Below, one piece after another: positions 1 to 64,000 of a stretch of DNA of 64,000 nucleotides. The translations under genes and the position numbers were made by a program. The stretch is taken from the NCBI RefSeq assembly GCF_001719615.1, contig NZ_MDVX01000003.1:124001-188000 (forward strand), in the 5' to 3' direction. The stretch's first letter is position 1. The number at the start of each line of letters is the position of its first letter. The notes beneath the pieces are model-generated. The model was not told where the DNA came from and made no database searches. It was given only the letters and a program-made list of their open reading frames with translations. The DNA comes from Neptunicoccus sediminis. GTDB taxonomy: Bacteria > Pseudomonadota > Alphaproteobacteria > Rhodobacterales > Rhodobacteraceae.

Positions 1-2
1 CC

Positions 3-518
3 TGGGCCCATGCGCGGCGGCGTTATGATGCGGGGGTTGCTATGCGCTCTACCGACGATCTGGAGGCTGTGATCGCGTTCTTTGAGGCGCGGCGGGGGCG
101 TTTGTTCGGGTTTCGCTGGAAGGACTGGACCGACTGCAAAAGCTGTCTGGCTTCGCGGGAGCCCGCGTTTGCGGATCAGGAGATTGCGGTGGGGGATAGT
201 GTGACGTTGGATATTGCATTGTGCAAAACCTACAGGTCGGGGGAGACCACATATTGCCGCGCGATTTCCAAGCCGGTGGAGGGCACTGTGTCGGTCGGGA
301 TTGGCGGTGCGCAAGTCTTTGAGGGGGAGCATTTTGATGTGGATTATACCTCTGGCGTGATCCGCTTTTACGAGGCGCCGCCCGAAGCGGCACTGGTGAC
401 GGCGGGTTTTGCCTTTGATGTGCCTGTGCGCTTTGACACGGATCGTTTGGAAATGAGCATGGCGGGTTTTGCCGCCGGATCTGTGCCGAGTGTTCCCATT
501 GTGGAGGTGCGGGTCTGA
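3..518 (+). CDS. GTA DUF2460 protein (gp12-like), 5' partial
   Basis: The reading frame is open from the first bases of the window; in-frame codons before the ATG at 42 read ...RRRYDAGVAMRS, which resembles the interior of the DUF2460 family (GTA orfg12). The gene therefore starts upstream and this is its C-terminal ~170 residues. The segment with FFEARRGRLFGFRWKD is typical of the family. Its stop overlaps the start of the next GTA gene by one base (TGATG). Family knowledge: this protein is a tail-tip or baseplate component of the RcGTA-type particle. The assignment also rests on the gene order that follows (DUF2163, NlpC/P60, giant tail protein). Confidence 0.85.
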   Translation, partial: WAHARRRYDAGVAMRSTDDLEAVIAFFEARRGRLFGFRWKDWTDCKSCLASREPAFADQEIAVGDSVTLDIALCKTYRSGETTYCRAISKPVEGTVSVGIGGAQVFEGEHFDVDYTSGVIRFYEAPPEAALVTAGFAFDVPVRFDTDRLEMSMAGFAAGSVPSVPIVEVRV

Positions 519-1405
519 TGCGGGCAATTGGAGAGCTGCTGCAATCGCATCTGGACGGGGGTGCAACAACGCTGTGTCGGGCCTGGGTGGTGCGGCGCAG
601 GGACGGGCGTGTGTTCGGGTTCACCGATCATGACGGTGATGTGCTGGTTGAAGGTGTGCTGTGTGAGGCGGCCTCGGGGATGGATGCGACTGCGGTGGAG
701 AGTTCTACGGGGCTGGCGGTTGATAACTCGCAGGCTGTGGGCGCGCTGACTTCGCTTGGGATCAGTGATCTTGATATTGAAACCGGGCGGTTTGACGGGG
801 CGGAGGTGTGTCACTGGCTGGTGAACTGGCAGAACCCCGAGCAGACGATCCTGCAGTTTCGTGGCACCATCGGAGAGGTGCGTCGGGGGAACGGCGCTTT
901 TGAGGCGGAGCTGCGCGGTTTGAGCGAAGCATTGAACAAACCTGTGGGGCGGACCTATCTGCGCCAGTGTGACAGGATGCTCGGGGATGGGAAATGCGGT
1001 GTAGACCTGTTTGCCGAAGGGCTGGTGGCGGAAGATGTGGTGGATACGTCCAAGGGGCGCCGTGTGATAGAGTTGAAACATCTTGACGCATTTGAGGAAG
1101 ATTGGTTCGCGCTGGGCAAGGTCACGTGGTTAAGCGGGGAAAACGCAGGTGCCGAAGGGCTGGTAAAAGTAGATTACCGACGCGGGCCGGTTCACGTGAT
1201 AGAGCTATGGGAAGAAACCCGTTTTCCGATTGGGAACGGTGATCGTATCCGCTTGCACGCAGGGTGCGACAAGCAGGCCGGAACCTGCCGCGAGAAATTC
1301 GGTAACTTTCTCAATTTTCGCGGCTTTCCCCATATGCCCGGTGAGGATTTCAGCCTGACTTATCCGATTGCAGGACGTCCGATGGACGGCGCACGGCGCG
1401 AATAG
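518..1405 (+). CDS. GTA DUF2163 protein (gp13-like)
   Basis: 295-residue protein of the phage BR0599/DUF2163 family, the orfg13 position of Rhodobacterales gene transfer agents. It has no signal peptide or membrane segment. A cysteine-containing region (CDRMLGDGKCGVDL, CDKQAGTCREKFGN) in the second half is characteristic of the family and resembles a structural tail-hub component. The ATG overlaps the preceding stop by one base and the stop TAG directly abuts the start of the peptidase gene, so it is translationally coupled within one late operon. The role in the particle is inferred from family and position. Confidence 0.88.
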   Translation: MRAIGELLQSHLDGGATTLCRAWVVRRRDGRVFGFTDHDGDVLVEGVLCEAASGMDATAVESSTGLAVDNSQAVGALTSLGISDLDIETGRFDGAEVCHWLVNWQNPEQTILQFRGTIGEVRRGNGAFEAELRGLSEALNKPVGRTYLRQCDRMLGDGKCGVDLFAEGLVAEDVVDTSKGRRVIELKHLDAFEEDWFALGKVTWLSGENAGAEGLVKVDYRRGPVHVIELWEETRFPIGNGDRIRLHAGCDKQAGTCREKFGNFLNFRGFPHMPGEDFSLTYPIAGRPMDGARRE

Positions 1406-1858
1406 ATGACTCCGCAGATGCGCGAAGAGATCCTTGCAGCGGCGCGGGGCTGGATCGGTACGCCTTATCGACATCAAAGCAGTGTGAAGGGACAGGGGAC
1501 AGACTGTCTGGGGCTGTTGCGTGGTGTGTGGCGCGAGGTGCTTGGGGCGGAACCTGAAGCGATCCCTGCCTATACTGCGGATTGGTCCGAGCCTTCGGGG
1601 CAGGAACGGCTGTGGCGTGCGGCGCGGCGGCATCTGGTGACAGTGCCTGTCCGTCCTGAACGCGCGGGTGATGTGGTGTTGTTCCGGATGCGGCGGCACG
1701 GGGTGGCGAAACATCTTGGTTTTTTAGCGGCGACCCGGACAGGGCTGCCGACGGTTTTACATGCCTATAGCGGCAAGGGGGTGGTTGAAACGCCTCTGAC
1801 CAGTGCTTGGTCCCGCCGGATTGTAGCGCAATTCGAATTTCCCGAGAGGAGGGGCTAA
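1406..1858 (+). CDS. GTA NlpC/P60 cell-wall peptidase (gp14-like)
   Basis: 150-residue phage cell-wall peptidase of the NlpC/P60 papain-like fold, orfg14 of GTA clusters. The catalytic cysteine is visible in GTDCLG (Cys34), with His103 (AKHLG) and a third polar residue (His119, LHAYSG) in the expected order. No signal peptide is present, so it probably acts as part of the tail tip, cutting peptidoglycan while DNA enters the recipient. The ATG follows the preceding stop without a gap and the stop TAA overlaps the next ATG (TAATG). Confidence 0.88.
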   Translation: MTPQMREEILAAARGWIGTPYRHQSSVKGQGTDCLGLLRGVWREVLGAEPEAIPAYTADWSEPSGQERLWRAARRHLVTVPVRPERAGDVVLFRMRRHGVAKHLGFLAATRTGLPTVLHAYSGKGVVETPLTSAWSRRIVAQFEFPERRG

Positions 1859-4800
1859 TGGCGACGATACTGTTATCAGCAGCGGGTGCTGCGATCGGTG
1901 GCACCTTCGGGGGCACTGTGCTGGGTCTGACGGGGGCGGCGATTGGCAAGGCGGTCGGGGCGAGCCTTGGCGGGGTGATTGACCAGAAGATTCTTGGCAG
2001 CGGCAGTCAGGTGGTTGAGACCGGACGGCTGGAGAGTTTTAGGTTGCAAGGGGTGAGCGAGGGTGCGGCCGTGCCACGGGTGATGGGCCGTGCGCGGATT
2101 GCAGGGCATCTGATCTGGTCAAGTCGCTTTGAAGAGCACGTCAATACGCAGACCTCTGGCGGTGGCAAGGGCTCTGGCGGGGCGCGTGTGACGACCAAAT
2201 CCTATTCCTACACGGTAAATGTGGCTTTCGCGCTGGGCGAGGGTGTTGTTGAGAAGATCGGGCGGATTTGGGCGGACGGGCAGGAGGTCAGCCGCGACGG
2301 TCTGTCGATTGCGTTTTATTCCGGCGACGAGACGCAGGCGCCTGATCCGACCATTGCCGCGATTGAGGGGCTGGAGAATGCGCCGAGCTATCGCGGGACG
2401 GCTTATATTGTGTTTGAGGATCTTGATCTCGGGCCGTTTGGCAACCGGATTCCGCAGTTCAACTTTGAGGTCTTTCGCAAGGCACAGCCCGAGCATGGTA
2501 CTTTGGATGATCCTTCGCGCGACATTACCGGCGTTTGCCTTATTCCGGGAACGGGCGAGTATTCTCTGGCGGTGACGCCGGTTGAATATCCCGGTGATTT
2601 CGGAGACGGGGCGTTTGCCAATGTGAACTCTCCGCGGGGGGAGACCGATCTCGTGCATGCGCTGGAGGATCTGGCGCAGGACGTGCCCAATATTGCGTCG
2701 GTATCGCTGGTGGTGAGCTGGTTCGGGGATGACCTGCGGTGTGGGACTTGCGCCCTGACGCCCCGTGTAGAGCAAACCGAAGTGGATGGCGATCCGATGC
2801 CTTGGGTGGTGTCCGGCGTCCCGCGCAATGCGGCCGGATTGGTGAGCTTTGACGGGGACCGGCCTGCCTATGGGGGGACGCCTGCAGACGGGGCTGTTTT
2901 GGAAGCGATCAAACACATTAAGGAGGCAGGGCAGGATGTTGTTTTTTATCCGTTTATCCTGATGGATATACAGGAAGAAAACGGCTTGCCCGATCCCTAT
3001 TCGGATAATCCGGATCAACCTGTTATGCCTTGGCGGGGCCGGATTACCACGGCGAAGGCGGCGGATCAGGACGGCACCAGTGACAAAACGCCAGCGGCGG
3101 CAGCAGAGGTCGCGGCCTTCTTCGGGAATGCTGATGTTGCGGATTTTTCGGTGGTTGACGGGGCAGTGGTTTACACTGGTCCGGCGGAGTGGAGCTATCG
3201 CCGGTTCATTTTGCACTACGCCTATCTGTGTCTCGCGGCGGGCGGGGTCGAGGCCTTTAACATCGGATCGGAAATGCGCGGTTTGACGCGGATTCGGGAT
3301 GGTGTGGACAGTTTTCCCGCTGTGCTGGCCTTGCAGCAGCTTGCACAGGATGTGCGGGCGATTTTGGGGCCGGAGGTCAAAATCGGCTATGCGGCGGATT
3401 GGTCGGAATATTTCGGCTATCATCCGGCGGACGGATCGGGGGATGTGTTGTTCCATCTCGATCCGCTGTGGGCGCAGGCTGAGATCGACTATATCGGGAT
3501 CGACAATTACATGCCGCTGGCGGACTGGCGGGATGAGTTGGGGCATCTGGATGAGGGCGAAGGGTCCATCTATTCCGTGGACTATCTACGCAAGAATGTC
3601 GCGGGTGGGGAGGGGTTTGACTGGTATTACGCGGATGCAGCGGGGCGGGATGCGCAGGATCGCATTCCCATCACTGATGGCGCCTATGGGGAGCCTTGGG
3701 TGTTCCGCTACAAAGATTTGCTAAGTTGGTGGAGCAAGGAGCATTACAACCGCTTGGGCGGCGTCCGGCAGAGTGTTCCGACCAGTTGGCAGCGCAAATC
3801 CAAACCGATCCGCTTTACCGAGTTGGGATGTCCTGCGGTGGATAAAGGCGCGAACCAGCCGAATGTGTTCTTTGACCCGAAATCATCGGAATCTGCCCTG
3901 CCGTATTATTCCGACGGCTCGGTTGATACGCTGATGCAGGCTCACTATCTGCGCGCGACTTACGGGTACTGGTTGGATCGTGACAATAATCCGGTGTCGG
4001 ACGTGTACTTCGGGCCAATGGTGGATATTGTAAACAGTCATGTCTGGGCGTGGGATGCGCGGCCCTGGCCGGATTTTCCCAACCGTCTGGACGTGTGGAG
4101 CGATGGTGACAATCACGGGCGGGGGCATTGGATCACGGGGCGGTTTTCAGATCAGTCGCTGGGCGCGATTGTATCGGAAGTCTGTGAGATTTCGGGACTG
4201 CAGGACATTGATGTGTCAGAGCTTTATGGTTCGACCATCGGCTTTGCCATGACTTCGGTCGAGAGTGGACGCCAGAGCCTGCAGCCCCTTATGCTGGCGT
4301 TTGATTTTTCCTGTGCAGAGGTAGACGGCAAGCTGGTTTTCAAGAACCGGAGCGAGCAAATTGCCTTTACTGCCGTCCCAATGGATCTAGTTGTGGCGGG
4401 GACGGATCCGGTTGTGGCTAAGACCCGTGCGCCCGAAGCGGAAACCGCAGGCCGTGTGCGCGTGTCGTTCTGGGATGAAACGCGGGACTACCAGACTGCC
4501 ACATCCGAGTTTATTTTGGCGGATGACGACAGCCGCGCCACGTCACATGTGTCGCTGCCTGTGGCGCTGCGGCCGGGGTCGGGGCGCAATCTGGCGAGCC
4601 GCTGGCTGGTTTCGGCGCGGGTGGCGCAGGACGAGGTGAAACTGACCCTGCCGCCAAGCGTGCAGGGGGTGGTTGCCGGGGATGTGTTCAAGCTGGATGA
4701 TGGGGGCACGGATGCGACCTACCGGATCGAGCGGATTGCGGAGCAGGGCGCGCGACAGGTGGAGGCAGTACGGGTCGAGCAGTCTGTTTATAAACAGAAA

Positions 4801-5781
4801 GACGCAAGCTCTACCATCGGGACGGTTTCCGCTTTGCAATCTGCGCGGGGTGTTATGCTGCGCTTTCTGGATCTGCCGATGTTGGAGACGGATCAGGACT
4901 CTACGGCCCCTTATGTGGTGGCCGAAGGATCGCCATGGCCCGATGGGGTGGCGGTGTACAAATCTGCCAGTGATGACGGCTATAGGCTTGATACGATGGT
5001 AGAAACGCCGACCAAGATGGGACGCACGCTGACGGAGCTTCGCAGTGGTCCGGTGGGGCTTTGGGATGAGGTAAACGCGGTCCGTGTGAGGATCTCTCAC
5101 GGTGCTTTGGAGGGGCGCAGTGCGCTGGACGTGCTGAACGGTTCCAACGGCGTTGCGATCGGGACAGGCGATGCGGCGGGTTGGGAGGTATTTCAGTACC
5201 GCGATGCCGCGCTTCAGGGCGATGGCAGCTACATCCTGCGGGGATTGTTGCGCGGGCAATTGGGCAGTGACGCAGAGATGCCGGAGGTTTGGCCGCAGGG
5301 ATCCGAACTGGTGTTTCTGGAGCGCATACCCGACCAATTGCAGCACAGGGACGCAGATCGCGGGATTGAGAAATATTATCGCAGCGGTCCGGCTGGAAAA
5401 CCTGTGGGTGATCCGACTTACAAGACGCAAACCGAGTCATTCGATCTGGTGGCATTGCGACCGTTGTCTCCGGTGCATCTGCGGGGCCGGCGTGACGGTG
5501 CGGATACGATCCACATAAGCTGGATCAGGCGTACGCGGATCGACGGGGACAGTTGGGAGGGGCTTGACGTTCCTTTGGGAGAGGCGCGGGAGCAGTACCG
5601 CGTGGATGTTAAGAGTGGTGAGGATCTTTTGCGTCGCGAGATGGTCGCATCCGCGCAATGGAGCTATTCCGCGGCGATGCAGGCTGAGGACGGCGCTACG
5701 GGCGCTATTCGTGTCGAGGTTGCGCAAGTGTCGGAGAAGTTCGGGATTGGGGTCAGGTCTTCGCTTTCTTTCGAGGTTTAA
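1858..5781 (+). CDS. GTA host-specificity/tail fiber megatron protein (gp15-like)
   Basis: 1307-residue tail protein, by far the largest gene of the module, at the orfg15 position. The N-terminus has a glycine/alanine-rich hydrophobic stretch (residues ~4-45). The middle (~430-730) carries the GTA TIM-barrel-like domain, recognisable around FNIGSEMRG and DYIGIDNYMPLADW, and the following part matches the phage-tail/Rcc01698-type C-terminal region. I chose ATG 1858 rather than the upstream codon at 1807 because it sits in a TAATG overlap behind GAGGAGGGG and gives the normal family N-terminus. Expected role: central tail tip and receptor contact of the GTA particle. Confidence 0.9.
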   Translation: MATILLSAAGAAIGGTFGGTVLGLTGAAIGKAVGASLGGVIDQKILGSGSQVVETGRLESFRLQGVSEGAAVPRVMGRARIAGHLIWSSRFEEHVNTQTSGGGKGSGGARVTTKSYSYTVNVAFALGEGVVEKIGRIWADGQEVSRDGLSIAFYSGDETQAPDPTIAAIEGLENAPSYRGTAYIVFEDLDLGPFGNRIPQFNFEVFRKAQPEHGTLDDPSRDITGVCLIPGTGEYSLAVTPVEYPGDFGDGAFANVNSPRGETDLVHALEDLAQDVPNIASVSLVVSWFGDDLRCGTCALTPRVEQTEVDGDPMPWVVSGVPRNAAGLVSFDGDRPAYGGTPADGAVLEAIKHIKEAGQDVVFYPFILMDIQEENGLPDPYSDNPDQPVMPWRGRITTAKAADQDGTSDKTPAAAAEVAAFFGNADVADFSVVDGAVVYTGPAEWSYRRFILHYAYLCLAAGGVEAFNIGSEMRGLTRIRDGVDSFPAVLALQQLAQDVRAILGPEVKIGYAADWSEYFGYHPADGSGDVLFHLDPLWAQAEIDYIGIDNYMPLADWRDELGHLDEGEGSIYSVDYLRKNVAGGEGFDWYYADAAGRDAQDRIPITDGAYGEPWVFRYKDLLSWWSKEHYNRLGGVRQSVPTSWQRKSKPIRFTELGCPAVDKGANQPNVFFDPKSSESALPYYSDGSVDTLMQAHYLRATYGYWLDRDNNPVSDVYFGPMVDIVNSHVWAWDARPWPDFPNRLDVWSDGDNHGRGHWITGRFSDQSLGAIVSEVCEISGLQDIDVSELYGSTIGFAMTSVESGRQSLQPLMLAFDFSCAEVDGKLVFKNRSEQIAFTAVPMDLVVAGTDPVVAKTRAPEAETAGRVRVSFWDETRDYQTATSEFILADDDSRATSHVSLPVALRPGSGRNLASRWLVSARVAQDEVKLTLPPSVQGVVAGDVFKLDDGGTDATYRIERIAEQGARQVEAVRVEQSVYKQKDASSTIGTVSALQSARGVMLRFLDLPMLETDQDSTAPYVVAEGSPWPDGVAVYKSASDDGYRLDTMVETPTKMGRTLTELRSGPVGLWDEVNAVRVRISHGALEGRSALDVLNGSNGVAIGTGDAAGWEVFQYRDAALQGDGSYILRGLLRGQLGSDAEMPEVWPQGSELVFLERIPDQLQHRDADRGIEKYYRSGPAGKPVGDPTYKTQTESFDLVALRPLSPVHLRGRRDGADTIHISWIRRTRIDGDSWEGLDVPLGEAREQYRVDVKSGEDLLRREMVASAQWSYSAAMQAEDGATGAIRVEVAQVSEKFGIGVRSSLSFEV

Positions 5782-5799
5782 CGGGTCAGGAGCACGTCC

Positions 5800-6099
5800 A
5801 TGCGGGCTGTTTTACATCAGGATATTGTCGCGCTGGCCTGTTGTTTGCTGGTGTTGCCAGCGTCAGAGCAGGGTCGGGCGGCGCGGCGCTTGGTGGCTTT
5901 GACCGCGCGCGCGGACTGCTATCGCACGCGGGAGGGCCGTGTCCATCCGCTTTACGGGAACGGCACCTTGTCCTCCTGCTGCCAGTCGGTGCCCAAAGCG
6001 GCAGAGCGGCGGCTTGATGATCCGGATTACGGGGCATGTTTGATCCGCGCTTTGGAGGCGGTTCTGGCGTTCCGCGCTGGAACTGCCGCCAGTGGTTAG
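5800..6099 (+). CDS. Small GTA-adjacent hypothetical protein
   Basis: 99 residues, 18 bases after the gp15 stop with an AGGAGC ribosome site, so it is probably the last cistron of the GTA operon. The sequence is rich in Ala, Arg and Cys (DCYRTREGRVHPLYGNGTLSSCC), with a hydrophobic N-terminal helix. A small protein in this place between gp15 and cysE is common in Roseobacter genomes. I do not recognise a defined function. Codon use is like the neighbouring genes, which supports a real gene. Confidence 0.7.
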   Translation: MRAVLHQDIVALACCLLVLPASEQGRAARRLVALTARADCYRTREGRVHPLYGNGTLSSCCQSVPKAAERRLDDPDYGACLIRALEAVLAFRAGTAASG

Positions 6100-6199
6100 G
6101 GGGGCAGGGTGGTTAAAACACCCGATATTGTGATGGAGGTCATCACAAATCCAAAATTGTATTTCATGGAATTGTCGCGTAGGTCTAAGGCAACAAGCT

Positions 6200-7024
6200 A
6201 TGACGCGAGATCACAAAATGACACAGAATGCCCCAAAAGTCGCGGAACTGGACCCGGTTTGGTCCCGTATCCGCACCGATGCAGCGCAAATGGTCGAGGA
6301 AGAGCCCATCCTCGGCGGTCTTGTCCATTCCGGTGTGTTGCACCACAACTCCCTTGAAAAAGTGCTCAGCTATCGCATGGCGTTGAAGATTTCTTCTGAC
6401 GAAATGCCAACGCAGATCCTGCGAGAGCTGATTGACGAAGCCTATGCCAGCGACCCCAGCCTTGGCGCTGCAGCGCGGGCCGATCTGACTGCGGTGTTTG
6501 AGCGTGACCCCGCCTGTCACCGTCTGATCCAGCCGATCCTGTTCTTCAAAGGGTTTCAGGCGGTTCAGGTTTATCGCGTGGCCCATTGGTTGTGGACGAA
6601 CAACCGGCAGGGGATGGCGCAGTTTTTTCAGATGCGTTCTTCCGAGGTGTTCGGTGTGGATATTCACCCCGGCGCGGTTGTGGGGCGCGGGATTATGATC
6701 GACCACGCCCATTCGATTGTTATCGGGGAAACTGCTGTGGTGGGGGATAATGTTTCCATGCTGCATTCCGTGACCCTTGGCGGCACGGGGAAGGCAGATG
6801 GCGACCGGCATCCCAAGATTGAGAACGGGGTGCTGATTGGCGCCGGGGCCAAAGTGCTAGGCAACATCCGTATCGGTTATTGCAGTCGGATTGCGGCAGG
6901 CTCTGTGGTTCTGCAAGAGATACCGCCCTGCAAGACTGTTGCCGGTGTTCCGGCCAAGATTGTCGGTGAGGCCGGTTGTTCCCAGCCTTCGCAATCTATG
7001 GATCAATTGCTGAATTATCAGTAG
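6200..7024 (+). CDS. cysE: Serine O-acetyltransferase
   Basis: 274-residue enzyme transferring acetyl from acetyl-CoA to L-serine, giving O-acetylserine, the first step of cysteine synthesis. The N-terminal helical SATase domain (residues ~12-115) is followed by the left-handed hexapeptide-repeat domain with the catalytic DIHPGAVVGRGIMIDHA stretch and VTLGGTGK. The ATG at 6200 is preceded by TAAGG; an internal ATG at 6218 is an alternative start with a weaker site. Rhodobacterales often carry cysE directly behind the GTA cluster, as here. A strong hairpin follows the gene. Confidence 0.95.
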   Translation: MTRDHKMTQNAPKVAELDPVWSRIRTDAAQMVEEEPILGGLVHSGVLHHNSLEKVLSYRMALKISSDEMPTQILRELIDEAYASDPSLGAAARADLTAVFERDPACHRLIQPILFFKGFQAVQVYRVAHWLWTNNRQGMAQFFQMRSSEVFGVDIHPGAVVGRGIMIDHAHSIVIGETAVVGDNVSMLHSVTLGGTGKADGDRHPKIENGVLIGAGAKVLGNIRIGYCSRIAAGSVVLQEIPPCKTVAGVPAKIVGEAGCSQPSQSMDQLLNYQ

Positions 7025-7061
7025 AGCTTTGCCGCGTAAGCCTTTGACAAGTAATATTGTT

Positions 7062-7090
7062 TAGGCGCTACCGTAATGCGGTGGCGCCTA
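7062..7090 (+). terminator. Hairpin between cysE and convergent gene
   Basis: A 12-base-pair inverted repeat (TAGGCGCTACCG / CGGTGGCGCCTA, one G-U pair) with a five-base loop lies 37 bases after cysE. The plus-strand tail is TTGTTTC. It overlaps the stop region of the convergent gene on the minus strand and could end transcription from both sides. Confidence 0.6.
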
Positions 7091-7639
7091 TTGTTTCAAC
7101 TTGTCAAAATCACTGTGTGACACCAGCCCGAATTCTTCGGCAGTGGCCTTGGCGACGATCGGAGAGTCGAGATCCAGTTTGCGCTGGTATAATTTGACCG
7201 CGATTTTGGTCTCCTCGTCCATCCAGCCTGTCAAAGCGCCGGAATAAAATCCCCGCGCTTGCAGGGCACGCTGCAGGCTTTGCACAAAATCTTCCGTGTA
7301 TTTATGAGGGCAGACCGCCGGAAACCATTGCTCGTTCCGTGGGGTTACAATCCGCTGCATGGTCATGGTTTTGAAGGTGGCCTTGCGAATGACCGTGGTT
7401 TCGCCGGTTTCCAGATCGACCGCCAGACGCGCTGGTTTCAGCGGAATTTTTTCGGTTATCGTTTCAATTACTGCTGGTGTGAACTCATGTCCGAAACAAT
7501 CGGTTGGTCCGGCGTTTTCGGGGAGTTTGGCATGATCAGGATGGGTCAGTCGGGACACGATCTGCCCCGCATGTGCACTGGTTCCACAGGTCAGCAAAGC
7601 CAGTGTGGCCAGAGAAAGGATTTGCCTGTGACGTGTCAT
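7088..7639 (-). CDS. Secreted peptidoglycan-binding-domain protein
   Basis: 183 residues with a clear N-terminal signal peptide (hydrophobic stretch ending near THAG/SAHAG, cleavage around residue 24). The C-terminal half (FVQSLQRALQARGFYSGALTGWMDEETKIAVKLYQ) is a PG_binding_1-like helical repeat, suggesting that it sits in the periplasm on the cell wall. The middle region around the two cysteines (TDCFG, AVCPHK) is not assigned to a family. It is a single gene that ends against the cysE terminator. Substrate and role are unknown. Confidence 0.75.
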   Translation of the reverse strand: MTRHRQILSLATLALLTCGTSAHAGQIVSRLTHPDHAKLPENAGPTDCFGHEFTPAVIETITEKIPLKPARLAVDLETGETTVIRKATFKTMTMQRIVTPRNEQWFPAVCPHKYTEDFVQSLQRALQARGFYSGALTGWMDEETKIAVKLYQRKLDLDSPIVAKATAEEFGLVSHSDFDKLKQ

Positions 7640-7700
7640 CTGCGGTCCGTTTTTTGTTGGAAATTAGACAGGCCGACCAATAAAACAAGCGTTTTGTGCG

Positions 7701-8081
7701 TTAGGCTCCGTTTTCGGCGGGTTTTGTTGCGATAGGGTTATCGGGGCCGGTCAGCCGGTCGAGCAGGCCCGAAATATCTTCGATATGTTGGGCGATTACA
7801 TGCACCACCTGTCCGTCCCGCTGGATTTTGCCGGTCACGCGCAACAGCCGGCCTGCAACAACCGCCCGGCGGAACCGTTGGTAAATATTCTGCCAGACGA
7901 TCACATTGCAAATTCCCGTTTCATCTTCGAGGGTTATGAAAATAACCCCCTTCGCTGTGCCCGGTCGCTGCCGCACCAGAACCAGCCCTGCTACACAGAT
8001 TAACGCCCCTTGGGGTGGGTCTCCCAGACGGGCGTGGGGCAGGGCATGGGGGGGACGGGGCCAGTGTAGGGAATCTCGCAT
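7701..8081 (-). pseudogene. dnaE2: C-terminal remnant of error-prone DNA polymerase DnaE2
   Basis: About 126 residues whose core (VAGLVLVRQRPGTAKGVIFITLEDETG, then NVIVWQ, RLLRVTGKIQRDGQVVHVIAQ) matches the extreme C-terminal OB-fold of ImuC/DnaE2, a family of about 1,050-1,100 residues. The polymerase, PHP and finger domains are absent: all three minus-strand frames upstream give no DnaE-like sequence before the ferredoxin gene at 8213. I read it as the tail of a deleted dnaE2 gene. It could be expressed as a short protein, because the frame is intact and an ATG is available, but no known function would be retained. No imuA or imuB is in the window. Confidence 0.75.
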
Positions 8082-8167
8082 GTGAACAAAGATAGAACAT
8101 TTCGCCGCAACACGCAATAAACCTGACTGTTTTCGTGAAAAGCTCTGGCCCTCGGTTCCTGCACTGA

Positions 8168-8536
<369 letters not shown>

Positions 8537-8543
8537 CACGGAT

Positions 8544-9299
8544 TTGAACCTGCGCTCAACATTTATTGGACTGGCCGTTCTCTTGGGCGGCCTTCCGGTA
8601 TTCGGGCAGGATCAAAGCCCACCGGCAGAACGATACTGCCAAAGCGGGGGCGCAGAGTGTTTCGCAGGAACCTCGGCCCGCTATATCAACCCGACCTCCC
8701 GCTACCCCCACGGGGTGCTTGGTGATGATTTGGAATGGGGCAGCCTGTTGGTGCAGGCAGATGATCCGCAGAACAGCTATAAAATCGCGCTGCAATCTGA
8801 GGTTTTTGAAGACACCGTCCCGCGCCTTGCCGATTTTGACGGCGACGGCATTCCGGAGGTTGTTGTCGTCCAGTCCCATCCGCAAAAAGGCGCAAAGCTT
8901 GCGATTTACGGATCAGAGGGCAAGCGGGCTGCGACGCCTTACATCGGCACACGCTTTCGCTGGCTCGCCCCCGCAGGCATTGCGGATTTTGACGGGGACG
9001 GAACGCTCGACGTGGCCTATGTCGATCGCCCGCATCTCGTTAAAACACTGCGGATTTTTAGCTATCGGGCAGGCGACCTACAAGAAATCGCGCGCATCTC
9101 CGACGTGACCAATCACAGCATTGGTGAAACGGAGATCGACGGTGGATTACGCTTTTGTGGTGCGCGCCCCGAAATGATCCTCGCGGATGCAGGCCGGACC
9201 TCGGTCGTGGTGGTTTCTTTTGTGGATGGCAATTTTCAACGCAAAACGCTCGGCCCTTATTCACCCGAAGCGATCAAAACCGCCCTAACGCGCTGCTAG
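8544..9299 (+). CDS. Secreted FG-GAP/VCBS-like repeat protein
   Basis: About 251 residues with a signal peptide (NLRSTFIGLAVLLGGLPVFGQ) and two calcium-loop repeats, LADFDGDGIPEVVVVQS and IADFDGDGTLDVAYVD, typical of FG-GAP/VCBS integrin-like blades. It is probably periplasmic or exported. No ATG is well placed; TTG at 8544 gives a normal signal peptide, while a TTG at 8508 inside the ferredoxin gene is also possible. It starts just behind the ferredoxin stop and its stop codon interleaves with that of the convergent EamA gene (CTAG). Function unknown. Confidence 0.75.
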   Translation: MNLRSTFIGLAVLLGGLPVFGQDQSPPAERYCQSGGAECFAGTSARYINPTSRYPHGVLGDDLEWGSLLVQADDPQNSYKIALQSEVFEDTVPRLADFDGDGIPEVVVVQSHPQKGAKLAIYGSEGKRAATPYIGTRFRWLAPAGIADFDGDGTLDVAYVDRPHLVKTLRIFSYRAGDLQEIARISDVTNHSIGETEIDGGLRFCGARPEMILADAGRTSVVVVSFVDGNFQRKTLGPYSPEAIKTALTRC

Positions 9300-10210
9300 A
9301 CGATCCGCCGGAACCGAACCTGACTGATCGCAAGTCCAAGCAGAATCAGCGCCAGCGCCCAGATAAACCGACCGGGCAGGGTTTCACCCAGCAGCAACAC
9401 GCCAAACACAACCGCCCAGACCGGCACCTGATAATTCACCATAGACAGAAAGCTCGGACCCGCGGAGTTAATCACCGTGACCAGCATGATCGTGGCCAGC
9501 GCGGTCGGGAACAGACCCAAGTAGATCACCCCCCAAATCGCTTCGGTGGCGGGGGCATCCGGAACACCCTCTATGAAAAGCGCCAAAGGCACCATCAAAC
9601 TGCTTGCCAACAATAGCGCACCGGCTGCAAACCCCATATTGGACACTGGCGGGCACAGGCGCGTGATGATAGAGCCGATAGCATAGCAACAAGCCGCACC
9701 AACACAGGCCAGCCGTGCCAGCCCCTCCAGATCATGGCCCGACAGATCCAGTGCATCAACGCCGATCAGCACAACTGTGCCGGCAAAACCGATACAAAAT
9801 CCGATGATTTTACGCAGGTTGGTCTGCTCGCCCGGCACCAGAAAAAAGGCCAGCGGCAATACCAGCAAAGGCACAACCGCCATCGTAATCCCCGCAAAGC
9901 CCGAGGTTACATGCAACTGGCCCCAACTGAGCAGCGTAAAGGGAATGGCGTTGGAAAACAGCGCCATACCAAGACAGTGCAACCAGATACGCTTGCCGTT
10001 CGGACCCGACCAGTCCGGCAATCGCCGCCCCAGCGCATAGATCATCACCGTCAACGCCACCGCGCCAAGTGCGATCCGGATGGCGGCAACGGTGAAGGGG
10101 CCAAACCCCGTCAGCGCGTATTTAGAACCCATGAATGACGCGCCCCAGATCATACCAAGAAGCAGCAACAGGCTCCAGTTCAACAGGCCGCGGGTGTTTG
10201 GGGCAGTCAT
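9296..10210 (-). CDS. EamA/DMT family transporter (copy 1)
   Basis: 304-residue inner-membrane protein with about ten hydrophobic helices and the two EamA repeats (GMIWGASFMGSKYAL in helix 1, PVWAVVFGVLLLGETLPGRF in helix 9). Family members export amino acids or other metabolites or take up nucleotide-related solutes; the substrate cannot be read from sequence. It is clearly paralogous to the transporter at 11487-12404 (shared LNW/VNW start, HV.S.FAGI, VPLL.LPLA, Y.VPVW.VV.G.LLLGE). Both copies lie on the same strand with a LysR gene between them. Confidence 0.9.
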   Translation of the reverse strand: MTAPNTRGLLNWSLLLLLGMIWGASFMGSKYALTGFGPFTVAAIRIALGAVALTVMIYALGRRLPDWSGPNGKRIWLHCLGMALFSNAIPFTLLSWGQLHVTSGFAGITMAVVPLLVLPLAFFLVPGEQTNLRKIIGFCIGFAGTVVLIGVDALDLSGHDLEGLARLACVGAACCYAIGSIITRLCPPVSNMGFAAGALLLASSLMVPLALFIEGVPDAPATEAIWGVIYLGLFPTALATIMLVTVINSAGPSFLSMVNYQVPVWAVVFGVLLLGETLPGRFIWALALILLGLAISQVRFRRIV

Positions 10211-10366
10211 GGTGTATTCCTTATTTGAAAACCATCCATAACGCCCCTTTTCAAGCGGTGCACCCGTTTTCCGCCCCGCGCTCTGTCCGCTTCAATGTTC
10301 CCGAAATACTCATCCCCAACGCCGCACCTAAACAATCCGCAGCAGCATAATTCCCCACGCTCACTC

Positions 10367-11254
10367 CTAACGGGACAACCGCTCTGACAGGAAATCAACA
10401 AACACCCTGATTTTCGGCGCAAGGTTCCGTTTCTCGGCGTAGATCACCGCTACATCCGCATGGGGTTGCACGTAGTCAGGCAAGACGCGCACCAGCCGTC
10501 CTGTCTGTAGATCCTTATCCACGATGAAGGTGGACAGACGCGACACCCCCAAACCGTTGAGCGTTCCGCGGTAGATCACATCGGCGGAATTGCCAAAGAA
10601 ATTCCCTGTCACCTCAATCTTTTCCGGCCCGTCCGGTCCGATCATCTCCCATGTATTGCGCCGCCGGATTTTGGTAACTTGCAAACAGTTGTGCCGGGCC
10701 AGCTGCTCCAGCGTTTCCGGCATCCCGTATTTTTCAAGATAATCCGGTGCGGCGCAAATCACCCTCTCATTTGTAAAGATCCGCCGCGCGATTACGTTGG
10801 GATTGTCCATCTGTTCGGCAAAGCGCACCGCAGCATCAAGGTCTTCGGCCTCAATATCCGCACTCCGGTCGGACAGTTCCAGCTGCAGCGATACTTCGGG
10901 GTAAAGGTCCAGAAACTCCGGCATCAGGGGGATTAGACGGGCTTTGCCAAAAGCGACCGAACTAATGACTTTCAACAGGCCGCGGGGTTGGCCTTCTGCC
11001 TCATCGACTTCCTCGGTGGCATCCCGCACCAAAGCTGCAATTTCTGCACATTTCGCGTAAAAGTCCCGCCCTGTATCCGTCAGCAGAATGCCGTCCTTTG
11101 TGCGGTGCAGCAACCGTGTGTGCATCCGGTCTTCCAGCTGGCTGATCTGTTTGCTAACCGAAGAGGGCGTCCGCCCGAGACTGCGTGCGGCGCCTGAAAA
11201 GCTGCCGCTATCAACAACTTTCGCAAAAACGACCATTAATCCTGCGGTATCCAT
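10367..11254 (-). CDS. LysR family transcriptional regulator
   Basis: 295 residues: N-terminal winged helix-turn-helix (residues ~3-62, FAKVVDSGSFSGAARSLGRTPSSVSKQIS) and a C-terminal LysR substrate-binding domain. I use the ATG at 11254 (MDTAGLMVVF) because the longer frame adds 31 residues foreign to the family. It lies between two paralogous EamA exporter genes on the same strand and is likely to control one or both; the co-inducer is unknown. A tandem palindromic repeat sits 76-117 bases upstream of its start. Confidence 0.9.
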   Translation of the reverse strand: MDTAGLMVVFAKVVDSGSFSGAARSLGRTPSSVSKQISQLEDRMHTRLLHRTKDGILLTDTGRDFYAKCAEIAALVRDATEEVDEAEGQPRGLLKVISSVAFGKARLIPLMPEFLDLYPEVSLQLELSDRSADIEAEDLDAAVRFAEQMDNPNVIARRIFTNERVICAAPDYLEKYGMPETLEQLARHNCLQVTKIRRRNTWEMIGPDGPEKIEVTGNFFGNSADVIYRGTLNGLGVSRLSTFIVDKDLQTGRLVRVLPDYVQPHADVAVIYAEKRNLAPKIRVFVDFLSERLSR

Positions 11255-11329
11255 GTATTTTAACCTGTTTCCAAAATGGCAAAGCCGTTGTGCCGATAAA
11301 TAATGTTGTTTCGTGGAAAGTCCCGCGGT

Positions 11330-11371
11330 ATTACTGCATTGCAGCAAAGATTACTGCGCTGCAGCATAAAG
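11330..11371. promoter_or_regulatory. Tandem 20-base repeat with CTGC...GCAG palindromes
   Basis: Two adjacent, similar copies: ATTACTGCATTGCAGCAAAG and then ATTACTGCGCTGCAGCATAA. Each contains a CTGCNNNGCAG-type palindrome, and they repeat with a period of 20 bases (two helical turns). They lie upstream of the LysR gene and downstream of the second exporter, which fits an autoregulatory LysR-type operator. The function is inferred from position and symmetry only. Confidence 0.45.
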
Positions 11372-11486
11372 ATCAGGCACCGCCACAGGCATCGCCTCGT
11401 AAGAATGCAGATTACAAACCCGTCTACCTCCTCCCGGATGGTGTTTGTACCAAATGGCCCTCCCGTACCCTCCTCCCGCGGGAGGG

Positions 11487-12404
11487 CTATTTCCTTAACA
11501 AAGACATCAACGCGCGGCTTTGGCTGATGGCGATTCCCCCCAGAACCAGCCCCATCCCCCAAAGCATCGAGCGGGTCAAATCCTCCCCGAGCAGAAGTGC
11601 ACCGAGCACCACCGACCAGACCGGCACCATGTAGCTGCTCAGGCTCATGAAAACCGATCCGGCGGATGTGATGATACGTACCCGTAGAATTGCTCCCACA
11701 GCGGTCGGGATCAGCGCGGCATAGAGCAGGGCATATCCCGCAGGGCGGTCCAGACTGGCAGGGGGGCCTTCAATCACCAAGGCAATGGGAACCAACACAA
11801 CCGTTCCAACCCAAAGTGTTGCGGCGGCCAGTGCAAGTTGCGGCATATGTGGACTGCGCCGCATGATAATGGACCCGACAGCATAGCTCGCCGCGGTACC
11901 GATACAGGCGATCTGACCCCATTGTTCCAGATCCCGTCCGCTGGAGGACAGCGCATCCGGCCCGAGCAGCACAGCCAGCCCGATAAAACCGACAAGGAAG
12001 CCCGCAATCTGTCTCGGGCCGATATGTTCCTCTTTGGAGAAAACCGCCGCCAGCGGCAGGATCAGCAAGGGCACAGCCCCCATAGAAATTCCCGCGAAAG
12101 CAGAGGGCACATGCTGTTGTCCAAAAGCCAGCAGCGCCATTCCTGTAGCAACCGAGGTCAGCCCGAAGGCGCAGACAAACAGCCAGCTTCGCACGCCTTT
12201 TATCTGGTGCAGCCCCTGACCCATCATCCCGCCCAACACCGTAATCGCCAGCGCCGCTATCCCCACACGCCCCGCAGCCACCCACCAGGGACCAAACCCG
12301 TCCAGCGCCAGTTTCGTAGCCAGAAACGCACCGCCCCAGATAGCGCCAAGGGCGATGATGGACAGCCAGTTCACCAGACCGGGATTTTGCGGGGAAGGGG
12401 TCAT
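11487..12404 (-). CDS. EamA/DMT family transporter (copy 2)
   Basis: 305-residue ten-helix inner-membrane protein of the drug/metabolite transporter superfamily, with IWGGAFLATKLAL in helix 1 and the conserved PVWSVVLGALLLGEDLT near the end. It is a diverged duplicate of the gene at 9296-10210. The ATG at 12404 has GAGAGCAG in front. A GC-rich palindrome (CCTCCCGCGGGAGG, 11472-11485) follows the stop but has no U-tract. Substrate unknown. Confidence 0.9.
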   Translation of the reverse strand: MTPSPQNPGLVNWLSIIALGAIWGGAFLATKLALDGFGPWWVAAGRVGIAALAITVLGGMMGQGLHQIKGVRSWLFVCAFGLTSVATGMALLAFGQQHVPSAFAGISMGAVPLLILPLAAVFSKEEHIGPRQIAGFLVGFIGLAVLLGPDALSSSGRDLEQWGQIACIGTAASYAVGSIIMRRSPHMPQLALAAATLWVGTVVLVPIALVIEGPPASLDRPAGYALLYAALIPTAVGAILRVRIITSAGSVFMSLSSYMVPVWSVVLGALLLGEDLTRSMLWGMGLVLGGIAISQSRALMSLLRK

Positions 12405-12509
12405 CTGCTCTCTTACAATGTCTCGGGTAAACTATGGCAAAGCCAAAAGGCAGAAAGGGCACCGCGTGCGATGCCCTTTCCCAAAATTCCAAACACGTTG
12501 ATCCCATGT

Positions 12510-13628
<1,119 letters not shown>

Positions 13629-13636
13629 TTATTCTC

Positions 13637-13653
13637 CAATACTGCCAGTATTG
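13637..13653. promoter_or_regulatory. Palindrome between ilvC and lrp-like gene
   Basis: CAATACTG-C-CAGTATTG is a perfect palindrome with 8-base arms and one central base, ending nine bases before the first Lrp/AsnC start codon and about 105 bases before ilvC. Lrp-type dimers bind 15-17-base palindromes of this shape, so it is a good candidate for an operator giving autoregulation and perhaps ilvC control. This is inference from symmetry and position. Confidence 0.5.
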
Positions 13654-13661
13654 AATTACTC

Positions 13662-14123
13662 ATGCACAATATTGACGATACCGACAGAAAGCTGCTTCGC
13701 CTGATGCAGCATGACCCCGCCGCAAGCACGGCGCAACTGGCAGAACAGGCCGGATTGACCACGGCCTCCTGCTGGCGACGAATAGAGCGGCTTGAAACGG
13801 CGGGCGTTATTCTTGGCTGCGACATCCGCATTGACCCCAAGGCGCTAGGCTATGAGGTTGAGGTTTCCTTGCGGATCACGCTCGACAAAACCCAAAGCAA
13901 CGCCTTTGATGCCTTTATTGCCCAAGCCCGCAAAATCCCCGAAGTGAATGAAATCCAAACCTTTTTGGGTCGTGTTGATGTGCGATTAAACGTGCTGGCG
14001 CGGGATATGGCACATTATCAGGATATTTACCGCACGCATCTTCTGGCCTTGCCCCATATCGCAGATATTGAGGCGCTGATGCTGATCTCCAATCTCAAAA
14101 ACTCGGATATTCTGCCGCTATGA
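13662..14123 (+). CDS. Lrp/AsnC family regulator (first of pair)
   Basis: 153 residues: N-terminal helix-turn-helix (STAQLAEQAGLTTASCWRRIERLE, ~20-45) and C-terminal RAM/AsnC ligand-binding domain (VNEIQTFLGRVDVRLNVLARD). I chose ATG 13662 over the upstream TTG at 13626 because MHNIDDTDRKLL is the normal family N-terminus. The stop overlaps the ATG of a second Lrp-like gene, so they are co-translated. It is divergent from ilvC, consistent with sensing a branched-chain or other amino acid; the ligand is not known. Confidence 0.92.
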   Translation: MHNIDDTDRKLLRLMQHDPAASTAQLAEQAGLTTASCWRRIERLETAGVILGCDIRIDPKALGYEVEVSLRITLDKTQSNAFDAFIAQARKIPEVNEIQTFLGRVDVRLNVLARDMAHYQDIYRTHLLALPHIADIEALMLISNLKNSDILPL

Positions 14124-14575
14124 TGGATCTGGATGATACCGATCGCGCCATTTTGCGCACCCTGCAAAAAGACGGCTCGCTCAACGCGGCAGCCGTGGCC
14201 AAGCGGGTCGGCCTGTCCCAACCCGCCTGCTGGCGCCGGATTCGCAAGCTGGAGGACAGCGGCGTCATCACAGGCCGCAGCATCCGTCTGAATCAAGAGG
14301 CGCTGGGATTCGGCGTCACCGTCTTTCTGGGCATCAAACTCGCCACACGGGGCCGTGTGAGCGTGGAGGATTTTGAAAGGGCCGTCACCGCCATTCCCGA
14401 GGTGCAGGTGGTGCAGCATGTTCTGGGGCTCTATGATTACCGGCTAAAGGTGGTTGCCCGTGACATTGCGGATTTTGAACGGGTGCTGCGCCGCCGCATT
14501 ATGACCCTGCCGGGTGCCGGGGCGGTGGATTCCAATGTCTTGCTAAGCGAGGAAACCAGCCCGCTGCTGCTTTAG
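14120..14575 (+). CDS. Lrp/AsnC family regulator (second of pair)
   Basis: 151 residues with the same two-domain plan: helix-turn-helix NAAAVAKRVGLSQPACWRRIRKLE and AsnC ligand domain (VQVVQHVLGLYDYRLKVVARD). It overlaps the preceding Lrp-like stop by four bases (ATGA). The conserved ACWRRI/SCWRRI recognition helix in both proteins suggests that they read similar DNA and might form mixed oligomers. The stop TAG overlaps the convergent TusA-like stop. Confidence 0.92.
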   Translation: MMDLDDTDRAILRTLQKDGSLNAAAVAKRVGLSQPACWRRIRKLEDSGVITGRSIRLNQEALGFGVTVFLGIKLATRGRVSVEDFERAVTAIPEVQVVQHVLGLYDYRLKVVARDIADFERVLRRRIMTLPGAGAVDSNVLLSEETSPLLL

Positions 14576-14811
14576 GCTTTGGCGATCAGATAAATCTGCA
14601 CCGTGCCGTTCGCATCCGTTTCTTCTTGACTGTCAATCAGCCTATGTCCCTGTTCGGCACAGAAATGGGGCATGTCGATCACAGCCGCGGGATCATCCGC
14701 CCGCACCTTCAGGACTTGCCCTGATTGCAGCGCCAGCAGACGTTTACGCGCCTTCAGGACAGGCAGGGGACAGAGCAATCCGGTTGCATCGAGTTCGGCA
14801 TCAAAGGTCAT
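14572..14811 (-). CDS. TusA/SirA-like sulfurtransferase
   Basis: 79-residue two-layer sandwich protein with the TusA signature LDATGLLCPLPVLKARKRL; the cysteine of CPxP (residue 14 or so) carries the persulfide. Family members relay sulfur for tRNA thiolation, molybdenum cofactor or sulfur oxidation. The start at 14811 is chosen because MTFDAELDATG is the usual N-terminus. It is divergent from ccdA with 92 bases between them, a pairing that hints at a shared thiol or sulfur role, though this is not proven. Confidence 0.88.
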   Translation of the reverse strand: MTFDAELDATGLLCPLPVLKARKRLLALQSGQVLKVRADDPAAVIDMPHFCAEQGHRLIDSQEETDANGTVQIYLIAKA

Positions 14812-14903
14812 AACCGCCAGATAATCCGCTTTGTTGCAAAAGTCCACGCAAGCGTGATCAAATGGTGGATGACGCAAGCGTACCGTTCGCGTAGAGCAGG
14901 GGT

Positions 14904-15656
14904 ATGTTTGGTATTGATGTCATAGACGCAGCCCTGCTGCCCTCGCTTCTGGTTGCTCTGCTGGCCGGTGTGATTTCGTTTCTCAGCCCCTGCGTTTTGC
15001 CGATTGTACCGCCCTACATCGCCTATATGGGCGGCATTTCCATGGCGGATATGACCGAAGGCACCAAATCACGCCGCCCCGTCATCACCGCCGCAATTTT
15101 CTTTGCGCTTGGCCTGTCTACCGTCTTTATCTTCCTTGGCTTCACGTCCTCGCTGCTCGGGCAGATGTTTTTGCAGAACCAGCGCGCCTTTGGCATGATC
15201 GCCGGTGCGGTTATCATCCTGTTCGGCCTGCATTTCGTCGGGTTGATCCGCCTGCCGTTCCTCTACCGTGAGGCACGAATTGATGCAGGCGATCAGGGCG
15301 GCAGCGCCTTTGGTGCCTATATCCTTGGCCTTGCCTTTGCCTTTGGCTGGACCCCTTGCATCGGCCCGATCCTCGGTGCGATCCTGTCGGTGGCCGCGCA
15401 AGACGGTTCTATCGCGCGGGGCACCACGCTGATGGCCTTTTATGCGCTTGGTCTTGGCTTGCCGTTCATCCTCGCCGCCATTTACATCAACCGCGCTGTT
15501 GTGATCATGAACCGGTTCAAACGCCATATGGCTTTGATCGAAAAGATCATGGGCGCCCTGTTGATCGGTGTCGGTTTGATGTTGGTGTTCGACCTGTTTT
15601 CGGTCTTTTCCTACTGGCTGCTGGAAACTTTCCCGGCCTTGGCCCTTGTCGGATAA
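14904..15656 (+). CDS. ccdA: Cytochrome c biogenesis protein CcdA
   Basis: 250-residue six-helix membrane protein that carries reducing equivalents from cytoplasmic thioredoxin to the periplasm for apocytochrome c maturation. The two redox cysteines are in the conserved SPCVLP (helix 1) and TPCIGP (helix 4) motifs. The ATG at 14904 follows an AGCAGGGG ribosome site. The length and the N-terminal SFLSPCVLPIVPPYIAYMGG segment are those of the short CcdA type rather than full-length DsbD. Confidence 0.93.
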   Translation: MFGIDVIDAALLPSLLVALLAGVISFLSPCVLPIVPPYIAYMGGISMADMTEGTKSRRPVITAAIFFALGLSTVFIFLGFTSSLLGQMFLQNQRAFGMIAGAVIILFGLHFVGLIRLPFLYREARIDAGDQGGSAFGAYILGLAFAFGWTPCIGPILGAILSVAAQDGSIARGTTLMAFYALGLGLPFILAAIYINRAVVIMNRFKRHMALIEKIMGALLIGVGLMLVFDLFSVFSYWLLETFPALALVG

Positions 15657-15732
15657 ATGCCTTATTATTGCTGAATTTTCCCGCTATAGTGGGTGAAATT
15701 TCGTCGTGATCTAGCAGTATCAGGTTTTCAAA

Positions 15733-16953
15733 ATGCCCGAAGAGGCACAGCACAGCGTCCGGACACGCCAGTTATTCTACATCCCCGGCTACGATCCCGT
15801 ACCGCCCCGCCGCTATCGAGAGCTTTACCGCAAGGAAAGCGCAGAGCAGGCGGCGATTTCCGGCTATTCCCTAACCATGCAGCCCAAATCCAAGGGCGTG
15901 AGGAATTTCGGCTGGGGGATCAGCGCAGACATTGACGGGCAGAAAACGGACACACAGGCGGAAATCCTGTTCTGGGCGGATATTGTGCAGGACTCGATGG
16001 ATCAGAATATTCCCCGAACATATCTGTTGCTGCTGTCAACCGCGTGGGAATATATCGGCTCCGGTGCCTTGTTTGGTCTTATGAAACTGCGGATCGGTCC
16101 CGTTCTGGCCGCGCTGTACCCTGTGGCGATGCTATTGTTGCAACTGCTGCTGGCGCTGGCGCTGGGGGGCGCGGCCTTTTACTTGTCGGCACTTTATCTG
16201 CACTGGGGAGTTGGTGTGGTGCTCGGCGCGGCGGTCCTATGTGCTGTTCTGGTCTGGTTCAAACGCAAAGATGCGAAGCTGTTCGCCTATTACCTGATGC
16301 ACGATTACGGCTACTCCGCCCGCTACAAAGGGGAAAACCCGCCAGAGCTGGAGGCGCGGATGGCCGAATTTGCCGACCGGATTGCACAGGCCGTGCGCTC
16401 TGATGTGGATGAAGTCCTTGTGGTGGGTCATTCCTCCGGTGCGCATCTTGCGGTCAGTATCCTTGCGGATTTGCTGCGTCAGGGCAGGGTGCCTGCCAAT
16501 GGCCCGCGCCTTGGTTTGCTGACTTTGGGACAGGTGATCCCGATGGTCAGTTTCCTGCGCAATGCATCGCGGTTGCGGGCCGATCTGAATTACCTCTGCC
16601 AGCAAAACCGCCTGTCATGGGTGGATGTCTCTGCGCCGGGCGACGGCGCGACGTTTGCGCTCTGCGATCCGGTGGCCGTGTCGGGTGTAGCCCCTGAAAC
16701 CGGCCAATTGCACCCTTTGGTCCTGTCAGCTGCCTTCACGCAAACCCTGTCCGAGGCTAAGCGCAAAGAGCTTCACCGCCGCTTTTTTCGCCTTCATTTC
16801 CAGTATCTTTGCGCTTTCGATCAGCCCAAAGATTACGACTATTTCAAAATCACCGCAGGGCCGCAGTTCTTGGGGGATCGTTTTGCCCATCGCAGCCATT
16901 CACCGTCACGGATCACCCGTGCCGTGAACCCCCACACCAGCCAGTCCGCATGA
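15733..16953 (+). CDS. Membrane protein with serine-hydrolase motif
   Basis: 406 residues. The N-terminus (QLFYIPGYDPVPPRRYRELY) begins like a lipase-type fold, two or three hydrophobic helices follow (residues ~115-175), and a GHSSG nucleophile elbow appears near residue 232, after the strand EVLVVGHSSG. This suggests a membrane-anchored alpha/beta hydrolase. The catalytic Asp and His are not certain by eye. The stop overlaps the P450 start by four bases (ATGA), so the two are co-translated and probably act on related hydrophobic substrates. Substrate unknown. Confidence 0.75.
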   Translation: MPEEAQHSVRTRQLFYIPGYDPVPPRRYRELYRKESAEQAAISGYSLTMQPKSKGVRNFGWGISADIDGQKTDTQAEILFWADIVQDSMDQNIPRTYLLLLSTAWEYIGSGALFGLMKLRIGPVLAALYPVAMLLLQLLLALALGGAAFYLSALYLHWGVGVVLGAAVLCAVLVWFKRKDAKLFAYYLMHDYGYSARYKGENPPELEARMAEFADRIAQAVRSDVDEVLVVGHSSGAHLAVSILADLLRQGRVPANGPRLGLLTLGQVIPMVSFLRNASRLRADLNYLCQQNRLSWVDVSAPGDGATFALCDPVAVSGVAPETGQLHPLVLSAAFTQTLSEAKRKELHRRFFRLHFQYLCAFDQPKDYDYFKITAGPQFLGDRFAHRSHSPSRITRAVNPHTSQSA

Positions 16954-18353
16954 CAGATTACACCCCTCCGAAGCCCGCATCGCGGCCTGAAAAAGTCTCG
17001 CTCTGGCAGCATATCCAACTGTTCCGGAAAGATATTTTCGCGAGCCAACCTGAAAGGCTCTACCGTGCGTGGATGGCAGAATTTCGCATGCCTTTCTTTC
17101 GCAGCTACTTCGTGAACCAGCCGGAGCTGGTCAAAACCGTGCTGAACGAGCGTCCCGACGATTTCCCCAAATCCGAGATCATTCGCGGTGCGCTTTATTC
17201 GCTGCTGGGGGACGGGGTTTTTGTCTCAAACGGAGAGACATGGAAACACCAACGCCGCATTATTGACCCCGCCTTTGAGGGCGGACGGTTGCGCGATGTT
17301 TTCCCTTCGATGCGCGATGCCGGTGCGGACGCGGTGGCGCGACTGACACCGTTGGCCGATGGGACGCCCTTGGAAATAGAAGAACAAACCTCGCAACTGG
17401 CGGCCGATGTGATTTTCCGCACCCTGTTTTCCATCCCGATCACCGATGATGACGCCAGCAGCGTGTTTGAGAATTTCCGCAACTACCAGCGCACCCAGCC
17501 CCTGATGAATGTGGCGAGCTTTTTCAAAATGCCCCGCTGGATGCCCGCCTTCCAGCGCAGCAGCACCAAGGAAACCAGCGCAAAAATCCGCGCTCTGTTA
17601 ACCAAGCTCACTGATGAGCGCACAGCCGCGATTGCCGCCGGTACCGCACCCGAGGATCTCGCCACCAAGATCATGACCACCGCCGATCCCCTGACGGGCG
17701 AGAAATTCAGCGGCGCGGAAATGGTGGATCAGGTGGCGATTTTCTTTCTTGCAGGGCATGAAACCTCTGCCTCGGCGCTGGCATGGACGCTTTACCTGCT
17801 GGCAATGGACGCGGATGCCCAAGAACGCGTCGCAGCCGAGGCCAAAGCCGCCAGTGCAGAGGGTGATATTACCTTTAAGAACCTGTCGAAAATGCCATTC
17901 ACCCGCAACGTCTTTCGCGAAGCGCTGCGGCTTTATCCCCCTGTGCCGATGATGGTGCGCGAGAACCTGCGATCAGAGACCTTTCGCAAGCGCCGCATCA
18001 AAGTTGGCAGCCAGATCGTCATCTCTCCGTGGCATCTGGGCCGGCACCAGCGGTTCTGGGACAAACCGGATGTGTTCGATCCGGACCGCTGGAACAGGCC
18101 GGAAACCAAAACCCCAGCGAGAGAGGCCTATATCCCGTTTTCATCGGGACCGCGTGTCTGTACCGGCGCGGGGTTTGCTATGGTCGAAGGGGTGTTACTG
18201 CTGGCGATGCTGGTCAAATCTTTCCGGTTTTCGCCTGTCGCGGGCAAAATTCCCGTGCCTGCCGCCCATCTGACAGTGCGCGCGCAGGACGGCATTCACC
18301 TCAGTCTGACGCGCCGTGATCCCGATACCAGCGAAACACAAACAGGCGTATAG
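16950..18353 (+). CDS. Cytochrome P450
   Basis: 467-residue soluble bacterial P450. The I-helix oxygen-activation motif AGHETS is near residue 268, the ExxR motif EALR near 324, and the heme loop FSSGPRVCTG with Cys404 near the C-terminus. The start at 16950 is set by the ATGA overlap with the hydrolase-like gene and gives MTDYTPPKPAS; the longer frame reads through that gene. It needs a ferredoxin and a reductase; a 2Fe-2S ferredoxin lies at 8213 but is not linked. The substrate is probably a fatty acid or other hydrophobic compound, by analogy only. Confidence 0.93.
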   Translation: MTDYTPPKPASRPEKVSLWQHIQLFRKDIFASQPERLYRAWMAEFRMPFFRSYFVNQPELVKTVLNERPDDFPKSEIIRGALYSLLGDGVFVSNGETWKHQRRIIDPAFEGGRLRDVFPSMRDAGADAVARLTPLADGTPLEIEEQTSQLAADVIFRTLFSIPITDDDASSVFENFRNYQRTQPLMNVASFFKMPRWMPAFQRSSTKETSAKIRALLTKLTDERTAAIAAGTAPEDLATKIMTTADPLTGEKFSGAEMVDQVAIFFLAGHETSASALAWTLYLLAMDADAQERVAAEAKAASAEGDITFKNLSKMPFTRNVFREALRLYPPVPMMVRENLRSETFRKRRIKVGSQIVISPWHLGRHQRFWDKPDVFDPDRWNRPETKTPAREAYIPFSSGPRVCTGAGFAMVEGVLLLAMLVKSFRFSPVAGKIPVPAAHLTVRAQDGIHLSLTRRDPDTSETQTGV

Positions 18354-18534
18354 CCGAGGCCAGACCGCAGTCTATCCCCCTTTCCGCATCGATCCGCGCC
18401 GCCAGCGCGTTGAGCGCGACACCTTCCGCCTGTGCTATGGCGCGAAACCCGTCCCAAAATTCCTGCTCCAGCGAAACGCTGGTGCGGTGGCCTTTCAATG
18501 ACAGGGAGTGTTTGCGCGGGCGGTCATACTCCAT
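18301..18534 (-). CDS. Ribbon-helix-helix domain protein
   Basis: 77 residues: the strand SLSLKGHRTSVSLEQEFWDGFRAIAQAEGVALNALAARID fits an Arc/MetJ-like ribbon-helix-helix DNA-binding fold (RHH_4 type common in alphaproteobacteria). The start at 18534 overlaps the Hint gene stop (ATGA), so the two form an operon. The 3' end runs 53 bases into the convergent P450 gene, an unusually long antisense overlap. The target DNA is unknown. Confidence 0.8.
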   Translation of the reverse strand: MEYDRPRKHSLSLKGHRTSVSLEQEFWDGFRAIAQAEGVALNALAARIDAERGIDCGLASAIRLFVFRWYRDHGASD

Positions 18535-19490
18535 CAGGCTGCCAGTATCTGTTTCAGCTTGGGCGGCAGCAAGGGCCGTGCGCAAGGACCATAGCACAGC
18601 GGATGATCCGCAAGGTCTGGCAGGATCGAAAACACCTCCGCGCGATCTTCCGGCGTCAGTGACATCAACCCGTTGGGGCAGGGGTAAAAGCTCTCTGTGG
18701 GGATGCCATCAGCGAAAATCACCTGATGTTCGTCAAACAGCAGATGAATGTAACGGGTATCTGTGGGGGCAGGGTCCAGCAGGATGGTGCTTCCGTTCAG
18801 CAGAACTGACGCGGGCGCGAAAATGCCTCCGTTGCCAAAAGCCTTGGTGATTTCCGGTGTTTCCAGCACGATCCGGTGCTTCTGTGAAACCCGGATGTCG
18901 TTTGAGGGAAGTCCGGGGCCGAAACTGTCGCGCCGGATGATGACGGGGCGCAGGTGATCCGCCATATCAATGCGGGAACGGGACACTTCGCGCGACCCGA
19001 TCCAGCGGATGGGTTGCAGCCCGTTATCGACCGTATGCACCAGATCCCCGATGCGCAGATCCTCTACCGGCAAATCACCAAACGCCGTCAGGATCCGGCA
19101 GTCTTGGGTGAAACACACCAGACCATCCGCGTCAAAAATTGCTGTTTCGCGGCTTTGGGAAATCCTGCAAATCGCCTCGCCCCGCGCCACATGGCCTTTG
19201 GTCAGGACGATACGGGACGGGCTGCGCTGACCGTCCTCGCGCCGGAGTCGGGCAAATTCTACCTGCCGCTGATCGCGCCGGTCGGGATTAACGGTGCCGA
19301 CCCAGACCGACTGGGCATCCGGCCCGCAAATCCGGTAGTCCACACCCTCTATCTGGCAGCGCGCCAAAGGCGTCACAGCGTTCAGAAACGTGTCCTGTGC
19401 AACCGCCAGTTCTGCGGTGCCCGTTGAAAGGATCGTGCAATCAGGGTCTGCGTCGGGGCGACCGAGCGTTTCGTAAAACGTGATGTTCAC
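18534..19490 (-). CDS. Hint-domain protein (copy A)
   Basis: 318 residues from a GTG start. The Hedgehog/intein Hint_2 domain begins at VCFTQDCRILTAFGDLPVEDLRIGDLV (~residue 125) and contains DNGLQPIRWIG and the SQKHRIVL block, the places of the nucleophilic Cys and catalytic His of autoprocessing domains. An N-terminal part of ~120 residues without recognised domain precedes it. There is no signal peptide. Such proteins are abundant in Rhodobacteraceae and some may self-cleave or be exported. It is paralogous to the next gene and translationally coupled to the ribbon-helix-helix gene. Confidence 0.85.
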   Translation of the reverse strand: MNITFYETLGRPDADPDCTILSTGTAELAVAQDTFLNAVTPLARCQIEGVDYRICGPDAQSVWVGTVNPDRRDQRQVEFARLRREDGQRSPSRIVLTKGHVARGEAICRISQSRETAIFDADGLVCFTQDCRILTAFGDLPVEDLRIGDLVHTVDNGLQPIRWIGSREVSRSRIDMADHLRPVIIRRDSFGPGLPSNDIRVSQKHRIVLETPEITKAFGNGGIFAPASVLLNGSTILLDPAPTDTRYIHLLFDEHQVIFADGIPTESFYPCPNGLMSLTPEDRAEVFSILPDLADHPLCYGPCARPLLPPKLKQILAA

Positions 19491-19669
19491 ATCACACCTG
19501 TTTGTTCGGGATGCCGTCCCCGCCTCGTCGCGGGGACGTTATCGCCTGCCTCATGTCTGTCCAGCTTTTGCCGGATCGTTTTATGAACCCATACTGCGTC
19601 ATCACGGGATGGTGTTCAATTCTGTAGACCGTTGATCGCGTCTGTTTCCATCAAATTGAGTCTTTCTGG

Positions 19670-20734
19670 TCACATAGCGAAGCGGTTGGAGTCGTTCAGT
19701 AATTTCCCTACCGAAGTTAGATTGCTGCCCTTGCTACGGCGCAGAAAAGCACGGGTTTCCTGCACCTTCAGACTAAGCCGCGCAGTGGGGCCGTAATCGT
19801 CAGGTGTGGTCTCCAGCTCGGGAAAAATTTCAAAAAGTTCGGTGCGGGCTTCATCGTCGATCGTATCCATCGCGTGATGGCCGGGGTGGAAACTTTCGCT
19901 GGGCGTTCCATTGGCGAAGATCACCTCGTGACGGTCAAACAGGATATGGATGTAATCGGTTTCGCGCATCCCGTAATCCACAGTGATAGAGCTGTCATTC
20001 AACAGTCCCTTGGCGGGCAGCAGCATTTCGCTCTCTCCGAAATCCAAAGTTGCCCGTTCAGAGCGCACAAGCATCCGGTGTTGCGGTGAGACCCAAAGAT
20101 CCCGTGTCGGCTGTCCGGGCCCGAAGGCATCCTTGCGGATACGCACAGGGCGCAGTTCAGGATAGGCCTGCAGCCGTGCGCCGCTCATCCGTTTGCGCCC
20201 GATCCAGCGGATCGCCTGCAAACCGTTGTCGGCGGTAATCACCAGATCACCTACATGCAAATCCTGCACCGCAACCTGTCCGCGCGGGGTGGTGATCATG
20301 GCATCCGGCGTAAAACAAATGATCGAAGGTATGGAGTTATAGGGAACATTGCTGTTGCCGGTTTCCAACTCGATGTCGCGCAGCCGCATTCTCGGGCTGA
20401 ATTCAGGGCCGGAAAGCTGGACGATCCGGTCAACCCTGTCATCCACACCATCCCTTTCGGCAGTGAGATAGGCAAAGGTTACGGTCTCTTGCGATCCTTG
20501 AATGCGCACTGTGGCCGAGAAAATTTCAACCTTATCGCCTGTGGAGGTGTAGTCGGGCCAGGCAGAAGAATAGAAATCTTCGCCGTCGATGGAGAATTGC
20601 ACCCCGGTGTCATCTGCACCGGATTCCAGAAAGCCGTCGTTATCTTCGATATAGGCACGTCCGCTGGACCCCAGACGGAGATTATTGCTGTTTAACGGAT
20701 CACCGTTAACCTCAAAAAAGGTAAAATATGCCAA
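19670..20734 (-). CDS. Hint-domain protein (copy B)
   Basis: 354 residues; the best start is a TTG (MAYFTFFEVNGD) because no ATG or GTG lies upstream in frame close by. The N-terminal ~130 residues form a beta-rich acidic module (YIEDNDGFLESGADDTGVQFSIDG). The Hint_2 domain follows: ICFTPDAMITTPRGQVAVQDLHVGDLV, DNGLQAIRWIG, SPQHRMLV. The C-terminal tail is basic. It is paralogous to copy A but with a different N-terminal module. Hint domains can cleave the peptide bond before Cys; the product is unknown. Confidence 0.82.
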   Translation of the reverse strand: MAYFTFFEVNGDPLNSNNLRLGSSGRAYIEDNDGFLESGADDTGVQFSIDGEDFYSSAWPDYTSTGDKVEIFSATVRIQGSQETVTFAYLTAERDGVDDRVDRIVQLSGPEFSPRMRLRDIELETGNSNVPYNSIPSIICFTPDAMITTPRGQVAVQDLHVGDLVITADNGLQAIRWIGRKRMSGARLQAYPELRPVRIRKDAFGPGQPTRDLWVSPQHRMLVRSERATLDFGESEMLLPAKGLLNDSSITVDYGMRETDYIHILFDRHEVIFANGTPSESFHPGHHAMDTIDDEARTELFEIFPELETTPDDYGPTARLSLKVQETRAFLRRSKGSNLTSVGKLLNDSNRFAM

Positions 20735-21012
20735 TTTACCTGCCCGATACCCTTGGGCAGATAGACTCCCACCTTATGCTGGTGATGTTATCCGCTGCCC
20801 GCCTCTTCACCTTTTGTTTCTCTGACGGAAACTTAGGTTGTTAAAGAAACGGTAAATCACCCCGGGCGGTCACACAAGAACTAAACCTTCAACGTCCCTT
20901 AAACATTGTCGGATTTGGCATAAAAGACACTGACTTAAGGTAAATGTAGCGGTTCGCGCGGTCCGTTTCCACCAAGGGTAGTGAATTCGGATAGGCCCAC
21001 GCGACCGTCGGT

Positions 21013-21264
21013 TTAACCGGCGGTGGCGCTTTGGTAGGCCATCGCCCGATGCCTGTGGGCTGCGCGATAGGCGAAAGCGGCGCTTTTTGTGGCGAATTCA
21101 TCCCGCAACACGCCGGTGCCCAGCCAGTCCGCGTCTCTTGTGGTGGAAGCGGTTTGGCGGGGGGCTGGTGTGGACGGATCCCGCGCGCAGGTATTTTCGC
21201 ACGGATGATTTTTCTGCTCTTTCCGGCCTGCGATTTTTGTTGCGAAACTATAAGGAAATTTCAT
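21013..21264 (-). CDS. Possible small protein, 83 residues
   Basis: Candidate ORF starting at ATG 21264 behind a GGTGGA-like site. It is basic and rich in Ala and Thr; the part DADWLGTGVLRDEFATKSAAFAYRAAHRHRAMAY looks like genuine coding sequence with an amphipathic helix. I recognise no family. It could equally be a chance ORF in a GC-rich gap; a plus-strand ORF overlaps it but looks less protein-like. Confidence 0.3.
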   Translation of the reverse strand: MKFPYSFATKIAGRKEQKNHPCENTCARDPSTPAPRQTASTTRDADWLGTGVLRDEFATKSAAFAYRAAHRHRAMAYQSATAG

Positions 21265-21360
21265 CGGTCCACCCCGTGTATCTGTTCTCATCAAATTGGT
21301 CTTAGCAACGTTTTGCTGTGGATTCCGTTAATACGCAAATTCATAGTATTTCGGTTTTTA

Positions 21361-21398
21361 TTAAAAGAGCCGCCACTGCACGGGGCAGGGCGGCTCTG
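21361..21398 (-). terminator. fumC rho-independent terminator
   Basis: A 9-base-pair stem AGAGCCGCC / GGCGGCTCT with a 14-base loop lies 25 bases after the fumC stop; in the minus direction it is followed by TTTTAATAAAAA, an imperfect U-tract. Confidence 0.75.
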
Positions 21399-21422
21399 GG
21401 TGTCAAGCTATAGGAAAGGCGC

Positions 21423-22814
21423 TTATTTGGGGCCGATCATATCCGCAGGCTGTACCACTTCGTCAAAGCGTTCGGCGGTCACAAAGCCCAGCTTCACAGC
21501 CTCTTCCTTCAAAGTGGTGCGGTTTTTGTGGGCGGTCTTGGCAACGGTGGTCGCATTGTCATACCCGATTTCCGGCGCCAGCGCTGTGACCAGCATCAGG
21601 CTTTCCCACATCAGGTTCGAAATCCGCTCTTCGTCGGCTTCGATCCCGTCAACACAGTTGTCGGTGAAGGCCACAGCCGCGTCACCCAAAAGTTGCATGG
21701 ATTGCAAGACGTTATAGGCCATCATCGGTTTGTAGACGTTCAGTTCAAAGTGGCCTTGGGAACCGGCAAAACCGACGGCGGCGTCATTCCCGAAGACGTG
21801 GGCGCACACTTGTGTCAGCGCTTCGCACTGGGTGGGGTTCACCTTGCCGGGCATGATGCTCGAACCCGGCTCGTTCTCGGGCAGCATCAGTTCGCCCAGA
21901 CCACAGCGCGGCCCAGAGCCGAGCAAGCGGATGTCGTTGGCGATCTTGAACAGGGATGCCGCAACCACCTTCAGCGCACCGGACATTTCCACATGGGCGT
22001 CATGGGCGGCGAGCGCCTCAAATTTGTTCGGGGCGGTGACAAACGGTAGACCGGTGATCTCGGCCATATTCTTGGCAACCATTTCGCCCCAGCCTTTGGG
22101 GGTGTTCAGGCCGGTGCCGACAGCGGTGCCGCCTTGGGCCAGCGGATAGATGTTTTCCAGCGCGTGTTTCACCCGTTTGATGCCCTGTTCCACCTGATAG
22201 GCGTAACCACCAAATTCCTGACCGAGTGTCAGCGGGGTTGCATCCTGCGTGTGGGTGCGGCCGATCTTGATGATGTCCTTGAAGGCCTCGGATTTCGCCA
22301 CCAGCGCGGCGTGCAGTTTTTCCAGACCGGGGATCAGCACGTCATGGGCTGTCATCGCGGCGGAAATGTGCATCGCTGTCGGGAAAGTATCGTTGGACGA
22401 CTGCCCCATGTTGCAGTGGTCGTTGGGGTGGACGGGGGTTTTGCTGCCCAGTTCCCCGCCGAGCATTTCAATCGCACGGTTGGACACAACCTCGTTTGCA
22501 TTCATGTTGGACTGGGTGCCGGACCCTGTCTGCCAGACCACCAGCGGAAAGTGATCGTCAAGCTTGCCTTCCACCACTTCACCGGCAGCTGCAATCATCG
22601 CATCGGCCAGTTCTGCCGGAATCTTGCCCAACTCCTTGTTCGCCTGCGCACAGGCTTTCTTGATCACGCCAAGGGCACGAACCACGGCAACCGGTTGTTT
22701 TTCCCAACCAATCGGGAAGTTTTTCAGGCTGCGCTGGGTTTGCGCACCCCAGTATTTGTCGGAAGGAACTTCCAACGGGCCAAAACTGTCGGTTTCTGTG
22801 CGGGTGTCGCTCAT
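21423..22814 (-). CDS. fumC: Fumarate hydratase class II
   Basis: 463-residue iron-independent fumarase interconverting fumarate and malate in the TCA cycle. Family blocks are clear: [47 protein letters not shown] and the signature loop [11 protein letters not shown] with the catalytic serine. The start at 22814 ([12 protein letters not shown]) has an AGGAGCG ribosome site; the longer frame adds 22 foreign residues. It is divergent from the TPR gene with under 100 bases between the starts. Confidence 0.97.
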
Positions 22815-22901
22815 GATGCGCTCCTGTGTGAAAAAACTCGCTTCCATATACTGGGCGGGATGGACCTTGCCAACGTCCAAAAGTCATTCCACTGTGGCGC
22901 A

Positions 22902-24551
22902 ATGGACAGCTATTTTGATCTCGGCGCCCACAGCCGCGCCATCACCACCCCGTCAGAACAGGCCCAACGCTGGTTTGATCGCGGGCTGAACTGGACCTTC
23001 GGGTTCAACCACAACGAGGCCATCGCCTGTTTTCAGAGGGCGCTGGAGGCTGATCCCGCCTGTGTCATGGCCCATTGGGGCATCTGCTATGCGATCGGGC
23101 CGAATTACAATTACACATGGCCGGATTTTCCCTACCGCGAAAAGCAAAAGGCGGTCACAATGTTCCAACAGCACTACGCCGCGGCCCTTGCAGGGGTAGA
23201 GCAGGCCAGCCCGCAGGAACAGGCGCTGATACGGGCGTTGGCTGCGCGAAATATCGAACAGGCCGAAATTGAGGATTTCCAACCCTATACAGAGGCTTAC
23301 GCACAGGAAATGCGGGCTGTGTATCAACAGCATCCAACGGATCTGGATATTTGCGCCCTGACCGCAGAGGCCTTGATGGGGCGCACGCCGTGGATGCTCT
23401 GGGATTTGCAGTCGGGCACCCCCGCCGAACAGGCCAGCACGGCAGAGGCCATGACCCTGATGGAAACCGCCTTTGCCAATGATCCCGCGGCGATGCGGCA
23501 CCCCGGTTTGCTGCATATGTATATTCATCTCATGGAGATGTCGCCGCACCCCGAACGGGCGCTAAAGGCGGGGGATGCGCTGACCGTACTGGTGCCCGAC
23601 GCGGGACATTTGCAACATATGGCAACCCATATTGACGTGCTCTGCGGGGAATACAGTAACGTCGTAGCACGTAACAAACGGGCGTGGCAGGCGGATCAGA
23701 AGTATCTGGCGGAACATGGTCCGTTTACGTTTTACACCACCTATGTGTGCCACAACCTGCATTTCCAGCTTTACGGGGCCATGTTTCTCGGCCAGATCGG
23801 CCCTGCGTTGGAGGCGGCGGACCATTTGGAAAACCTGCTGACACCCGAGGTCATCGAACCTGTGGCGGACTGGAAGGAAAGCTACTTTCCCATGCGATTG
23901 CACGCACTGATCCGCTTTGGCCAGTGGGACGCGATCAAAGCCTATACCCCACCCGCAGACACTGAACTTTATGCTTATACACATGCGGTTTCGGCCTATG
24001 CCAAAGCGGTGGCCTGTGCAGCCAGCGGCGATGTGGCGGGCGCTGAACAGCACCGCGCGACGTTTTATCCGGCCAAAGCCGCCGTGCCGGAAACGCGATT
24101 GCTGTTTAACAACCTGTGTTCGGATCTTCTGAATATCGGCGCAGAAATGTTGGAAGGGGAGCTGGCCTACCGCAAAGGTGACTATGATACCGCCTTTGCC
24201 CATCTGCGCCGCTCGGTCGAGCTGGATGACACTTTGCCTTATGCGGAGCCTTGGGGCTGGATGCAGCCCAGCCGTCATGCGCTCGGGGCATTGTTGCTGG
24301 AACAGGGAAGGGTCGAAGAAGCCGAAGCCGTCTATCGCGCTGATCTGGGACTGGACGGAAAACTCGCCCGCGCCTGTCAGAACCCCGATAACGTCTGGGC
24401 GCTGCACGGGTTGCACGAATGTCTGATGAAAACCGGACAAATGGCCGAGGCACATCTTATCAAACAGCGGCTCGACATCGCCAATGCCCGCGCAGACCGC
24501 CCGATCCGCGCCTCCTGTTTCTGTCGGCTGGAACATGAACCGCCCGCATGA
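22902..24551 (+). CDS. Tetratricopeptide repeat protein
   Basis: 549 residues, no signal peptide. The N-terminus DLGAHSRAITTPSEQAQRWFDRGLNWTFGFNHNEAIACFQRALEADP is the standard start of a family of long TPR proteins seen in many bacteria, and helical repeats continue to the end (LEGELAYRKGDYDTAFAHLRRSVELDD; LLEQGRVEEAEAVYRADL). I use ATG 22902; ATG 22860 is possible. Upstream of that the frame is antisense to fumC and is not coding. Probably a scaffolding role, partner unknown. A histidine-rich patch (HMYIHLMEMSPHPE, HLQHMATHIDV) might bind metal. Confidence 0.85.
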   Translation: MDSYFDLGAHSRAITTPSEQAQRWFDRGLNWTFGFNHNEAIACFQRALEADPACVMAHWGICYAIGPNYNYTWPDFPYREKQKAVTMFQQHYAAALAGVEQASPQEQALIRALAARNIEQAEIEDFQPYTEAYAQEMRAVYQQHPTDLDICALTAEALMGRTPWMLWDLQSGTPAEQASTAEAMTLMETAFANDPAAMRHPGLLHMYIHLMEMSPHPERALKAGDALTVLVPDAGHLQHMATHIDVLCGEYSNVVARNKRAWQADQKYLAEHGPFTFYTTYVCHNLHFQLYGAMFLGQIGPALEAADHLENLLTPEVIEPVADWKESYFPMRLHALIRFGQWDAIKAYTPPADTELYAYTHAVSAYAKAVACAASGDVAGAEQHRATFYPAKAAVPETRLLFNNLCSDLLNIGAEMLEGELAYRKGDYDTAFAHLRRSVELDDTLPYAEPWGWMQPSRHALGALLLEQGRVEEAEAVYRADLGLDGKLARACQNPDNVWALHGLHECLMKTGQMAEAHLIKQRLDIANARADRPIRASCFCRLEHEPPA

Positions 24552-24573
24552 AAAAGGGGGCGTATAGCCCCCT
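24551..24573 (-). terminator. sspB rho-independent terminator
   Basis: A perfect 7-base-pair stem AGGGGGC / GCCCCCT with a 5-base loop, followed in the minus direction by TTTTT. It lies 28 bases after the sspB stop and directly abuts the stop of the TPR gene, which it may also help to end. Confidence 0.8.
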
Positions 24574-24600
24574 TCTAAAATCGTTCCTAAAACACGCGGA

Positions 24601-25092
24601 TCAGTGTTTGCGAAAGCTGTCCAGAGACACGATTTCCGCGTCACCCTTTGGCTGCTCCTCCGCGTCGTCCTCGTCCTCCTCGATCACGATCATCGGGCTT
24701 TCCGGCACATCATCGAAATCGTCGTCGTAGTCATCTTCGTGGGTTTCAAAACGCAGGCCGAATTCCACCGACGGGTCCACAAAAGTGCGGATCGCGTCGA
24801 AGGGAATGACGAGAGGCTCCGGCTGGTCCCCGAAATTCAGCGTCACGGCAAAGCGGTCATCGCTCACCACAAGATTGTCAAACCAGTGCTGCATCACAAC
24901 GGTCATGTCCTCGGGGTAGCGTTCCCGCAGCCAGTCCGCGATGTCGACACCGGGATGGTTTGTGTCAAATGTGATGAAGAAATGATGTTCCCCGGGGAGA
25001 TGCCCCGCTTTTGAAATGTCGATCAACAGCTCTCGCATCAGGCCCCGCATGGCGCGGTGCATTAATTGGCCGTATGGAATGGTATCTGTCAT
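24601..25092 (-). CDS. sspB: SspB, adaptor for SsrA-tagged proteins
   Basis: 163-residue alphaproteobacterial SspB. The N-terminal fold (YGQLMHRAMRGLMRELLIDISKAGLPGEHHFFITFDT, DRFAVTLNF...PLVIPFDAIRTFVDP) binds the tmRNA tag, and a long acidic linker (DDYDDDFDDVPES, EEDEDDAEE) ends in a short C-terminal segment (AEIVSLDSFRKH) that should contact the ClpX N-domain. ATG 25092 is preferred to a TTG at 25104. It lies just downstream of ssrA on the same strand, so the tag and its adaptor are encoded side by side. Confidence 0.92.
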   Translation of the reverse strand: MTDTIPYGQLMHRAMRGLMRELLIDISKAGHLPGEHHFFITFDTNHPGVDIADWLRERYPEDMTVVMQHWFDNLVVSDDRFAVTLNFGDQPEPLVIPFDAIRTFVDPSVEFGLRFETHEDDYDDDFDDVPESPMIVIEEDEDDAEEQPKGDAEIVSLDSFRKH

Positions 25093-25217
25093 GTGGTCTG
25101 CCAAGCGGTTGTCAGGGTCTTTTCCTTACAATAGCTGGTTCAGCCACTATGGAAAGTGCAACTTGGCAAAGAATTGCGCCTGTGCATGAAAAAACTCTGC
25201 GATTGCCGCAGGAGAGA

Positions 25218-25565
25218 ACACATGAGGTGTAACCGAGCTGGAATGAAAGTGCAGGCTTCTGTTGCCAGGTGCCTGCGGACCCCGCCTAGGCTGCAAAGCC
25301 TAGGACTAAGTTTTCAGTATTCCGCACTGCTTAAGCAGCGAGGGCAACTGGAGCTCTGTTGTCATTTGCAACTAGCTTAATCGTACCGATAACGGTGGTA
25401 ACTCACCGAGTAAAAGCTAACATCTTTAGACGTCCGTCGATCCTGTTTCGACCCCATACCCCCTGCAAAGACAGGTGTTTTGGTGGAGTCGCCGGGTACC
25501 GCCCCCGGGTCCGATCCGTTTATTACATGCGCGTTTATCACCATAGTCCCGCAAGCGGAACATGA
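25218..25565 (-). ncRNA. ssrA: Permuted two-piece tmRNA
   Basis: Read on the minus strand, the acceptor half comes first and ends GGCGACTCCACCA (CCA at 25483-25481). A ~25-base spacer follows, and then the coding half begins GGGGTCGAAACAGGATCGAC at 25455. GGGGTCG pairs with CGACTCC to rebuild the tRNA-like acceptor stem. The tag frame is at 25369-25331 and encodes ANDNRAPVALAA followed by TAA. The hairpin CCTAGGC...GCCTAGG and pseudoknot-like repeats follow. This is the circularly permuted alphaproteobacterial arrangement, processed into two RNAs. The outer ends are approximate. Confidence 0.93.
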
Positions 25566-25607
25566 CTGATATAGGGCCAGCCTGCGGGTGTTTCAAGAGG
25601 TTTCGGG

Positions 25608-26003
25608 CTAACTGTCTGGCAGAGGGTCCTGATTCTGGTGCGCTTCGAGCCAGTCCAGAAACCCTGCGGCACTCTGCTCAAGCGCCTGCTCAAAGGCGCG
25701 GTGCCGTTCCACCAGTGCCAGCCCCAGCGGGGTGAGCCTGCTTCCGGCCCGATTGCCGCCCCGTTCGGTGATCAGAAGCGGTGCGTCAAACATGCGCTGG
25801 GTTGTTTCCAGCAGGAACAGCGCACGTCGATACCCAAGCCCCATGTCCTTGGCGGCAGCGCTGATCGAGCCTGTTTCTGAAATGCGGCGCAGCAGTTCGA
25901 TCTTACCCGCCCCGATCATGTCGTTGCGCACCAGAACTTTGGCTCTGAGTTGCGGCGTCTGGGCAATGCGCTCTGCGCGGCGGTTGTTTTTCTTTATGCT
26001 CAT
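25608..26003 (-). CDS. ModE-like winged-helix regulator
   Basis: 131 residues: a LysR-type helix-turn-helix (IELLRRISETGSISAAAKDMGLGYRRALFLLETTQ, ~34-68) with the GGNRAGSRLTPLGLALVE wing typical of the ModE N-terminal domain. The C-terminal molybdate-binding TOBE domains of full-length ModE are missing. Short proteins of this kind regulate molybdate or tungstate uptake genes. It is divergent from tupA with a perfect inverted repeat between them, supporting control of tungstate uptake. Confidence 0.85.
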   Translation of the reverse strand: MSIKKNNRRAERIAQTPQLRAKVLVRNDMIGAGKIELLRRISETGSISAAAKDMGLGYRRALFLLETTQRMFDAPLLITERGGNRAGSRLTPLGLALVERHRAFEQALEQSAAGFLDWLEAHQNQDPLPDS

Positions 26004-26051
26004 CTGTCTTCGGGCTTGCGTGTGGTCAGGGCAGGGGCTACCGATAAGACC

Positions 26052-26073
26052 AATGTGCCAAACTTAGCACATT
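26052..26073. promoter_or_regulatory. Inverted repeat between ModE-like gene and tupA
   Basis: AATGTGC-(8 bases)-GCACATT is a perfect 7-base inverted repeat centred 34 bases before the tupA start codon and about 60 bases before the divergent regulator. The geometry fits an operator for the ModE-like protein. Inference from symmetry and position. Confidence 0.55.
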
Positions 26074-26096
26074 AGATTCTTTAGCGGAGGCACCCC

Positions 26097-26927
26097 ATGC
26101 GTATGTTCAAATTTCTCGGTAGTTTTGCGGCCTTTGCCCTTGCTGGCAACCTCGTTCTGGCCGATCCGGAGCGGGTTTTGGTACAATCTACCACTTCGAC
26201 GGAAAATTCGGGGCTATACGCCTATCTGCTGCCACTGTTTGAAGCGGAAACCGGATTGCGGGTGGATGTTGTGTCTGTGGGAACCGGACAGGCGATCAAC
26301 AACGCACGCAACGGCGATGCGGATGTGCTGCTGGTCCATGCCAAAGCCGCAGAGGAGGCTTTTGTGGCTGACGGTTACGGGGTGAAGCGGTTTGATCTGA
26401 TGTATAACGATTTTGTTCTGGTCGGGCCGAAGTCCGACCCTGACGGGCTGCGCGCGGCTGAAACCCTGCCCGAACTGCTAGGGACAATTGCCGATAGCGG
26501 TACGCCATTCTTTTCACGGGGCGATGACAGCGGCACGCATAAGAAAGAGCGCAGCCTTTGGGACGGCGCAGGTGTAGATGTGGAAACGGCAGCGGGACAA
26601 TGGTATCGAGAGACCGGCACGGGCATGGGGGCGACCCTGCGCATTGCGGTGGAGTCCGAAGGGTATACCCTGACAGACCGGGCCACATGGATTGCCTTTG
26701 CCGGAAAGGACGCCCATGAAATCCTCTATGCGGGAGACCCGGCCTTGTTCAATCAATACGGCATCATCGCCGTCAACCCCGAACGCCATCCCCATGTGAA
26801 CGCTCAAGGGGCGCAGATGTTCCTGAGCTGGATGCTTTCAGAAGAAGGCCAGTCGCTGATAGCGGCCTACACGCGGGACGGGCAGCAGTTGTTTTTCCCG
26901 AACGCTGCAAAACCGGAAACGCATTGA
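26097..26927 (+). CDS. tupA: Tungstate-binding periplasmic protein TupA
   Basis: 276 residues with a signal peptide ending near residue 22 (NLVLADPE) and the TupA signature STTSTENSGL (31-40), VGTGQAI, DVLLVHAKAAEE and SRGDDSGTHKKE that line the oxyanion pocket. It should bind tungstate with high selectivity over molybdate. The ribosome site GCGGAGG is strong. The expected permease (tupB) and ATPase (tupC) genes do not follow: the next gene is convergent and unrelated, so the transporter is incomplete here. Confidence 0.92.
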   Translation: MRMFKFLGSFAAFALAGNLVLADPERVLVQSTTSTENSGLYAYLLPLFEAETGLRVDVVSVGTGQAINNARNGDADVLLVHAKAAEEAFVADGYGVKRFDLMYNDFVLVGPKSDPDGLRAAETLPELLGTIADSGTPFFSRGDDSGTHKKERSLWDGAGVDVETAAGQWYRETGTGMGATLRIAVESEGYTLTDRATWIAFAGKDAHEILYAGDPALFNQYGIIAVNPERHPHVNAQGAQMFLSWMLSEEGQSLIAAYTRDGQQLFFPNAAKPETH

Positions 26928-26973
26928 TACCGGAAGGCGGATTTAGAGTATTTGAAGAACATTGAAGGCGGAT

Positions 26974-27675
26974 TTATCCGTCTTCTTTTGTTTGTGATCC
27001 CCGCGCGAGTTGCTTTGTGACCTCACGGATCAGCTTGCGGCGGATTTTTTCAGGATAATCGGAAAAGCCAAAGGCAGGCATCACGAAGCTGTTTGGGCCT
27101 GCAATGACATTTTTGCGGTAATATTCCGTAAGCTGGGCGGTCTCTCCTTCAATAGACAACCCGTTGATAACATAGCCCGCAGCGGCGAGGATTTCCTTGA
27201 TCTCTTCCGGCGGTGCCCCTTCATTGGAGGTGCCATCACCGGAGACATCAATGACACGACGGGCGCAATCCGACACCGGCGCAAAGTGGTTTGCGGTAAA
27301 GATCAGCGCCTCTCCGATGCCGGTTGAATAATTGCGCCACTGGCGGGGGACGGTTTCAACCGCGCGGGCCAAAGCTTCGACATCCTGCGGCCTACCCAAC
27401 CGTTGCCAGTCCACCACAACAGTTTGCCGCGAACTGCCGGACCACAGAACCACCATCACGGCAGCTTCCTCTGCAAGCAGGGCATCTGCCACCAGCCCGT
27501 CCCGCAGGGCAGCCGCGATCCCGCCCATTTGCAGATCATATTCCCGATCATCCACCGAACCGGAGACATCCACCGCCAGAGCCAGCGCAATGCCGCAGGC
27601 CTGTACGCTCGGCGCGACCAGACAGGACATGGCTGCCAGCGTCAGTCTGTGCAGGTGGTGGCGGGCAGTTTCCAT
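26974..27675 (-). CDS. DUF1194 von Willebrand factor A-like secreted protein
   Basis: 233 residues with an N-terminal signal peptide and a VWA fold. The metal-ion-dependent adhesion site is DVSGS (36-40) with later T and D residues (STGIGEAL, DVSGDGTSNEG). This matches the DUF1194 family common in Rhodobacterales. Likely periplasmic or surface located; partner unknown. It is convergent with tupA and followed on the same strand by nothing, so it is probably a single gene. Confidence 0.87.
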   Translation of the reverse strand: METARHHLHRLTLAAMSCLVAPSVQACGIALALAVDVSGSVDDREYDLQMGGIAAALRDGLVADALLAEEAAVMVVLWSGSSRQTVVVDWQRLGRPQDVEALARAVETVPRQWRNYSTGIGEALIFTANHFAPVSDCARRVIDVSGDGTSNEGAPPEEIKEILAAAGYVINGLSIEGETAQLTEYYRKNVIAGPNSFVMPAFGFSDYPEKIRRKLIREVTKQLARGSQTKEDG

Positions 27676-27740
27676 CAGCGCCCCTTTTCAGCTATGGGGC
27701 CAGTCTAGCCTGCATTCCGTCTCGCGGCAAATTCCAAGGG

Positions 27741-29120
27741 TCAGAAGGTGGATTTGAAACCGATGTTCATCCGCAGGTCCTTTGTGGAATAGATCGGAAC
27801 GGTGGAGTTTGTTCTGCTTGCGCTCAGGTTCAAAGTGGGGGCAAATCCGTAATAATTTACCGCCGGAAACAACAGCGAGACCGCAGCGCGGGCGCGTTCG
27901 TCCACCCGCTGGACGCCACCGATGTTCAGGCGCGGGTAATCTGTGCGCTCTGCCGAAAGGGAGAAGGTCGGCACCACGTCCACCGGCAGGGGCGGCGGAG
28001 AGTAGCTGAGCTGAGCGCCTGCCACACGGCTTTCTACCAGATTGGAGCGCGAGGATGTGTCGCGCAGATAAAGCCCGTATCCAACACGGGCGCGGTTTTT
28101 GAACCGGTGCTGCATATCAAGGGTGAAACTGGCGATATTGGCCGAAGAAATGGCCGCATCAAGCCGGTTTTGCCGTTCCAGCTCTAGCGTGCCGCGCAGC
28201 CTTGCGGTTTTGGAGAGGTGGTAATCCTGAGCGGCACCGACCCGCAGGAAATTGGACAAAGGGCTGCCTCCGTACCAGCTTCGCCCGAGGGCAAGGTCAA
28301 AGCGTGTCGCGCCAAATCCCGGGGATTCGCCGCTGTCGGGGTAAAGCGTTACGCCGGCCTGAACCTCTACCGCGGCATAGGCGAAATCCGAGCCGGTCTT
28401 GCCGGAACCGAGCGCCTTGGACTCGCTTGAGAGTTTGTACGTGGTGCCCGTCGCGCTAAATCCGAGCCGCAGCAGCGTCCTGTCATTCAGCGCCTTATTG
28501 TAACGCGTGGAGATTCCGAGCCGGAAGCCTGTGCCTGAATGGGGTTGGCCGGAGGCTGGCACGCGGAAGGGCAAACCGCCGATCACCAGCGCATCATTGG
28601 TGGATCCGTTGTTGATGTTGGACGACGGAAACACCGAGAAAGACAGGGCCGTGGACAGAAGTTTGCTGCGGCGTACCACGTTGAAATCCCGCTGCGCCAT
28701 CCGGCGCGCCTGCGCATCCGGTGCATTTTGCGCAGCCCGCCGCAGCCAGAATTGCGCCCGCAGTTTGGCCCCGTCGGCAAAATAGGTTTTAGCAACCAGA
28801 TGGGCGGCGTTGAACCTGTGCTCGGGCGTTTCTGCCGCAGACCACGCCTTTAGCGCCGCAGCTTTCGCTGCTTTGGTTTGTCGCAACTGGCGCAATGCTT
28901 CGCCGCGCAGCAGGCTGGCCTCATAGCTGTCAGGATCGCGGGTGTGCAGCGCCTCCGCGATTTGCAGGGCAATATGGGGGCGGTCCTGCTGAAGGGACCG
29001 CCACGCAAAGGCGCGGGCCTCTTGCGGAGACATGGACAGGGGGGCGGCAAAACCGACAGAAACGGCCAACCCGAGGCTGACCGTTCCAAGTGTCACAAGT
29101 CTGGTAAGTAAACGCCGCAT
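27741..29120 (-). CDS. Slam-type surface lipoprotein assembly modifier
   Basis: 459 residues. A signal peptide (residues 1-25) is followed by a TPR-like periplasmic helical region (~30-150: AWRSLQQDRPHIALQIAEALHTRDPDSYEASLLRGEAL) and an outer-membrane beta-barrel of alternating strands ending in the terminal phenylalanine (IGFKSTF). This is the layout of Slam/DUF560, which moves lipoproteins to the outer face of the outer membrane (type XI secretion). The gene directly upstream, 21 bases away, encodes a candidate substrate lipoprotein. Confidence 0.85.
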   Translation of the reverse strand: MRRLLTRLVTLGTVSLGLAVSVGFAAPLSMSPQEARAFAWRSLQQDRPHIALQIAEALHTRDPDSYEASLLRGEALRQLRQTKAAKAAALKAWSAAETPEHRFNAAHLVAKTYFADGAKLRAQFWLRRAAQNAPDAQARRMAQRDFNVVRRSKLLSTALSFSVFPSSNINNGSTNDALVIGGLPFRVPASGQPHSGTGFRLGISTRYNKALNDRTLLRLGFSATGTTYKLSSESKALGSGKTGSDFAYAAVEVQAGVTLYPDSGESPGFGATRFDLALGRSWYGGSPLSNFLRVGAAQDYHLSKTARLRGTLELERQNRLDAAISSANIASFTLDMQHRFKNRARVGYGLYLRDTSSRSNLVESRVAGAQLSYSPPPLPVDVVPTFSLSAERTDYPRLNIGGVQRVDERARAAVSLLFPAVNYYGFAPTLNLSASRTNSTVPIYSTKDLRMNIGFKSTF

Positions 29121-29141
29121 CCCCCGCGCGGTCCTTTACGA

Positions 29142-29990
29142 TTATCGTTCGACGGCTGTGAAAACGCCCAATTCACGGGTGGCGTCCCGTTCAAGGATTA
29201 GATAGCCCGCTGTTTCATCCGCGTTATCGCCGCCAAGGATACCCGAATAGGTTCCTTCGGAGGTAACATCATCATTTGTTTGGGATACCGAACCGTTGAA
29301 GACGCCAGAACTGCGGTCGATCGCTGTATTGGCCAGCGTAATATCTGTTCCCGCGCCCACACCCAGTTCATCTTCGGTCACGCGGCGTTTGGTGATTCTG
29401 CCGCGAATTGTGTCATCTGAGAAATCGGCTTCCAGTTCTGCATCGCCAACAATAACGTCCATGCCGCCGGATTCTTCACTGGTCCGTGTGCCAAGGTATT
29501 CACCTTCGTAAAAAGCCCGCTGGTTTTCGGTTGGCAGGGTGGTGGTGCCAGTGCGTGTGTAAGCTGCGCCGCTGTAACCGTGATCTTTGTATTCGCCGCT
29601 ATTCACCACAATTACAGAAACTGCGCCGCTGTCCGTTTCTCGGGTGTAAGCGGTGTAATCGTCAAAGCCGCGTTTGCTGGAGTAAGCTCGGTAGGCGCTT
29701 TCATCACGGCTGGCGGTGCGGTCAAGACGGCTTTCGAAAACTTCATCGTCGAACGGAATCTTTTCGACAATGATCTGGTCTGCGTCGCTGTCATATTCCA
29801 GACGGGTTGCCTGATTGTCGCCCTCCAGCAGGATATGGGCTGGTCCGGTATCAATGACAACTTCTTCTTCGGTGCCACCATCGGTGCCGCCGGTTGTGTC
29901 GCCTGTTTCATCGGACGCGCTGTCAGTTGAGCCACCACATGCGGATAAGAACACAGCCACGGACGCTGCTGCTGCCAATGAGAATCTCAT
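29142..29990 (-). CDS. Lipoprotein with TbpB-like barrel, likely Slam substrate
   Basis: 282 residues from ATG 29990. A lipobox FLSAC puts the lipidated cysteine at residue 18, followed by a flexible linker rich in Ser, Thr, Gly, Asp and Glu. The C-terminal half carries a beta-barrel of the transferrin-binding-protein type (YEGEYLGTRTSE, AELEADFSDDTIRGRIT, GVFNGSVS, GTYSGILGGDNADETAGYLI). Such barrels are recognised by Slam proteins. The Slam gene lies 21 bases downstream in the same operon. The ligand is unknown; the longer N-terminus is noncoding. Confidence 0.85.
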   Translation of the reverse strand: MRFSLAAAASVAVFLSACGGSTDSASDETGDTTGGTDGGTEEEVVIDTGPAHILLEGDNQATRLEYDSDADQIIVEKIPFDDEVFESRLDRTASRDESAYRAYSSKRGFDDYTAYTRETDSGAVSVIVVNSGEYKDHGYSGAAYTRTGTTTLPTENQRAFYEGEYLGTRTSEESGGMDVIVGDAELEADFSDDTIRGRITKRRVTEDELGVGAGTDITLANTAIDRSSGVFNGSVSQTNDDVTSEGTYSGILGGDNADETAGYLILERDATRELGVFTAVER

Positions 29991-30216
29991 TTTCAATTCC
30001 TGCTTTTTTTTGTTTTTTAACTGCCTCGTTGTCCCCACTAACCGGAAAGCTGCGGATTCTGTCAATCTTTTCAAACTCTCGGGTGGTGAACCTGTTGCAA
30101 AACTATCGCGGGCTGTGACTTTGGAATTTTCCGCAGTTTCCGCCACATATCGAGTTTATTGAACGCAGACTTCTAGATATAGTGGCCAGCGAGTCAGGAA
30201 CACAGGAACACAGCAG

Positions 30217-31131
30217 ATGCCACTTACCCCGGAACAGCAGGCCGAAATCAGCGAACAACGGGCGCAATCCGCGCCGACCCGCCGTGTGGTTGCACCGGGA
30301 ATGGAGCAGCATCTCTATACCGCGCAGCCGGTTCTGGACCACGGGTTTGTGCGGGTGATCGACTATATGGGCGATGATGCGGCGATCACGCAGGCGGCCC
30401 GTGTGTCCTATGGCAAGGGCACCAAAGCGGTGCAAAATGACGAAGGTCTGATCCGCTATCTGATGCGGCACTGGCATTCTACCCCGTTTGAGATGTGCGA
30501 GATCAAGCTGCACGTCAAACTGCCGGTTTTCGTGGCCCGCCAGTGGATTCGCCATCGCACCGCGAATGTGAACGAATATTCCGCGCGGTATTCGATTCTG
30601 GACCGTGAGTTCTATATCCCCGCCGAAGAACATCTCGCCAAGCAGAGCGTGATCAACAATCAGGGGCGCGGCGATACGCTGGTCGGGGAAGATGCGCAGC
30701 GGGTGCTTGAGATGCTCAAGGCAGACAGTGCGCGGGCCTATGACAATTACGCCACGATGATCGACGAGGGCGAAGACGGTAACGGCATCGCGCTGGCCCG
30801 AGAACTGGCGCGGATGAACCTGCCTGCCAACATCTATACCCAGTGGTATTGGAAGGTAGATCTGCACAACCTGTTCCACTTCCTGCGGCTGCGGGCAGAT
30901 TCCCACGCCCAGTACGAAATCCGCGTCTATGCCGAAGAAATCTGTCGCCTTGTGGCAGATTGGGTGCCCTACGCCTACAAAGCCTTTGAGGATTACCGTC
31001 TGGGTGGCGCACAACTGTCCCAGCCCGCGGTAGAAGCCCTGCGCAAGATGCTGAAAGGCGAAAAGGTCGAAGCCGCAGATGTAGGCATGAGCGCACGGGA
31101 ATGGCGCGAGTTTATGGATATTGTCAGCTAG
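30217..31131 (+). CDS. thyX: FAD-dependent thymidylate synthase
   Basis: 304-residue flavin-dependent enzyme making dTMP from dUMP with methylenetetrahydrofolate. The signature [13 protein letters not shown] (residues ~112-124) is complete, and the helical region [33 protein letters not shown] matches the C-terminal dUMP/FAD site. The length is slightly above the typical ~220-300 because of an N-terminal extension of about 25 residues. Single gene. Confidence 0.95.
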
Positions 31132-31296
31132 GCGGTTCCTAAAGCGAGAGTGCGACGCGAGGGCGGCCTGCCTGTGGGCATGGCGGACAAAACGGATCTT
31201 GCATGGTTTATGTCACTGCCCAATTTACAACTCTAGCGGCAGGTCGCATCCAAGATACGAATTTGTATACGGGATTACTTTGTGGAAGCAGTCTAA

Positions 31297-32268
31297 ATGA
31301 CCTCCAGAACCAAAAAGCAGCATTTTGTACCACGATTCTATTTGGTTAAATTTTGCGATCCGGAGGGGTTTGTTTGGACTTACTCAGGTGGGGATGAACC
31401 GCGTGGAAACAAAGCAGAAGCTACTGCCGTCGAGACGAATTTCTATAGCCCAATCGGCGCAGACGGCGAACGCTTTGATGAGGCTGAAGAATTTCTGGCA
31501 GTTATTGAAGGTAACGCCGCACCTCTCTGGGGTGAACTCTGTGCGGGCAAAGTTTTGAAAGGTGAAAAACGTGAACACGTTGCACTGTTCCTAGCTGCCC
31601 AATACTTGCGTTCGCCCTCTACCGTCCGTGCTGGTGCCGAAATGATGGCCATGGTCGCACATCACACGTCTCAATTCATCGCCACTGATAAAGATTTTTA
31701 TGATCAATCTGTCGACAACTACGAAGAGGAAACCGGCAAAAGAATTTCTCGCAAAGAACGCGAAAAGATGCGCAAATTATTGAGTGACTCTAACAACTTT
31801 TGCATTAATGTTCTGCGTTCAGCCGGCCTGCCGGTGCTCGGCACTATAGGAGATCTCGCGAACATTTTCCTGAACATGAAATGGGTAGTTGGACGCAGCG
31901 AGGACCAGCATCTAATTACATCGGACAGTCCGGTCACTCGGATTTCTGACCCCAAAACTCATAATAAGGTCTATGGCGACGGCGCGTTTGCAAATAAGAC
32001 AGTAAGGGTCGGCTTTCCGCTTACACCCTCACGTGTCTTGGAACTGACATGGCAGGGTGAAGAGAAGGAGCGGTTGGTGGAAATACCGAAAAAAATGGCT
32101 CGAGAGATGAATGGGATCAGGGCGGCGCAGGCCGAACGTTTCGTATATGCCTCGAAAAGCGATTTTGGAATAGAGAAACTATGCAGAAAATGGTTGGAGC
32201 CAGAGAGGTTGAACAAGGTTGTAACGGGTATTAACACACCTTCAATTCAAGTTAAGCGGAAGTTCTAG
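31297..32268 (+). CDS. DUF4238 protein, AT-rich
   Basis: 323 residues; the N-terminus KKQHFVPRFYLVKF is the hallmark of DUF4238, and the later block LITSDSPVTR is also conserved in the family. Function unknown. It is visibly more AT-rich than flanking genes, uses AGA, ATA and AAA codons, and stands alone in a low-coding 1.4 kb stretch, so it looks horizontally acquired. DUF4238 genes are often accessory and scattered; a defence role is possible but there is no direct evidence here. Confidence 0.82.
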   Translation: MTSRTKKQHFVPRFYLVKFCDPEGFVWTYSGGDEPRGNKAEATAVETNFYSPIGADGERFDEAEEFLAVIEGNAAPLWGELCAGKVLKGEKREHVALFLAAQYLRSPSTVRAGAEMMAMVAHHTSQFIATDKDFYDQSVDNYEEETGKRISRKEREKMRKLLSDSNNFCINVLRSAGLPVLGTIGDLANIFLNMKWVVGRSEDQHLITSDSPVTRISDPKTHNKVYGDGAFANKTVRVGFPLTPSRVLELTWQGEEKERLVEIPKKMAREMNGIRAAQAERFVYASKSDFGIEKLCRKWLEPERLNKVVTGINTPSIQVKRKF

Positions 32269-32537
32269 CGGGTACGGGTTCCGAAAAGTGGCCTCCGCGC
32301 AAACCGCAGCATTAATCAATTTGGGCTTAAACCGGACAATGCGCTTAAAAGCTCTGAAGCGATCAACTGCCCCAAATGATGCACTAGGACGAAGCTTCCC
32401 GTCCGTTTTTATGGCGAACACGCTTGGTTCAACCAAGTTCCGACCGGGACATTGCGCTTGTGTTATGCGGCATCTGCATGACCGCACTGCAATAATCCAC
32501 ACTTGTTTCCAACCAATCGCAGGCCGATAGTCATACC

Positions 32538-32900
32538 ATGATGACCTTTGGTTCCATTTCCCTGCGCACTCTCCGCGTGCTCTGCCTGATGATATTGGCT
32601 GTTGCACTGGCGGGGAGTTTTGGCGCGGTTAGCGGATGGGACGACACGGCCCGCGCAACCCTGACAGAGCGGTTGGACACGCCAGAGCGCAGTATCGCGC
32701 AGGGCGGCAGACAGGCTGTGCTGGCGCTGGCGAGCGATGATGTGCAGGGCGGGGATGATCCCCTGTCAGGGCTGGTCGGGCGGACAGTTTTTGACCCTGC
32801 GCAGGGCGTGCGGCTTGCTGTAACAAGCAGCAAAGCGAATTTGCGGGGACAGCGGTTCTGCCAGCAAACCCCGATCCGTGCGCCGCCTATTCCTGTGTAA
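32538..32900 (+). CDS. Small secreted or membrane hypothetical protein
   Basis: 120 residues beginning with a signal-like or membrane helix (LRVLCLMILAVALAGSFGAVSG). The rest is polar with no family I recognise. The frame lies opposite a longer minus-strand ORF that looks less protein-like. Codon use fits the genome. The ribosome site is weak. Accepted on the signal sequence and composition. Confidence 0.5.
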   Translation: MMTFGSISLRTLRVLCLMILAVALAGSFGAVSGWDDTARATLTERLDTPERSIAQGGRQAVLALASDDVQGGDDPLSGLVGRTVFDPAQGVRLAVTSSKANLRGQRFCQQTPIRAPPIPV

Positions 32901-32977
32901 TCGCCCCTTTTCAGGGGATCGCAGCCGGACCGATAAAACCTCCGGCGCAACCTGATCACACAGTTGAGAGAAAACAC

Positions 32978-33082
32978 ATGAAAGACAACAGTCGGACGCA
33001 TATCCTCGCGTCCTGGATCCTGAGCATCGTCATGATGGCTCTGCTGGTCGGACTTGGCCAGCTCGCGCTTGATCTGCTTTAA
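32978..33082 (+). CDS. Single-pass small membrane protein, 34 residues
   Basis: ATG 32978 to TAA, 34 residues, behind a GAGAG ribosome site: a short polar start (KDNSRTH) and one hydrophobic helix (ILASWILSIVMMALLVGLGQLALDLL). It lies 78 bases after the 120-residue ORF, perhaps in one transcript. No recognised family; accepted because the hydrophobic pattern and ribosome site are better than chance. Confidence 0.4.
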   Translation: MKDNSRTHILASWILSIVMMALLVGLGQLALDLL

Positions 33083-33132
33083 GCGCGGCGCATTTGAAAA
33101 AACTGCGGTGGCGGCAGGATGGCGGCCACTGC

Positions 33133-34104
33133 CTAGGGTGCGATCATCCATTCCCCATCTGGCCAGAAGGCGTGGAAAGCAAAGGCAAACATTACGTCAT
33201 GGACCACGTCACGGCCCTGCGCATCCCGCACGCGGATCGTGCCCACATCCCTGCCACGGGCGATCTCCCCCGTATCTAGGGCCGAGGCCTGACCTGATTC
33301 CCAACTGATATGAACCCCGGCTTCCGAAACGCCTCCGGCTGCGCGCACACGGGCCACCGGCCACGCCCTGTTGCCGACCCTGACCACCCGCGCGACAGGG
33401 GCGATGCCGTGAGGCGGCATTTCCCCGTTATACAGGAACGGACGGGCAGAGCTGTCATAGCCCTGATACGGATTGCGTCCGTAGGGGCGACCAGCAGCGG
33501 GCTGTTGCATGACCAGACCGGAGGCACCGTTGCGGGTTTTGAATTCCCGCCAGCTTTCCATCCAGCCCGGCAGCATGGTCAGTTCTGTTCCCGTCAGATC
33601 CCCCACAATGGCAAGGCCAACTGCCTGTTGCCACCAGCTTTCGGTCTCGCGGTCAAACATCACCATATCGGAATTCCGCAGCTTGCCAGACACCCCGAAA
33701 GTCAACACACCGTGGGCTGTGCGCCGATCAAAGGTCACAGCCGAATTACACAGCGGGCAGAAGGTGACGGCAACCGGAACGCCGCCGATCGAGTCGTTTA
33801 CGATTTCGTGCCAGATCAGATAGCGGATCGGATAGGCCCGCTCGGGCTGACCCGACAGCGCGACTGTCATCACAGGTTCATTCGGTTGCAGGGTGGTCTC
33901 GGCAGAGGTTTCATGAAATTTGGGCGCATCAATCGCCGGAATTCCGTCACGCGGCGGCCCGCCGGATTGAATTTCTGCCCAATTGTCGACGGTTTTCCTG
34001 CTAAAATCAGTGCCCGGCCATTCCCGTTTCCAGACATCGGGTTGCGACACAACAGGCGAAGCCACCAGAAACGCGGCGGCGAACAAGGGTATGAAACGGT
34101 GCAT
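33133..34104 (-). CDS. DUF3179 secreted protein
   Basis: 323 residues with a signal peptide (HRFIPLFAAAFLVASPVVSQ). The DUF3179 blocks are clear: AYPIRYLIWHEIVNDSIGGVPVAVTFCPLCNSAVTFDR (with CxxC), SGKLRNSDMVMFDRETESWWQQ and the YQGYDSS region. The start at 34104 has a strong GGGAGGAAAG site; the longer frame is noncoding. Periplasmic or extracellular; biochemical function not established for the family. Confidence 0.88.
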   Translation of the reverse strand: MHRFIPLFAAAFLVASPVVSQPDVWKREWPGTDFSRKTVDNWAEIQSGGPPRDGIPAIDAPKFHETSAETTLQPNEPVMTVALSGQPERAYPIRYLIWHEIVNDSIGGVPVAVTFCPLCNSAVTFDRRTAHGVLTFGVSGKLRNSDMVMFDRETESWWQQAVGLAIVGDLTGTELTMLPGWMESWREFKTRNGASGLVMQQPAAGRPYGRNPYQGYDSSARPFLYNGEMPPHGIAPVARVVRVGNRAWPVARVRAAGGVSEAGVHISWESGQASALDTGEIARGRDVGTIRVRDAQGRDVVHDVMFAFAFHAFWPDGEWMIAP

Positions 34105-34327
34105 ATCTTTCCTCCCAGATAGATGACGCGGTCTGCCAAAGGATGCCCGCGCAATGCCCGTCTGCATAGTCCAACCACGGCATTGTGAAATCGCGGCATC
34201 CTTGGTCAAAGCCGCGTCATTCCGGCAAACCCCGCGCGGGTGGGGAAGAAAACAGGCCAAAGGAGCCGATTTTTTCTCCATTTTACTCTTGCAGCCCGAA
34301 AGCTGTGGCGCTAAATACAGCCACAGT

Positions 34328-34402
34328 TGGGACGTGGCCTAGTGGTAGGGCAACGCTTTTTGGTAGCGCAGATCGTAGGTTCGAATCCTACCGTCCCAGC
34401 CA
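34328..34402 (+). tRNA. tRNA-Gln (UUG), copy 1
   Basis: Full cloverleaf with perfect 7-base-pair acceptor stem TGGGACG/CGTCCCA, anticodon stem ACGCT/AGCGC flanking loop TTTTGGT (anticodon TTG, reads CAA/CAG), T-arm GTAGG-TTCGAAT-CCTAC, discriminator G, CCA encoded. Identical to the copy on the other strand at 35162. Confidence 0.96.
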
Positions 34403-34622
34403 ACTTTCTTAAAATAGTCGTTTTGTGGTCAGGTTAAGACCTGCATGTTTTTGCGTTACACCTAGCATGCTTGTCGTTTTGCCGATGCCGTACAAAATTT
34501 CTCTAATTAAGCGGACACTCGCAATACTAGACTTGTCAATCTTAGGTTTAGTTAATAGCTTGCCCCAGTCCGAATAAGTTTTTTCTTTTTTGACACAAAA
34601 TGATAATATCCGGAGAGTATTC

Positions 34623-34937
34623 ATGTTTCGATTTGTTCTATTGGCCAGCATTGCTTTGGCAGCTTGTACACAAACTGCAGTGACAAACTACAATGGGAAC
34701 AGCATTCGTATCCAATCAAGTAGTAGGAATATTACGCAAGAGGTCCTATCGGAAGCCCAACGAATTTGTTGGACGCAAGGACTTCAAGCAGAATTTGCGT
34801 CAACACTATCTCGTTCTACCGACTATTTTACCTACAACCACCTTTTCCTTTGTCTGACACGAGCAAAACCAAATGCAGGTTTGCCGAGAGCTGCAGTCAG
34901 CTCACCCAGTTATTTGGAAACCACATCTACGCTTTAG
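34623..34937 (+). CDS. Small lipoprotein in tRNA-flanked AT-rich segment
   Basis: 104 residues from ATG 34623 behind GGAGAG. A lipoprotein signal FVLLASIALAAC gives lipidated Cys15. The mature part (VTNYNGNSIRIQ, EVLSEAQRICWTQGLQAEF, YFTYNHLFLCL) is not a family I can name; the two later cysteines might form a disulfide. Its base composition is AT-rich compared with the region. It is the only credible gene between two inverted identical tRNA-Gln genes, so it may be cargo of a transfer or duplication event. Confidence 0.65.
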   Translation: MFRFVLLASIALAACTQTAVTNYNGNSIRIQSSSRNITQEVLSEAQRICWTQGLQAEFASTLSRSTDYFTYNHLFLCLTRAKPNAGLPRAAVSSPSYLETTSTL

Positions 34938-35161
34938 GAACGATAACCGGACGGGAAGTTGGCTAATGTCATTTTTTTCACATCACCGAAGATTTTACAG
35001 CTAGGCTATTAACAGGTGCAGACTATGGACCTGTTACAGTCCTGTACGGCACCTCACCACCCGCAAGTGTAGGATAAAAATCAATTCATTAAAAAATAAG
35101 AACTGCAGCCAAGAGCTTTCGCATAGACTGGCGGCTTTTTAAAAGTGGATATGAAAGAAAC

Positions 35162-35236
35162 TGGCTGGGACGGTAGGATTCGAACCTACGATCTGCGCTA
35201 CCAAAAAGCGTTGCCCTACCACTAGGCCACGTCCCA
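35162..35236 (-). tRNA. tRNA-Gln (UUG), copy 2
   Basis: Base-for-base identical to copy 1 (34328-34402) but on the minus strand, again with CCA encoded and anticodon TTG. Two convergent-facing copies of the same tRNA less than 1 kb apart are unusual. Confidence 0.96.
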
Positions 35237-35334
35237 ACTGGGGCGCTGTTTAACCTTAACCTTGCCGGTCTGCAAAGGGTAAATTGCGAAAAACGACCAC
35301 TTGTTTTGCGCGGGGCTGCTGGATAAGGCAGGGC

Positions 35335-36510
35335 ATGGAAAAATTTGATGTTTGTATCGTGGGTGCGGGCGCAGCGGGGCTGATGTGCGCGATTGAATCG
35401 GGGCGCCGCGGGCGGTCTGTGCTTTTGCTGGATCACAGCAAGGCACCGGCAGAAAAGATTCGGATCTCCGGTGGCGGGCGCTGTAATTTCACCAATCTGG
35501 ACATTCGTCCCGAACGGTTTCTGTCCCAAAACCCCCATTTCGCCAAATCCGCGCTAAGCCGCTATACCCAGTTCGATTTCATCGACATGGTGGCCCGCCA
35601 CAACATTCCCTATCACGAGAAAACCCTCGGGCAGTTGTTCTGCGACAGTTCTGCAAAGGACATCATCAACATGCTGCTGGAAGAGGCGCAGGCGGCAGGT
35701 GTAGAGTTACGCCTGAACACCTCGGTTGACACCGTATCGCGCGATGATGGGTTTAGGCTGTCAACCACGGGTGGTCATGTTAAGGCGCAGTCTCTGGTCA
35801 TTGCGACGGGCGGCAAGTCCATTCCCAAGATGGGCGCAACCGGCTGGGGCTATCAGATTGCCCGCCAATTTGACCTGCCACTGGTGGACACGCGTCCCGG
35901 ACTCGTGCCGCTGACCTTTGCCGAACAGGACTTGCAGCAGACAAAGCCGCTGGCCGGAGTCTCGGTGCAAGCGCGGGTGAGCACGCCCCAAATCGGTTTC
36001 GACGAAGGGTTGCTGTTTACCCATCGGGGCTTGTCGGGGCCGTCTATCCTGCAAATATCTTCTTACTGGCGGGAAGGTGATGAAGTTTTTGTCGATCTGG
36101 CCGCTGGCGAGAACACGTTTGACACGCTGCGCACTGCACGGGGTCAAAAGGGGCGCGTGTCCTTGGCCAAGGCGCTGGCGCAGATCGTGCCTGCGCGACT
36201 GGCGGAGCAGATCCTCGGGGATGTGCCGCTGAAAGGCAATCTTGCGGATCAGAGCGATTCCAACCTGCAAACCCTGCACGCGCGGGTGCATCGCTGGGCG
36301 GTGAAACCGGTCGGATCAGAGGGTTATCGCACGGCGGAAGTTACACTTGGCGGGGTGGATACCGCGGCGCTGGACGCAAAAACAATGGCTGTGCGCAAAC
36401 TTCCAAACCTGTTTTTCATCGGAGAAGTCGTCGATGTGACCGGCTGGCTTGGCGGCTATAACTTTCAGTGGGCCTGGTCGTCCGGCTGGGCAGCAGGGCA
36501 GGTGGCCTAG
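35335..36510 (+). CDS. HI0933/YhiN-type flavoprotein
   Basis: 391 residues. An N-terminal dinucleotide-binding motif CIVGAGAAGLMCAIESGRRG is followed by the family motif KIRISGGGRCNFTN, and the C-terminal block GEVVDVTGWLGGYNFQWAWSSGWAAG closes the FAD site. Members are soluble NAD(P)/FAD-dependent oxidoreductases of unsettled physiological role. The start is ATG 35335 with AAGG in front; the longer frame runs into the tRNA promoter region. Convergent with the mechanosensitive channel gene, four bases apart. Confidence 0.9.
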   Translation: MEKFDVCIVGAGAAGLMCAIESGRRGRSVLLLDHSKAPAEKIRISGGGRCNFTNLDIRPERFLSQNPHFAKSALSRYTQFDFIDMVARHNIPYHEKTLGQLFCDSSAKDIINMLLEEAQAAGVELRLNTSVDTVSRDDGFRLSTTGGHVKAQSLVIATGGKSIPKMGATGWGYQIARQFDLPLVDTRPGLVPLTFAEQDLQQTKPLAGVSVQARVSTPQIGFDEGLLFTHRGLSGPSILQISSYWREGDEVFVDLAAGENTFDTLRTARGQKGRVSLAKALAQIVPARLAEQILGDVPLKGNLADQSDSNLQTLHARVHRWAVKPVGSEGYRTAEVTLGGVDTAALDAKTMAVRKLPNLFFIGEVVDVTGWLGGYNFQWAWSSGWAAGQVA

Positions 36511-36514
36511 GCCA

Positions 36515-37858
36515 TTATTCTTCGGGAGCCTGCCGTGTTAACAAATCGTTGTCCTGTCGGGCATCCCGCTCTTCGTTCACTATATCCTCGAGCGTCTCAT
36601 CCGCGCTGACATCCTTTAGATCCACCTGTTCCGGTGTCTTGCCCGCCAGCGGTTTGGGTGTGTCGCTGGTCGCGGCGGCAGATGCCGGTTCAGACCTGCC
36701 CGCACTTTGTGACACCAGACGGTAGGTCGGCTCCGGCATTTCAACTCCGGCCTCTTCGAGCGCGGTTTTGATCACCTCGATCGCCTCCCCCCGTGCAAGC
36801 ACGAGAGAGCTGTCCTGCTGGTTCACCCATCCCGCACAGCGCAGGGTGATCGTGCTGTCGCCCAACCCCTCGACCCAAACGCCGGGCGCTGGGGCGTCGA
36901 TCACAAACGGCAGGTTTTTCAGCGCGGTCAGGGCGATTTGGCGGGCTTGCGTCAGGTTTGTGTCTCCGGCCACGCCGAAATCTATCGTGAAGCGGCGTTC
37001 GGCATTACGGGAGTAATTGACGATCCGGCTTTTGAAAACGGTGGAATTGGGGATGCGTATGTGGTTGCCGTCAAAGGATAAAAGGATCGTGGCGCGGCTG
37101 GTTAAACGGATCACCATGCCCTCATCGCCATTAATCTCGATACTGTCGTTGGGGCGGAAGGGCTGGCGGATCGACAACATGACAGAGGCGATGAAGTTCT
37201 CCACCGTATCGCGTACCGCGAAACCGATTGCCAGACCGATAATCCCCGCCGCGCCAAGGATGGTGGACAGCAGGGCAGTGGCGCTGAGAATATCCAGCGC
37301 CACCACAAGCGCGGCGATCCCGAAGACCAACCGGATGATCTGGCGGTAAATATCCGCAATGAACATATTCGGCGCCAGTCGATCCCACGGCTGTTTCATC
37401 CGCGCAAGCAGAATGCCGATCACAGCCACGATCAGAAACGCCGCCAGCGCCACCAGCATCAGCGGCAGATAGGCAACGACACGGTGCATCCTGTCGCTGA
37501 ACCGCTCCATCAATGGATCGAGCCGCTCTGCAAGGTCGGTGCTTTCGATCACGCGATTCTCAACGGCGACGACGCCTTCGATGCGGTTTACCAATTCTCC
37601 CAGACGGGTGACAGAGGCCCCGTCAAGGGTTGTGCCGCGCAAGGACACGATGCCGTTGCTGACGCTGACCGTCACGTTGGAATAATTCTCCAGTTCTTCC
37701 AGAATATCGCGGATTCGGCTGGCGATGGCGGCATCGGTTGCAGCATTGTCTTCGACGGCAATAGTGCCGGTGGGTTGCTCGGTCTCGGCGGTCTGGGCGC
37801 TGGCAGGCAGGGTGCCACACAAAAGCAGGAACAACGGCAGCAATAAAAATAGGCGCAT
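36515..37858 (-). CDS. MscS family channel with N-terminal BON domain
   Basis: 447 residues. A signal peptide (LFLLLPLFLLLCGTLPASAQ) is followed by a BON-like periplasmic domain (~40-105: DILEELENYSNVTVSVSNGIVSLRGTT...VEGVVAVENRV). The MscS core begins with membrane helices from ~125 and includes the pore helix-like stretch LSTILGAAGIIGLAIGFAVRDTVENFIASVMLS and the beta domain FRPNDSIEINGDEGMV. The acidic, Pro-rich tail is not conserved. BON fused to MscS suggests anchoring to the envelope. Start at ATG 37858 rather than a TTG at 37918. Confidence 0.9.
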   Translation of the reverse strand: MRLFLLLPLFLLLCGTLPASAQTAETEQPTGTIAVEDNAATDAAIASRIRDILEELENYSNVTVSVSNGIVSLRGTTLDGASVTRLGELVNRIEGVVAVENRVIESTDLAERLDPLMERFSDRMHRVVAYLPLMLVALAAFLIVAVIGILLARMKQPWDRLAPNMFIADIYRQIIRLVFGIAALVVALDILSATALLSTILGAAGIIGLAIGFAVRDTVENFIASVMLSIRQPFRPNDSIEINGDEGMVIRLTSRATILLSFDGNHIRIPNSTVFKSRIVNYSRNAERRFTIDFGVAGDTNLTQARQIALTALKNLPFVIDAPAPGVWVEGLGDSTITLRCAGWVNQQDSSLVLARGEAIEVIKTALEEAGVEMPEPTYRLVSQSAGRSEPASAAATSDTPKPLAGKTPEQVDLKDVSADETLEDIVNEERDARQDNDLLTRQAPEE

Positions 37859-37930
37859 CAGATGTCTCTTGAATGAAAAGCGTTGCGTAAAACCTTGCAC
37901 AGTTTGAAGAAAAGTCAAACCGCCGCCCCA

Positions 37931-37960
37931 TAAAAAAGGCCGCCAAAGGGTTGGCGGCCT
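37931..37960 (-). terminator. Rho-independent terminator of the capsule-precursor operon
   Basis: A perfect 10-base-pair stem AGGCCGCCAA / TTGGCGGCCT with a 4-base loop, followed by TTTTTTA in the minus direction, 31 bases after the phosphomannomutase stop. Confidence 0.92.
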
Positions 37961-37990
37961 GTTGTGGTTCAGCTTGATCCGGCTGCGGGA

Positions 37991-39487
37991 TCAGATGGTT
38001 TGGTCGTAGTCGCCAACAGCCGGTTCGGTGCGGATCACCGCGTCCAGATCGGCAAAGATCGCACGCATTTCCGCGTCGCTTTCGGGGCTTTCGCAAACAA
38101 CCACCAGATTTGGCGTGTTGGACGAAGCCCGCACCAGACCCCAAGCGCCGTTGTCCAGCATCACGCGGGCACCGTTCACGGTCACAACATTGGTGATTTT
38201 GCGTCCGCCAAGGCTGCCGCCTTCGTCAGACATTGCGACCAGTTTTTGCACCAGACGGTCCAGAACATCGTATTTTTCCGTGTCGGAACAATAAGGCGAC
38301 ATGGTGGGTGTGGCATAGGTCACGGGCAGGGCGCGGCGCAGGTCGGCCATAGACATATCGGGGTTGCGGTCCAGCAGTTTGCACATTTCCACTGCCACAC
38401 GCATGCCGCAATCATAGCCCCGGCCAATAGGCTCTGCGAGGAAGTAATGGCCGGATTTTTCAAAACCCGCCAGTGCGCCAAGCTCTTTAACCCGTCGTTT
38501 CATGTGGCTGTGGCCGGTTTTCCAGTAATCTGCCTTTACGCCGTGCTTTTTCAGTTCCGGATCGCTGGCGAACAGGCCGGTGGATTTCACATCTGCCACA
38601 AAGGTCGAACCGGGGTAGAGCTTGGACAGGTCGCGGGCCATGATAACGCCCACTTTATCGGCAAAGATTTCCTCGCCCTCATTGTCCACAACACCGCAGC
38701 GGTCGCCGTCTCCGTCAAAGCCGAGTGCGAGATCCGCGCCGCTTTCCTTCACCGATGCGGCCATGTCGTGCAGCATCTCCATCGCTTCGGGGTTGGGGTT
38801 GTAATGGGGGAAGTTATAGTCAAGCGCATTGTGCGAGGGGACCACTTCGACGCCAATCCGCTCCAGAATCATCGGGGCAAAGGCGCTGGCGGTGCCATTG
38901 CCGGTGGCGCAGACGACTCGCAATTTGCGGGTCATTTTGAAATCGCCGCACAGATCGTCGATATAGGCTTCGCGCACGCCGTCCACAAACTCATAAGAAC
39001 CGCCTTCGCGGGCCACCTGTTCGCCGTTGAGGACGATTTCACGCAGGCGACCCATTTCGTCAGGACCATGGGTCAGCGGGCGCTGAAAGCCCATCTTCAC
39101 GCCGGTCCAGCCGTTGGGGTTGTGGCTCGCCGTGACCATGGCCACAGCGGGTGCGTCCAGATGGAACTGGCTGAAATAGGCCATTGGGGACAGGGCAGGG
39201 CCGATGTCGCGCACGCGGATACCAGCGCGCATCAGGCCCAGCATCAGCGCGTTTTTGATGGTCAGGGAATAGTCGCGGTAGTCATTGCCCACGGCGATAA
39301 CAGGCTCGATCCCGGCCTCGTGCATCTGGGTGCCAAGCCCCATGCCAAGCGCTGTGATGCCGGGCAGGTTGATGTCGTCGGGATATTTCCAGCGGGCGTC
39401 ATATTCGCGAAAACCCGTTGGGGTGATCATCGGGTCGCGCAGGAATTCCCACGTGTTCTGGGCCACTGTTGCCGCAGGTTTCGTCAT
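37991..39487 (-). CDS. Phosphomannomutase/phosphoglucomutase
   Basis: 498-residue alpha-D-phosphohexomutase (AlgC/ManB type) interconverting hexose 6- and 1-phosphates, feeding nucleotide-sugar synthesis. The catalytic phosphoserine motif TASHNPNGWTG, the metal loop DGDGDRCG and the sugar-binding region EKSGHYF are all present. It is the last gene of the operon that includes kdsA and capsule-export genes, consistent with supply of capsule or lipopolysaccharide sugars. Confidence 0.93.
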   Translation of the reverse strand: MTKPAATVAQNTWEFLRDPMITPTGFREYDARWKYPDDINLPGITALGMGLGTQMHEAGIEPVIAVGNDYRDYSLTIKNALMLGLMRAGIRVRDIGPALSPMAYFSQFHLDAPAVAMVTASHNPNGWTGVKMGFQRPLTHGPDEMGRLREIVLNGEQVAREGGSYEFVDGVREAYIDDLCGDFKMTRKLRVVCATGNGTASAFAPMILERIGVEVVPSHNALDYNFPHYNPNPEAMEMLHDMAASVKESGADLALGFDGDGDRCGVVDNEGEEIFADKVGVIMARDLSKLYPGSTFVADVKSTGLFASDPELKKHGVKADYWKTGHSHMKRRVKELGALAGFEKSGHYFLAEPIGRGYDCGMRVAVEMCKLLDRNPDMSMADLRRALPVTYATPTMSPYCSDTEKYDVLDRLVQKLVAMSDEGGSLGGRKITNVVTVNGARVMLDNGAWGLVRASSNTPNLVVVCESPESDAEMRAIFADLDAVIRTEPAVGDYDQTI

Positions 39488-39514
39488 GGAAAAGGCTCCA
39501 ATATTAGGGTTTGG

Positions 39515-40348
39515 TTAAAGTCGGAAGGGATCGGATTTTGCCAGCCGGTCAAAAGCCATCAGGCTTTCGAGCAAGGCCCGCATCCGGTTGAGCGGAATCA
39601 TATTCGGCCCGTCAGAGGGCGCGTTGTCCGGGTCTTCATGGGTTTCGATGAACACGCCGGCAATTCCCGTGCTTACGGCGCAGCGGGCCATAAGCGGCGC
39701 AAATTCGCGCTGCCCGCCGCTGGAACCGCCCTGACCACCAGGCTGTTGCACGGAATGGGTTGCATCCATGATGACAGGATGGCCTGTGGCAGCCATCTGG
39801 GGCAGGCCGCGCATATCCGCAACAAGGGTGTTATAGCCAAAAGAGGTGCCCCGTTCGCAGGCCATCACCCGCTGGTTGCCGGTGCTGGTCACTTTTTCGA
39901 GCACATTGGGCATTTCCCAAGGGCTTAGGAACTGGCCCTTTTTCACGTTGATCGCAGCACCCGTATTGCCTGCGGCCAGCAGCAGATCGGTCTGGCGGCA
40001 CAAAAAGGCAGGGATTTGCAGCACATCCACAACTTCGGCCACGGGGGCGCATTGGTCGGGCAGGTGCACATCGGTGATCACAGGGCAGCCGAGTTTGGAT
40101 TTCACATCGGCCATCACTTGCAAACCGGCGTCAATCCCAAGCCCGCGTTTCCCGCTAAGCGAGGTGCGATTGGCTTTGTCAAAAGAGCCCTTGAATATGA
40201 AACCCGCCCCAACAGCGGCACAGGCATCGGCCATTTCTGTAGCGATCATCAGCGCGTGTTCGCTGCTTTCAAGCTGGCAGGGGCCCGCGATCACCACCAA
40301 TGGCCGGTCGTTGCCAACGGTGACATTTCCGATGTCGAAACTTTGCAT
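39515..40348 (-). CDS. kdsA: 3-deoxy-8-phosphooctulonate synthase
   Basis: 277 residues; condenses phosphoenolpyruvate with arabinose 5-phosphate to KDO-8-phosphate for lipopolysaccharide and, often, capsule linkers. Motifs: IAGPCQLES, FKGSFDKANRTS, TDVHLPDQC, LCRQTDLLLAAG and DATHSVQQPGGQGGSSGGQREF. The ATG directly follows the TAA of the KpsE-like gene (no gap), so expression is coupled to capsule export. This may be a second, capsule-linked copy rather than the housekeeping one. Confidence 0.96.
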   Translation of the reverse strand: MQSFDIGNVTVGNDRPLVVIAGPCQLESSEHALMIATEMADACAAVGAGFIFKGSFDKANRTSLSGKRGLGIDAGLQVMADVKSKLGCPVITDVHLPDQCAPVAEVVDVLQIPAFLCRQTDLLLAAGNTGAAINVKKGQFLSPWEMPNVLEKVTSTGNQRVMACERGTSFGYNTLVADMRGLPQMAATGHPVIMDATHSVQQPGGQGGSSGGQREFAPLMARCAVSTGIAGVFIETHEDPDNAPSDGPNMIPLNRMRALLESLMAFDRLAKSDPFRL

Positions 40349-42016
40349 TTATGTCGTTACCTGTTCTCTCAGGATGCTGACAGTGAGGGACAGCATCAGA
40401 TAAATTCCGGCAAACACGATGAGAGCCAGAAGGGTGTTTTCAAAAGCGCGGGGGTAGGTGGCCTTATCCGGTGTCACCGGCGATACCCCCCGCGAGATGT
40501 AGCGGGTCTGGCGGCTTGCCTCAACCCGTGCGCTTTCAAGATTTTGCAGCGCAGCGGCCACCAGTTGCTGGCGCACGACCAGTTTGCTTTGGGCTTTGTT
40601 CAGCTCTGCGTTGATGTTCACGAGAGAGTCGTTACTGCCGACCCCCTGAGAGACTTCGTTGCGCTTTTCATCCACTTTGCCCTGCAAAAGCGTGATTTCA
40701 TCCTCAAGAACGCGCACTTTTGTGACATTCGGGCGGGTGTTTGCCCGAAGGCGGGCCAGTTCAAGCTGTTTGGCGGTTAACTGGCTTTCCAGCTCTCCGA
40801 TCTGGCCCATGATCAGGGCGTTTTCCCCGGCGGTATCAAGGGTTGCGGTCTGGCGTTGCAGGCGGGCAACCTCGTCATAGGCTTCTTCCATTTTGGCTTC
40901 GGCCTCTTCATAGATTTCCCGCGCTCCGGTCATCTGGTCGCCGCGCAATCGGGCGGTCAATTGGTCTACCTGTTCCTCGGCATAGCCGATCAGCGCCTGA
41001 GAAATGGCTTTGGAAGCTTCCGGTGACGGGGCGATGACCTCCATCTTGATGACGCCTTCAGTGGGATCAAAGCCGATAATCACACGCTTTTTATAGACCT
41101 TATAGGCGTCTTCATTGGTGGCATCCGCCTCAAGACGTTGCAGCACATCAATGCTTTCATCCTGAAACAACTGGCGGAACCCCGGATCCTCATCAAGGCG
41201 CAGCATCGCATCCCGAGAGGTCAGATAGCCCTGCACGGTAATACTATCCGTCACTGTTTCCAGCGGAGAGCCTGAGAACAGACCGGAGGCCCCAGTCGCA
41301 CCGGGGGCATCCGCGCTCTGGATGACAAATTCGGTGTAGGTGGCATACATCGGTGTTGCCACTTTATAAAAATAGTATCCCGCCAGCAGGGTGGGCAGAA
41401 AGACATAACAGGCGAGTTTGATAAACAGGATGCCAAGCCGCTTGCGACGGCGCTTTACCAGATCCCGCTGGATCTTGCGCACTTCCTGCTCGCGGCTGTC
41501 ATCGTCTATCACTTGGGGTTTGTGATCCGAAATGGCTGATTTGCGCACCGTTGCTGGCAGCGCGACACCGGGTCCGGGCTCATCCGCGCCGTCAACCGGA
41601 GTAAGCACGCTTGCCATGTCCTGACGGCCGAAGGGGTCAATTCCCTGACGGCGCAACAGGCGCACGGCATCCAGATCGGATGTGGGGGACAGGTTGTGCC
41701 GTTGCGCCAGCCGCCGTGCAATCCGCAACTGGCGTCCTGTCAGGTTTTCTTTCTTGATCTGTTCGATTTCTTCACGGGCCGAAAGCTCCCGCGCGCTGGC
41801 AGGATGGGCTACCTGCTGGCTGACCTGCCGGTCATTATCGGCGTCATCGGATGACGATTGGTGCCGCTCCACTTCGACCTGACGCTGGTGGCGCATCTGG
41901 ACCTGCTGCTGTGGCGCAGTGCTATCCGTTCCGTCGCCGGCAGTGTTCGCAGGATCACCACCGTCCGGCTGACCGCCGCCGCGCAAAATCCGAAAGTTCT
42001 TTGGGCTATTGGGCAT
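40349..42016 (-). CDS. KpsE-like capsule export inner-membrane protein
   Basis: 555 residues. A long polar N-terminal region (~170 residues, rich in Gln, Arg and Asp) precedes the first membrane helix (LACYVFLPTLLAGYYFYKVA). A large periplasmic part with coiled coil follows (~350-480: EIYEEAEAKMEEAYDEVARLQRQT, ELESQLTAKQLELARLRA), then a C-terminal membrane helix (LLALIVFAGIYLMLSLTV). This is the KpsE/Wzz-like topology for group 2 capsule export. ATG 42016 is chosen (AGGTTTAC upstream); it overlaps the ATPase gene by 11 bases. Confidence 0.85.
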   Translation of the reverse strand: MPNSPKNFRILRGGGQPDGGDPANTAGDGTDSTAPQQQVQMRHQRQVEVERHQSSSDDADNDRQVSQQVAHPASARELSAREEIEQIKKENLTGRQLRIARRLAQRHNLSPTSDLDAVRLLRRQGIDPFGRQDMASVLTPVDGADEPGPGVALPATVRKSAISDHKPQVIDDDSREQEVRKIQRDLVKRRRKRLGILFIKLACYVFLPTLLAGYYFYKVATPMYATYTEFVIQSADAPGATGASGLFSGSPLETVTDSITVQGYLTSRDAMLRLDEDPGFRQLFQDESIDVLQRLEADATNEDAYKVYKKRVIIGFDPTEGVIKMEVIAPSPEASKAISQALIGYAEEQVDQLTARLRGDQMTGAREIYEEAEAKMEEAYDEVARLQRQTATLDTAGENALIMGQIGELESQLTAKQLELARLRANTRPNVTKVRVLEDEITLLQGKVDEKRNEVSQGVGSNDSLVNINAELNKAQSKLVVRQQLVAAALQNLESARVEASRQTRYISRGVSPVTPDKATYPRAFENTLLALIVFAGIYLMLSLTVSILREQVTT

Positions 42017-42659
42017 AGTTGTAAACCTGTTTTGCCTCTTCCAAGGTGTCATACATTGTCAGTCGACCATTGCGCAGGACCGCCGCGCTTTGGCAGAATT
42101 TCTCAAGAATATCGGTTTGGTGCGACACAATCACGACAGTGGCCTTTTGCAAGCGTTCCCGCAGCACCGAACCGGCCTTACGGTTGAACTCTGCATCGGT
42201 GGAAGACGGCATGCCTTCGTCAATCAGGTAAATATCAAATTCCAGCGCCAGCAACAATGCCATCATGAAGCGTGCGCGCATTCCTTTGGAATAGGTGGCG
42301 ATCGGCATCTCGAAATATTCTTCGAGACCACAGATATACCGGCAGAAACTTTCGATGTAATCGGGGTCCAGGCCGTAAAGCCGTGCAATATAACGGGAAT
42401 TTTCCACCGCGTTCAGCTTGGGCAGCACACCCCCCATATAGCCGAGCGGAAAGGAAATCCGCGAGGACCGCAGGATTTCCCCTTCATCGGGTTTCTCAAG
42501 ACCGGACATCATATTGATCAGAGTGGTTTTGCCGGTGCCATTGGGCGCCAGAATACCCACCGAACCGCCCAGATTGATGCGGAACGACGCCTGATCCAGA
42601 ATGACCTTGCGTTGTGTGCCGGTCCAAAAGGACTTGCTGACGTTTCTAAACTCAATCAT
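42006..42659 (-). CDS. KpsT-like polysaccharide export ATPase
   Basis: 217-residue ABC ATP-binding protein. Walker A is APNGTGKTT (38-46, Ala where Gly is usual), signature YSKGMRARF in place of LSGGQ as in KpsT/Wzt proteins, and Walker B FDIYLIDEG. It should energise export of capsular polysaccharide with a KpsM-type permease. No kpsM gene adjoins: the region upstream is intergenic and then the antiporter operon begins on the other strand. First gene of the operon with KpsE-like, kdsA and the mutase. Confidence 0.88.
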   Translation of the reverse strand: MIEFRNVSKSFWTGTQRKVILDQASFRINLGGSVGILAPNGTGKTTLINMMSGLEKPDEGEILRSSRISFPLGYMGGVLPKLNAVENSRYIARLYGLDPDYIESFCRYICGLEEYFEMPIATYSKGMRARFMMALLLALEFDIYLIDEGMPSSTDAEFNRKAGSVLRERLQKATVVIVSHQTDILEKFCQSAAVLRNGRLTMYDTLEEAKQVYNYAQ

Positions 42660-43026
42660 CCGGGGATGTCCCTGGCTACCTCAATCGAACTACGCTTAAC
42701 ACGCTTTGTCGGGCTATTTTATGGCCGGCACTGCAAATGCCCGTTATTTTGTTAAGCCCGTTCGGTGCAATATGCCTGTTAGTACTGTGGGAATGCAATA
42801 ATATATGGTTAATTTCTTGCAAGTAGGCAGCGGAACGTTGCTCAAACAGCGACAGACCGGGGTGCGGGTTCGAGGCGGGGCAGGTGCCAGAGGTTACAAC
42901 CTTAAGGGGTGTGTCCGGTTGCGGGTGCGCTAAAATAGCCTAGCACCCGGTTCCGATTGCGGTTTTCCTAAGGGTTCCCTGTTGATATAACCGCCCGGAC
43001 TTTACTGCCGGAAAGATGGAACACTG
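42660..43026. other. 367-base divergent promoter region
   Basis: Noncoding stretch between the capsule-export operon (minus) and the antiporter operon (plus). It includes an AT-rich patch (42785-42830) that could hold promoters and a hairpin GGGTGC...GCACCC at 42923-42948 upstream of the antiporter start. I saw no ORF or RNA gene. Confidence 0.6.
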
Positions 43027-43506
43027 ATGCGAACAATTTTGTCTGCTTTTGCACTGTTCGGCCTGTGGCTGCTGATGTCGGGGGTCTACAAGCCGCTGGT
43101 CGTCGGGCTGGGCGCCGCATCCGCGATATTCGCTGTGTATATGGTGCGGCGGATGGATCGCGTGGATCAGGATCACCTAAAGATCCCTTTGAATCCGTTC
43201 TATTTTATCACCTATCTGTTCTGGCTGCTGTGGGAGGTCGTGAAATCCAACGTGACCGTCACGAAATTGATTCTCGCCCCGCATCTGAACCTGCGACAGC
43301 ATATCTTTCGCGTGCCAAACACGCAAAAATCCGAACTGGCCGAAGTCATCTTTGCCAATTCGATCACACTGACGCCGGGGACGGTTACGGTTGAAACCGA
43401 AGGCGATGCCTTTTGGGTCCATGCGGTCAGCTTTGATGACAGCGACCACGAGGCGCTGGCGGATATGGACCGGCGGGTCACATCTATTGAAACGGGGGCA
43501 GCATGA
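43027..43506 (+). CDS. mnhE: Mrp-type antiporter subunit E
   Basis: 159 residues: two or three N-terminal membrane helices (ILSAFALFGLWLLMSGVY, LVVGLGAASAIFAVYMV, FYFITYLFWLLWEVVKSN) and a cytoplasmic domain with FANSITLTPGTVTVE, the MrpE hallmark. It assembles with the other subunits in the inner membrane for sodium/proton exchange. It is the first gene of a ten-gene operon with the overlap ATGATG to the next. Confidence 0.92.
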   Translation: MRTILSAFALFGLWLLMSGVYKPLVVGLGAASAIFAVYMVRRMDRVDQDHLKIPLNPFYFITYLFWLLWEVVKSNVTVTKLILAPHLNLRQHIFRVPNTQKSELAEVIFANSITLTPGTVTVETEGDAFWVHAVSFDDSDHEALADMDRRVTSIETGAA

Positions 43507-43799
43507 TGTTTCTGGTGGCAGCCGTTGCGCTGTTTGTCACGATGGTTCTTATTCTCGTGCGGCTTTACGCCGGGCCGATTGTCTATGACAGGGTGCTGGC
43601 GGTGAATTCCTTTGGAACGGCCACGGTGCTGTTTATCGCGGTGCTCGGCTTTTTGACGGGCCGTCCGGATTTCCTCGATATTGCGTTATTGTATGCGCTG
43701 ATCAACTTTGTCGGCACCATCGCTGTGCTCAAGTTTTTCCGCTACCGCGCCCTCGGGGATATTCCGCAAATTCCGGCCCATCCCGGCGAGGAGCGTTGA
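43503..43799 (+). CDS. mnhF: Mrp-type antiporter subunit F
   Basis: 98 residues with three membrane helices and the family motif LYAGPIVYDRVLAVNSFGT and LDIALLYALINFVGTIAVLKFF. It overlaps mnhE by four bases; a second ATG at 43506 is possible. Confidence 0.92.
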   Translation: MMFLVAAVALFVTMVLILVRLYAGPIVYDRVLAVNSFGTATVLFIAVLGFLTGRPDFLDIALLYALINFVGTIAVLKFFRYRALGDIPQIPAHPGEER

Positions 43800-43801
43800 T
43801 T

Positions 43802-44179
43802 ATGGACATACCGGCACTGATTATCGAAGTCCTGTCATGGGTCAGTATTGTCACGGGCAGTTTTCTGATGATTGTCAGCGGCATCGGCCTGCTGCGCTTT
43901 CCCGATTTCTGGTCGCGCACCCATGCCGCTTCGGTCGGGGATAGCGGCGGGATGATCCTGTTGATCCTTGGCATGTGTCTGCAAAGCGGGCTGACGCTGA
44001 TCACGGTGAAACTGATCATAATGGGGATGTTTCTGATCATCACCGGCCCGACCGCCACCCATGCGGTGGCCAATGCGGCGCTGGTGACGGGTTGGCGTCC
44101 GAAAATTGCAGAGGATCTGGAGCCCGAGCAGGGCGTGCCTTATTCCGATCTGCCCGAACCAACGGTGCGTGGCGAATGA
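43802..44179 (+). CDS. mnhG: Mrp-type antiporter subunit G
   Basis: 125 residues with three membrane helices and the MrpG motif GIGLLRFPDFWSRTHAASVGDSGGM. ATG 43802 is used because GAGGAG precedes it at good distance; the longer frame needs a TTG. The stop overlaps the next start (ATGA). Confidence 0.92.
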   Translation: MDIPALIIEVLSWVSIVTGSFLMIVSGIGLLRFPDFWSRTHAASVGDSGGMILLILGMCLQSGLTLITVKLIIMGMFLIITGPTATHAVANAALVTGWRPKIAEDLEPEQGVPYSDLPEPTVRGE

Positions 44180-44739
44180 CCGAGACGATTGTAAACTTTA
44201 TCCTGTTTTCCATGCTGGTGATCACCGCTTTTGCCATCGTGCGGCAGGACCGTCTGTTCACGGTTGTGATGCTGGCGAGCGTGTTCTCCCTGCTGACGGC
44301 CATGCTGTTTGTTGCGCTGGATGCAGTGGACGTAGCCTTTACCGAGGCCGCTGTCGGCGCGGGGATTTCCACCGTTCTGATGCTTGGCACCATTGCGCTG
44401 ACCGCGCGCGGGGCAAAACCGGCGTCGCGGCCCAACACTTTGCCGCTGCTGGTGGTTCTGGTGACAGGGGCGGGGCTGGTGTACGGCACGCTGGATATGC
44501 CGAATTTCGGGGACCCCGAAGCCCCGTCGAACGTGCATCTTGCGCCCCATTATCTGACGAACTCGATCGAGGAAATCGACGTACCCAATGTGGTGACAAG
44601 CATCCTTGCAAGTTATCGGGGCTTTGACACGTTGGGCGAAACGGCTGTGGTCTTTGCGGCGGGTATCGGGGTTCTGATGATCCTGTCGGGGCTGCGTCAC
44701 CGCCGCCGCGAGGACGAAGAAGAGGAAGAAGACGCATGA
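44176..44739 (+). CDS. DUF4040/MbhD-like antiporter subunit
   Basis: 187 residues, about five membrane helices. The N-terminal part (VVMLASVFSLLTAMLFVALDAVDVAFTEAAVGAGISTVLMLGTIALTAR) is the MbhD/DUF4040 unit, which in classic Mrp systems is fused to the C-terminus of MrpA; the later part (IPNVVTSILASYRGFDTLGETAVVFAAGIG) is the MbhE-like unit. Here both form a separate protein. It overlaps mnhG and the next gene by four bases on each side. The tail is acidic (EDEEEEEDA). Confidence 0.88.
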   Translation: MTETIVNFILFSMLVITAFAIVRQDRLFTVVMLASVFSLLTAMLFVALDAVDVAFTEAAVGAGISTVLMLGTIALTARGAKPASRPNTLPLLVVLVTGAGLVYGTLDMPNFGDPEAPSNVHLAPHYLTNSIEEIDVPNVVTSILASYRGFDTLGETAVVFAAGIGVLMILSGLRHRRREDEEEEEDA

Positions 44740-45179
44740 AAGAGCACCATCTGATCCTGCGTGTCGTCACCAAAACGCTGGTGGGCACGATCATCCTGTT
44801 TGCCTTTTACGTGCAGTTCCACGGGGATTACTCGCCCGGCGGCGGTTTTCAGGCCGGCGTGATCATGGCCGTGGCCTTCATCCTCTACGGAATCGTTTTC
44901 GGCCTGCATGAAGTGCAGCGCGTCCTTCCGGCATGGGTGGTGCACAAACTGGTCGCACTGGGCGTGCTGGTCTATGCGGGAACGGGCATCTGGAACATGT
45001 TTCTGGGCTATGAATTCCTGCATTACGGCAGCTTCACCCCTGATCACATGTCCCACGGCCAGCACAGCGGCATCCTTTACGTAGAGGCCGGCGTGGGCAT
45101 CACCGTGACCGGAGTCATGGTGGCTATTTATTACGCTTTTGCCGGACGCACGCCGCGTCTTGGCAATGATGACTGGTAG
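44736..45179 (+). CDS. mnhB: Mrp-type antiporter subunit B
   Basis: 147 residues with four membrane helices and the MnhB motif FYVQFHGDYSPGGGFQAGVIMAVAFILYG. A His-rich loop (HYGSFTPDHMSHGQHSG) lies between helices 3 and 4. Four-base overlap with the preceding gene. Confidence 0.92.
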   Translation: MKEHHLILRVVTKTLVGTIILFAFYVQFHGDYSPGGGFQAGVIMAVAFILYGIVFGLHEVQRVLPAWVVHKLVALGVLVYAGTGIWNMFLGYEFLHYGSFTPDHMSHGQHSGILYVEAGVGITVTGVMVAIYYAFAGRTPRLGNDDW

Positions 45180-45185
45180 GACGCA

Positions 45186-45623
45186 ATGACACTGGAATTC
45201 TTTATCGGCCATATCAATTACTGGCTGTTCATCGTGTTGATGATGACCGGATTTTACATCGTTGTTGCCTGTGGCAATCTGGTGAAAAAGGTGGTTGGTC
45301 TGAACATCTTTCAGGTAGCGGTCTTTATGCTGTATATCTCTATCAGCAAGGTCACCGGCGGCACGGCGCCGATCTTTCCGATCGACCGGATGGGCAAGAT
45401 CAAGGCCGACCCCGAAATCGTCTATTCCAACCCGCTGCCCCATGTTCTGATCCTAACCGCGATTGTGGTGGGGATTGCAACCACATCGCTGGCGCTGGCG
45501 CTGATCGTGCGCATCCGCGAAGCCTATAATACCATTGAGGAAGACGATATTCTGGAGATCGACGCCCGCACCGCCCGCGCTGAAAACATCATTCACGGCG
45601 AAGCGATGGGGGGGCGTGCATAA
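45186..45623 (+). CDS. mnhC: Mrp-type antiporter subunit C (NuoK-like)
   Basis: 145 residues, three membrane helices, related to complex I NuoK (LMMTGFYIVVACGNLVKKVVGLNIFQVAVFMLYIS; LPHVLILTAIVVGIATTSLALALIVRI with the conserved glutamate region). The stop TAA overlaps the next ATG. The C-terminus is extended (EEDDILEIDARTARAENI). Confidence 0.9.
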   Translation: MTLEFFIGHINYWLFIVLMMTGFYIVVACGNLVKKVVGLNIFQVAVFMLYISISKVTGGTAPIFPIDRMGKIKADPEIVYSNPLPHVLILTAIVVGIATTSLALALIVRIREAYNTIEEDDILEIDARTARAENIIHGEAMGGRA

Positions 45624-47191
45624 TGGCAACTGCTTCTGAAACGCCGCATATCGCACTGACACTGCGGGACCATCTGCCGATCCTTCAGGTGCTGATTCCG
45701 CTCTGTGTTGCGCCGCTGATCGTGCTGCTGGGCGGGCGCCGCATGGCGTGGGGTCTTGCCTTTCTTGCATCGGCCCTATCGCTGGTCGTGTCCTTCCTGT
45801 TGATGATGCAGGTGATGGACGGCAGCTTTATCAGCTACCATCTTGGGGGCTGGGCTCCGCCTGTGGGGATCGAGTATCGCATTGATGCAGCGAACGCCTT
45901 TGTGCTGTTCCTGATCTCGCTGACGGCGACACTGGTTGTGCCCTTTGCCCTGCGCTCTGTCGCGGATGAGATTCCGGCCCGCAGTCACACGCTGTTTTAT
46001 GCCTGTTTCACGCTTGTCCTGACCGGATTGCTTGGGGTTGTGGCCACGGGCGATGCCTTTAACGTCTTTGTGTTCCTAGAGATTTCATCCCTGTCGACCT
46101 ATGTGCTGGTGTCTCAGGGGCTTTACCGCGACAAACGCGCGCTGAGCGCCGCCTATGACTATCTGATCATGGGCACCATCGGGGCGACCTTCTTTGTGAT
46201 CGGCATCGGCTTTCTCTATATGACCACTGGAACGCTCAACATGGCAGACATGGCAGAGCGTCTGGTCGGGCAGGGGGACAACCGCACGGTTCAGGCGGCT
46301 TTTGCCTTCATCGTTGTGGGTATGGGGCTGAAAGTGGCGATCTATCCGCTGCACCTGTGGCTGCCTGCGGCCTATAACTATGCGCCTTCGGCTGTGACCG
46401 TGTTTCTGGCGGCAACCTCCACCAAAGCGGCGGTCTATGTTTTGCTGCGGTTTATGTTCTCGGTGTTCCAGCCGGAGTTCGTCTTTGACACCAACCTTCT
46501 GTTGTGGATTCTCGCGCCATTCGCATTGCTGGCGATGTTTGCGGCCAGCCTGATTGCAGTGTTCCAGACCAATTTCAAACGGATGCTGGCCTATAGTTCC
46601 ATCGCGCAGATCGGCTATATGCTGCTTGGCATTTCGCTGTTCTCGGTCACAGGGCTTAGCGCAACAATGGTGCATCTGTTCAACCACGGCATCACCAAAG
46701 CGGCGCTGTTCATGGCGGTTGGTGCCTTGGTGCTGCGGTCTGGAAATACGTTTTACGACCGGATCGAAGGCATGGGGCGGGTGATGCCGCTAACAGGTGC
46801 CGCTGTGGTGCTGGGCGGTTTGTCCCTGATCGGTGTGCCCGGTACGGCCGGTTTCATCTCCAAATGGGTGCTGGTTCAGGCCGCGTTCGAGGCCGACCTG
46901 TGGTGGATTGCCCTGCTGATCGTGGCATCGTCGCTGCTGGCGGTGATCTATATGTGGCGGGTGATCGAGGTGTTATACCTGCACACCCCCCATCCCGAAG
47001 CAATCCACAAGGAAGCCCCCCTCAGCATGGTGATCCCGATGTGGATCGCAGCAGGGGCCTGTGTCTGGTTCGGGATTGATACAAGCCTGACGATGGGCGC
47101 TGCCAATACAGCGGCAATCGGATTGATGGGCGGTACCGACGGTATGGCGCTTACGCCCACGGTGGGCGGACTTCTTGGCAACGGGCATTAG
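45623..47191 (+). CDS. mnhD: Mrp antiporter large subunit, NuoM/MrpD-like (1)
   Basis: 522 residues with about 14 membrane helices of the proton-translocating antiporter family. Key charged residues are seen in FVFLEISSLSTYVLVS (Glu of helix 5), GLKVAIYPLHLWLPAAYNYAPSAVTVFLAATSTKAAVY (Lys/His of helices 7-8) and FNHGITKAALFMAVGA. It is the first of three paralogous large subunits in the operon. Confidence 0.92.
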   Translation: MATASETPHIALTLRDHLPILQVLIPLCVAPLIVLLGGRRMAWGLAFLASALSLVVSFLLMMQVMDGSFISYHLGGWAPPVGIEYRIDAANAFVLFLISLTATLVVPFALRSVADEIPARSHTLFYACFTLVLTGLLGVVATGDAFNVFVFLEISSLSTYVLVSQGLYRDKRALSAAYDYLIMGTIGATFFVIGIGFLYMTTGTLNMADMAERLVGQGDNRTVQAAFAFIVVGMGLKVAIYPLHLWLPAAYNYAPSAVTVFLAATSTKAAVYVLLRFMFSVFQPEFVFDTNLLLWILAPFALLAMFAASLIAVFQTNFKRMLAYSSIAQIGYMLLGISLFSVTGLSATMVHLFNHGITKAALFMAVGALVLRSGNTFYDRIEGMGRVMPLTGAAVVLGGLSLIGVPGTAGFISKWVLVQAAFEADLWWIALLIVASSLLAVIYMWRVIEVLYLHTPHPEAIHKEAPLSMVIPMWIAAGACVWFGIDTSLTMGAANTAAIGLMGGTDGMALTPTVGGLLGNGH

Positions 47192-47200
47192 GGTAGAAAC

Positions 47201-48667
47201 ATGGACACGAACACGCTCATCTTTCTGGCCCTGCTGCTGCCTGTACTGGCCATGTTTGGCAATATGGCCTTCGCCCGACAGGACAACCTGCGGGACGGGT
47301 TTACCTTTGTCTGCGCCATCCTGACCTTTGGCGCGGTGCTGGGGGTGCTTGGTAATCTGGGCAACAGCACATCCGAAGAAATCACGCTGTTGGAAATGCT
47401 GCCCGGCCTGCAAATCGCGCTACAGGTTGAACCGCTTGGCCTGATGTTTGCGCTGGTGGCGTCCGGCCTGTGGATCGTGACCCATATCTACGGCCTTGGC
47501 TACATGCGCGGCAATAAAGAGAAACACCACGCCCGTTTCTTCGCCTGTTTCTCAGTGGCGATTTCTGCGGCAATCGGCATTGCCTTTTCTGCCAACCTGC
47601 TGACGCTGTTCCTGTTTTATGAGGTTCTGACCGTTTCCACCTATCCGCTGGTGGCCCACAAGGGCACGCCCGAGGCGATCCGCGGTGCGCGCACCTATCT
47701 TGGCGTGTTGATCGGCACCTCTATCGCGCTGTTCCTGACGGCGATTATCTGGACCTATACACTGGCGGGAACGCTGGACTTTGTGCCCGGTGGTATCCTT
47801 CAGGGCAAGGTTGAGGGACTGCTTGTGCCGATCCTGCTGGGGCTGTTTGCCTTTGGGATCGGCAAGGCCGCATTGATGCCCTTCCACCGCTGGCTGCCTG
47901 CCGCGATGGTGGCTCCAACGCCTGTGTCCGCGCTGTTGCATGCTGTGGCAGTTGTGAAAGCGGGTGTGTTCACCATGCTGAAAGTGGGCGTTTACACCTT
48001 CGGGATCGATTTTCTGGCTGATACGGGGGCGTCTGACTGGTTGATGTGGATTGCCGCCTATACCATTCTGGCCAGTTCCATAGTGGCCTATCAGCAGGAC
48101 AATCTGAAACGGCGGCTGGCCTATTCGACGGTGTCCCAGCTTAGCTATGTGACGCTGGGTCTGGCGCTGGCGACACAGATGGGGGTTATGGGCGGTGCGC
48201 TTCAGATTGCCATGCACGCGATGGGCAAGATCACCCTGTTCATGTGTGCCGGTGCGATCTATGTGGCCACCCACAAAAGCAATATTTCCGAGATGAAAGG
48301 CTTGGGCCGCAGTATGCCCTTCACCTATATCGCCTTTCTGATCGGCGCGCTTTCCATCATCGGCCTGCCGCCCCTTGGCGGAAGCTGGTCAAAATGGCTG
48401 CTGATGGTGGGGGCTGCGGATGCGGACCACAAGATCATGATCGGCGTGCTGATGGCGTCTTCCCTGCTCAGCCTGAGCTATCTGCTGCCGGTTGTGGCGC
48501 AAGGTTTCTTCAGTTCTTCGCCCGCCAATCCCTATAACGGGATCAAGGAGGCGCCGGCTTTCTGTTACATCCCCCCCGTCTTCACGGCCATCGGTTGTGT
48601 GATCCTGTTCTTGTATGCAGGCACATTGGTGGAATTCCTCACGCCCATGCTTGGAGTACCCCAATGA
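47201..48667 (+). CDS. Mrp antiporter large subunit, NuoM/MrpD-like (2)
   Basis: 488 residues with about 14 membrane helices; FLFYEVLTVSTYPLVAHKG, GIGKAALMPFHRWLPAAMVAPTPVSALLHAVAVVKAG and IAMHAMGKITLFMCAGAI carry the conserved Glu, Lys and His residues of the proton path. The stop overlaps the next gene (ATGA). Closer to MrpA/NuoL-type HAVAVVKAG sequences than subunit 1, although it is too short to contain the MrpA C-terminal domains. Confidence 0.92.
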   Translation: MDTNTLIFLALLLPVLAMFGNMAFARQDNLRDGFTFVCAILTFGAVLGVLGNLGNSTSEEITLLEMLPGLQIALQVEPLGLMFALVASGLWIVTHIYGLGYMRGNKEKHHARFFACFSVAISAAIGIAFSANLLTLFLFYEVLTVSTYPLVAHKGTPEAIRGARTYLGVLIGTSIALFLTAIIWTYTLAGTLDFVPGGILQGKVEGLLVPILLGLFAFGIGKAALMPFHRWLPAAMVAPTPVSALLHAVAVVKAGVFTMLKVGVYTFGIDFLADTGASDWLMWIAAYTILASSIVAYQQDNLKRRLAYSTVSQLSYVTLGLALATQMGVMGGALQIAMHAMGKITLFMCAGAIYVATHKSNISEMKGLGRSMPFTYIAFLIGALSIIGLPPLGGSWSKWLLMVGAADADHKIMIGVLMASSLLSLSYLLPVVAQGFFSSSPANPYNGIKEAPAFCYIPPVFTAIGCVILFLYAGTLVEFLTPMLGVPQ

Positions 48668-48993
48668 GCAAACACAAAGACTTCGCGACCGACATTCCCC
48701 GCGCCACTGAGACCGATGTGACCTACGCAAAACGGTTGGAACAGGAAGGCCAGCGCGAGATATACATCCGCAAGGCCCTGCGTGCCCATTTCGATATGAC
48801 CATCGAAGAGGTCATTGAAACCTGCGCCACGCTCAACCGTGCCCGTGGATATGAGCTTAACGTGCTGCGGTCCCGCTTTCCGGCGCTGACCGAGGCGCGT
48901 TTCGCCTATAAAATCGCCCAGACCCTGACCATCCCCAAGGACGAAGCGCGGGACTGGGCCAAAAAGATCATTGCCGCAGAGGACAAAGGGTAA
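48664..48993 (+). CDS. Small soluble protein inside antiporter operon
   Basis: 109 residues from ATG 48664 (ATGA overlap with the large subunit). It is charged, without membrane helices: KRLEQEGQREIYIRKALRAHFDMTIEEVIETCATLNRARGYELNVLRSRFPALTEARFAYKIAQTL, mostly helical. I do not recognise the family. Its place between two large subunits suggests a cytoplasmic accessory or regulatory factor. Confidence 0.8.
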   Translation: MSKHKDFATDIPRATETDVTYAKRLEQEGQREIYIRKALRAHFDMTIEEVIETCATLNRARGYELNVLRSRFPALTEARFAYKIAQTLTIPKDEARDWAKKIIAAEDKG

Positions 48994-48995
48994 CT

Positions 48996-49406
48996 ATGTC
49001 TGATCAACAGCAAACCGAGCCTGCAGCCCCGGACGCTGGCAGCGACGGGGACCATCACATGACCCGCAACGGGCAGCAGGATAGCTCCGGCTATCCGGCA
49101 CTGGGGCGGGTTTTTACGGCCTTGTCTGCGCCCAAGGCGGGCAAAGCCCTGTTCTATGCTCTGGTGATCCTATGCGCCGGATTGTTCCTTGCGGATTTCC
49201 TCTATCACAAGCACACCTATGTTTCGGTTGAAAAAATTCCCGGCTTTTACGCGCTTTACGGATTTTTTATAACCGGCGGGCTGGTGCTGTTGGCGAAACT
49301 CTGGGGCGGGTGGGTTCGCCGCCCCGAGGATTATTACGCCCCTTGTGACGTAGACCCCGAAGCCCACCCCCAAGACGATCTGGACGAGGAGCGCCACAAT
49401 GGTTGA
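48996..49406 (+). CDS. Small two-helix membrane protein inside antiporter operon
   Basis: 136 residues: a polar, His-containing N-terminus (~45 residues), two hydrophobic helices (LFYALVILCAGLFLADFLY and FYALYGFFITGGLVLLAKLWGGW) and an acidic tail (CDVDPEAHPQDDLDEE). It starts two bases after the preceding stop and overlaps the third large subunit by eight bases. No recognised family; probably a structural membrane subunit. Confidence 0.8.
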   Translation: MSDQQQTEPAAPDAGSDGDHHMTRNGQQDSSGYPALGRVFTALSAPKAGKALFYALVILCAGLFLADFLYHKHTYVSVEKIPGFYALYGFFITGGLVLLAKLWGGWVRRPEDYYAPCDVDPEAHPQDDLDEERHNG

Positions 49407-51093
49407 AGCCTTCCCCATTGCTTTCCTGTTCTTCGCCGGAGCCGCGCTGCTGGCGCTGCTGCCCAAAGGCGCGTTGCGGGCAGGGGTGTTGTTGGTGGTG
49501 CCGCTGGTCGCGCTCTACCTGATCTGGAACCTCCCCGAAGGCAATCTGTTTTCCGCCCAATTGCTGAATGTGGAACTGGAACTGCTGCGGGTAGACCGTC
49601 TGTCCCGTATTTTTGCAATCATCTTTTGTATCGCGGCTTTCCTTGCCAATCTCTATGCCCTGCATGTGCGCGACACGGTGCAACAGATTGCGGCGCTGCT
49701 TTATGCCGGTTCCGCCATTGGCGCGGTGTTTGCCGGTGATCTGATCGCGCTGTTTCTGTTCTGGGAAGGCACGGCGATCACGTCGGTCTTTCTGATCTGG
49801 GCACGCCGCACCGAAGGGGCGCTTGCCACGGGGATGCGCTATCTGATTATTCAGGTTTCTTCGGGCGTAATGCTGCTGGCGGGAACCGTGCTGATCTGGC
49901 AGGAGACCGGCTCTTTCACCTTTGACGCCATGACCCTTGGCAGTCTGGGAACATGGTTGCTGCTGCTGTCCTTCGGGGTCAAAGCGGCCTTCCCGCTGAT
50001 GGGCAACTGGCTGTCCGATGCCTATCCTGCGGCCACTGTGACAGGGGCGGTGATCCTGTCGGCCTTTACCACGAAACTGGCGATTTATGCGCTGGCGCGG
50101 GGGTTTCCCGGTACGGAACTGCTGATCTATGTGGGCGCGGTGATGACGCTGCTGCCCACGCTATACGCTGTGCTTGAAAACGACCTGCGCCGCGTGTTGG
50201 CCTATTCGCTGAACATCCAGCTTGGCTTTATGGTGGTTGGGGTTGGCATCGGGACAGAGCTGTCGCTGAATGGCACTGTGGCCCATGCTTTTGCCGGTAT
50301 TCTTTACAAGGCGCTGCTGTTCATGGGCGTTGGCGCGGTGCTGTACCGCACCGGAATTGCAAAAGCATCGGAACTCGGCGGGCTGCACAGAACCATGCCG
50401 CTGACGATGATTTTCTGCGCAATCGGCGGGATGTCGATTGCAGCCTTTCCGTGGTTCTCGGGCTTCATTTCCAAATCGCTGATCCTGTCTGCGGCCTCCC
50501 ATGACGGGTATTACGTCATCTGGGCGGTACTGCTGTTTGCCTCTGCGGTGACGCTGCACCATTCCTGCCTGAAGATCCTGCACAAAGTGTTCTTTGGTCG
50601 CGACAGCGGGTTGCGCCCAAAAGAGGCGCCGGTGCAGATGCTGCTGGCAATGGGGATCACCGCTGCGCTGTGTATTGCGCTTGGGGTGTTTCCGGCGATG
50701 CTTTATGATCTGCTGCCGTTCGATGTGGATTACGCGCCCTATACGCTGACCCATATTGTCACTCAATTCCAGCTATTGCTGTTTGCACTGCTGTCCTACG
50801 TGGTTCTGGTCAACACCGGCCACTATCCAAAGATGACGCGCAATGTGTATCTTGATACCGACTGGAGCTACCGCCGTATGGCACCGGCTGTGATCGGGTA
50901 CGCAGCCTTGATGATCGGGCGGATGTGGGACGGTGTCACGCGCTTTGCGCTGCGCCAGTTAACCGATGTCGCAACCGGCCTCTACAAGACCCACGGCCCT
51001 GAAGGGCGCATCGCGCGGGTCTGGCCGACAGGGTCAATGGTGTTGTGGGTCGCTGTCCTGCTGGCCGCTGCGCTGCTGGTAAATTTCTTCTAA
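49399..51093 (+). CDS. Mrp antiporter large subunit, NuoL/NuoM-like (3)
   Basis: 564 residues with about 15-16 membrane helices. Proton-path motifs: IALFLFWEGTAITSVFLIWARR (helix 5), GVKAAFPLMGNWLSDAYPAATVTGAVILSAFTTKLAIYAL (helices 7-8) and FAGILYKALLFMGVGA. The Lys-x-His of the other two subunits is altered here (KAAFPLMGNWL), so the proton path may differ. It has an extra ~90-residue C-terminal region with a last membrane helix. End of the operon. Confidence 0.9.
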   Translation: MVEAFPIAFLFFAGAALLALLPKGALRAGVLLVVPLVALYLIWNLPEGNLFSAQLLNVELELLRVDRLSRIFAIIFCIAAFLANLYALHVRDTVQQIAALLYAGSAIGAVFAGDLIALFLFWEGTAITSVFLIWARRTEGALATGMRYLIIQVSSGVMLLAGTVLIWQETGSFTFDAMTLGSLGTWLLLLSFGVKAAFPLMGNWLSDAYPAATVTGAVILSAFTTKLAIYALARGFPGTELLIYVGAVMTLLPTLYAVLENDLRRVLAYSLNIQLGFMVVGVGIGTELSLNGTVAHAFAGILYKALLFMGVGAVLYRTGIAKASELGGLHRTMPLTMIFCAIGGMSIAAFPWFSGFISKSLILSAASHDGYYVIWAVLLFASAVTLHHSCLKILHKVFFGRDSGLRPKEAPVQMLLAMGITAALCIALGVFPAMLYDLLPFDVDYAPYTLTHIVTQFQLLLFALLSYVVLVNTGHYPKMTRNVYLDTDWSYRRMAPAVIGYAALMIGRMWDGVTRFALRQLTDVATGLYKTHGPEGRIARVWPTGSMVLWVAVLLAAALLVNFF

Positions 51094-51115
51094 AGAAGCC
51101 TATACAGGACTTGTC

Positions 51116-51148
51116 ATAAAAACGGGGCGGTTTTAAGCCGCCCCGTTC
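51116..51148. terminator. Convergent terminator after antiporter operon and permease
   Basis: A perfect 10-base-pair stem AACGGGGCGG / CCGCCCCGTT with a 7-base loop lies between the two convergent stops. In the minus direction it is followed by TTTTTATG, so it best serves the permease operon; the plus-strand tail is not U-rich. Confidence 0.8.
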
Positions 51149-51152
51149 TGTA

Positions 51153-52181
51153 TCAGATCCACGCCGCCCAAAGCAAACCAGCCATTAGCGAGCCGGTAAA
51201 GCCAAAGCTGATATAAGCGGCGAACACTTTGGGCTTCACAATGGCCCAGACCGCAATTGCCGCCGGAATACAACTGACCGATCCGGCCATCATAAAGCTC
51301 ATGGCGGCACCCTGGCTCATGCCTTGGTCAATCAACCCACCGACCAGCGGGGCTGCCGCATAGCCGTTCAGATAGGCCGGCCCCCCCACCAAAGCGCCCA
51401 GCAGGATCGGGCCGAACCCCTCACCGCCGAGGATGTTTGCGATCCATTCTGCGGGCACATAGCGCACCATCACAGCCTCTACCGTATAGGCGAGCGTCAG
51501 CCATTTCAGCAGAAACACAAGGTTATGGGCCGCTGTGTTCTTGAACTGGGTCAAACGGTCGGACTCCTGCCAGAAGCGCCAGACCGGCTTGCCGGTGAAT
51601 GGATTGGCGCTGCATCCACACCCTCCGCCTTGGGCGTCAGGGCGCAAGGGATCTGTGAAAAGGGCAGTGCGGCTGAAGGCCATGACCACAAAACCGCCGA
51701 ACAGCCCGAAAGCCACCGCCGCGATCGTCTTTGCGATGGCAAAATCCACCCCCAGCGCGGCACTGGTGATGATGAACATCGGTGGATCCATAATCGGAGA
51801 GGATAACCAGAACGCCATCACCGCCGCCAGTGGCACCCCCATTGCAAGTAGGGCCGCCACGAAGGGAATAACCTCGCAGGAACAAAACGGTGCGATCCCG
51901 CCCACAAGGGCCGCAAGAACCACCATTCGCGCAGGGCTGCCCTTAAAGGCCTCCGCTACAATACCTTCGGCCCCTGTGGCTTTCAGATAGGCCACCATGA
52001 AGACGGCAAACAGGATAAACGGCGCCGTGCCCATCACGGAGATCACCGTGTCCTGACCCACGCCAAGCAGATCAGCGGGCACCAACACCGCCACCGCGCC
52101 AAATATCAGGGCAATGGCGATCCAGGCTTTGTCCGGTTTGAAGCGCTGCCAGAAATCCGGATTAGTGGTCGACTCGGTCAT
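51153..52181 (-). CDS. Permease of the UPF0718/ArsP-like family
   Basis: 342 residues, eight to ten membrane helices. Conserved PFCSCEVIPFVAALLAMGVPLAAVMAFWLSSPIMDPP includes the cysteine pair of the family; the cytoplasmic loop has a GGGCGCS metal-binding-like cluster, and the second repeat has GGPAYLNGYAAAPLVGGL. Members export organoarsenicals or other small compounds, possibly metals. It is co-transcribed with an ArsR-type gene whose stop lies one base upstream. Start at 52181 rather than the longer 52235 frame. Confidence 0.87.
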   Translation of the reverse strand: MTESTTNPDFWQRFKPDKAWIAIALIFGAVAVLVPADLLGVGQDTVISVMGTAPFILFAVFMVAYLKATGAEGIVAEAFKGSPARMVVLAALVGGIAPFCSCEVIPFVAALLAMGVPLAAVMAFWLSSPIMDPPMFIITSAALGVDFAIAKTIAAVAFGLFGGFVVMAFSRTALFTDPLRPDAQGGGCGCSANPFTGKPVWRFWQESDRLTQFKNTAAHNLVFLLKWLTLAYTVEAVMVRYVPAEWIANILGGEGFGPILLGALVGGPAYLNGYAAAPLVGGLIDQGMSQGAAMSFMMAGSVSCIPAAIAVWAIVKPKVFAAYISFGFTGSLMAGLLWAAWI

Positions 52182-52182
52182 A

Positions 52183-52536
52183 TCAGCTGTCCTCTTGGTG
52201 CTGGTCATGGGCATCGCTGTGATTTGCATCGGCACAGCAGTTTTTCAGGATGAAATTCGAAAGGGAGCGGGTCATGTCATAGGCCACCGAAGAACAAATC
52301 ACGCTGCGCCCCTGTTTGGCCTGTTCCACCAGCCCTGCATGAACCAGAAACCGCAGGTGGTGGTTCAGGGTCGAACCGGGCACGCCGGTGCGTTTGCCCA
52401 ACTCGCCCATCGAAAGCCCCTCCGGTCCCGCCCGCACGAGAGTTTGCAATACGCCGAGGCGCTGTTCCGATCCAAGCGCCGCAAATGCCTGCGCTGCATC
52501 TTCGATACTGATGTCTTTTTCGATTCCATGTGTCAT
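52183..52536 (-). CDS. ArsR/SmtB family metal-responsive repressor
   Basis: 117 residues: winged helix (AAQAFAALGSEQRLGVLQTLVRAGPEGLSMGELGKRTGVPGSTLNHHLRFLVHAGLVEQAKQGR). The C-terminus is Cys- and His-rich (LKNCCADANHSDAHDQHQ), a likely metal- or metalloid-binding site of unusual position. It lies just upstream of the permease gene. Two identical inverted repeats occur directly before the start codon, so it most likely represses its own operon and possibly the divergent gene. Confidence 0.9.
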   Translation of the reverse strand: MTHGIEKDISIEDAAQAFAALGSEQRLGVLQTLVRAGPEGLSMGELGKRTGVPGSTLNHHLRFLVHAGLVEQAKQGRSVICSSVAYDMTRSLSNFILKNCCADANHSDAHDQHQEDS

Positions 52537-52543
52537 GGGATTA

Positions 52544-52565
52544 TATTTCTAGTTTAGTAGAAATA
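52544..52565. promoter_or_regulatory. ArsR operator 1
   Basis: TATTTCTA-(6 bases)-TAGAAATA, a perfect 8-base inverted repeat eight bases before the ArsR start codon. The arms are identical to those of operator 2, 32 bases away (about three helical turns). This position would block translation initiation or promoter use when bound. Confidence 0.75.
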
Positions 52566-52575
52566 AATCAACCCT

Positions 52576-52597
52576 TATTTCTACAAGGCTAGAAATA
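52576..52597. promoter_or_regulatory. ArsR operator 2
   Basis: A second perfect copy of TATTTCTA-(6 bases)-TAGAAATA, with the same spacing and a different spacer sequence, 55 bases before the start of the divergent uracil-DNA glycosylase-family gene. It lies in an AT-rich region that presumably holds the promoters of both transcripts. Confidence 0.75.
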
Positions 52598-52651
52598 TAG
52601 AGGTATTACCCTCTCTTTGCCTTGCCCCGAAACCCTGTTACATGGCCACCA

Positions 52652-53239
52652 ATGAGCAGTTTTTCGGACCACATACAAAAGATCCGCGATTGCCGCCTTT
52701 GTGCAGAGCGGTTCGCCGTCACCAAAACGGCCCACCAACCCCGCCCCGTTGTCTGGTTGTCCCAAACTGCGCGGATTATGGTGGTAGGGCAGGCGCCCGG
52801 TGCGCGGGTCCACGTCTCGGGCCGTCCCTTTACCGACGCCTCGGGGGAGCGGCTGCGCCAGTGGATGGGCGTCGATAGCAAGACGTTTTACGATCAGAAC
52901 AGGATCGCGATTTTTCCGATGGCATTCTGTTTTCCGGGTTATGATGCAAAAGGATCGGACCTGCCGCCCCCAAAGCTGTGCGCTGATCAGTGGCGGGCGG
53001 ACACTCTGACCCTGATGCCGCAGATACGGCTTACCCTGCTGATTGGCGGATATGCACAAAAGTGGCATTTGAACACGAAGTCCATGACGGAAACGGTAAG
53101 AAACTGGCAGAAATACGATCCCGCCATTATCCCGTTACCACACCCGAGCTGGCGCAATACCAGTTGGCTAAAGAAGAACCCCTGGTTCGAAACCGACCTG
53201 ATCCCCCATTTGCGCAAGCGCATAACGGAGCTTTTATGA
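52652..53239 (+). CDS. Uracil-DNA glycosylase family protein
   Basis: 195 residues. The segment IMVVGQAPGARVHVSGRPFTDASGERLRQWMG matches the UDG superfamily motif 1 (GQAPG) with an altered active-site loop, and PLPHPSWRN the C-terminal motif 2 (HPS). Only two cysteines (CRLC) are seen at the N-terminus, where family 4 enzymes have iron-sulfur ligands. This family is often called YqiA-neighbour or UDG-like; excision activity is unproven. The start at 52652 (MSSFSDHIQKI) is preferred to TTG 52622. It overlaps the next gene (ATGA). Confidence 0.85.
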   Translation: MSSFSDHIQKIRDCRLCAERFAVTKTAHQPRPVVWLSQTARIMVVGQAPGARVHVSGRPFTDASGERLRQWMGVDSKTFYDQNRIAIFPMAFCFPGYDAKGSDLPPPKLCADQWRADTLTLMPQIRLTLLIGGYAQKWHLNTKSMTETVRNWQKYDPAIIPLPHPSWRNTSWLKKNPWFETDLIPHLRKRITELL

Positions 53240-54018
53240 CCCCTCTTGATACTGCCCACGCCGCTATGGAAGCCGCACCGGACGACACCGCAAAACGGAT
53301 GGCGTTTTACGAACGTGTGGCCGACAGCGAAATGTTTCTGGTGCTCGAAACCGAGCCCGTTGCCGACCGCATTACCCCCGCGGTGTTTGAGGTCGAAGGC
53401 GCACGATACGCGCTGGTCTTTGACAGCGAAGAGCGTATGGCGCGCTTTACCCAATCAATTACGCCGTTTCTGGCGATGGCAGGCCGCCAGATCGCCGCTC
53501 TGCTGGCAGGGCAGGGAATCGGGCTTGGCCTGAACCTTGCCGTGGCGCCGTCTTCCATGTTGCTGCCCGATACGGCGGTGGACTGGCTGAACGAAACGCT
53601 GGGGAAAGGACCGGAAGCGCAGGAGGCTACGCCAAGCGCGATTTATCCGCCCGGCACATTGCCTGAAACGCTCATCACGGCGCTGGATACGAAACTAGCA
53701 ACTATGGCCGGATTGGCCAAATTCGCCTATCTCGCGCAGATCGAATACGAAAACCGGCCCCGCAGCCATGTTATGGCCTTCATAGAGGCCATCCCCGAAG
53801 CCCAAAGCGCCATCGCAGCCGCCATTTCCGAGGCACTGACGTTTTCAGGGATCGAGGCCGGAACGCTCGACGTGGTGTTCCTGAACGCGCAAAATCCGCT
53901 GAGCGGCGCGCTCGCCAAACACGGCCTGCGCTTTGACCTGCCGGAACCGGAAACCCCTAAAACCCGCAGCCTTGAGGCGCCCGGCTCAAATCCCGACAAA
54001 CCGCCGATCCTGCGTTAA
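53236..54018 (+). CDS. SseB-like protein
   Basis: 260 residues. The N-terminal ~110 residues (LDTAHAAMEAAPDDTAKRMAFYERVADSEMFLVLETEP, VFDSEERMARFTQ) fit the SseB N-terminal domain. The C-terminal part (~130-230), with YLAQIEYENRPRSHVMAFIEAIPEAQ, fits the SseB-C region. Soluble and of unknown role. The start is set by the ATGA overlap with the glycosylase gene; the longer frame is antisense-like noise. Confidence 0.85.
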   Translation: MTPLDTAHAAMEAAPDDTAKRMAFYERVADSEMFLVLETEPVADRITPAVFEVEGARYALVFDSEERMARFTQSITPFLAMAGRQIAALLAGQGIGLGLNLAVAPSSMLLPDTAVDWLNETLGKGPEAQEATPSAIYPPGTLPETLITALDTKLATMAGLAKFAYLAQIEYENRPRSHVMAFIEAIPEAQSAIAAAISEALTFSGIEAGTLDVVFLNAQNPLSGALAKHGLRFDLPEPETPKTRSLEAPGSNPDKPPILR

Positions 54019-54128
54019 TCCGCTCTGTCGGGTGCCTCCGGCGGGAGTATTTGTCGGAACATTGAAACGGCTCTTTTTGGGGGAAATATCCTCAGGGGGT
54101 GTGGGGGCAGAATGCCCCCGCTGCTGGA

Positions 54129-55064
54129 TTAGTATTTGAGCGCCGGGTCAATCAGGTGAAGGGCGTTTTGTCCTTTTTCCACCCGTGCGATGTTTTCTGC
54201 GACGACCCGCGCAGCCGTGTCTACGCGGGTTTCAGAGGCGACGTGGGGCGTTACCAGTACATTCGGGTGGTGCCAGTAGGGGTGTTCGGCGGGCAGCGGT
54301 TCCGTGTGGAACACATCCAGAGTGGCCCCTGATATTTTACCACTGTTCAGGGCGGCCAGAAACGCGTCGTCGTCGATCAACTGGCCGCGACCCGGGTTGA
54401 TAAGGGCGGCACCGTCCTTCATCTGCGCAATCGTCTTTTCGTTAATCACCTTCTCGGTCGCAGGCGTATTGGGAAGAAGCGTGACGATGATGTCTGCCTC
54501 ACGAAGCGCTTTTTCCAGACCTTCTGCACCGGCGTAACAGGCAAAGGGGGCGTCGTCTTTTTGTGTCCGGCTCCAGCCGATCACGTTGAACCCATAGTCG
54601 TGGGCGACTTTGGCGCAGGCCATGCCAAGCGCGCCAATGCCAAGGATGGCAACTGTGCGTTCTGCGGGCAGGGGCGGGGCCCAGTCCATCAGCCAGTCTC
54701 CCGGTTTGGCGTTGGTGAAACGGTCCACTTCCAGATGATGGCGCATGATATGGCCGAAGACGTAATCGGCCATGCCCTGAGTCATGCCCGGATCGACCAT
54801 TCGGGCCATTGGCTGGGTCAATGTCTTGTTTTTAAGGAGCTTGTCGGGGCCTGCCCAAAGGCTCTGGATCAGCTTGAGGTTGGAATAGACGCTCAGGTCA
54901 TCGTCCTCACGTGCTGGTGCGTAAACCAAATAGTCGATGGTTTCGGGGGAGTCTGTGTGATCCGTTAGCGTGAATTCCAGACCTTTCTCTGCAAAAGCGG
55001 TTTCCAGCGGGGCACGGTAAACGGGCCATTGTGCCGCGCGTGCGGAAAACAGGATATTGATCAT
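54129..55064 (-). CDS. Glyoxylate/hydroxypyruvate reductase A-like dehydrogenase
   Basis: 311-residue D-2-hydroxyacid dehydrogenase. The NAD(P) motif is AILGIGALGMACAKVAHDYG (~135-155), and the catalytic Arg, Glu and His lie in INPGRGQLIDD, DVFHTEPLPAEHPYW and VTPHVASET. The layout is closest to GhrA, which reduces glyoxylate and hydroxypyruvate. It ends near a 100-base gap and starts ten bases before the rodA stop on the same strand, so it may be read with the rod-shape operon. Confidence 0.9.
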   Translation of the reverse strand: MINILFSARAAQWPVYRAPLETAFAEKGLEFTLTDHTDSPETIDYLVYAPAREDDDLSVYSNLKLIQSLWAGPDKLLKNKTLTQPMARMVDPGMTQGMADYVFGHIMRHHLEVDRFTNAKPGDWLMDWAPPLPAERTVAILGIGALGMACAKVAHDYGFNVIGWSRTQKDDAPFACYAGAEGLEKALREADIIVTLLPNTPATEKVINEKTIAQMKDGAALINPGRGQLIDDDAFLAALNSGKISGATLDVFHTEPLPAEHPYWHHPNVLVTPHVASETRVDTAARVVAENIARVEKGQNALHLIDPALKY

Positions 55065-55073
55065 TGCAAAGCC

Positions 55074-56213
55074 TTATCTTGGTCGGTGGACATGGGCGCT
55101 TTGTACCAGTCCGAAGGCGATCAGCAAGACCATCATGGCCGATCCGCCGTAGCTGACCAGCGGCAGCGGCACGCCCACCACAGGGGCCAGACCCATGACC
55201 ATCGACATATTTACCGCGAAGTAGAAGAAAAAGGTCGTTCCGACCCCAATTGTCACCAGTGACCCATAGCGGTCCCTGTTTGACAGGGCCGAAACATAGC
55301 AAAAGATCAGGATCAGCCCGTATAGCGCCAGCAATACGATGCCGCCGACAAAGCCGAATTCCTCTCCCAGAGTGGTGAAAATGAAGTCCGTGTGTTTTTC
55401 AGGCAGAAAGTTCAGCCGCTGCTGGGTGCCTTGCATGAAACCGCGCCCCGTCAGACCGCCCGACCCAAGCGCAATTTTGGACTGGGTGATGTGATACCCC
55501 GACCCGAGCGGATCGGATGAGGGATCAATGAAGGTCTCGATCCGTTTGTACTGATAGTCTTTCAGCATTTGGTATTCGGTGTCTTTGGAGGCGATAACCG
55601 CTGTTACCAGCAGCACGATGGACAGGATCGCAATGCCGAAATACCAGAAACTGACACCGGCGATGAACATGACTATCGCGCCTCCGGCCATGATCAGTAG
55701 CGCAGTCCCAAGGTCCGGCTGGCCGAGCACCAGAAAGGTTGGCAGCAGGATCAGCAGGATTGGCAGCGCAACCCAGAAAGGACGGGAAATGCGCCGTTCG
55801 TCCAGCCAGTCGTAATAGAGCGCCAGCACCATCACCACCGCCACTTTCATCAACTCGGAGGGTTGCAGTGTCATGAATTTCAAATCGATCCAGCGTTGCG
55901 CCCCGCCACGGGTTTCCCCGATATAGGGCACCGCCACCAGCAATGCGATCCCGATGATATAGGCGAAGGCACTGATTTCACGCCAGAAATTGATCGGGAT
56001 AAAAGCCATGAAGATCATCACCCCCATGCCGAGCGCAAAGCGGATGATCTGGGGTTGGGCCCAGCGTTCGATGTCTCCGCCAGACACGGAATAGAGCATC
56101 AGAAAGCCGGTGCAGGCCACGGCTGTCAGCAACAGGGCCAGCGGCCAGTTGAAGTAGAGCACTTTGGATAGGCCGGTGGGTATGGTGCGGATATTCTGTT
56201 CGAGATAGCTCAT
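55074..56213 (-). CDS. rodA: Rod-shape determining SEDS protein RodA
   Basis: 379 residues, ten membrane helices. The SEDS glycosyltransferase polymerises lipid II for lateral-wall growth with PBP2. Motifs: LQPSELMKVAVVMVLA, LGQPDLGTALLI, RGFMQGTQQRLNFLPEKHTDFIF and GVPLPLVSYGGSAMM. The start at 56213 is set by the four-base overlap with mrdA; the longer frame is antisense-like. Last gene of the mre operon. Confidence 0.96.
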   Translation of the reverse strand: MSYLEQNIRTIPTGLSKVLYFNWPLALLLTAVACTGFLMLYSVSGGDIERWAQPQIIRFALGMGVMIFMAFIPINFWREISAFAYIIGIALLVAVPYIGETRGGAQRWIDLKFMTLQPSELMKVAVVMVLALYYDWLDERRISRPFWVALPILLILLPTFLVLGQPDLGTALLIMAGGAIVMFIAGVSFWYFGIAILSIVLLVTAVIASKDTEYQMLKDYQYKRIETFIDPSSDPLGSGYHITQSKIALGSGGLTGRGFMQGTQQRLNFLPEKHTDFIFTTLGEEFGFVGGIVLLALYGLILIFCYVSALSNRDRYGSLVTIGVGTTFFFYFAVNMSMVMGLAPVVGVPLPLVSYGGSAMMVLLIAFGLVQSAHVHRPR

Positions 56214-58108
56214 GCTTTGTCGTCCGGGCGCTCCCGTCCGGCGCGCACGTCTGTGGGCAGCGAGCGGTAATCCATATCTTCGGAAAGTTCGAGCGCTTCG
56301 AGCATGATGTCCCGTGCAATCGGCGCAGCGACCGTGGAGCCGCCGCCGCCGTGTTCTACAACCACGGAGATCGAGAAGCGCGGATTGTCGGCCGGGGCAT
56401 AGGCCACAAACAACGCGTGGTCGCGGCGTTCCCAAGGCAGGTCACGGTTGCGGATGACGCCGCGTGCGCGTTCTTCCTTGGTGATGAAGCGGACCTGACT
56501 GGTGCCGGTTTTTCCGGCCATATCCCAGCCTTCCTTGCGGATGCGGGACCGTCCGGCGGTGCCGCCACGCTCGTTCACGACGCCGTACATGCCTTTGCGC
56601 ACGGCGTTCAGGTGTTCGGGATCAATATCAAGGGGCTCGCGTCCTTTGACGGGCTGGGGGCGGTTGTCGATTGCGTTCACCAAACGGGGGGAAATTTTGG
56701 TGCCAGAAGCAATTCGCGCTGTCATCACCGCGAGCTGCATCGGGGAGGCGAGCACGAAGCCCTGACCGATGGAGGCGTTCAGCGTATCCCCGATCACCCA
56801 ATCAGCATCCCTGCGCCGTTTTTTCCAGTCCTTGGTTGGGGCCAGCCCTTCGCGCACGGCGGGCAGTTCCAGTTCGTGTTCCACACCGATGCCCAACTCT
56901 TTGGCCATCGCAGAGATATTCTCGATGCCCACTTCCTGACTGATCTCGTAATAATAAACATCGCAGGATTTTTTCAGACTGTCGTGCATGTTGACCTTGC
57001 CGTGGCCGCCCCGCCGCCAGCAATGGAACCGCCGATTGTGCAGCTCCAGATAGCCGCCGCAATAGACTTTGTCGTCGGGCTTCACAAATCCGCCTTTCAG
57101 CGCAGCGAGGGCTGTAACCATCTTGAAGGTAGACCCCGGAGGATAGGTGCCGGTGACGGTCTTGTTCAGCATCGGTTTGTAAATATCCGTGTTCAGCGCA
57201 TTCCAGTCGGTGGTAGAAATGCCGCGCACGAATTTATTGGGGTCAAAGCTGGGTGCAGAGGCCAATGTCACGATATCGCCGTTGCGCACATCCATAACCA
57301 CGGCAGCAGCGCTTTCTTTGCCAAGCCGCTCCATCGCATAGCGTTGCAGGCGGTTGTCGATGGTCAGTTGCACATTGGCGCCGGGCTGGCTTTCCTCGCG
57401 GCCCAATACCCGCATGACGCGCCCGATGGAGTTCACTTCAATCCGTTTAACGCCGGATTTGCCCCGCAGCGGTTTTTCGATGCGCCGCTCGATCCCGTTC
57501 TTGCCGATCTGGAAACGGGGGATCAACAGCAGCGGGTCATCGTCATCGGTCTGGCTGAGATCGTAATCCGAAACCGGCCCGACAAACCCCAGAATATGGG
57601 CAAAATCATCGGCTTGTGGGTAGATCCTATAGTGCCCGAGCTCTGGCGTGATGCCGGGCAAGGCGGGGGCGTTCGCGCTGACCGCGGCGATATGTTCCCA
57701 ATCGAGATCTTCGGCAACCGTGACTGGCACAAAGCCGCGTCGCTTGCTCATTTCTTCCAATGCGCTGGTGATGTCGGATTCGCTGATCGGAATGATGGTC
57801 GCAAGACGGCGCAGGACGGTTTCAGGGTCGCCCGATTGCTCTCGTACCATGTCGATTTTGTAATTCGGCTCGTTATAGGCCAGCGGTTTGCCCAGACGGT
57901 CAAAGATCAGGCCACGCACAGGGGGGATCAGGCGGATGTTGACGCGGTTTTCCTCAGCGAGCAGGCGGAAAGACTGGTTCTGCTCTACCGCGATCCGGCG
58001 CATCTGAACGCCAAGCGTGCCAATAATACCCGCCTGCAACCCTGCAAGCAGGATTGTGCGGCGTGTCAGCATCTGGCGCAGGCGACCGGGTTTGACAGGG
58101 CGTCTCAT
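56210..58108 (-). CDS. mrdA: Penicillin-binding protein 2
   Basis: 632-residue class B transpeptidase cross-linking the cell wall during elongation. One N-terminal membrane helix (RRTILLAGLQAGIIGTLGVQ) is followed by the pedestal domain (ENRVNIRLIPPVRGLIFDRLGKPLAYN) and the transpeptidase domain with SxxK (STFK, Ser near residue 326), SCD (KKSCDVYYYE) and KTGT (Lys near 533). It overlaps mreD and rodA by four bases each. Confidence 0.96.
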   Translation of the reverse strand: MRRPVKPGRLRQMLTRRTILLAGLQAGIIGTLGVQMRRIAVEQNQSFRLLAEENRVNIRLIPPVRGLIFDRLGKPLAYNEPNYKIDMVREQSGDPETVLRRLATIIPISESDITSALEEMSKRRGFVPVTVAEDLDWEHIAAVSANAPALPGITPELGHYRIYPQADDFAHILGFVGPVSDYDLSQTDDDDPLLLIPRFQIGKNGIERRIEKPLRGKSGVKRIEVNSIGRVMRVLGREESQPGANVQLTIDNRLQRYAMERLGKESAAAVVMDVRNGDIVTLASAPSFDPNKFVRGISTTDWNALNTDIYKPMLNKTVTGTYPPGSTFKMVTALAALKGGFVKPDDKVYCGGYLELHNRRFHCWRRGGHGKVNMHDSLKKSCDVYYYEISQEVGIENISAMAKELGIGVEHELELPAVREGLAPTKDWKKRRRDADWVIGDTLNASIGQGFVLASPMQLAVMTARIASGTKISPRLVNAIDNRPQPVKGREPLDIDPEHLNAVRKGMYGVVNERGGTAGRSRIRKEGWDMAGKTGTSQVRFITKEERARGVIRNRDLPWERRDHALFVAYAPADNPRFSISVVVEHGGGGSTVAAPIARDIMLEALELSEDMDYRSLPTDVRAGRERPDDKA

Positions 58109-58644
58109 AGTCTTTTTCCCCAAGCGTCCAACTCCCCGGGACGGGGCCGCTGGAAGCCGAAACCGAATTTCATCACGCCGACAATAACAGGATAGAGCAA
58201 AATGGTGAAAACCATAAGATAGAGCTGCTCTACAAATCTTGGTGTATGGGTCAGGGTCATCAGCAAAATGATCTGTTGCAGGATGGTGATGATGAAGAAG
58301 ATCGTGCCCATCCAGAGCCACTCCAGTCCGAAGCTATACTCGCGAAACGCCTGAATGTTTGAGCGTACCACCTCTGTGCCGAGTACGATCAAAAGGGTGA
58401 ACAGGCCAAGCGGCGCAAGGGTAAGGATGTCCCGGAAGAAAAAGACCAGAAACACCGCCCAAACCGGCGCCCATTCGGGTTTGCGCACTACATAAGCCAT
58501 TGTGATGCAATAAAGAATATCAGGACCGGGCAGGGCGCCCGCGCTAAGGTCAAAGGGGACGATAGACCACAGGATGATGGCAAATCCGGTCCCGATATAA
58601 AGCGAGCGGCGGGCCCAAAGCTGAACCAGCGAGACATCATCCAT
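58105..58644 (-). CDS. mreD: Rod-shape determining protein MreD
   Basis: 179 residues, five or six membrane helices (FAIILWSIVPFDLSAGALPGPDILYCITMAYVVRKPEWAP is the family core). It links MreC to the cell-wall synthases. ATG 58644 is used; GTG 58656 would add four residues. It overlaps mreC by eight bases and mrdA by four. Confidence 0.92.
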   Translation of the reverse strand: MDDVSLVQLWARRSLYIGTGFAIILWSIVPFDLSAGALPGPDILYCITMAYVVRKPEWAPVWAVFLVFFFRDILTLAPLGLFTLLIVLGTEVVRSNIQAFREYSFGLEWLWMGTIFFIITILQQIILLMTLTHTPRFVEQLYLMVFTILLYPVIVGVMKFGFGFQRPRPGELDAWGKRL

Positions 58645-59530
58645 CGGGGCCTGCACTCACCTGACCGGGCAGGGTTGGACCGACAAGACGGCCGGGTTCG
58701 GAGATCGGCGCAGAGGGCAGGTGGCGGATCACGCGCAGAAATTCCAGACGGCGATAATCCGCCGCCAGCTTCACCCGCAGACGGCCGTCGCCGCTCAGAA
58801 ACACGGTTCCCGCCAGCAGACCCGGCGGAAACACCCCGCCATCGCCCGTAGTGACAACCCTGTCACCGGCGCGCACCTGATCCACGCCGTCGATAAACTC
58901 CAACGGGGGCAAGGGGGTGTTATCGCCCGCCAGAATGGCCTTTTGGCCCGAAGGCGTGACCTCTACCGGGATGCGGCTGGAACTGTCGGTCAGGAACAAC
59001 ACACGGGAGGCGTTCTTGCCGACACCGGAAATCCGTCCCACCAGCCCCAAACCGTCCATCGCCGCCCAGCCGTCAACCACACCGTCATGCCGCCCGATAT
59101 TGATCAGCGCACTTTGGCGGAAGGGGCTGCCGCTGTCTGTCAGCACGACTCCGGTGGTGTAGGTCAGTTTGGGGTTCAGTTTGACGTTATTCAGATCTAG
59201 CAGTTTCGCGTTCTTTTGCTCCAACTGGATGGCAGCCTCTTTCCAGGCTTTCATCTGTTGCAATTCACGGCGAAGTTCCTGATTTTGCTGGTAAATACGC
59301 GAATAGGCCTGAAAATCCGAAATCATGTTGGACATATGGGCCACGGGCGCGAACACCCATTCCAGATTGGGCACAACCCGATCAATCATCGCCATGCGGA
59401 ACCGTTCGGCACGGGGATTGTCGATCCGCCAGATCATGAAGATCGCGACCAGAAAAACCAGCAGGACAGAGATCAGCACGCGCCTTACGACGCGGCGAAA
59501 ATAGACCTCGCTGTCATTTTGATGGGCCAT
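58637..59530 (-). CDS. mreC: Rod-shape determining protein MreC
   Basis: 297 residues: one N-terminal membrane helix (VLISVLLVFLVAIFMIWRI), a coiled coil (~80-115) and the periplasmic beta domain with GVVDGWAAMDGLGLVGRI, VLFLTDSSSRIPVEV and DRVVTTGDGGVFPPGLLAGTV. It scaffolds the elongation machinery. 18 bases after mreB. Confidence 0.95.
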   Translation of the reverse strand: MAHQNDSEVYFRRVVRRVLISVLLVFLVAIFMIWRIDNPRAERFRMAMIDRVVPNLEWVFAPVAHMSNMISDFQAYSRIYQQNQELRRELQQMKAWKEAAIQLEQKNAKLLDLNNVKLNPKLTYTTGVVLTDSGSPFRQSALINIGRHDGVVDGWAAMDGLGLVGRISGVGKNASRVLFLTDSSSRIPVEVTPSGQKAILAGDNTPLPPLEFIDGVDQVRAGDRVVTTGDGGVFPPGLLAGTVFLSGDGRLRVKLAADYRRLEFLRVIRHLPSAPISEPGRLVGPTLPGQVSAGPDG

Positions 59531-59548
59531 GAATATCCGTCACAGGCA

Positions 59549-60703
<1,155 letters not shown>

Positions 60704-60765
60704 TTATCGCGCCAAGAATAGGGGGGCTTTGCCCATTCTTTCACTTAATACTTGCACATAACGAA

Positions 60766-60796
60766 CAACGGGCAGATTTTTGCAACCTGCCCGTTG
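60766..60796 (-). terminator. leuA terminator-like hairpin
   Basis: A perfect 10-base-pair stem CAACGGGCAG / CTGCCCGTTG with an 11-base loop lies 22 bases after the leuA stop. The U-tract is weak (TTCGTT), so termination efficiency is uncertain. Confidence 0.65.
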
Positions 60797-60818
60797 TCTT
60801 ATTCAAGAATCAGGCTGT

Positions 60819-62360
60819 CTACGCCGGAGCCGTTTTTTCGCGGCGCACCAGCAGCTTGTTCAGGGCGTTCACATAGGCCCGTGCGCTGGCCACAACGGTG
60901 TCAGTGTCGGCGGATTGGCCCACCACAATCTTGCCGGCCTCTTCCATCCGAACCGAGACAGTTGCCTGCGCATCTGTACCTTCGGTCACGGCATGCACGT
61001 TGTACAGTTGCAGTGTCGCGCTGTGGGGGAACAGCTGTTTCACAGCATTGAACGAAGCGTCCACCGGACCATCGCCCGTGGCGGAAACGCTGTGGTCAAC
61101 GCCGTCGATTGTCAGGGTCAGATCGGCCTGCTGCGGACCTTCGGTGCCGCAAACCACCCGCAATGATTTCACCTGTACACGATCGTTCGCCGCATTGGTG
61201 CCTTCGTCGTTCATCAGGGCGAGCAGGTCGTCGTCGTACACTTCCTTCTTGCGATCGGCCAAGGCCTTAAACCGGACAAAGACATCCTTAAGCTGGTTGT
61301 CCCCCATCTCATACCCGAGGTCTTTGAGCTTGGAACGCAACGCCGCACGGCCCGAATGTTTGCCCATCACAATGTTGGTTTCGGACAGACCCACGTCTTC
61401 GGGGCGCATGATCTCAAAGGTTTCGGCGTTCTTCAGCATGCCGTCCTGATGGATGCCGCTTTCATGGGCGAAAGCGTTCTTGCCGACGATGGCCTTGTTG
61501 TACTGCACCTGAAAACCGCTGACGGTGGCGACACGGCGGCTGATGTTCATGATCTTGGTGGTGTCAATATCGGTGCGGTAGGGCATGATGTCGTTGCGCA
61601 CTTTCAGCGCCATGACCACCTCTTCCAGTGCGGTGTTGCCCGCCCGCTCGCCCAGTCCGTTGATGGTGCATTCCACCTGACGGGCTCCGGCCTCAACCGC
61701 AGCCAGAGAGTTCGCGGTCGCCATGCCCAGATCGTTGTGGCAGTGGGTGGCAAAGATAATTTCATCCGCGCCCGGCACTTTTTCCAGCAGCATCCGGATC
61801 AGCTCTGCGCTTTCGCGCGGGGCGGTATAGCCCACGGTGTCGGGGATGTTGATCGTCGTCGCACCGGCCTTGATCGCCACTTCAACCACGCGGCAAAGAT
61901 AGTCATCCTCTGTGCGCGTCGCATCCATCGGAGACCATTGGATATTGTCACAGAGGTTGCGGGCGTGGGTTACGGTGTCGTGGATCCGTTCCACCATCTC
62001 ATCCTGATTGAGATTGGGAATAGCACGGTGCAGGGGGGAGGTGCCGATAAACGTGTGGATACGCGGTTGTTTCGCGTGTTTGACCGCTTCCCAGCAGCGG
62101 TCAATGTCGCGGTTGTCCGCGCGGGACAGACCGCAAATCACAGCATTCTGGGAACGGGCGGCAATTTCGCTGACCGCGTTGAAATCCCCTTCACTGGCGA
62201 TTGGAAAACCGGCCTCGATGATGTCCACACCCATTTCGTCCAGCAACTGGGCAATCTCCAGCTTTTCATTGTGGCTCATGGTGGCGCCGGGGGATTGCTC
62301 CCCGTCACGCAAAGTGGTGTCAAAAATCAAGACGCGGTCTTGTATTGCTGTATCGTTCAT
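60819..62360 (-). CDS. leuA: 2-isopropylmalate synthase
   Basis: 513 residues; condenses acetyl-CoA and 2-oxoisovalerate in the first committed step of leucine synthesis. The N-terminal TIM barrel has FDTTLRDGEQSPG, THCHNDLGMA and INGLGERAGN; the C-terminal LeuA regulatory domain (VQVKSLRVVCGTEGPQQADLTLTIDG) gives leucine feedback inhibition. A leucine-rich leader peptide lies upstream, suggesting additional control by leucyl-tRNA level. Confidence 0.97.
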   Translation of the reverse strand: MNDTAIQDRVLIFDTTLRDGEQSPGATMSHNEKLEIAQLLDEMGVDIIEAGFPIASEGDFNAVSEIAARSQNAVICGLSRADNRDIDRCWEAVKHAKQPRIHTFIGTSPLHRAIPNLNQDEMVERIHDTVTHARNLCDNIQWSPMDATRTEDDYLCRVVEVAIKAGATTINIPDTVGYTAPRESAELIRMLLEKVPGADEIIFATHCHNDLGMATANSLAAVEAGARQVECTINGLGERAGNTALEEVVMALKVRNDIMPYRTDIDTTKIMNISRRVATVSGFQVQYNKAIVGKNAFAHESGIHQDGMLKNAETFEIMRPEDVGLSETNIVMGKHSGRAALRSKLKDLGYEMGDNQLKDVFVRFKALADRKKEVYDDDLLALMNDEGTNAANDRVQVKSLRVVCGTEGPQQADLTLTIDGVDHSVSATGDGPVDASFNAVKQLFPHSATLQLYNVHAVTEGTDAQATVSVRMEEAGKIVVGQSADTDTVVASARAYVNALNKLLVRREKTAPA

Positions 62361-62422
62361 TTCAGTATCTCTTTGATTTACTTAGCTTTTCGGGTTCGTT
62401 CCAGCGCGGATTTGACTCTCCC

Positions 62423-62455
62423 CTGAGCGCACGCGCCGGACCCCGACACGCTCAG
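62423..62455 (-). promoter_or_regulatory. Hairpin in leuA leader
   Basis: CTGAGCG / CGCTCAG, a perfect 7-base-pair stem with a 19-base GC-rich loop, whose upstream arm contains the stop codon of the leader peptide. A ribosome that finishes the leader would cover this arm. No U-tract follows within 20 bases, so it could act on leuA translation or with other leader structures rather than as a simple terminator. Confidence 0.5.
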
Positions 62456-62535
62456 AGGCGGCTAAGTAGTAGAAGCGCAGCAGCAGTGGCACCAAAAGCG
62501 GTGGCGATATTATGGATATGTGTCTGCGTAATCAT
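62452..62535 (-). CDS. leuL: leuA leader peptide, leucine-rich
   Basis: 27-codon ORF from ATG 62535 with an AAAGG ribosome site six bases upstream. It ends ...AAALLLLSRL-stop: four consecutive leucine codons CTT CTA CTA CTT (62475-62464) and a fifth CTC just before the stop, including two CTA codons that look uncommon in the leucine codons of neighbouring genes. It lies 91 bases before leuA on the same strand. This is the standard form of an attenuation leader, where slow decoding of leucine codons when leucine is scarce changes the downstream RNA structure. Confidence 0.8.
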   Translation of the reverse strand: MITQTHIHNIATAFGATAAALLLLSRL

Positions 62536-62796
62536 GCAGCCTTTATACGCAGATTTAATCCGGTGAAAAGATAAAAAACACGTAAGGGTTCAGGGCGAGA
62601 TCAGATTTTCACTGCGGCGGTATCTGGATGTCAGGCAATAATGCCAGAGTTGAGCAAGTCAGTTCAGGTTCTTGGTCCCGCGGCAAACTGGAACCCCGCG
62701 CAACAAATCCGATAAACTGCGCGCTATAGCTTATTGAACGTGAAGCCGAGCGTTTCTGTGTGATCGGCGCCCAAACGGGGGCAGCGCAAGGGGCGT

Positions 62797-63348
62797 TCAA
62801 GCCTCCGCCCGTTTATCCGGTTGGTGACCTGGCACATAGATCTTGCCACCCTGAGGCGTGTGTGCCGCTGACGAAGCGGTCCGACCGGCAGCTTTGGAAT
62901 GGAACCGTCTGGCGCTCGCCTCGAACTCCTCCGGCCGAAGCGCCCGTCGCTTGCGGGAAGCTATAATTCCTAAAAACCGCTCCGCCTGAAGCACGTCCAG
63001 CTTGAAAAAGTCCCGCTGCATGCCCGCATTCATAACGCGCTTGAACTCTGCATCGTGAAGTGTGGTCACGCCAAAGGGACAACTGGTAAACTTGCGCTCC
63101 GAACACCGCATGATCGCACGAACCTTTATGTCTTTGTGCATCCGGTGGCTGGCAATCCGCTCCATCGTTGCATCTACATCTTCGGTTTCTCCCTCCAGCA
63201 CCTGAAAAATCCGCTGCCTGTCAACGAACAAAAAGCTGGTAATGCCCGACTCTATATTGCGGCGGACACATTTTTTTTGCAGCGTCAGCAAAGCCAACGG
63301 TCCGAGCCGTCCGGTGATCCGGCTCTCATAGTGTAACCGTTTCAACAT
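62797..63348 (-). CDS. BLUF-domain blue-light sensor
   Basis: 183 residues. The N-terminal ~95 residues are a BLUF domain: the flavin-binding Tyr in LHYESR (residue ~7), Asn in RRNIESGIT, Gln in IFQVLEGE and the RCSERKFTSCPFG block in the place of the Trp/Met loop. A short basic, mostly helical C-terminal part has no output domain, so it works through protein contact. ATG 63348 is used with an AAAGGG ribosome site; a GTG at 63363 is possible. Partner unknown. Confidence 0.85.
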   Translation of the reverse strand: MLKRLHYESRITGRLGPLALLTLQKKCVRRNIESGITSFLFVDRQRIFQVLEGETEDVDATMERIASHRMHKDIKVRAIMRCSERKFTSCPFGVTTLHDAEFKRVMNAGMQRDFFKLDVLQAERFLGIIASRKRRALRPEEFEASARRFHSKAAGRTASSAAHTPQGGKIYVPGHQPDKRAEA

Positions 63349-63430
63349 CAGTTGCCCTTTCACGCTGCGTTCGGCTGTTGATGAGGAACATAAGGGCAGG
63401 AGTGTAAATTAATGGTAAACAGTCGGAAAT

Positions 63431-64000
63431 TTATTGCCAGCGATGTTCCAGTTTCTCAATCGCGGCAATCCTTTCGGCGGTTTTCGGATGGCTCATCAAC
63501 CAGGCGAGCGGCTGGCCGCTGCTTCCGGCCAGCGCGTCAAGTTTGGTAAACAGGGATTTCTGCGCAGCGATTCCGATGCCCGATTTGGTCAAAAGCGCCG
63601 CAGCATAGGCATCCGCTTCATACTCATCCTGCCGCGACAAACGGGCCGCCAGCAGCCCTGACAACATCCCCGCAAGCCAGATGCCAACCCCCGGAATAAG
63701 ACGCCCCAACACCATGCCAAGCGCGACTCGAATAGCATTTTGTCCTGAAAAATCAATCATTCGCCGCCGCGAATGCCCAAGCGCCACATGCCCGAGCTCA
63801 TGGGCGATGACGCTGGCAATTTCTTCGGCGCTGACCTCACCGCTTTGGTATTTCCTATAAAAACCGCGGGTGATAAAAATGCGCCCGTCCGGCGCGGCAA
63901 GCCCGTTCACCGGATCAATCTCGTAAATATGCACTTTGACCTGCGCCAGATCCAGCGAATCGGCCATGCGTTTACACAGTTTTCGCAACACAGGATCGGC
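63431..64000 (-). CDS. M48 family metallopeptidase, 5' partial
   Basis: The last 190 codons of a gene that continues beyond the window: codons before the GTG at 63991 (ADPVLRKLCKRMADSLDL) stay in frame. The zinc site HELGH is in SVIAHELGHVALGHSRRR, followed by a hydrophobic segment (VALGMVLGRLIPGVGIWLAGMLSGLLA) and the third ligand in QDEYEADAYAAALL. Likely a membrane-associated or periplasmic protease with a role in envelope quality control. The N-terminus is not visible. Confidence 0.9.
   Translation of the reverse strand, partial: ADPVLRKLCKRMADSLDLAQVKVHIYEIDPVNGLAAPDGRIFITRGFYRKYQSGEVSAEEIASVIAHELGHVALGHSRRRMIDFSGQNAIRVALGMVLGRLIPGVGIWLAGMLSGLLAARLSRQDEYEADAYAAALLTKSGIGIAAQKSLFTKLDALAGSSGQPLAWLMSHPKTAERIAAIEKLEHRWQ

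Follow-up and report, generated by a model that had tools for sequence, protein, structure and literature searches.

Two identical, convergent tRNA-Gln(TTG) genes bounding a variable insert in Neptunicoccus sediminis and two genomes of its genus

Introduction

The 3′ flanks of tRNA genes are known to be prone to integration and deletion, and the attachment duplication that marks such a site is a direct repeat, usually of part of the gene, rather than an inverted copy of the whole. Oppositely oriented tRNA genes as places of rearrangement have been described in Thermococcus: in the passages cited, two inversions have their breakpoints in such genes, and a plasmid integrase inverts DNA in vitro between inverted copies of one tRNA gene, though not between tRNA-Leu and tRNA-Thr tested together (PMC5495485). 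tRNA-Gln is named among the prophage tRNA sites of Rhodobacteraceae (PMC8224337), and tRNA-Gln-TTG is the site of a Citromicrobium prophage (PMC12486242), in the excerpts cited of both papers. A convergent tRNA-Gln pair in bacteria is not described in the titles and abstract openings of the matches listed for paired tRNA genes and for tRNA-Gln sites.

Here we analyse such a pair in a stretch of 64,000 nt from Neptunicoccus sediminis, hereafter the window. The original prediction had read the perfect inverted pair as a recent duplication-inversion, as a transposition-like event using the tRNA, or as a segment that can flip by recombination between its arms. Comparison with genomes of the genus (33, including that of the window, G000) and with a family sample leads us to a different reading: the locus is probably an old, inherited duplication of tRNA-Gln(TTG) in which two probably functional, convergent genes bound a slot for accessory genes.

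Results

The tRNA-Gln pair

ARAGORN places tRNA-Gln(TTG) genes at 34328-34402 (+) and 35162-35236 (-), and Rfam gives either copy the same score with RF00005, 64.7 bits. The cloverleaf and the encoded CCA are intact in both, and the genes are convergent, their 3′ ends pointing inward. The features of the pair are as follows:

34324..34402 (+): left tRNA-Gln(TTG) with 4-nt leader and encoded CCA, the left arm (ARAGORN, Rfam, repeat match); G015 and G031 have it at this position too
35162..35240 (-): right tRNA-Gln(TTG), the right arm and ancestral copy, divergent from an HI0933-type oxidoreductase gene (ARAGORN, Rfam, repeat match)
34289..34317 (+): promoter-like boxes of the left copy, TTGCAG, 17-nt spacer, TAAATA (conserved alignment columns)
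35247..35275 (-): promoter-like boxes of the right copy, TTGCAG, 17-nt spacer, TAAACA (conserved alignment columns)

The longest exact reverse-complementary match is that of the two arms, 79 nt (34324-34402 against 35162-35240) with a gap of 759 bp; the exact identity covers the tRNA and the 4-nt leader and goes no further. A looser match takes in 12 nt more upstream and 13 nt more downstream, giving 104 nt at 90%. Besides the tRNA arms, a search with seed 14 for inverted repeats of at least 32 nt found a single one in the whole window, of 32 nt at 75%. The promoter-like boxes come from an alignment of 21 tRNA-Gln upstream regions and carry labels that we assigned; a consensus promoter scan did not pick them out.

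The insert of the window

Between the tRNA genes lie the following features:

34403..35161 (no strand): AT-rich insert of 759 bp between the 3′ ends of both tRNAs; the 1078-bp insert that G015 and G031 carry is not convincingly homologous to it
34623..34937 (+): small lipoprotein gene, 104 aa from the chosen ATG (ORF list, homologue alignment)

The GC content of the insert is 41.6% against 57.2% for the window, and no other stretch of its size is lower: among 1265 segments of 759 nt (step 50 nt), only the segment that covers the insert reaches so low a value. The lipoprotein gene is the largest ORF entirely within the insert (ORFs of at least 60 aa). The listed ORF spans 34590-34937 (+); we picked the ATG at 34623 as its start and read the lipobox, LAAC, by eye. 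The description of two identical inverted tRNA-Gln genes around an AT-rich lipoprotein gene is thus borne out by ARAGORN, Rfam, the GC count and the ORF list, and that of exact 79-base arms containing the full tRNA and CCA, 759 bases apart, by the repeat search.

Weak relatives of the lipoprotein occur in 2 other genomes of the 33 in the genus and in 8 others of the 295 in the family sample. The core of this protein family stops near residue 78, the four homologues aligned terminating in LYLCL or LYICLN, and the window protein adds a C-terminal tail that is missing in all four; this tail may be a sign of divergence or decay. The protein had no match in Pfam, PHROG, NCBIfam or PADLOC, nor in collections of phages, plasmids and viral contigs, the last search detecting close relatives only. 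The insert DNA matched no phage or plasmid record, none of the ORFs of at least 60 aa wholly within it resembles an integrase or recombinase, and no direct repeat of at least 15 nt was found joining its two ends.

Distribution of the pair among relatives

The 79-mer was searched in the 33 genomes of the genus and matched in 30 at E 0.001 or better; the matches of G005 and G023 are tRNA-Pro, which leaves 28 genomes with the tRNA-Gln locus. The convergent pair is present in three of the 33: G000, G015 and G031. All three have the same outer flanks, with thyX and a DUF3179 gene on the left and HI0933, mscS and pgm on the right (mscS and pgm being our labels). In G027 there are two matches to the 79-mer, both at contig ends that overlap inside the tRNA, and the drafts G004 and G012 stop near the tRNA, so that pairs could go undetected in them. 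The second matches of the other genomes are mostly 72-75% identical across about 74 nt and, judged by two typed examples, are probably tRNA-Pro.

In the family sample, 178 of 295 genomes (294 genera) match at E 1e-14 or better and four have two matches, with up to three candidates scored per genome. These four are the genome of the window, G277, G107 and G142. The copies of G277 and G107, members of two other genera, are direct tandem genes 124 and 86 nt apart, respectively (L197, L200; L199, L202), and those of G142 are on separate contigs.

Neighbouring genes and the left junction

Outside the pair, the conserved genes of the window are:

35338..36510 (+): HI0933-like FAD oxidoreductase gene, right outer flank, ancestral neighbour of tRNA-Gln
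33133..34104 (-): DUF3179 gene, left outer flank
30217..31131 (+): thyX, a conserved gene farther left

As at the right copy, the tRNA-Gln gene adjoins a divergent HI0933-type gene in 23 of the 25 genus genomes that have the locus apart from G000, G015 and G031. The two exceptions are G012, whose contig begins 64 nt upstream of the tRNA, and G011, which has no HI0933 match in the 1.5 kb fetched. By its neighbourhood, then, the right tRNA-Gln is the ancestral copy. In a contig scan from which close kin may be left out, no hit to the HI0933 protein exceeded 64% identity, and the best named hits point to Rhodobacteraceae; an alpha-tmRNA match indicates an alphaproteobacterium.

The left copy adjoins the DUF3179 gene. 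In seven of nine loci fetched from other genomes the DUF3179 gene lies between tyrS-like and ppi-like genes (again our labels); of the remaining two, G010 has ppi-like genes on one side, and in G018 the gene is near a contig start with another neighbour. The tyrS locus is devoid of DUF3179 in G000 and G031, and the contig of G015 ends there. Among the genus genomes examined, DUF3179 was not seen near tRNA-Gln on one contig outside the three with the pair. For the thyX protein, the window shares 98% identity with both G015 and G031 and no more than 90% with any further member of the genus. Sixteen other genus genomes have thyX at more than 60% identity: its distance from tRNA-Gln is 784 kb in G003, 794 kb in G013 and 532 kb in G022, ten have the two on different contigs, and three have no tRNA-Gln match. 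By gene order, the left junction is thus specific to G000, G015 and G031 among the genomes examined.

Further observations concern the left part of the window. A DUF4238 gene (31297-32268) stands between thyX and DUF3179, was not found there in G015 and G031, and gives a weak match to the candidate defence model DUF4238-Pers. A 74-nt direct repeat of 76% identity and spacing 1202 (18996-20271) lies in the ORFs 18534-19490 and 19670-20734, both of which match a single site in the thyX region of G003, G027 and G017.

Age of the pair and identity of its arms

Third positions of the HI0933 gene are 0.577 identical between the window and G015, and 0.849 identical between G015 and G031. Since the pair and its flanks are common to three genomes whose HI0933 third positions fall to 58% identity, the pair predates the split of the window's lineage. 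The 96 nt upstream of the tRNA genes tell the same: orthologous copies of the window and G015 compare at z 17.7 (left with left) and z 28.7 (right with right), and the left and right copies of the window at z 5.1. Each upstream region is much closer to its orthologue than to that of the other copy, which places the duplication before the species split.

The identity of the arms is no sign of a recent origin, because the tRNA is identical in 78 of 78 positions in G035, a member of another genus. It is equally so in G009, though the HI0933 protein of that genome is only 63% identical to that of the window. Selection on the tRNA would be enough to explain the identical arms; gene conversion between them is possible and not needed, and its effect cannot be told from that of selection. 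More generally, inverted tRNA arms that match perfectly say little for recency, as constraint on the tRNA would give the same result. What stands of the proposed recent duplication-inversion is an extra, inverted tRNA-Gln, the left copy, at a lineage-specific rearrangement junction; its recency is not supported, given HI0933 third positions of 58% and upstream regions that diverged before the split. The prediction had set against a mobile or invertible segment the case of an old stable locus with divergent arms and a conserved insert: the locus proves to be old, but its arms are identical, as tRNA constraint would have them, and the insert shows no conservation.

The insert of G015 and G031

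At the same position G015 and G031 have an insert of 1078 bp, whose two versions show 90.4% identity and are oriented alike. The insert encodes a protein of 288 aa, present in these two of the 33 genus genomes. Only 3 of the 288 residues differ despite third positions that are 79% identical, which indicates that the gene is old in G015 and G031 and under purifying selection. The protein matched three plasmid records at 26-31% identity, no phage record, and no relative among viral contigs; its Peptidase_S9 match is slightly under the Pfam cut-off. A weak PADLOC match to JetC (E 0.0018) was not trusted, and a match to a chain named dHax3 was uninformative.

Homology between the window insert and that of G015 and G031 was rejected, the best blastn hit being only E 0.028. 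In forward local alignment the score was reached by 28 of 300 dinucleotide shuffles for G015 and by 41 of 300 for G031. With the window insert reversed, the figures were 5 of 300 and 43 of 300; the reversed alignment with G015 spans about 50 nt and scores 33, against a maximum of 30 among 60 simple shuffles. As four comparisons were made and G015 and G031 disagree, we did not count this alignment, although no other result leans toward a turned insert. In six comparisons, the ends of the inserts were also searched for similarity that could mark a recombination point, and none exceeded the shuffles.

DNA 3′ of the single tRNA-Gln

In genomes with a single copy, the DNA 3′ of tRNA-Gln consists mostly of unshared ORFs, as seen in 1.4 to about 35 kb from each of 15 genomes (14 of the genus and G035). 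A conserved gene was sought there, and the ORFs of at least 110 aa common to several genomes are few (some of the labels being ours): recombinase and DUF2924 genes in G024, G027 and G008, one pair shared by G008 and G030, and a transposase-like ORF shared by G012 and G024. Relatives have the same flanks with different content, as in a variable slot. On this comparison of gene content, the single tRNA-Gln has a hot spot of turnover on its 3′ side.

What recurs most there is a large serine recombinase: G027 and G024 have it at full length, G008 and G003 have parts of it, and in G001 the contig stops within it. That of G027 has the Pfam domains Resolvase and Recombinase, and its CcrB-like match is far under the equivalog cut-off. 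A DUF2924 gene accompanies the recombinase in G027 and G024, with a DUF3489 gene as well in G024; in G003 an istA/istB-like pair (our label) follows the partial recombinase. The 3′ end of the recombinase gene faces the 3′ end of tRNA-Gln in G027 (L037:2849-5151) and G024 (L042:6860-9977), a placement that is possibly an undescribed integration preference. Of the genomes with the pair, G015 gives no recombinase match, and the best ones of G000 and G031 are weak and lie on contigs other than that of the locus.

Fragments of the tRNA itself were also observed. Some 385 nt downstream of its tRNA-Gln, G010 carries a 24-nt 3′ fragment of that gene in direct orientation and with 92% identity (L045:76-99), which resembles an attachment-site remnant, and G006 carries a 30-nt 3′ fragment on another contig.

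Discussion

In the reading that we hold probable, a single tRNA-Gln(TTG) and part of its upstream sequence would have been duplicated in the common ancestor of three related species, the copies ending convergent with their 3′ ends facing. A rearrangement may have joined the variable region beyond the 3′ end of tRNA-Gln to the one beyond that of thyX and so set the left, ectopic copy facing the right. The orientations of tRNA-Gln and thyX in G003 permit one inversion and those in G013 and G022 do not; since they differ among these three genomes, one simple inversion cannot explain all. As promoter-like boxes, full cloverleaf and CCA are kept in both copies, both probably make the same tRNA, and selection on that tRNA would maintain them identical. 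Once the window's lineage had parted from G015 and G031, the slot would have gained, lost or exchanged its gene, a turnover that could follow from the ease with which tRNA 3′ flanks undergo integration and deletion. The locus would then be a modest example of relatives that differ in accessory genes inside fixed tRNA borders, and one that predates a species split. An extension of this reading, to which we give a small chance, is a two-sided exchange platform: identical borders that the cell needs, and that selection keeps alike, would let incoming DNA ending in tRNA-Gln recombine with either arm and swap whole genes, and the borders would never decay. If true, this would offer genomes a simple means of maintaining an insertion slot for repeated use.

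The chief competitor is that the left tRNA-Gln was acquired horizontally from a related species, together with the DUF3179 gene, and landed opposite the native copy. The left upstream region is nearer than the right to the single copies of G003, G004, G027, G009 and G018 and outscores it against 9 of 15 single copies in the genus, so the left copy could be an import and not a local duplicate. In the nearest genomes by HI0933 the z values for left and right are 7.3 and 0.9 (G003), 6.5 and 1.8 (G004), and 7.7 and 2.5 (G027), and the left region of the window is nearer to that of G009 (z 8.7) than to its own right-hand counterpart (z 5.1); DUF3179 is moreover gone from its usual place in G000 and G031. 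However, the right region scores higher against the other 6 of the 15, the signal comes from 96 nt only, and no genome beyond the three was seen with DUF3179 near tRNA-Gln on the same contig. We regard transfer as unlikely, yet as the alternative with most in its favour. An assembly artefact is barely credible: short repeats do break drafts, and the contigs of G027 terminate inside tRNA-Gln, but three separate assemblies agree on the flanks, one of them within a 647-kb contig, and the insert differs between the window and G015/G031.

The two remaining explanations take the segment to be movable, and both are improbable. If RecA or an integrase recombined the tRNA arms, the insert would flip and its gene would face the other side. 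Perfect inverted 79-nt arms 759 bp apart speak for it, the weak reversed alignment with G015 (5 of 300 shuffles) is the sole hint of a turned insert, and the in vitro inversion between inverted tRNA copies by the Thermococcus plasmid enzyme, in the passages cited (PMC5495485), makes flipping possible in principle here. Against this, the reversed alignment extends over some 50 nt and finds no backing in G031 (43 of 300), the insert holds no recombinase-like ORF, and flipping would alter little, as inward-pointing tRNA genes form both outer sides. The homologous inserts of G015 and G031 stand in one orientation (two genomes only), so the predicted ability to flip gains no support; we give it a slim chance, and it need not be assumed to account for the locus. 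Slimmer still is the chance of a recent mobile insertion bounded by tRNA copies, for example a small integrative element with its own tRNA-Gln. The AT-rich insert, the direct 24-nt fragment of G010 (92%, some 385 nt downstream), and the prophage sites at tRNA-Gln in Rhodobacteraceae (PMC8224337) and at tRNA-Gln-TTG in Citromicrobium (PMC12486242), as given in the excerpts cited, speak for it. The pair is nevertheless common to three genomes with old flanks, the far end of the insert is a full inverted tRNA copy and not a direct partial repeat, no integrase-like ORF lies in the insert, and neither insert nor lipoprotein has a phage, plasmid or viral-contig match (the last finding close relatives only). 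With no recombinase-like ORF and no such match, the suggested transposition-like event is likewise left unsupported.

Seen as an old duplication around a slot, the locus consists of duplicated tRNA genes bounding variable DNA, both of which are known kinds already. It resembles the Thermococcus pairs in having tRNA genes of opposite orientation at a rearrangement junction. Those pairs bound large inversions, with an integrase that acts on inverted tRNA copies, in the passages cited (PMC5495485), whereas the arms of the window are less than 1 kb apart and two genomes carry their insert in one orientation. With tRNA integration hot spots, as the cited excerpts describe them (PMC8224337, PMC12486242), it shares variable DNA directly 3′ of tRNA-Gln, together with recombinase genes or parts of them in G027, G024, G008, G003 and G001; unlike these, the far end in the window is a full inverted tRNA with promoter-like boxes in place of a direct repeat of part of the gene, and the insert lacks an integrase-like ORF. 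Like G277, G107 and G142, the genome of the window has an extra copy of the same tRNA-Gln gene; unlike the direct tandem copies of G277 and G107, its copies are convergent and hold a gene between them.
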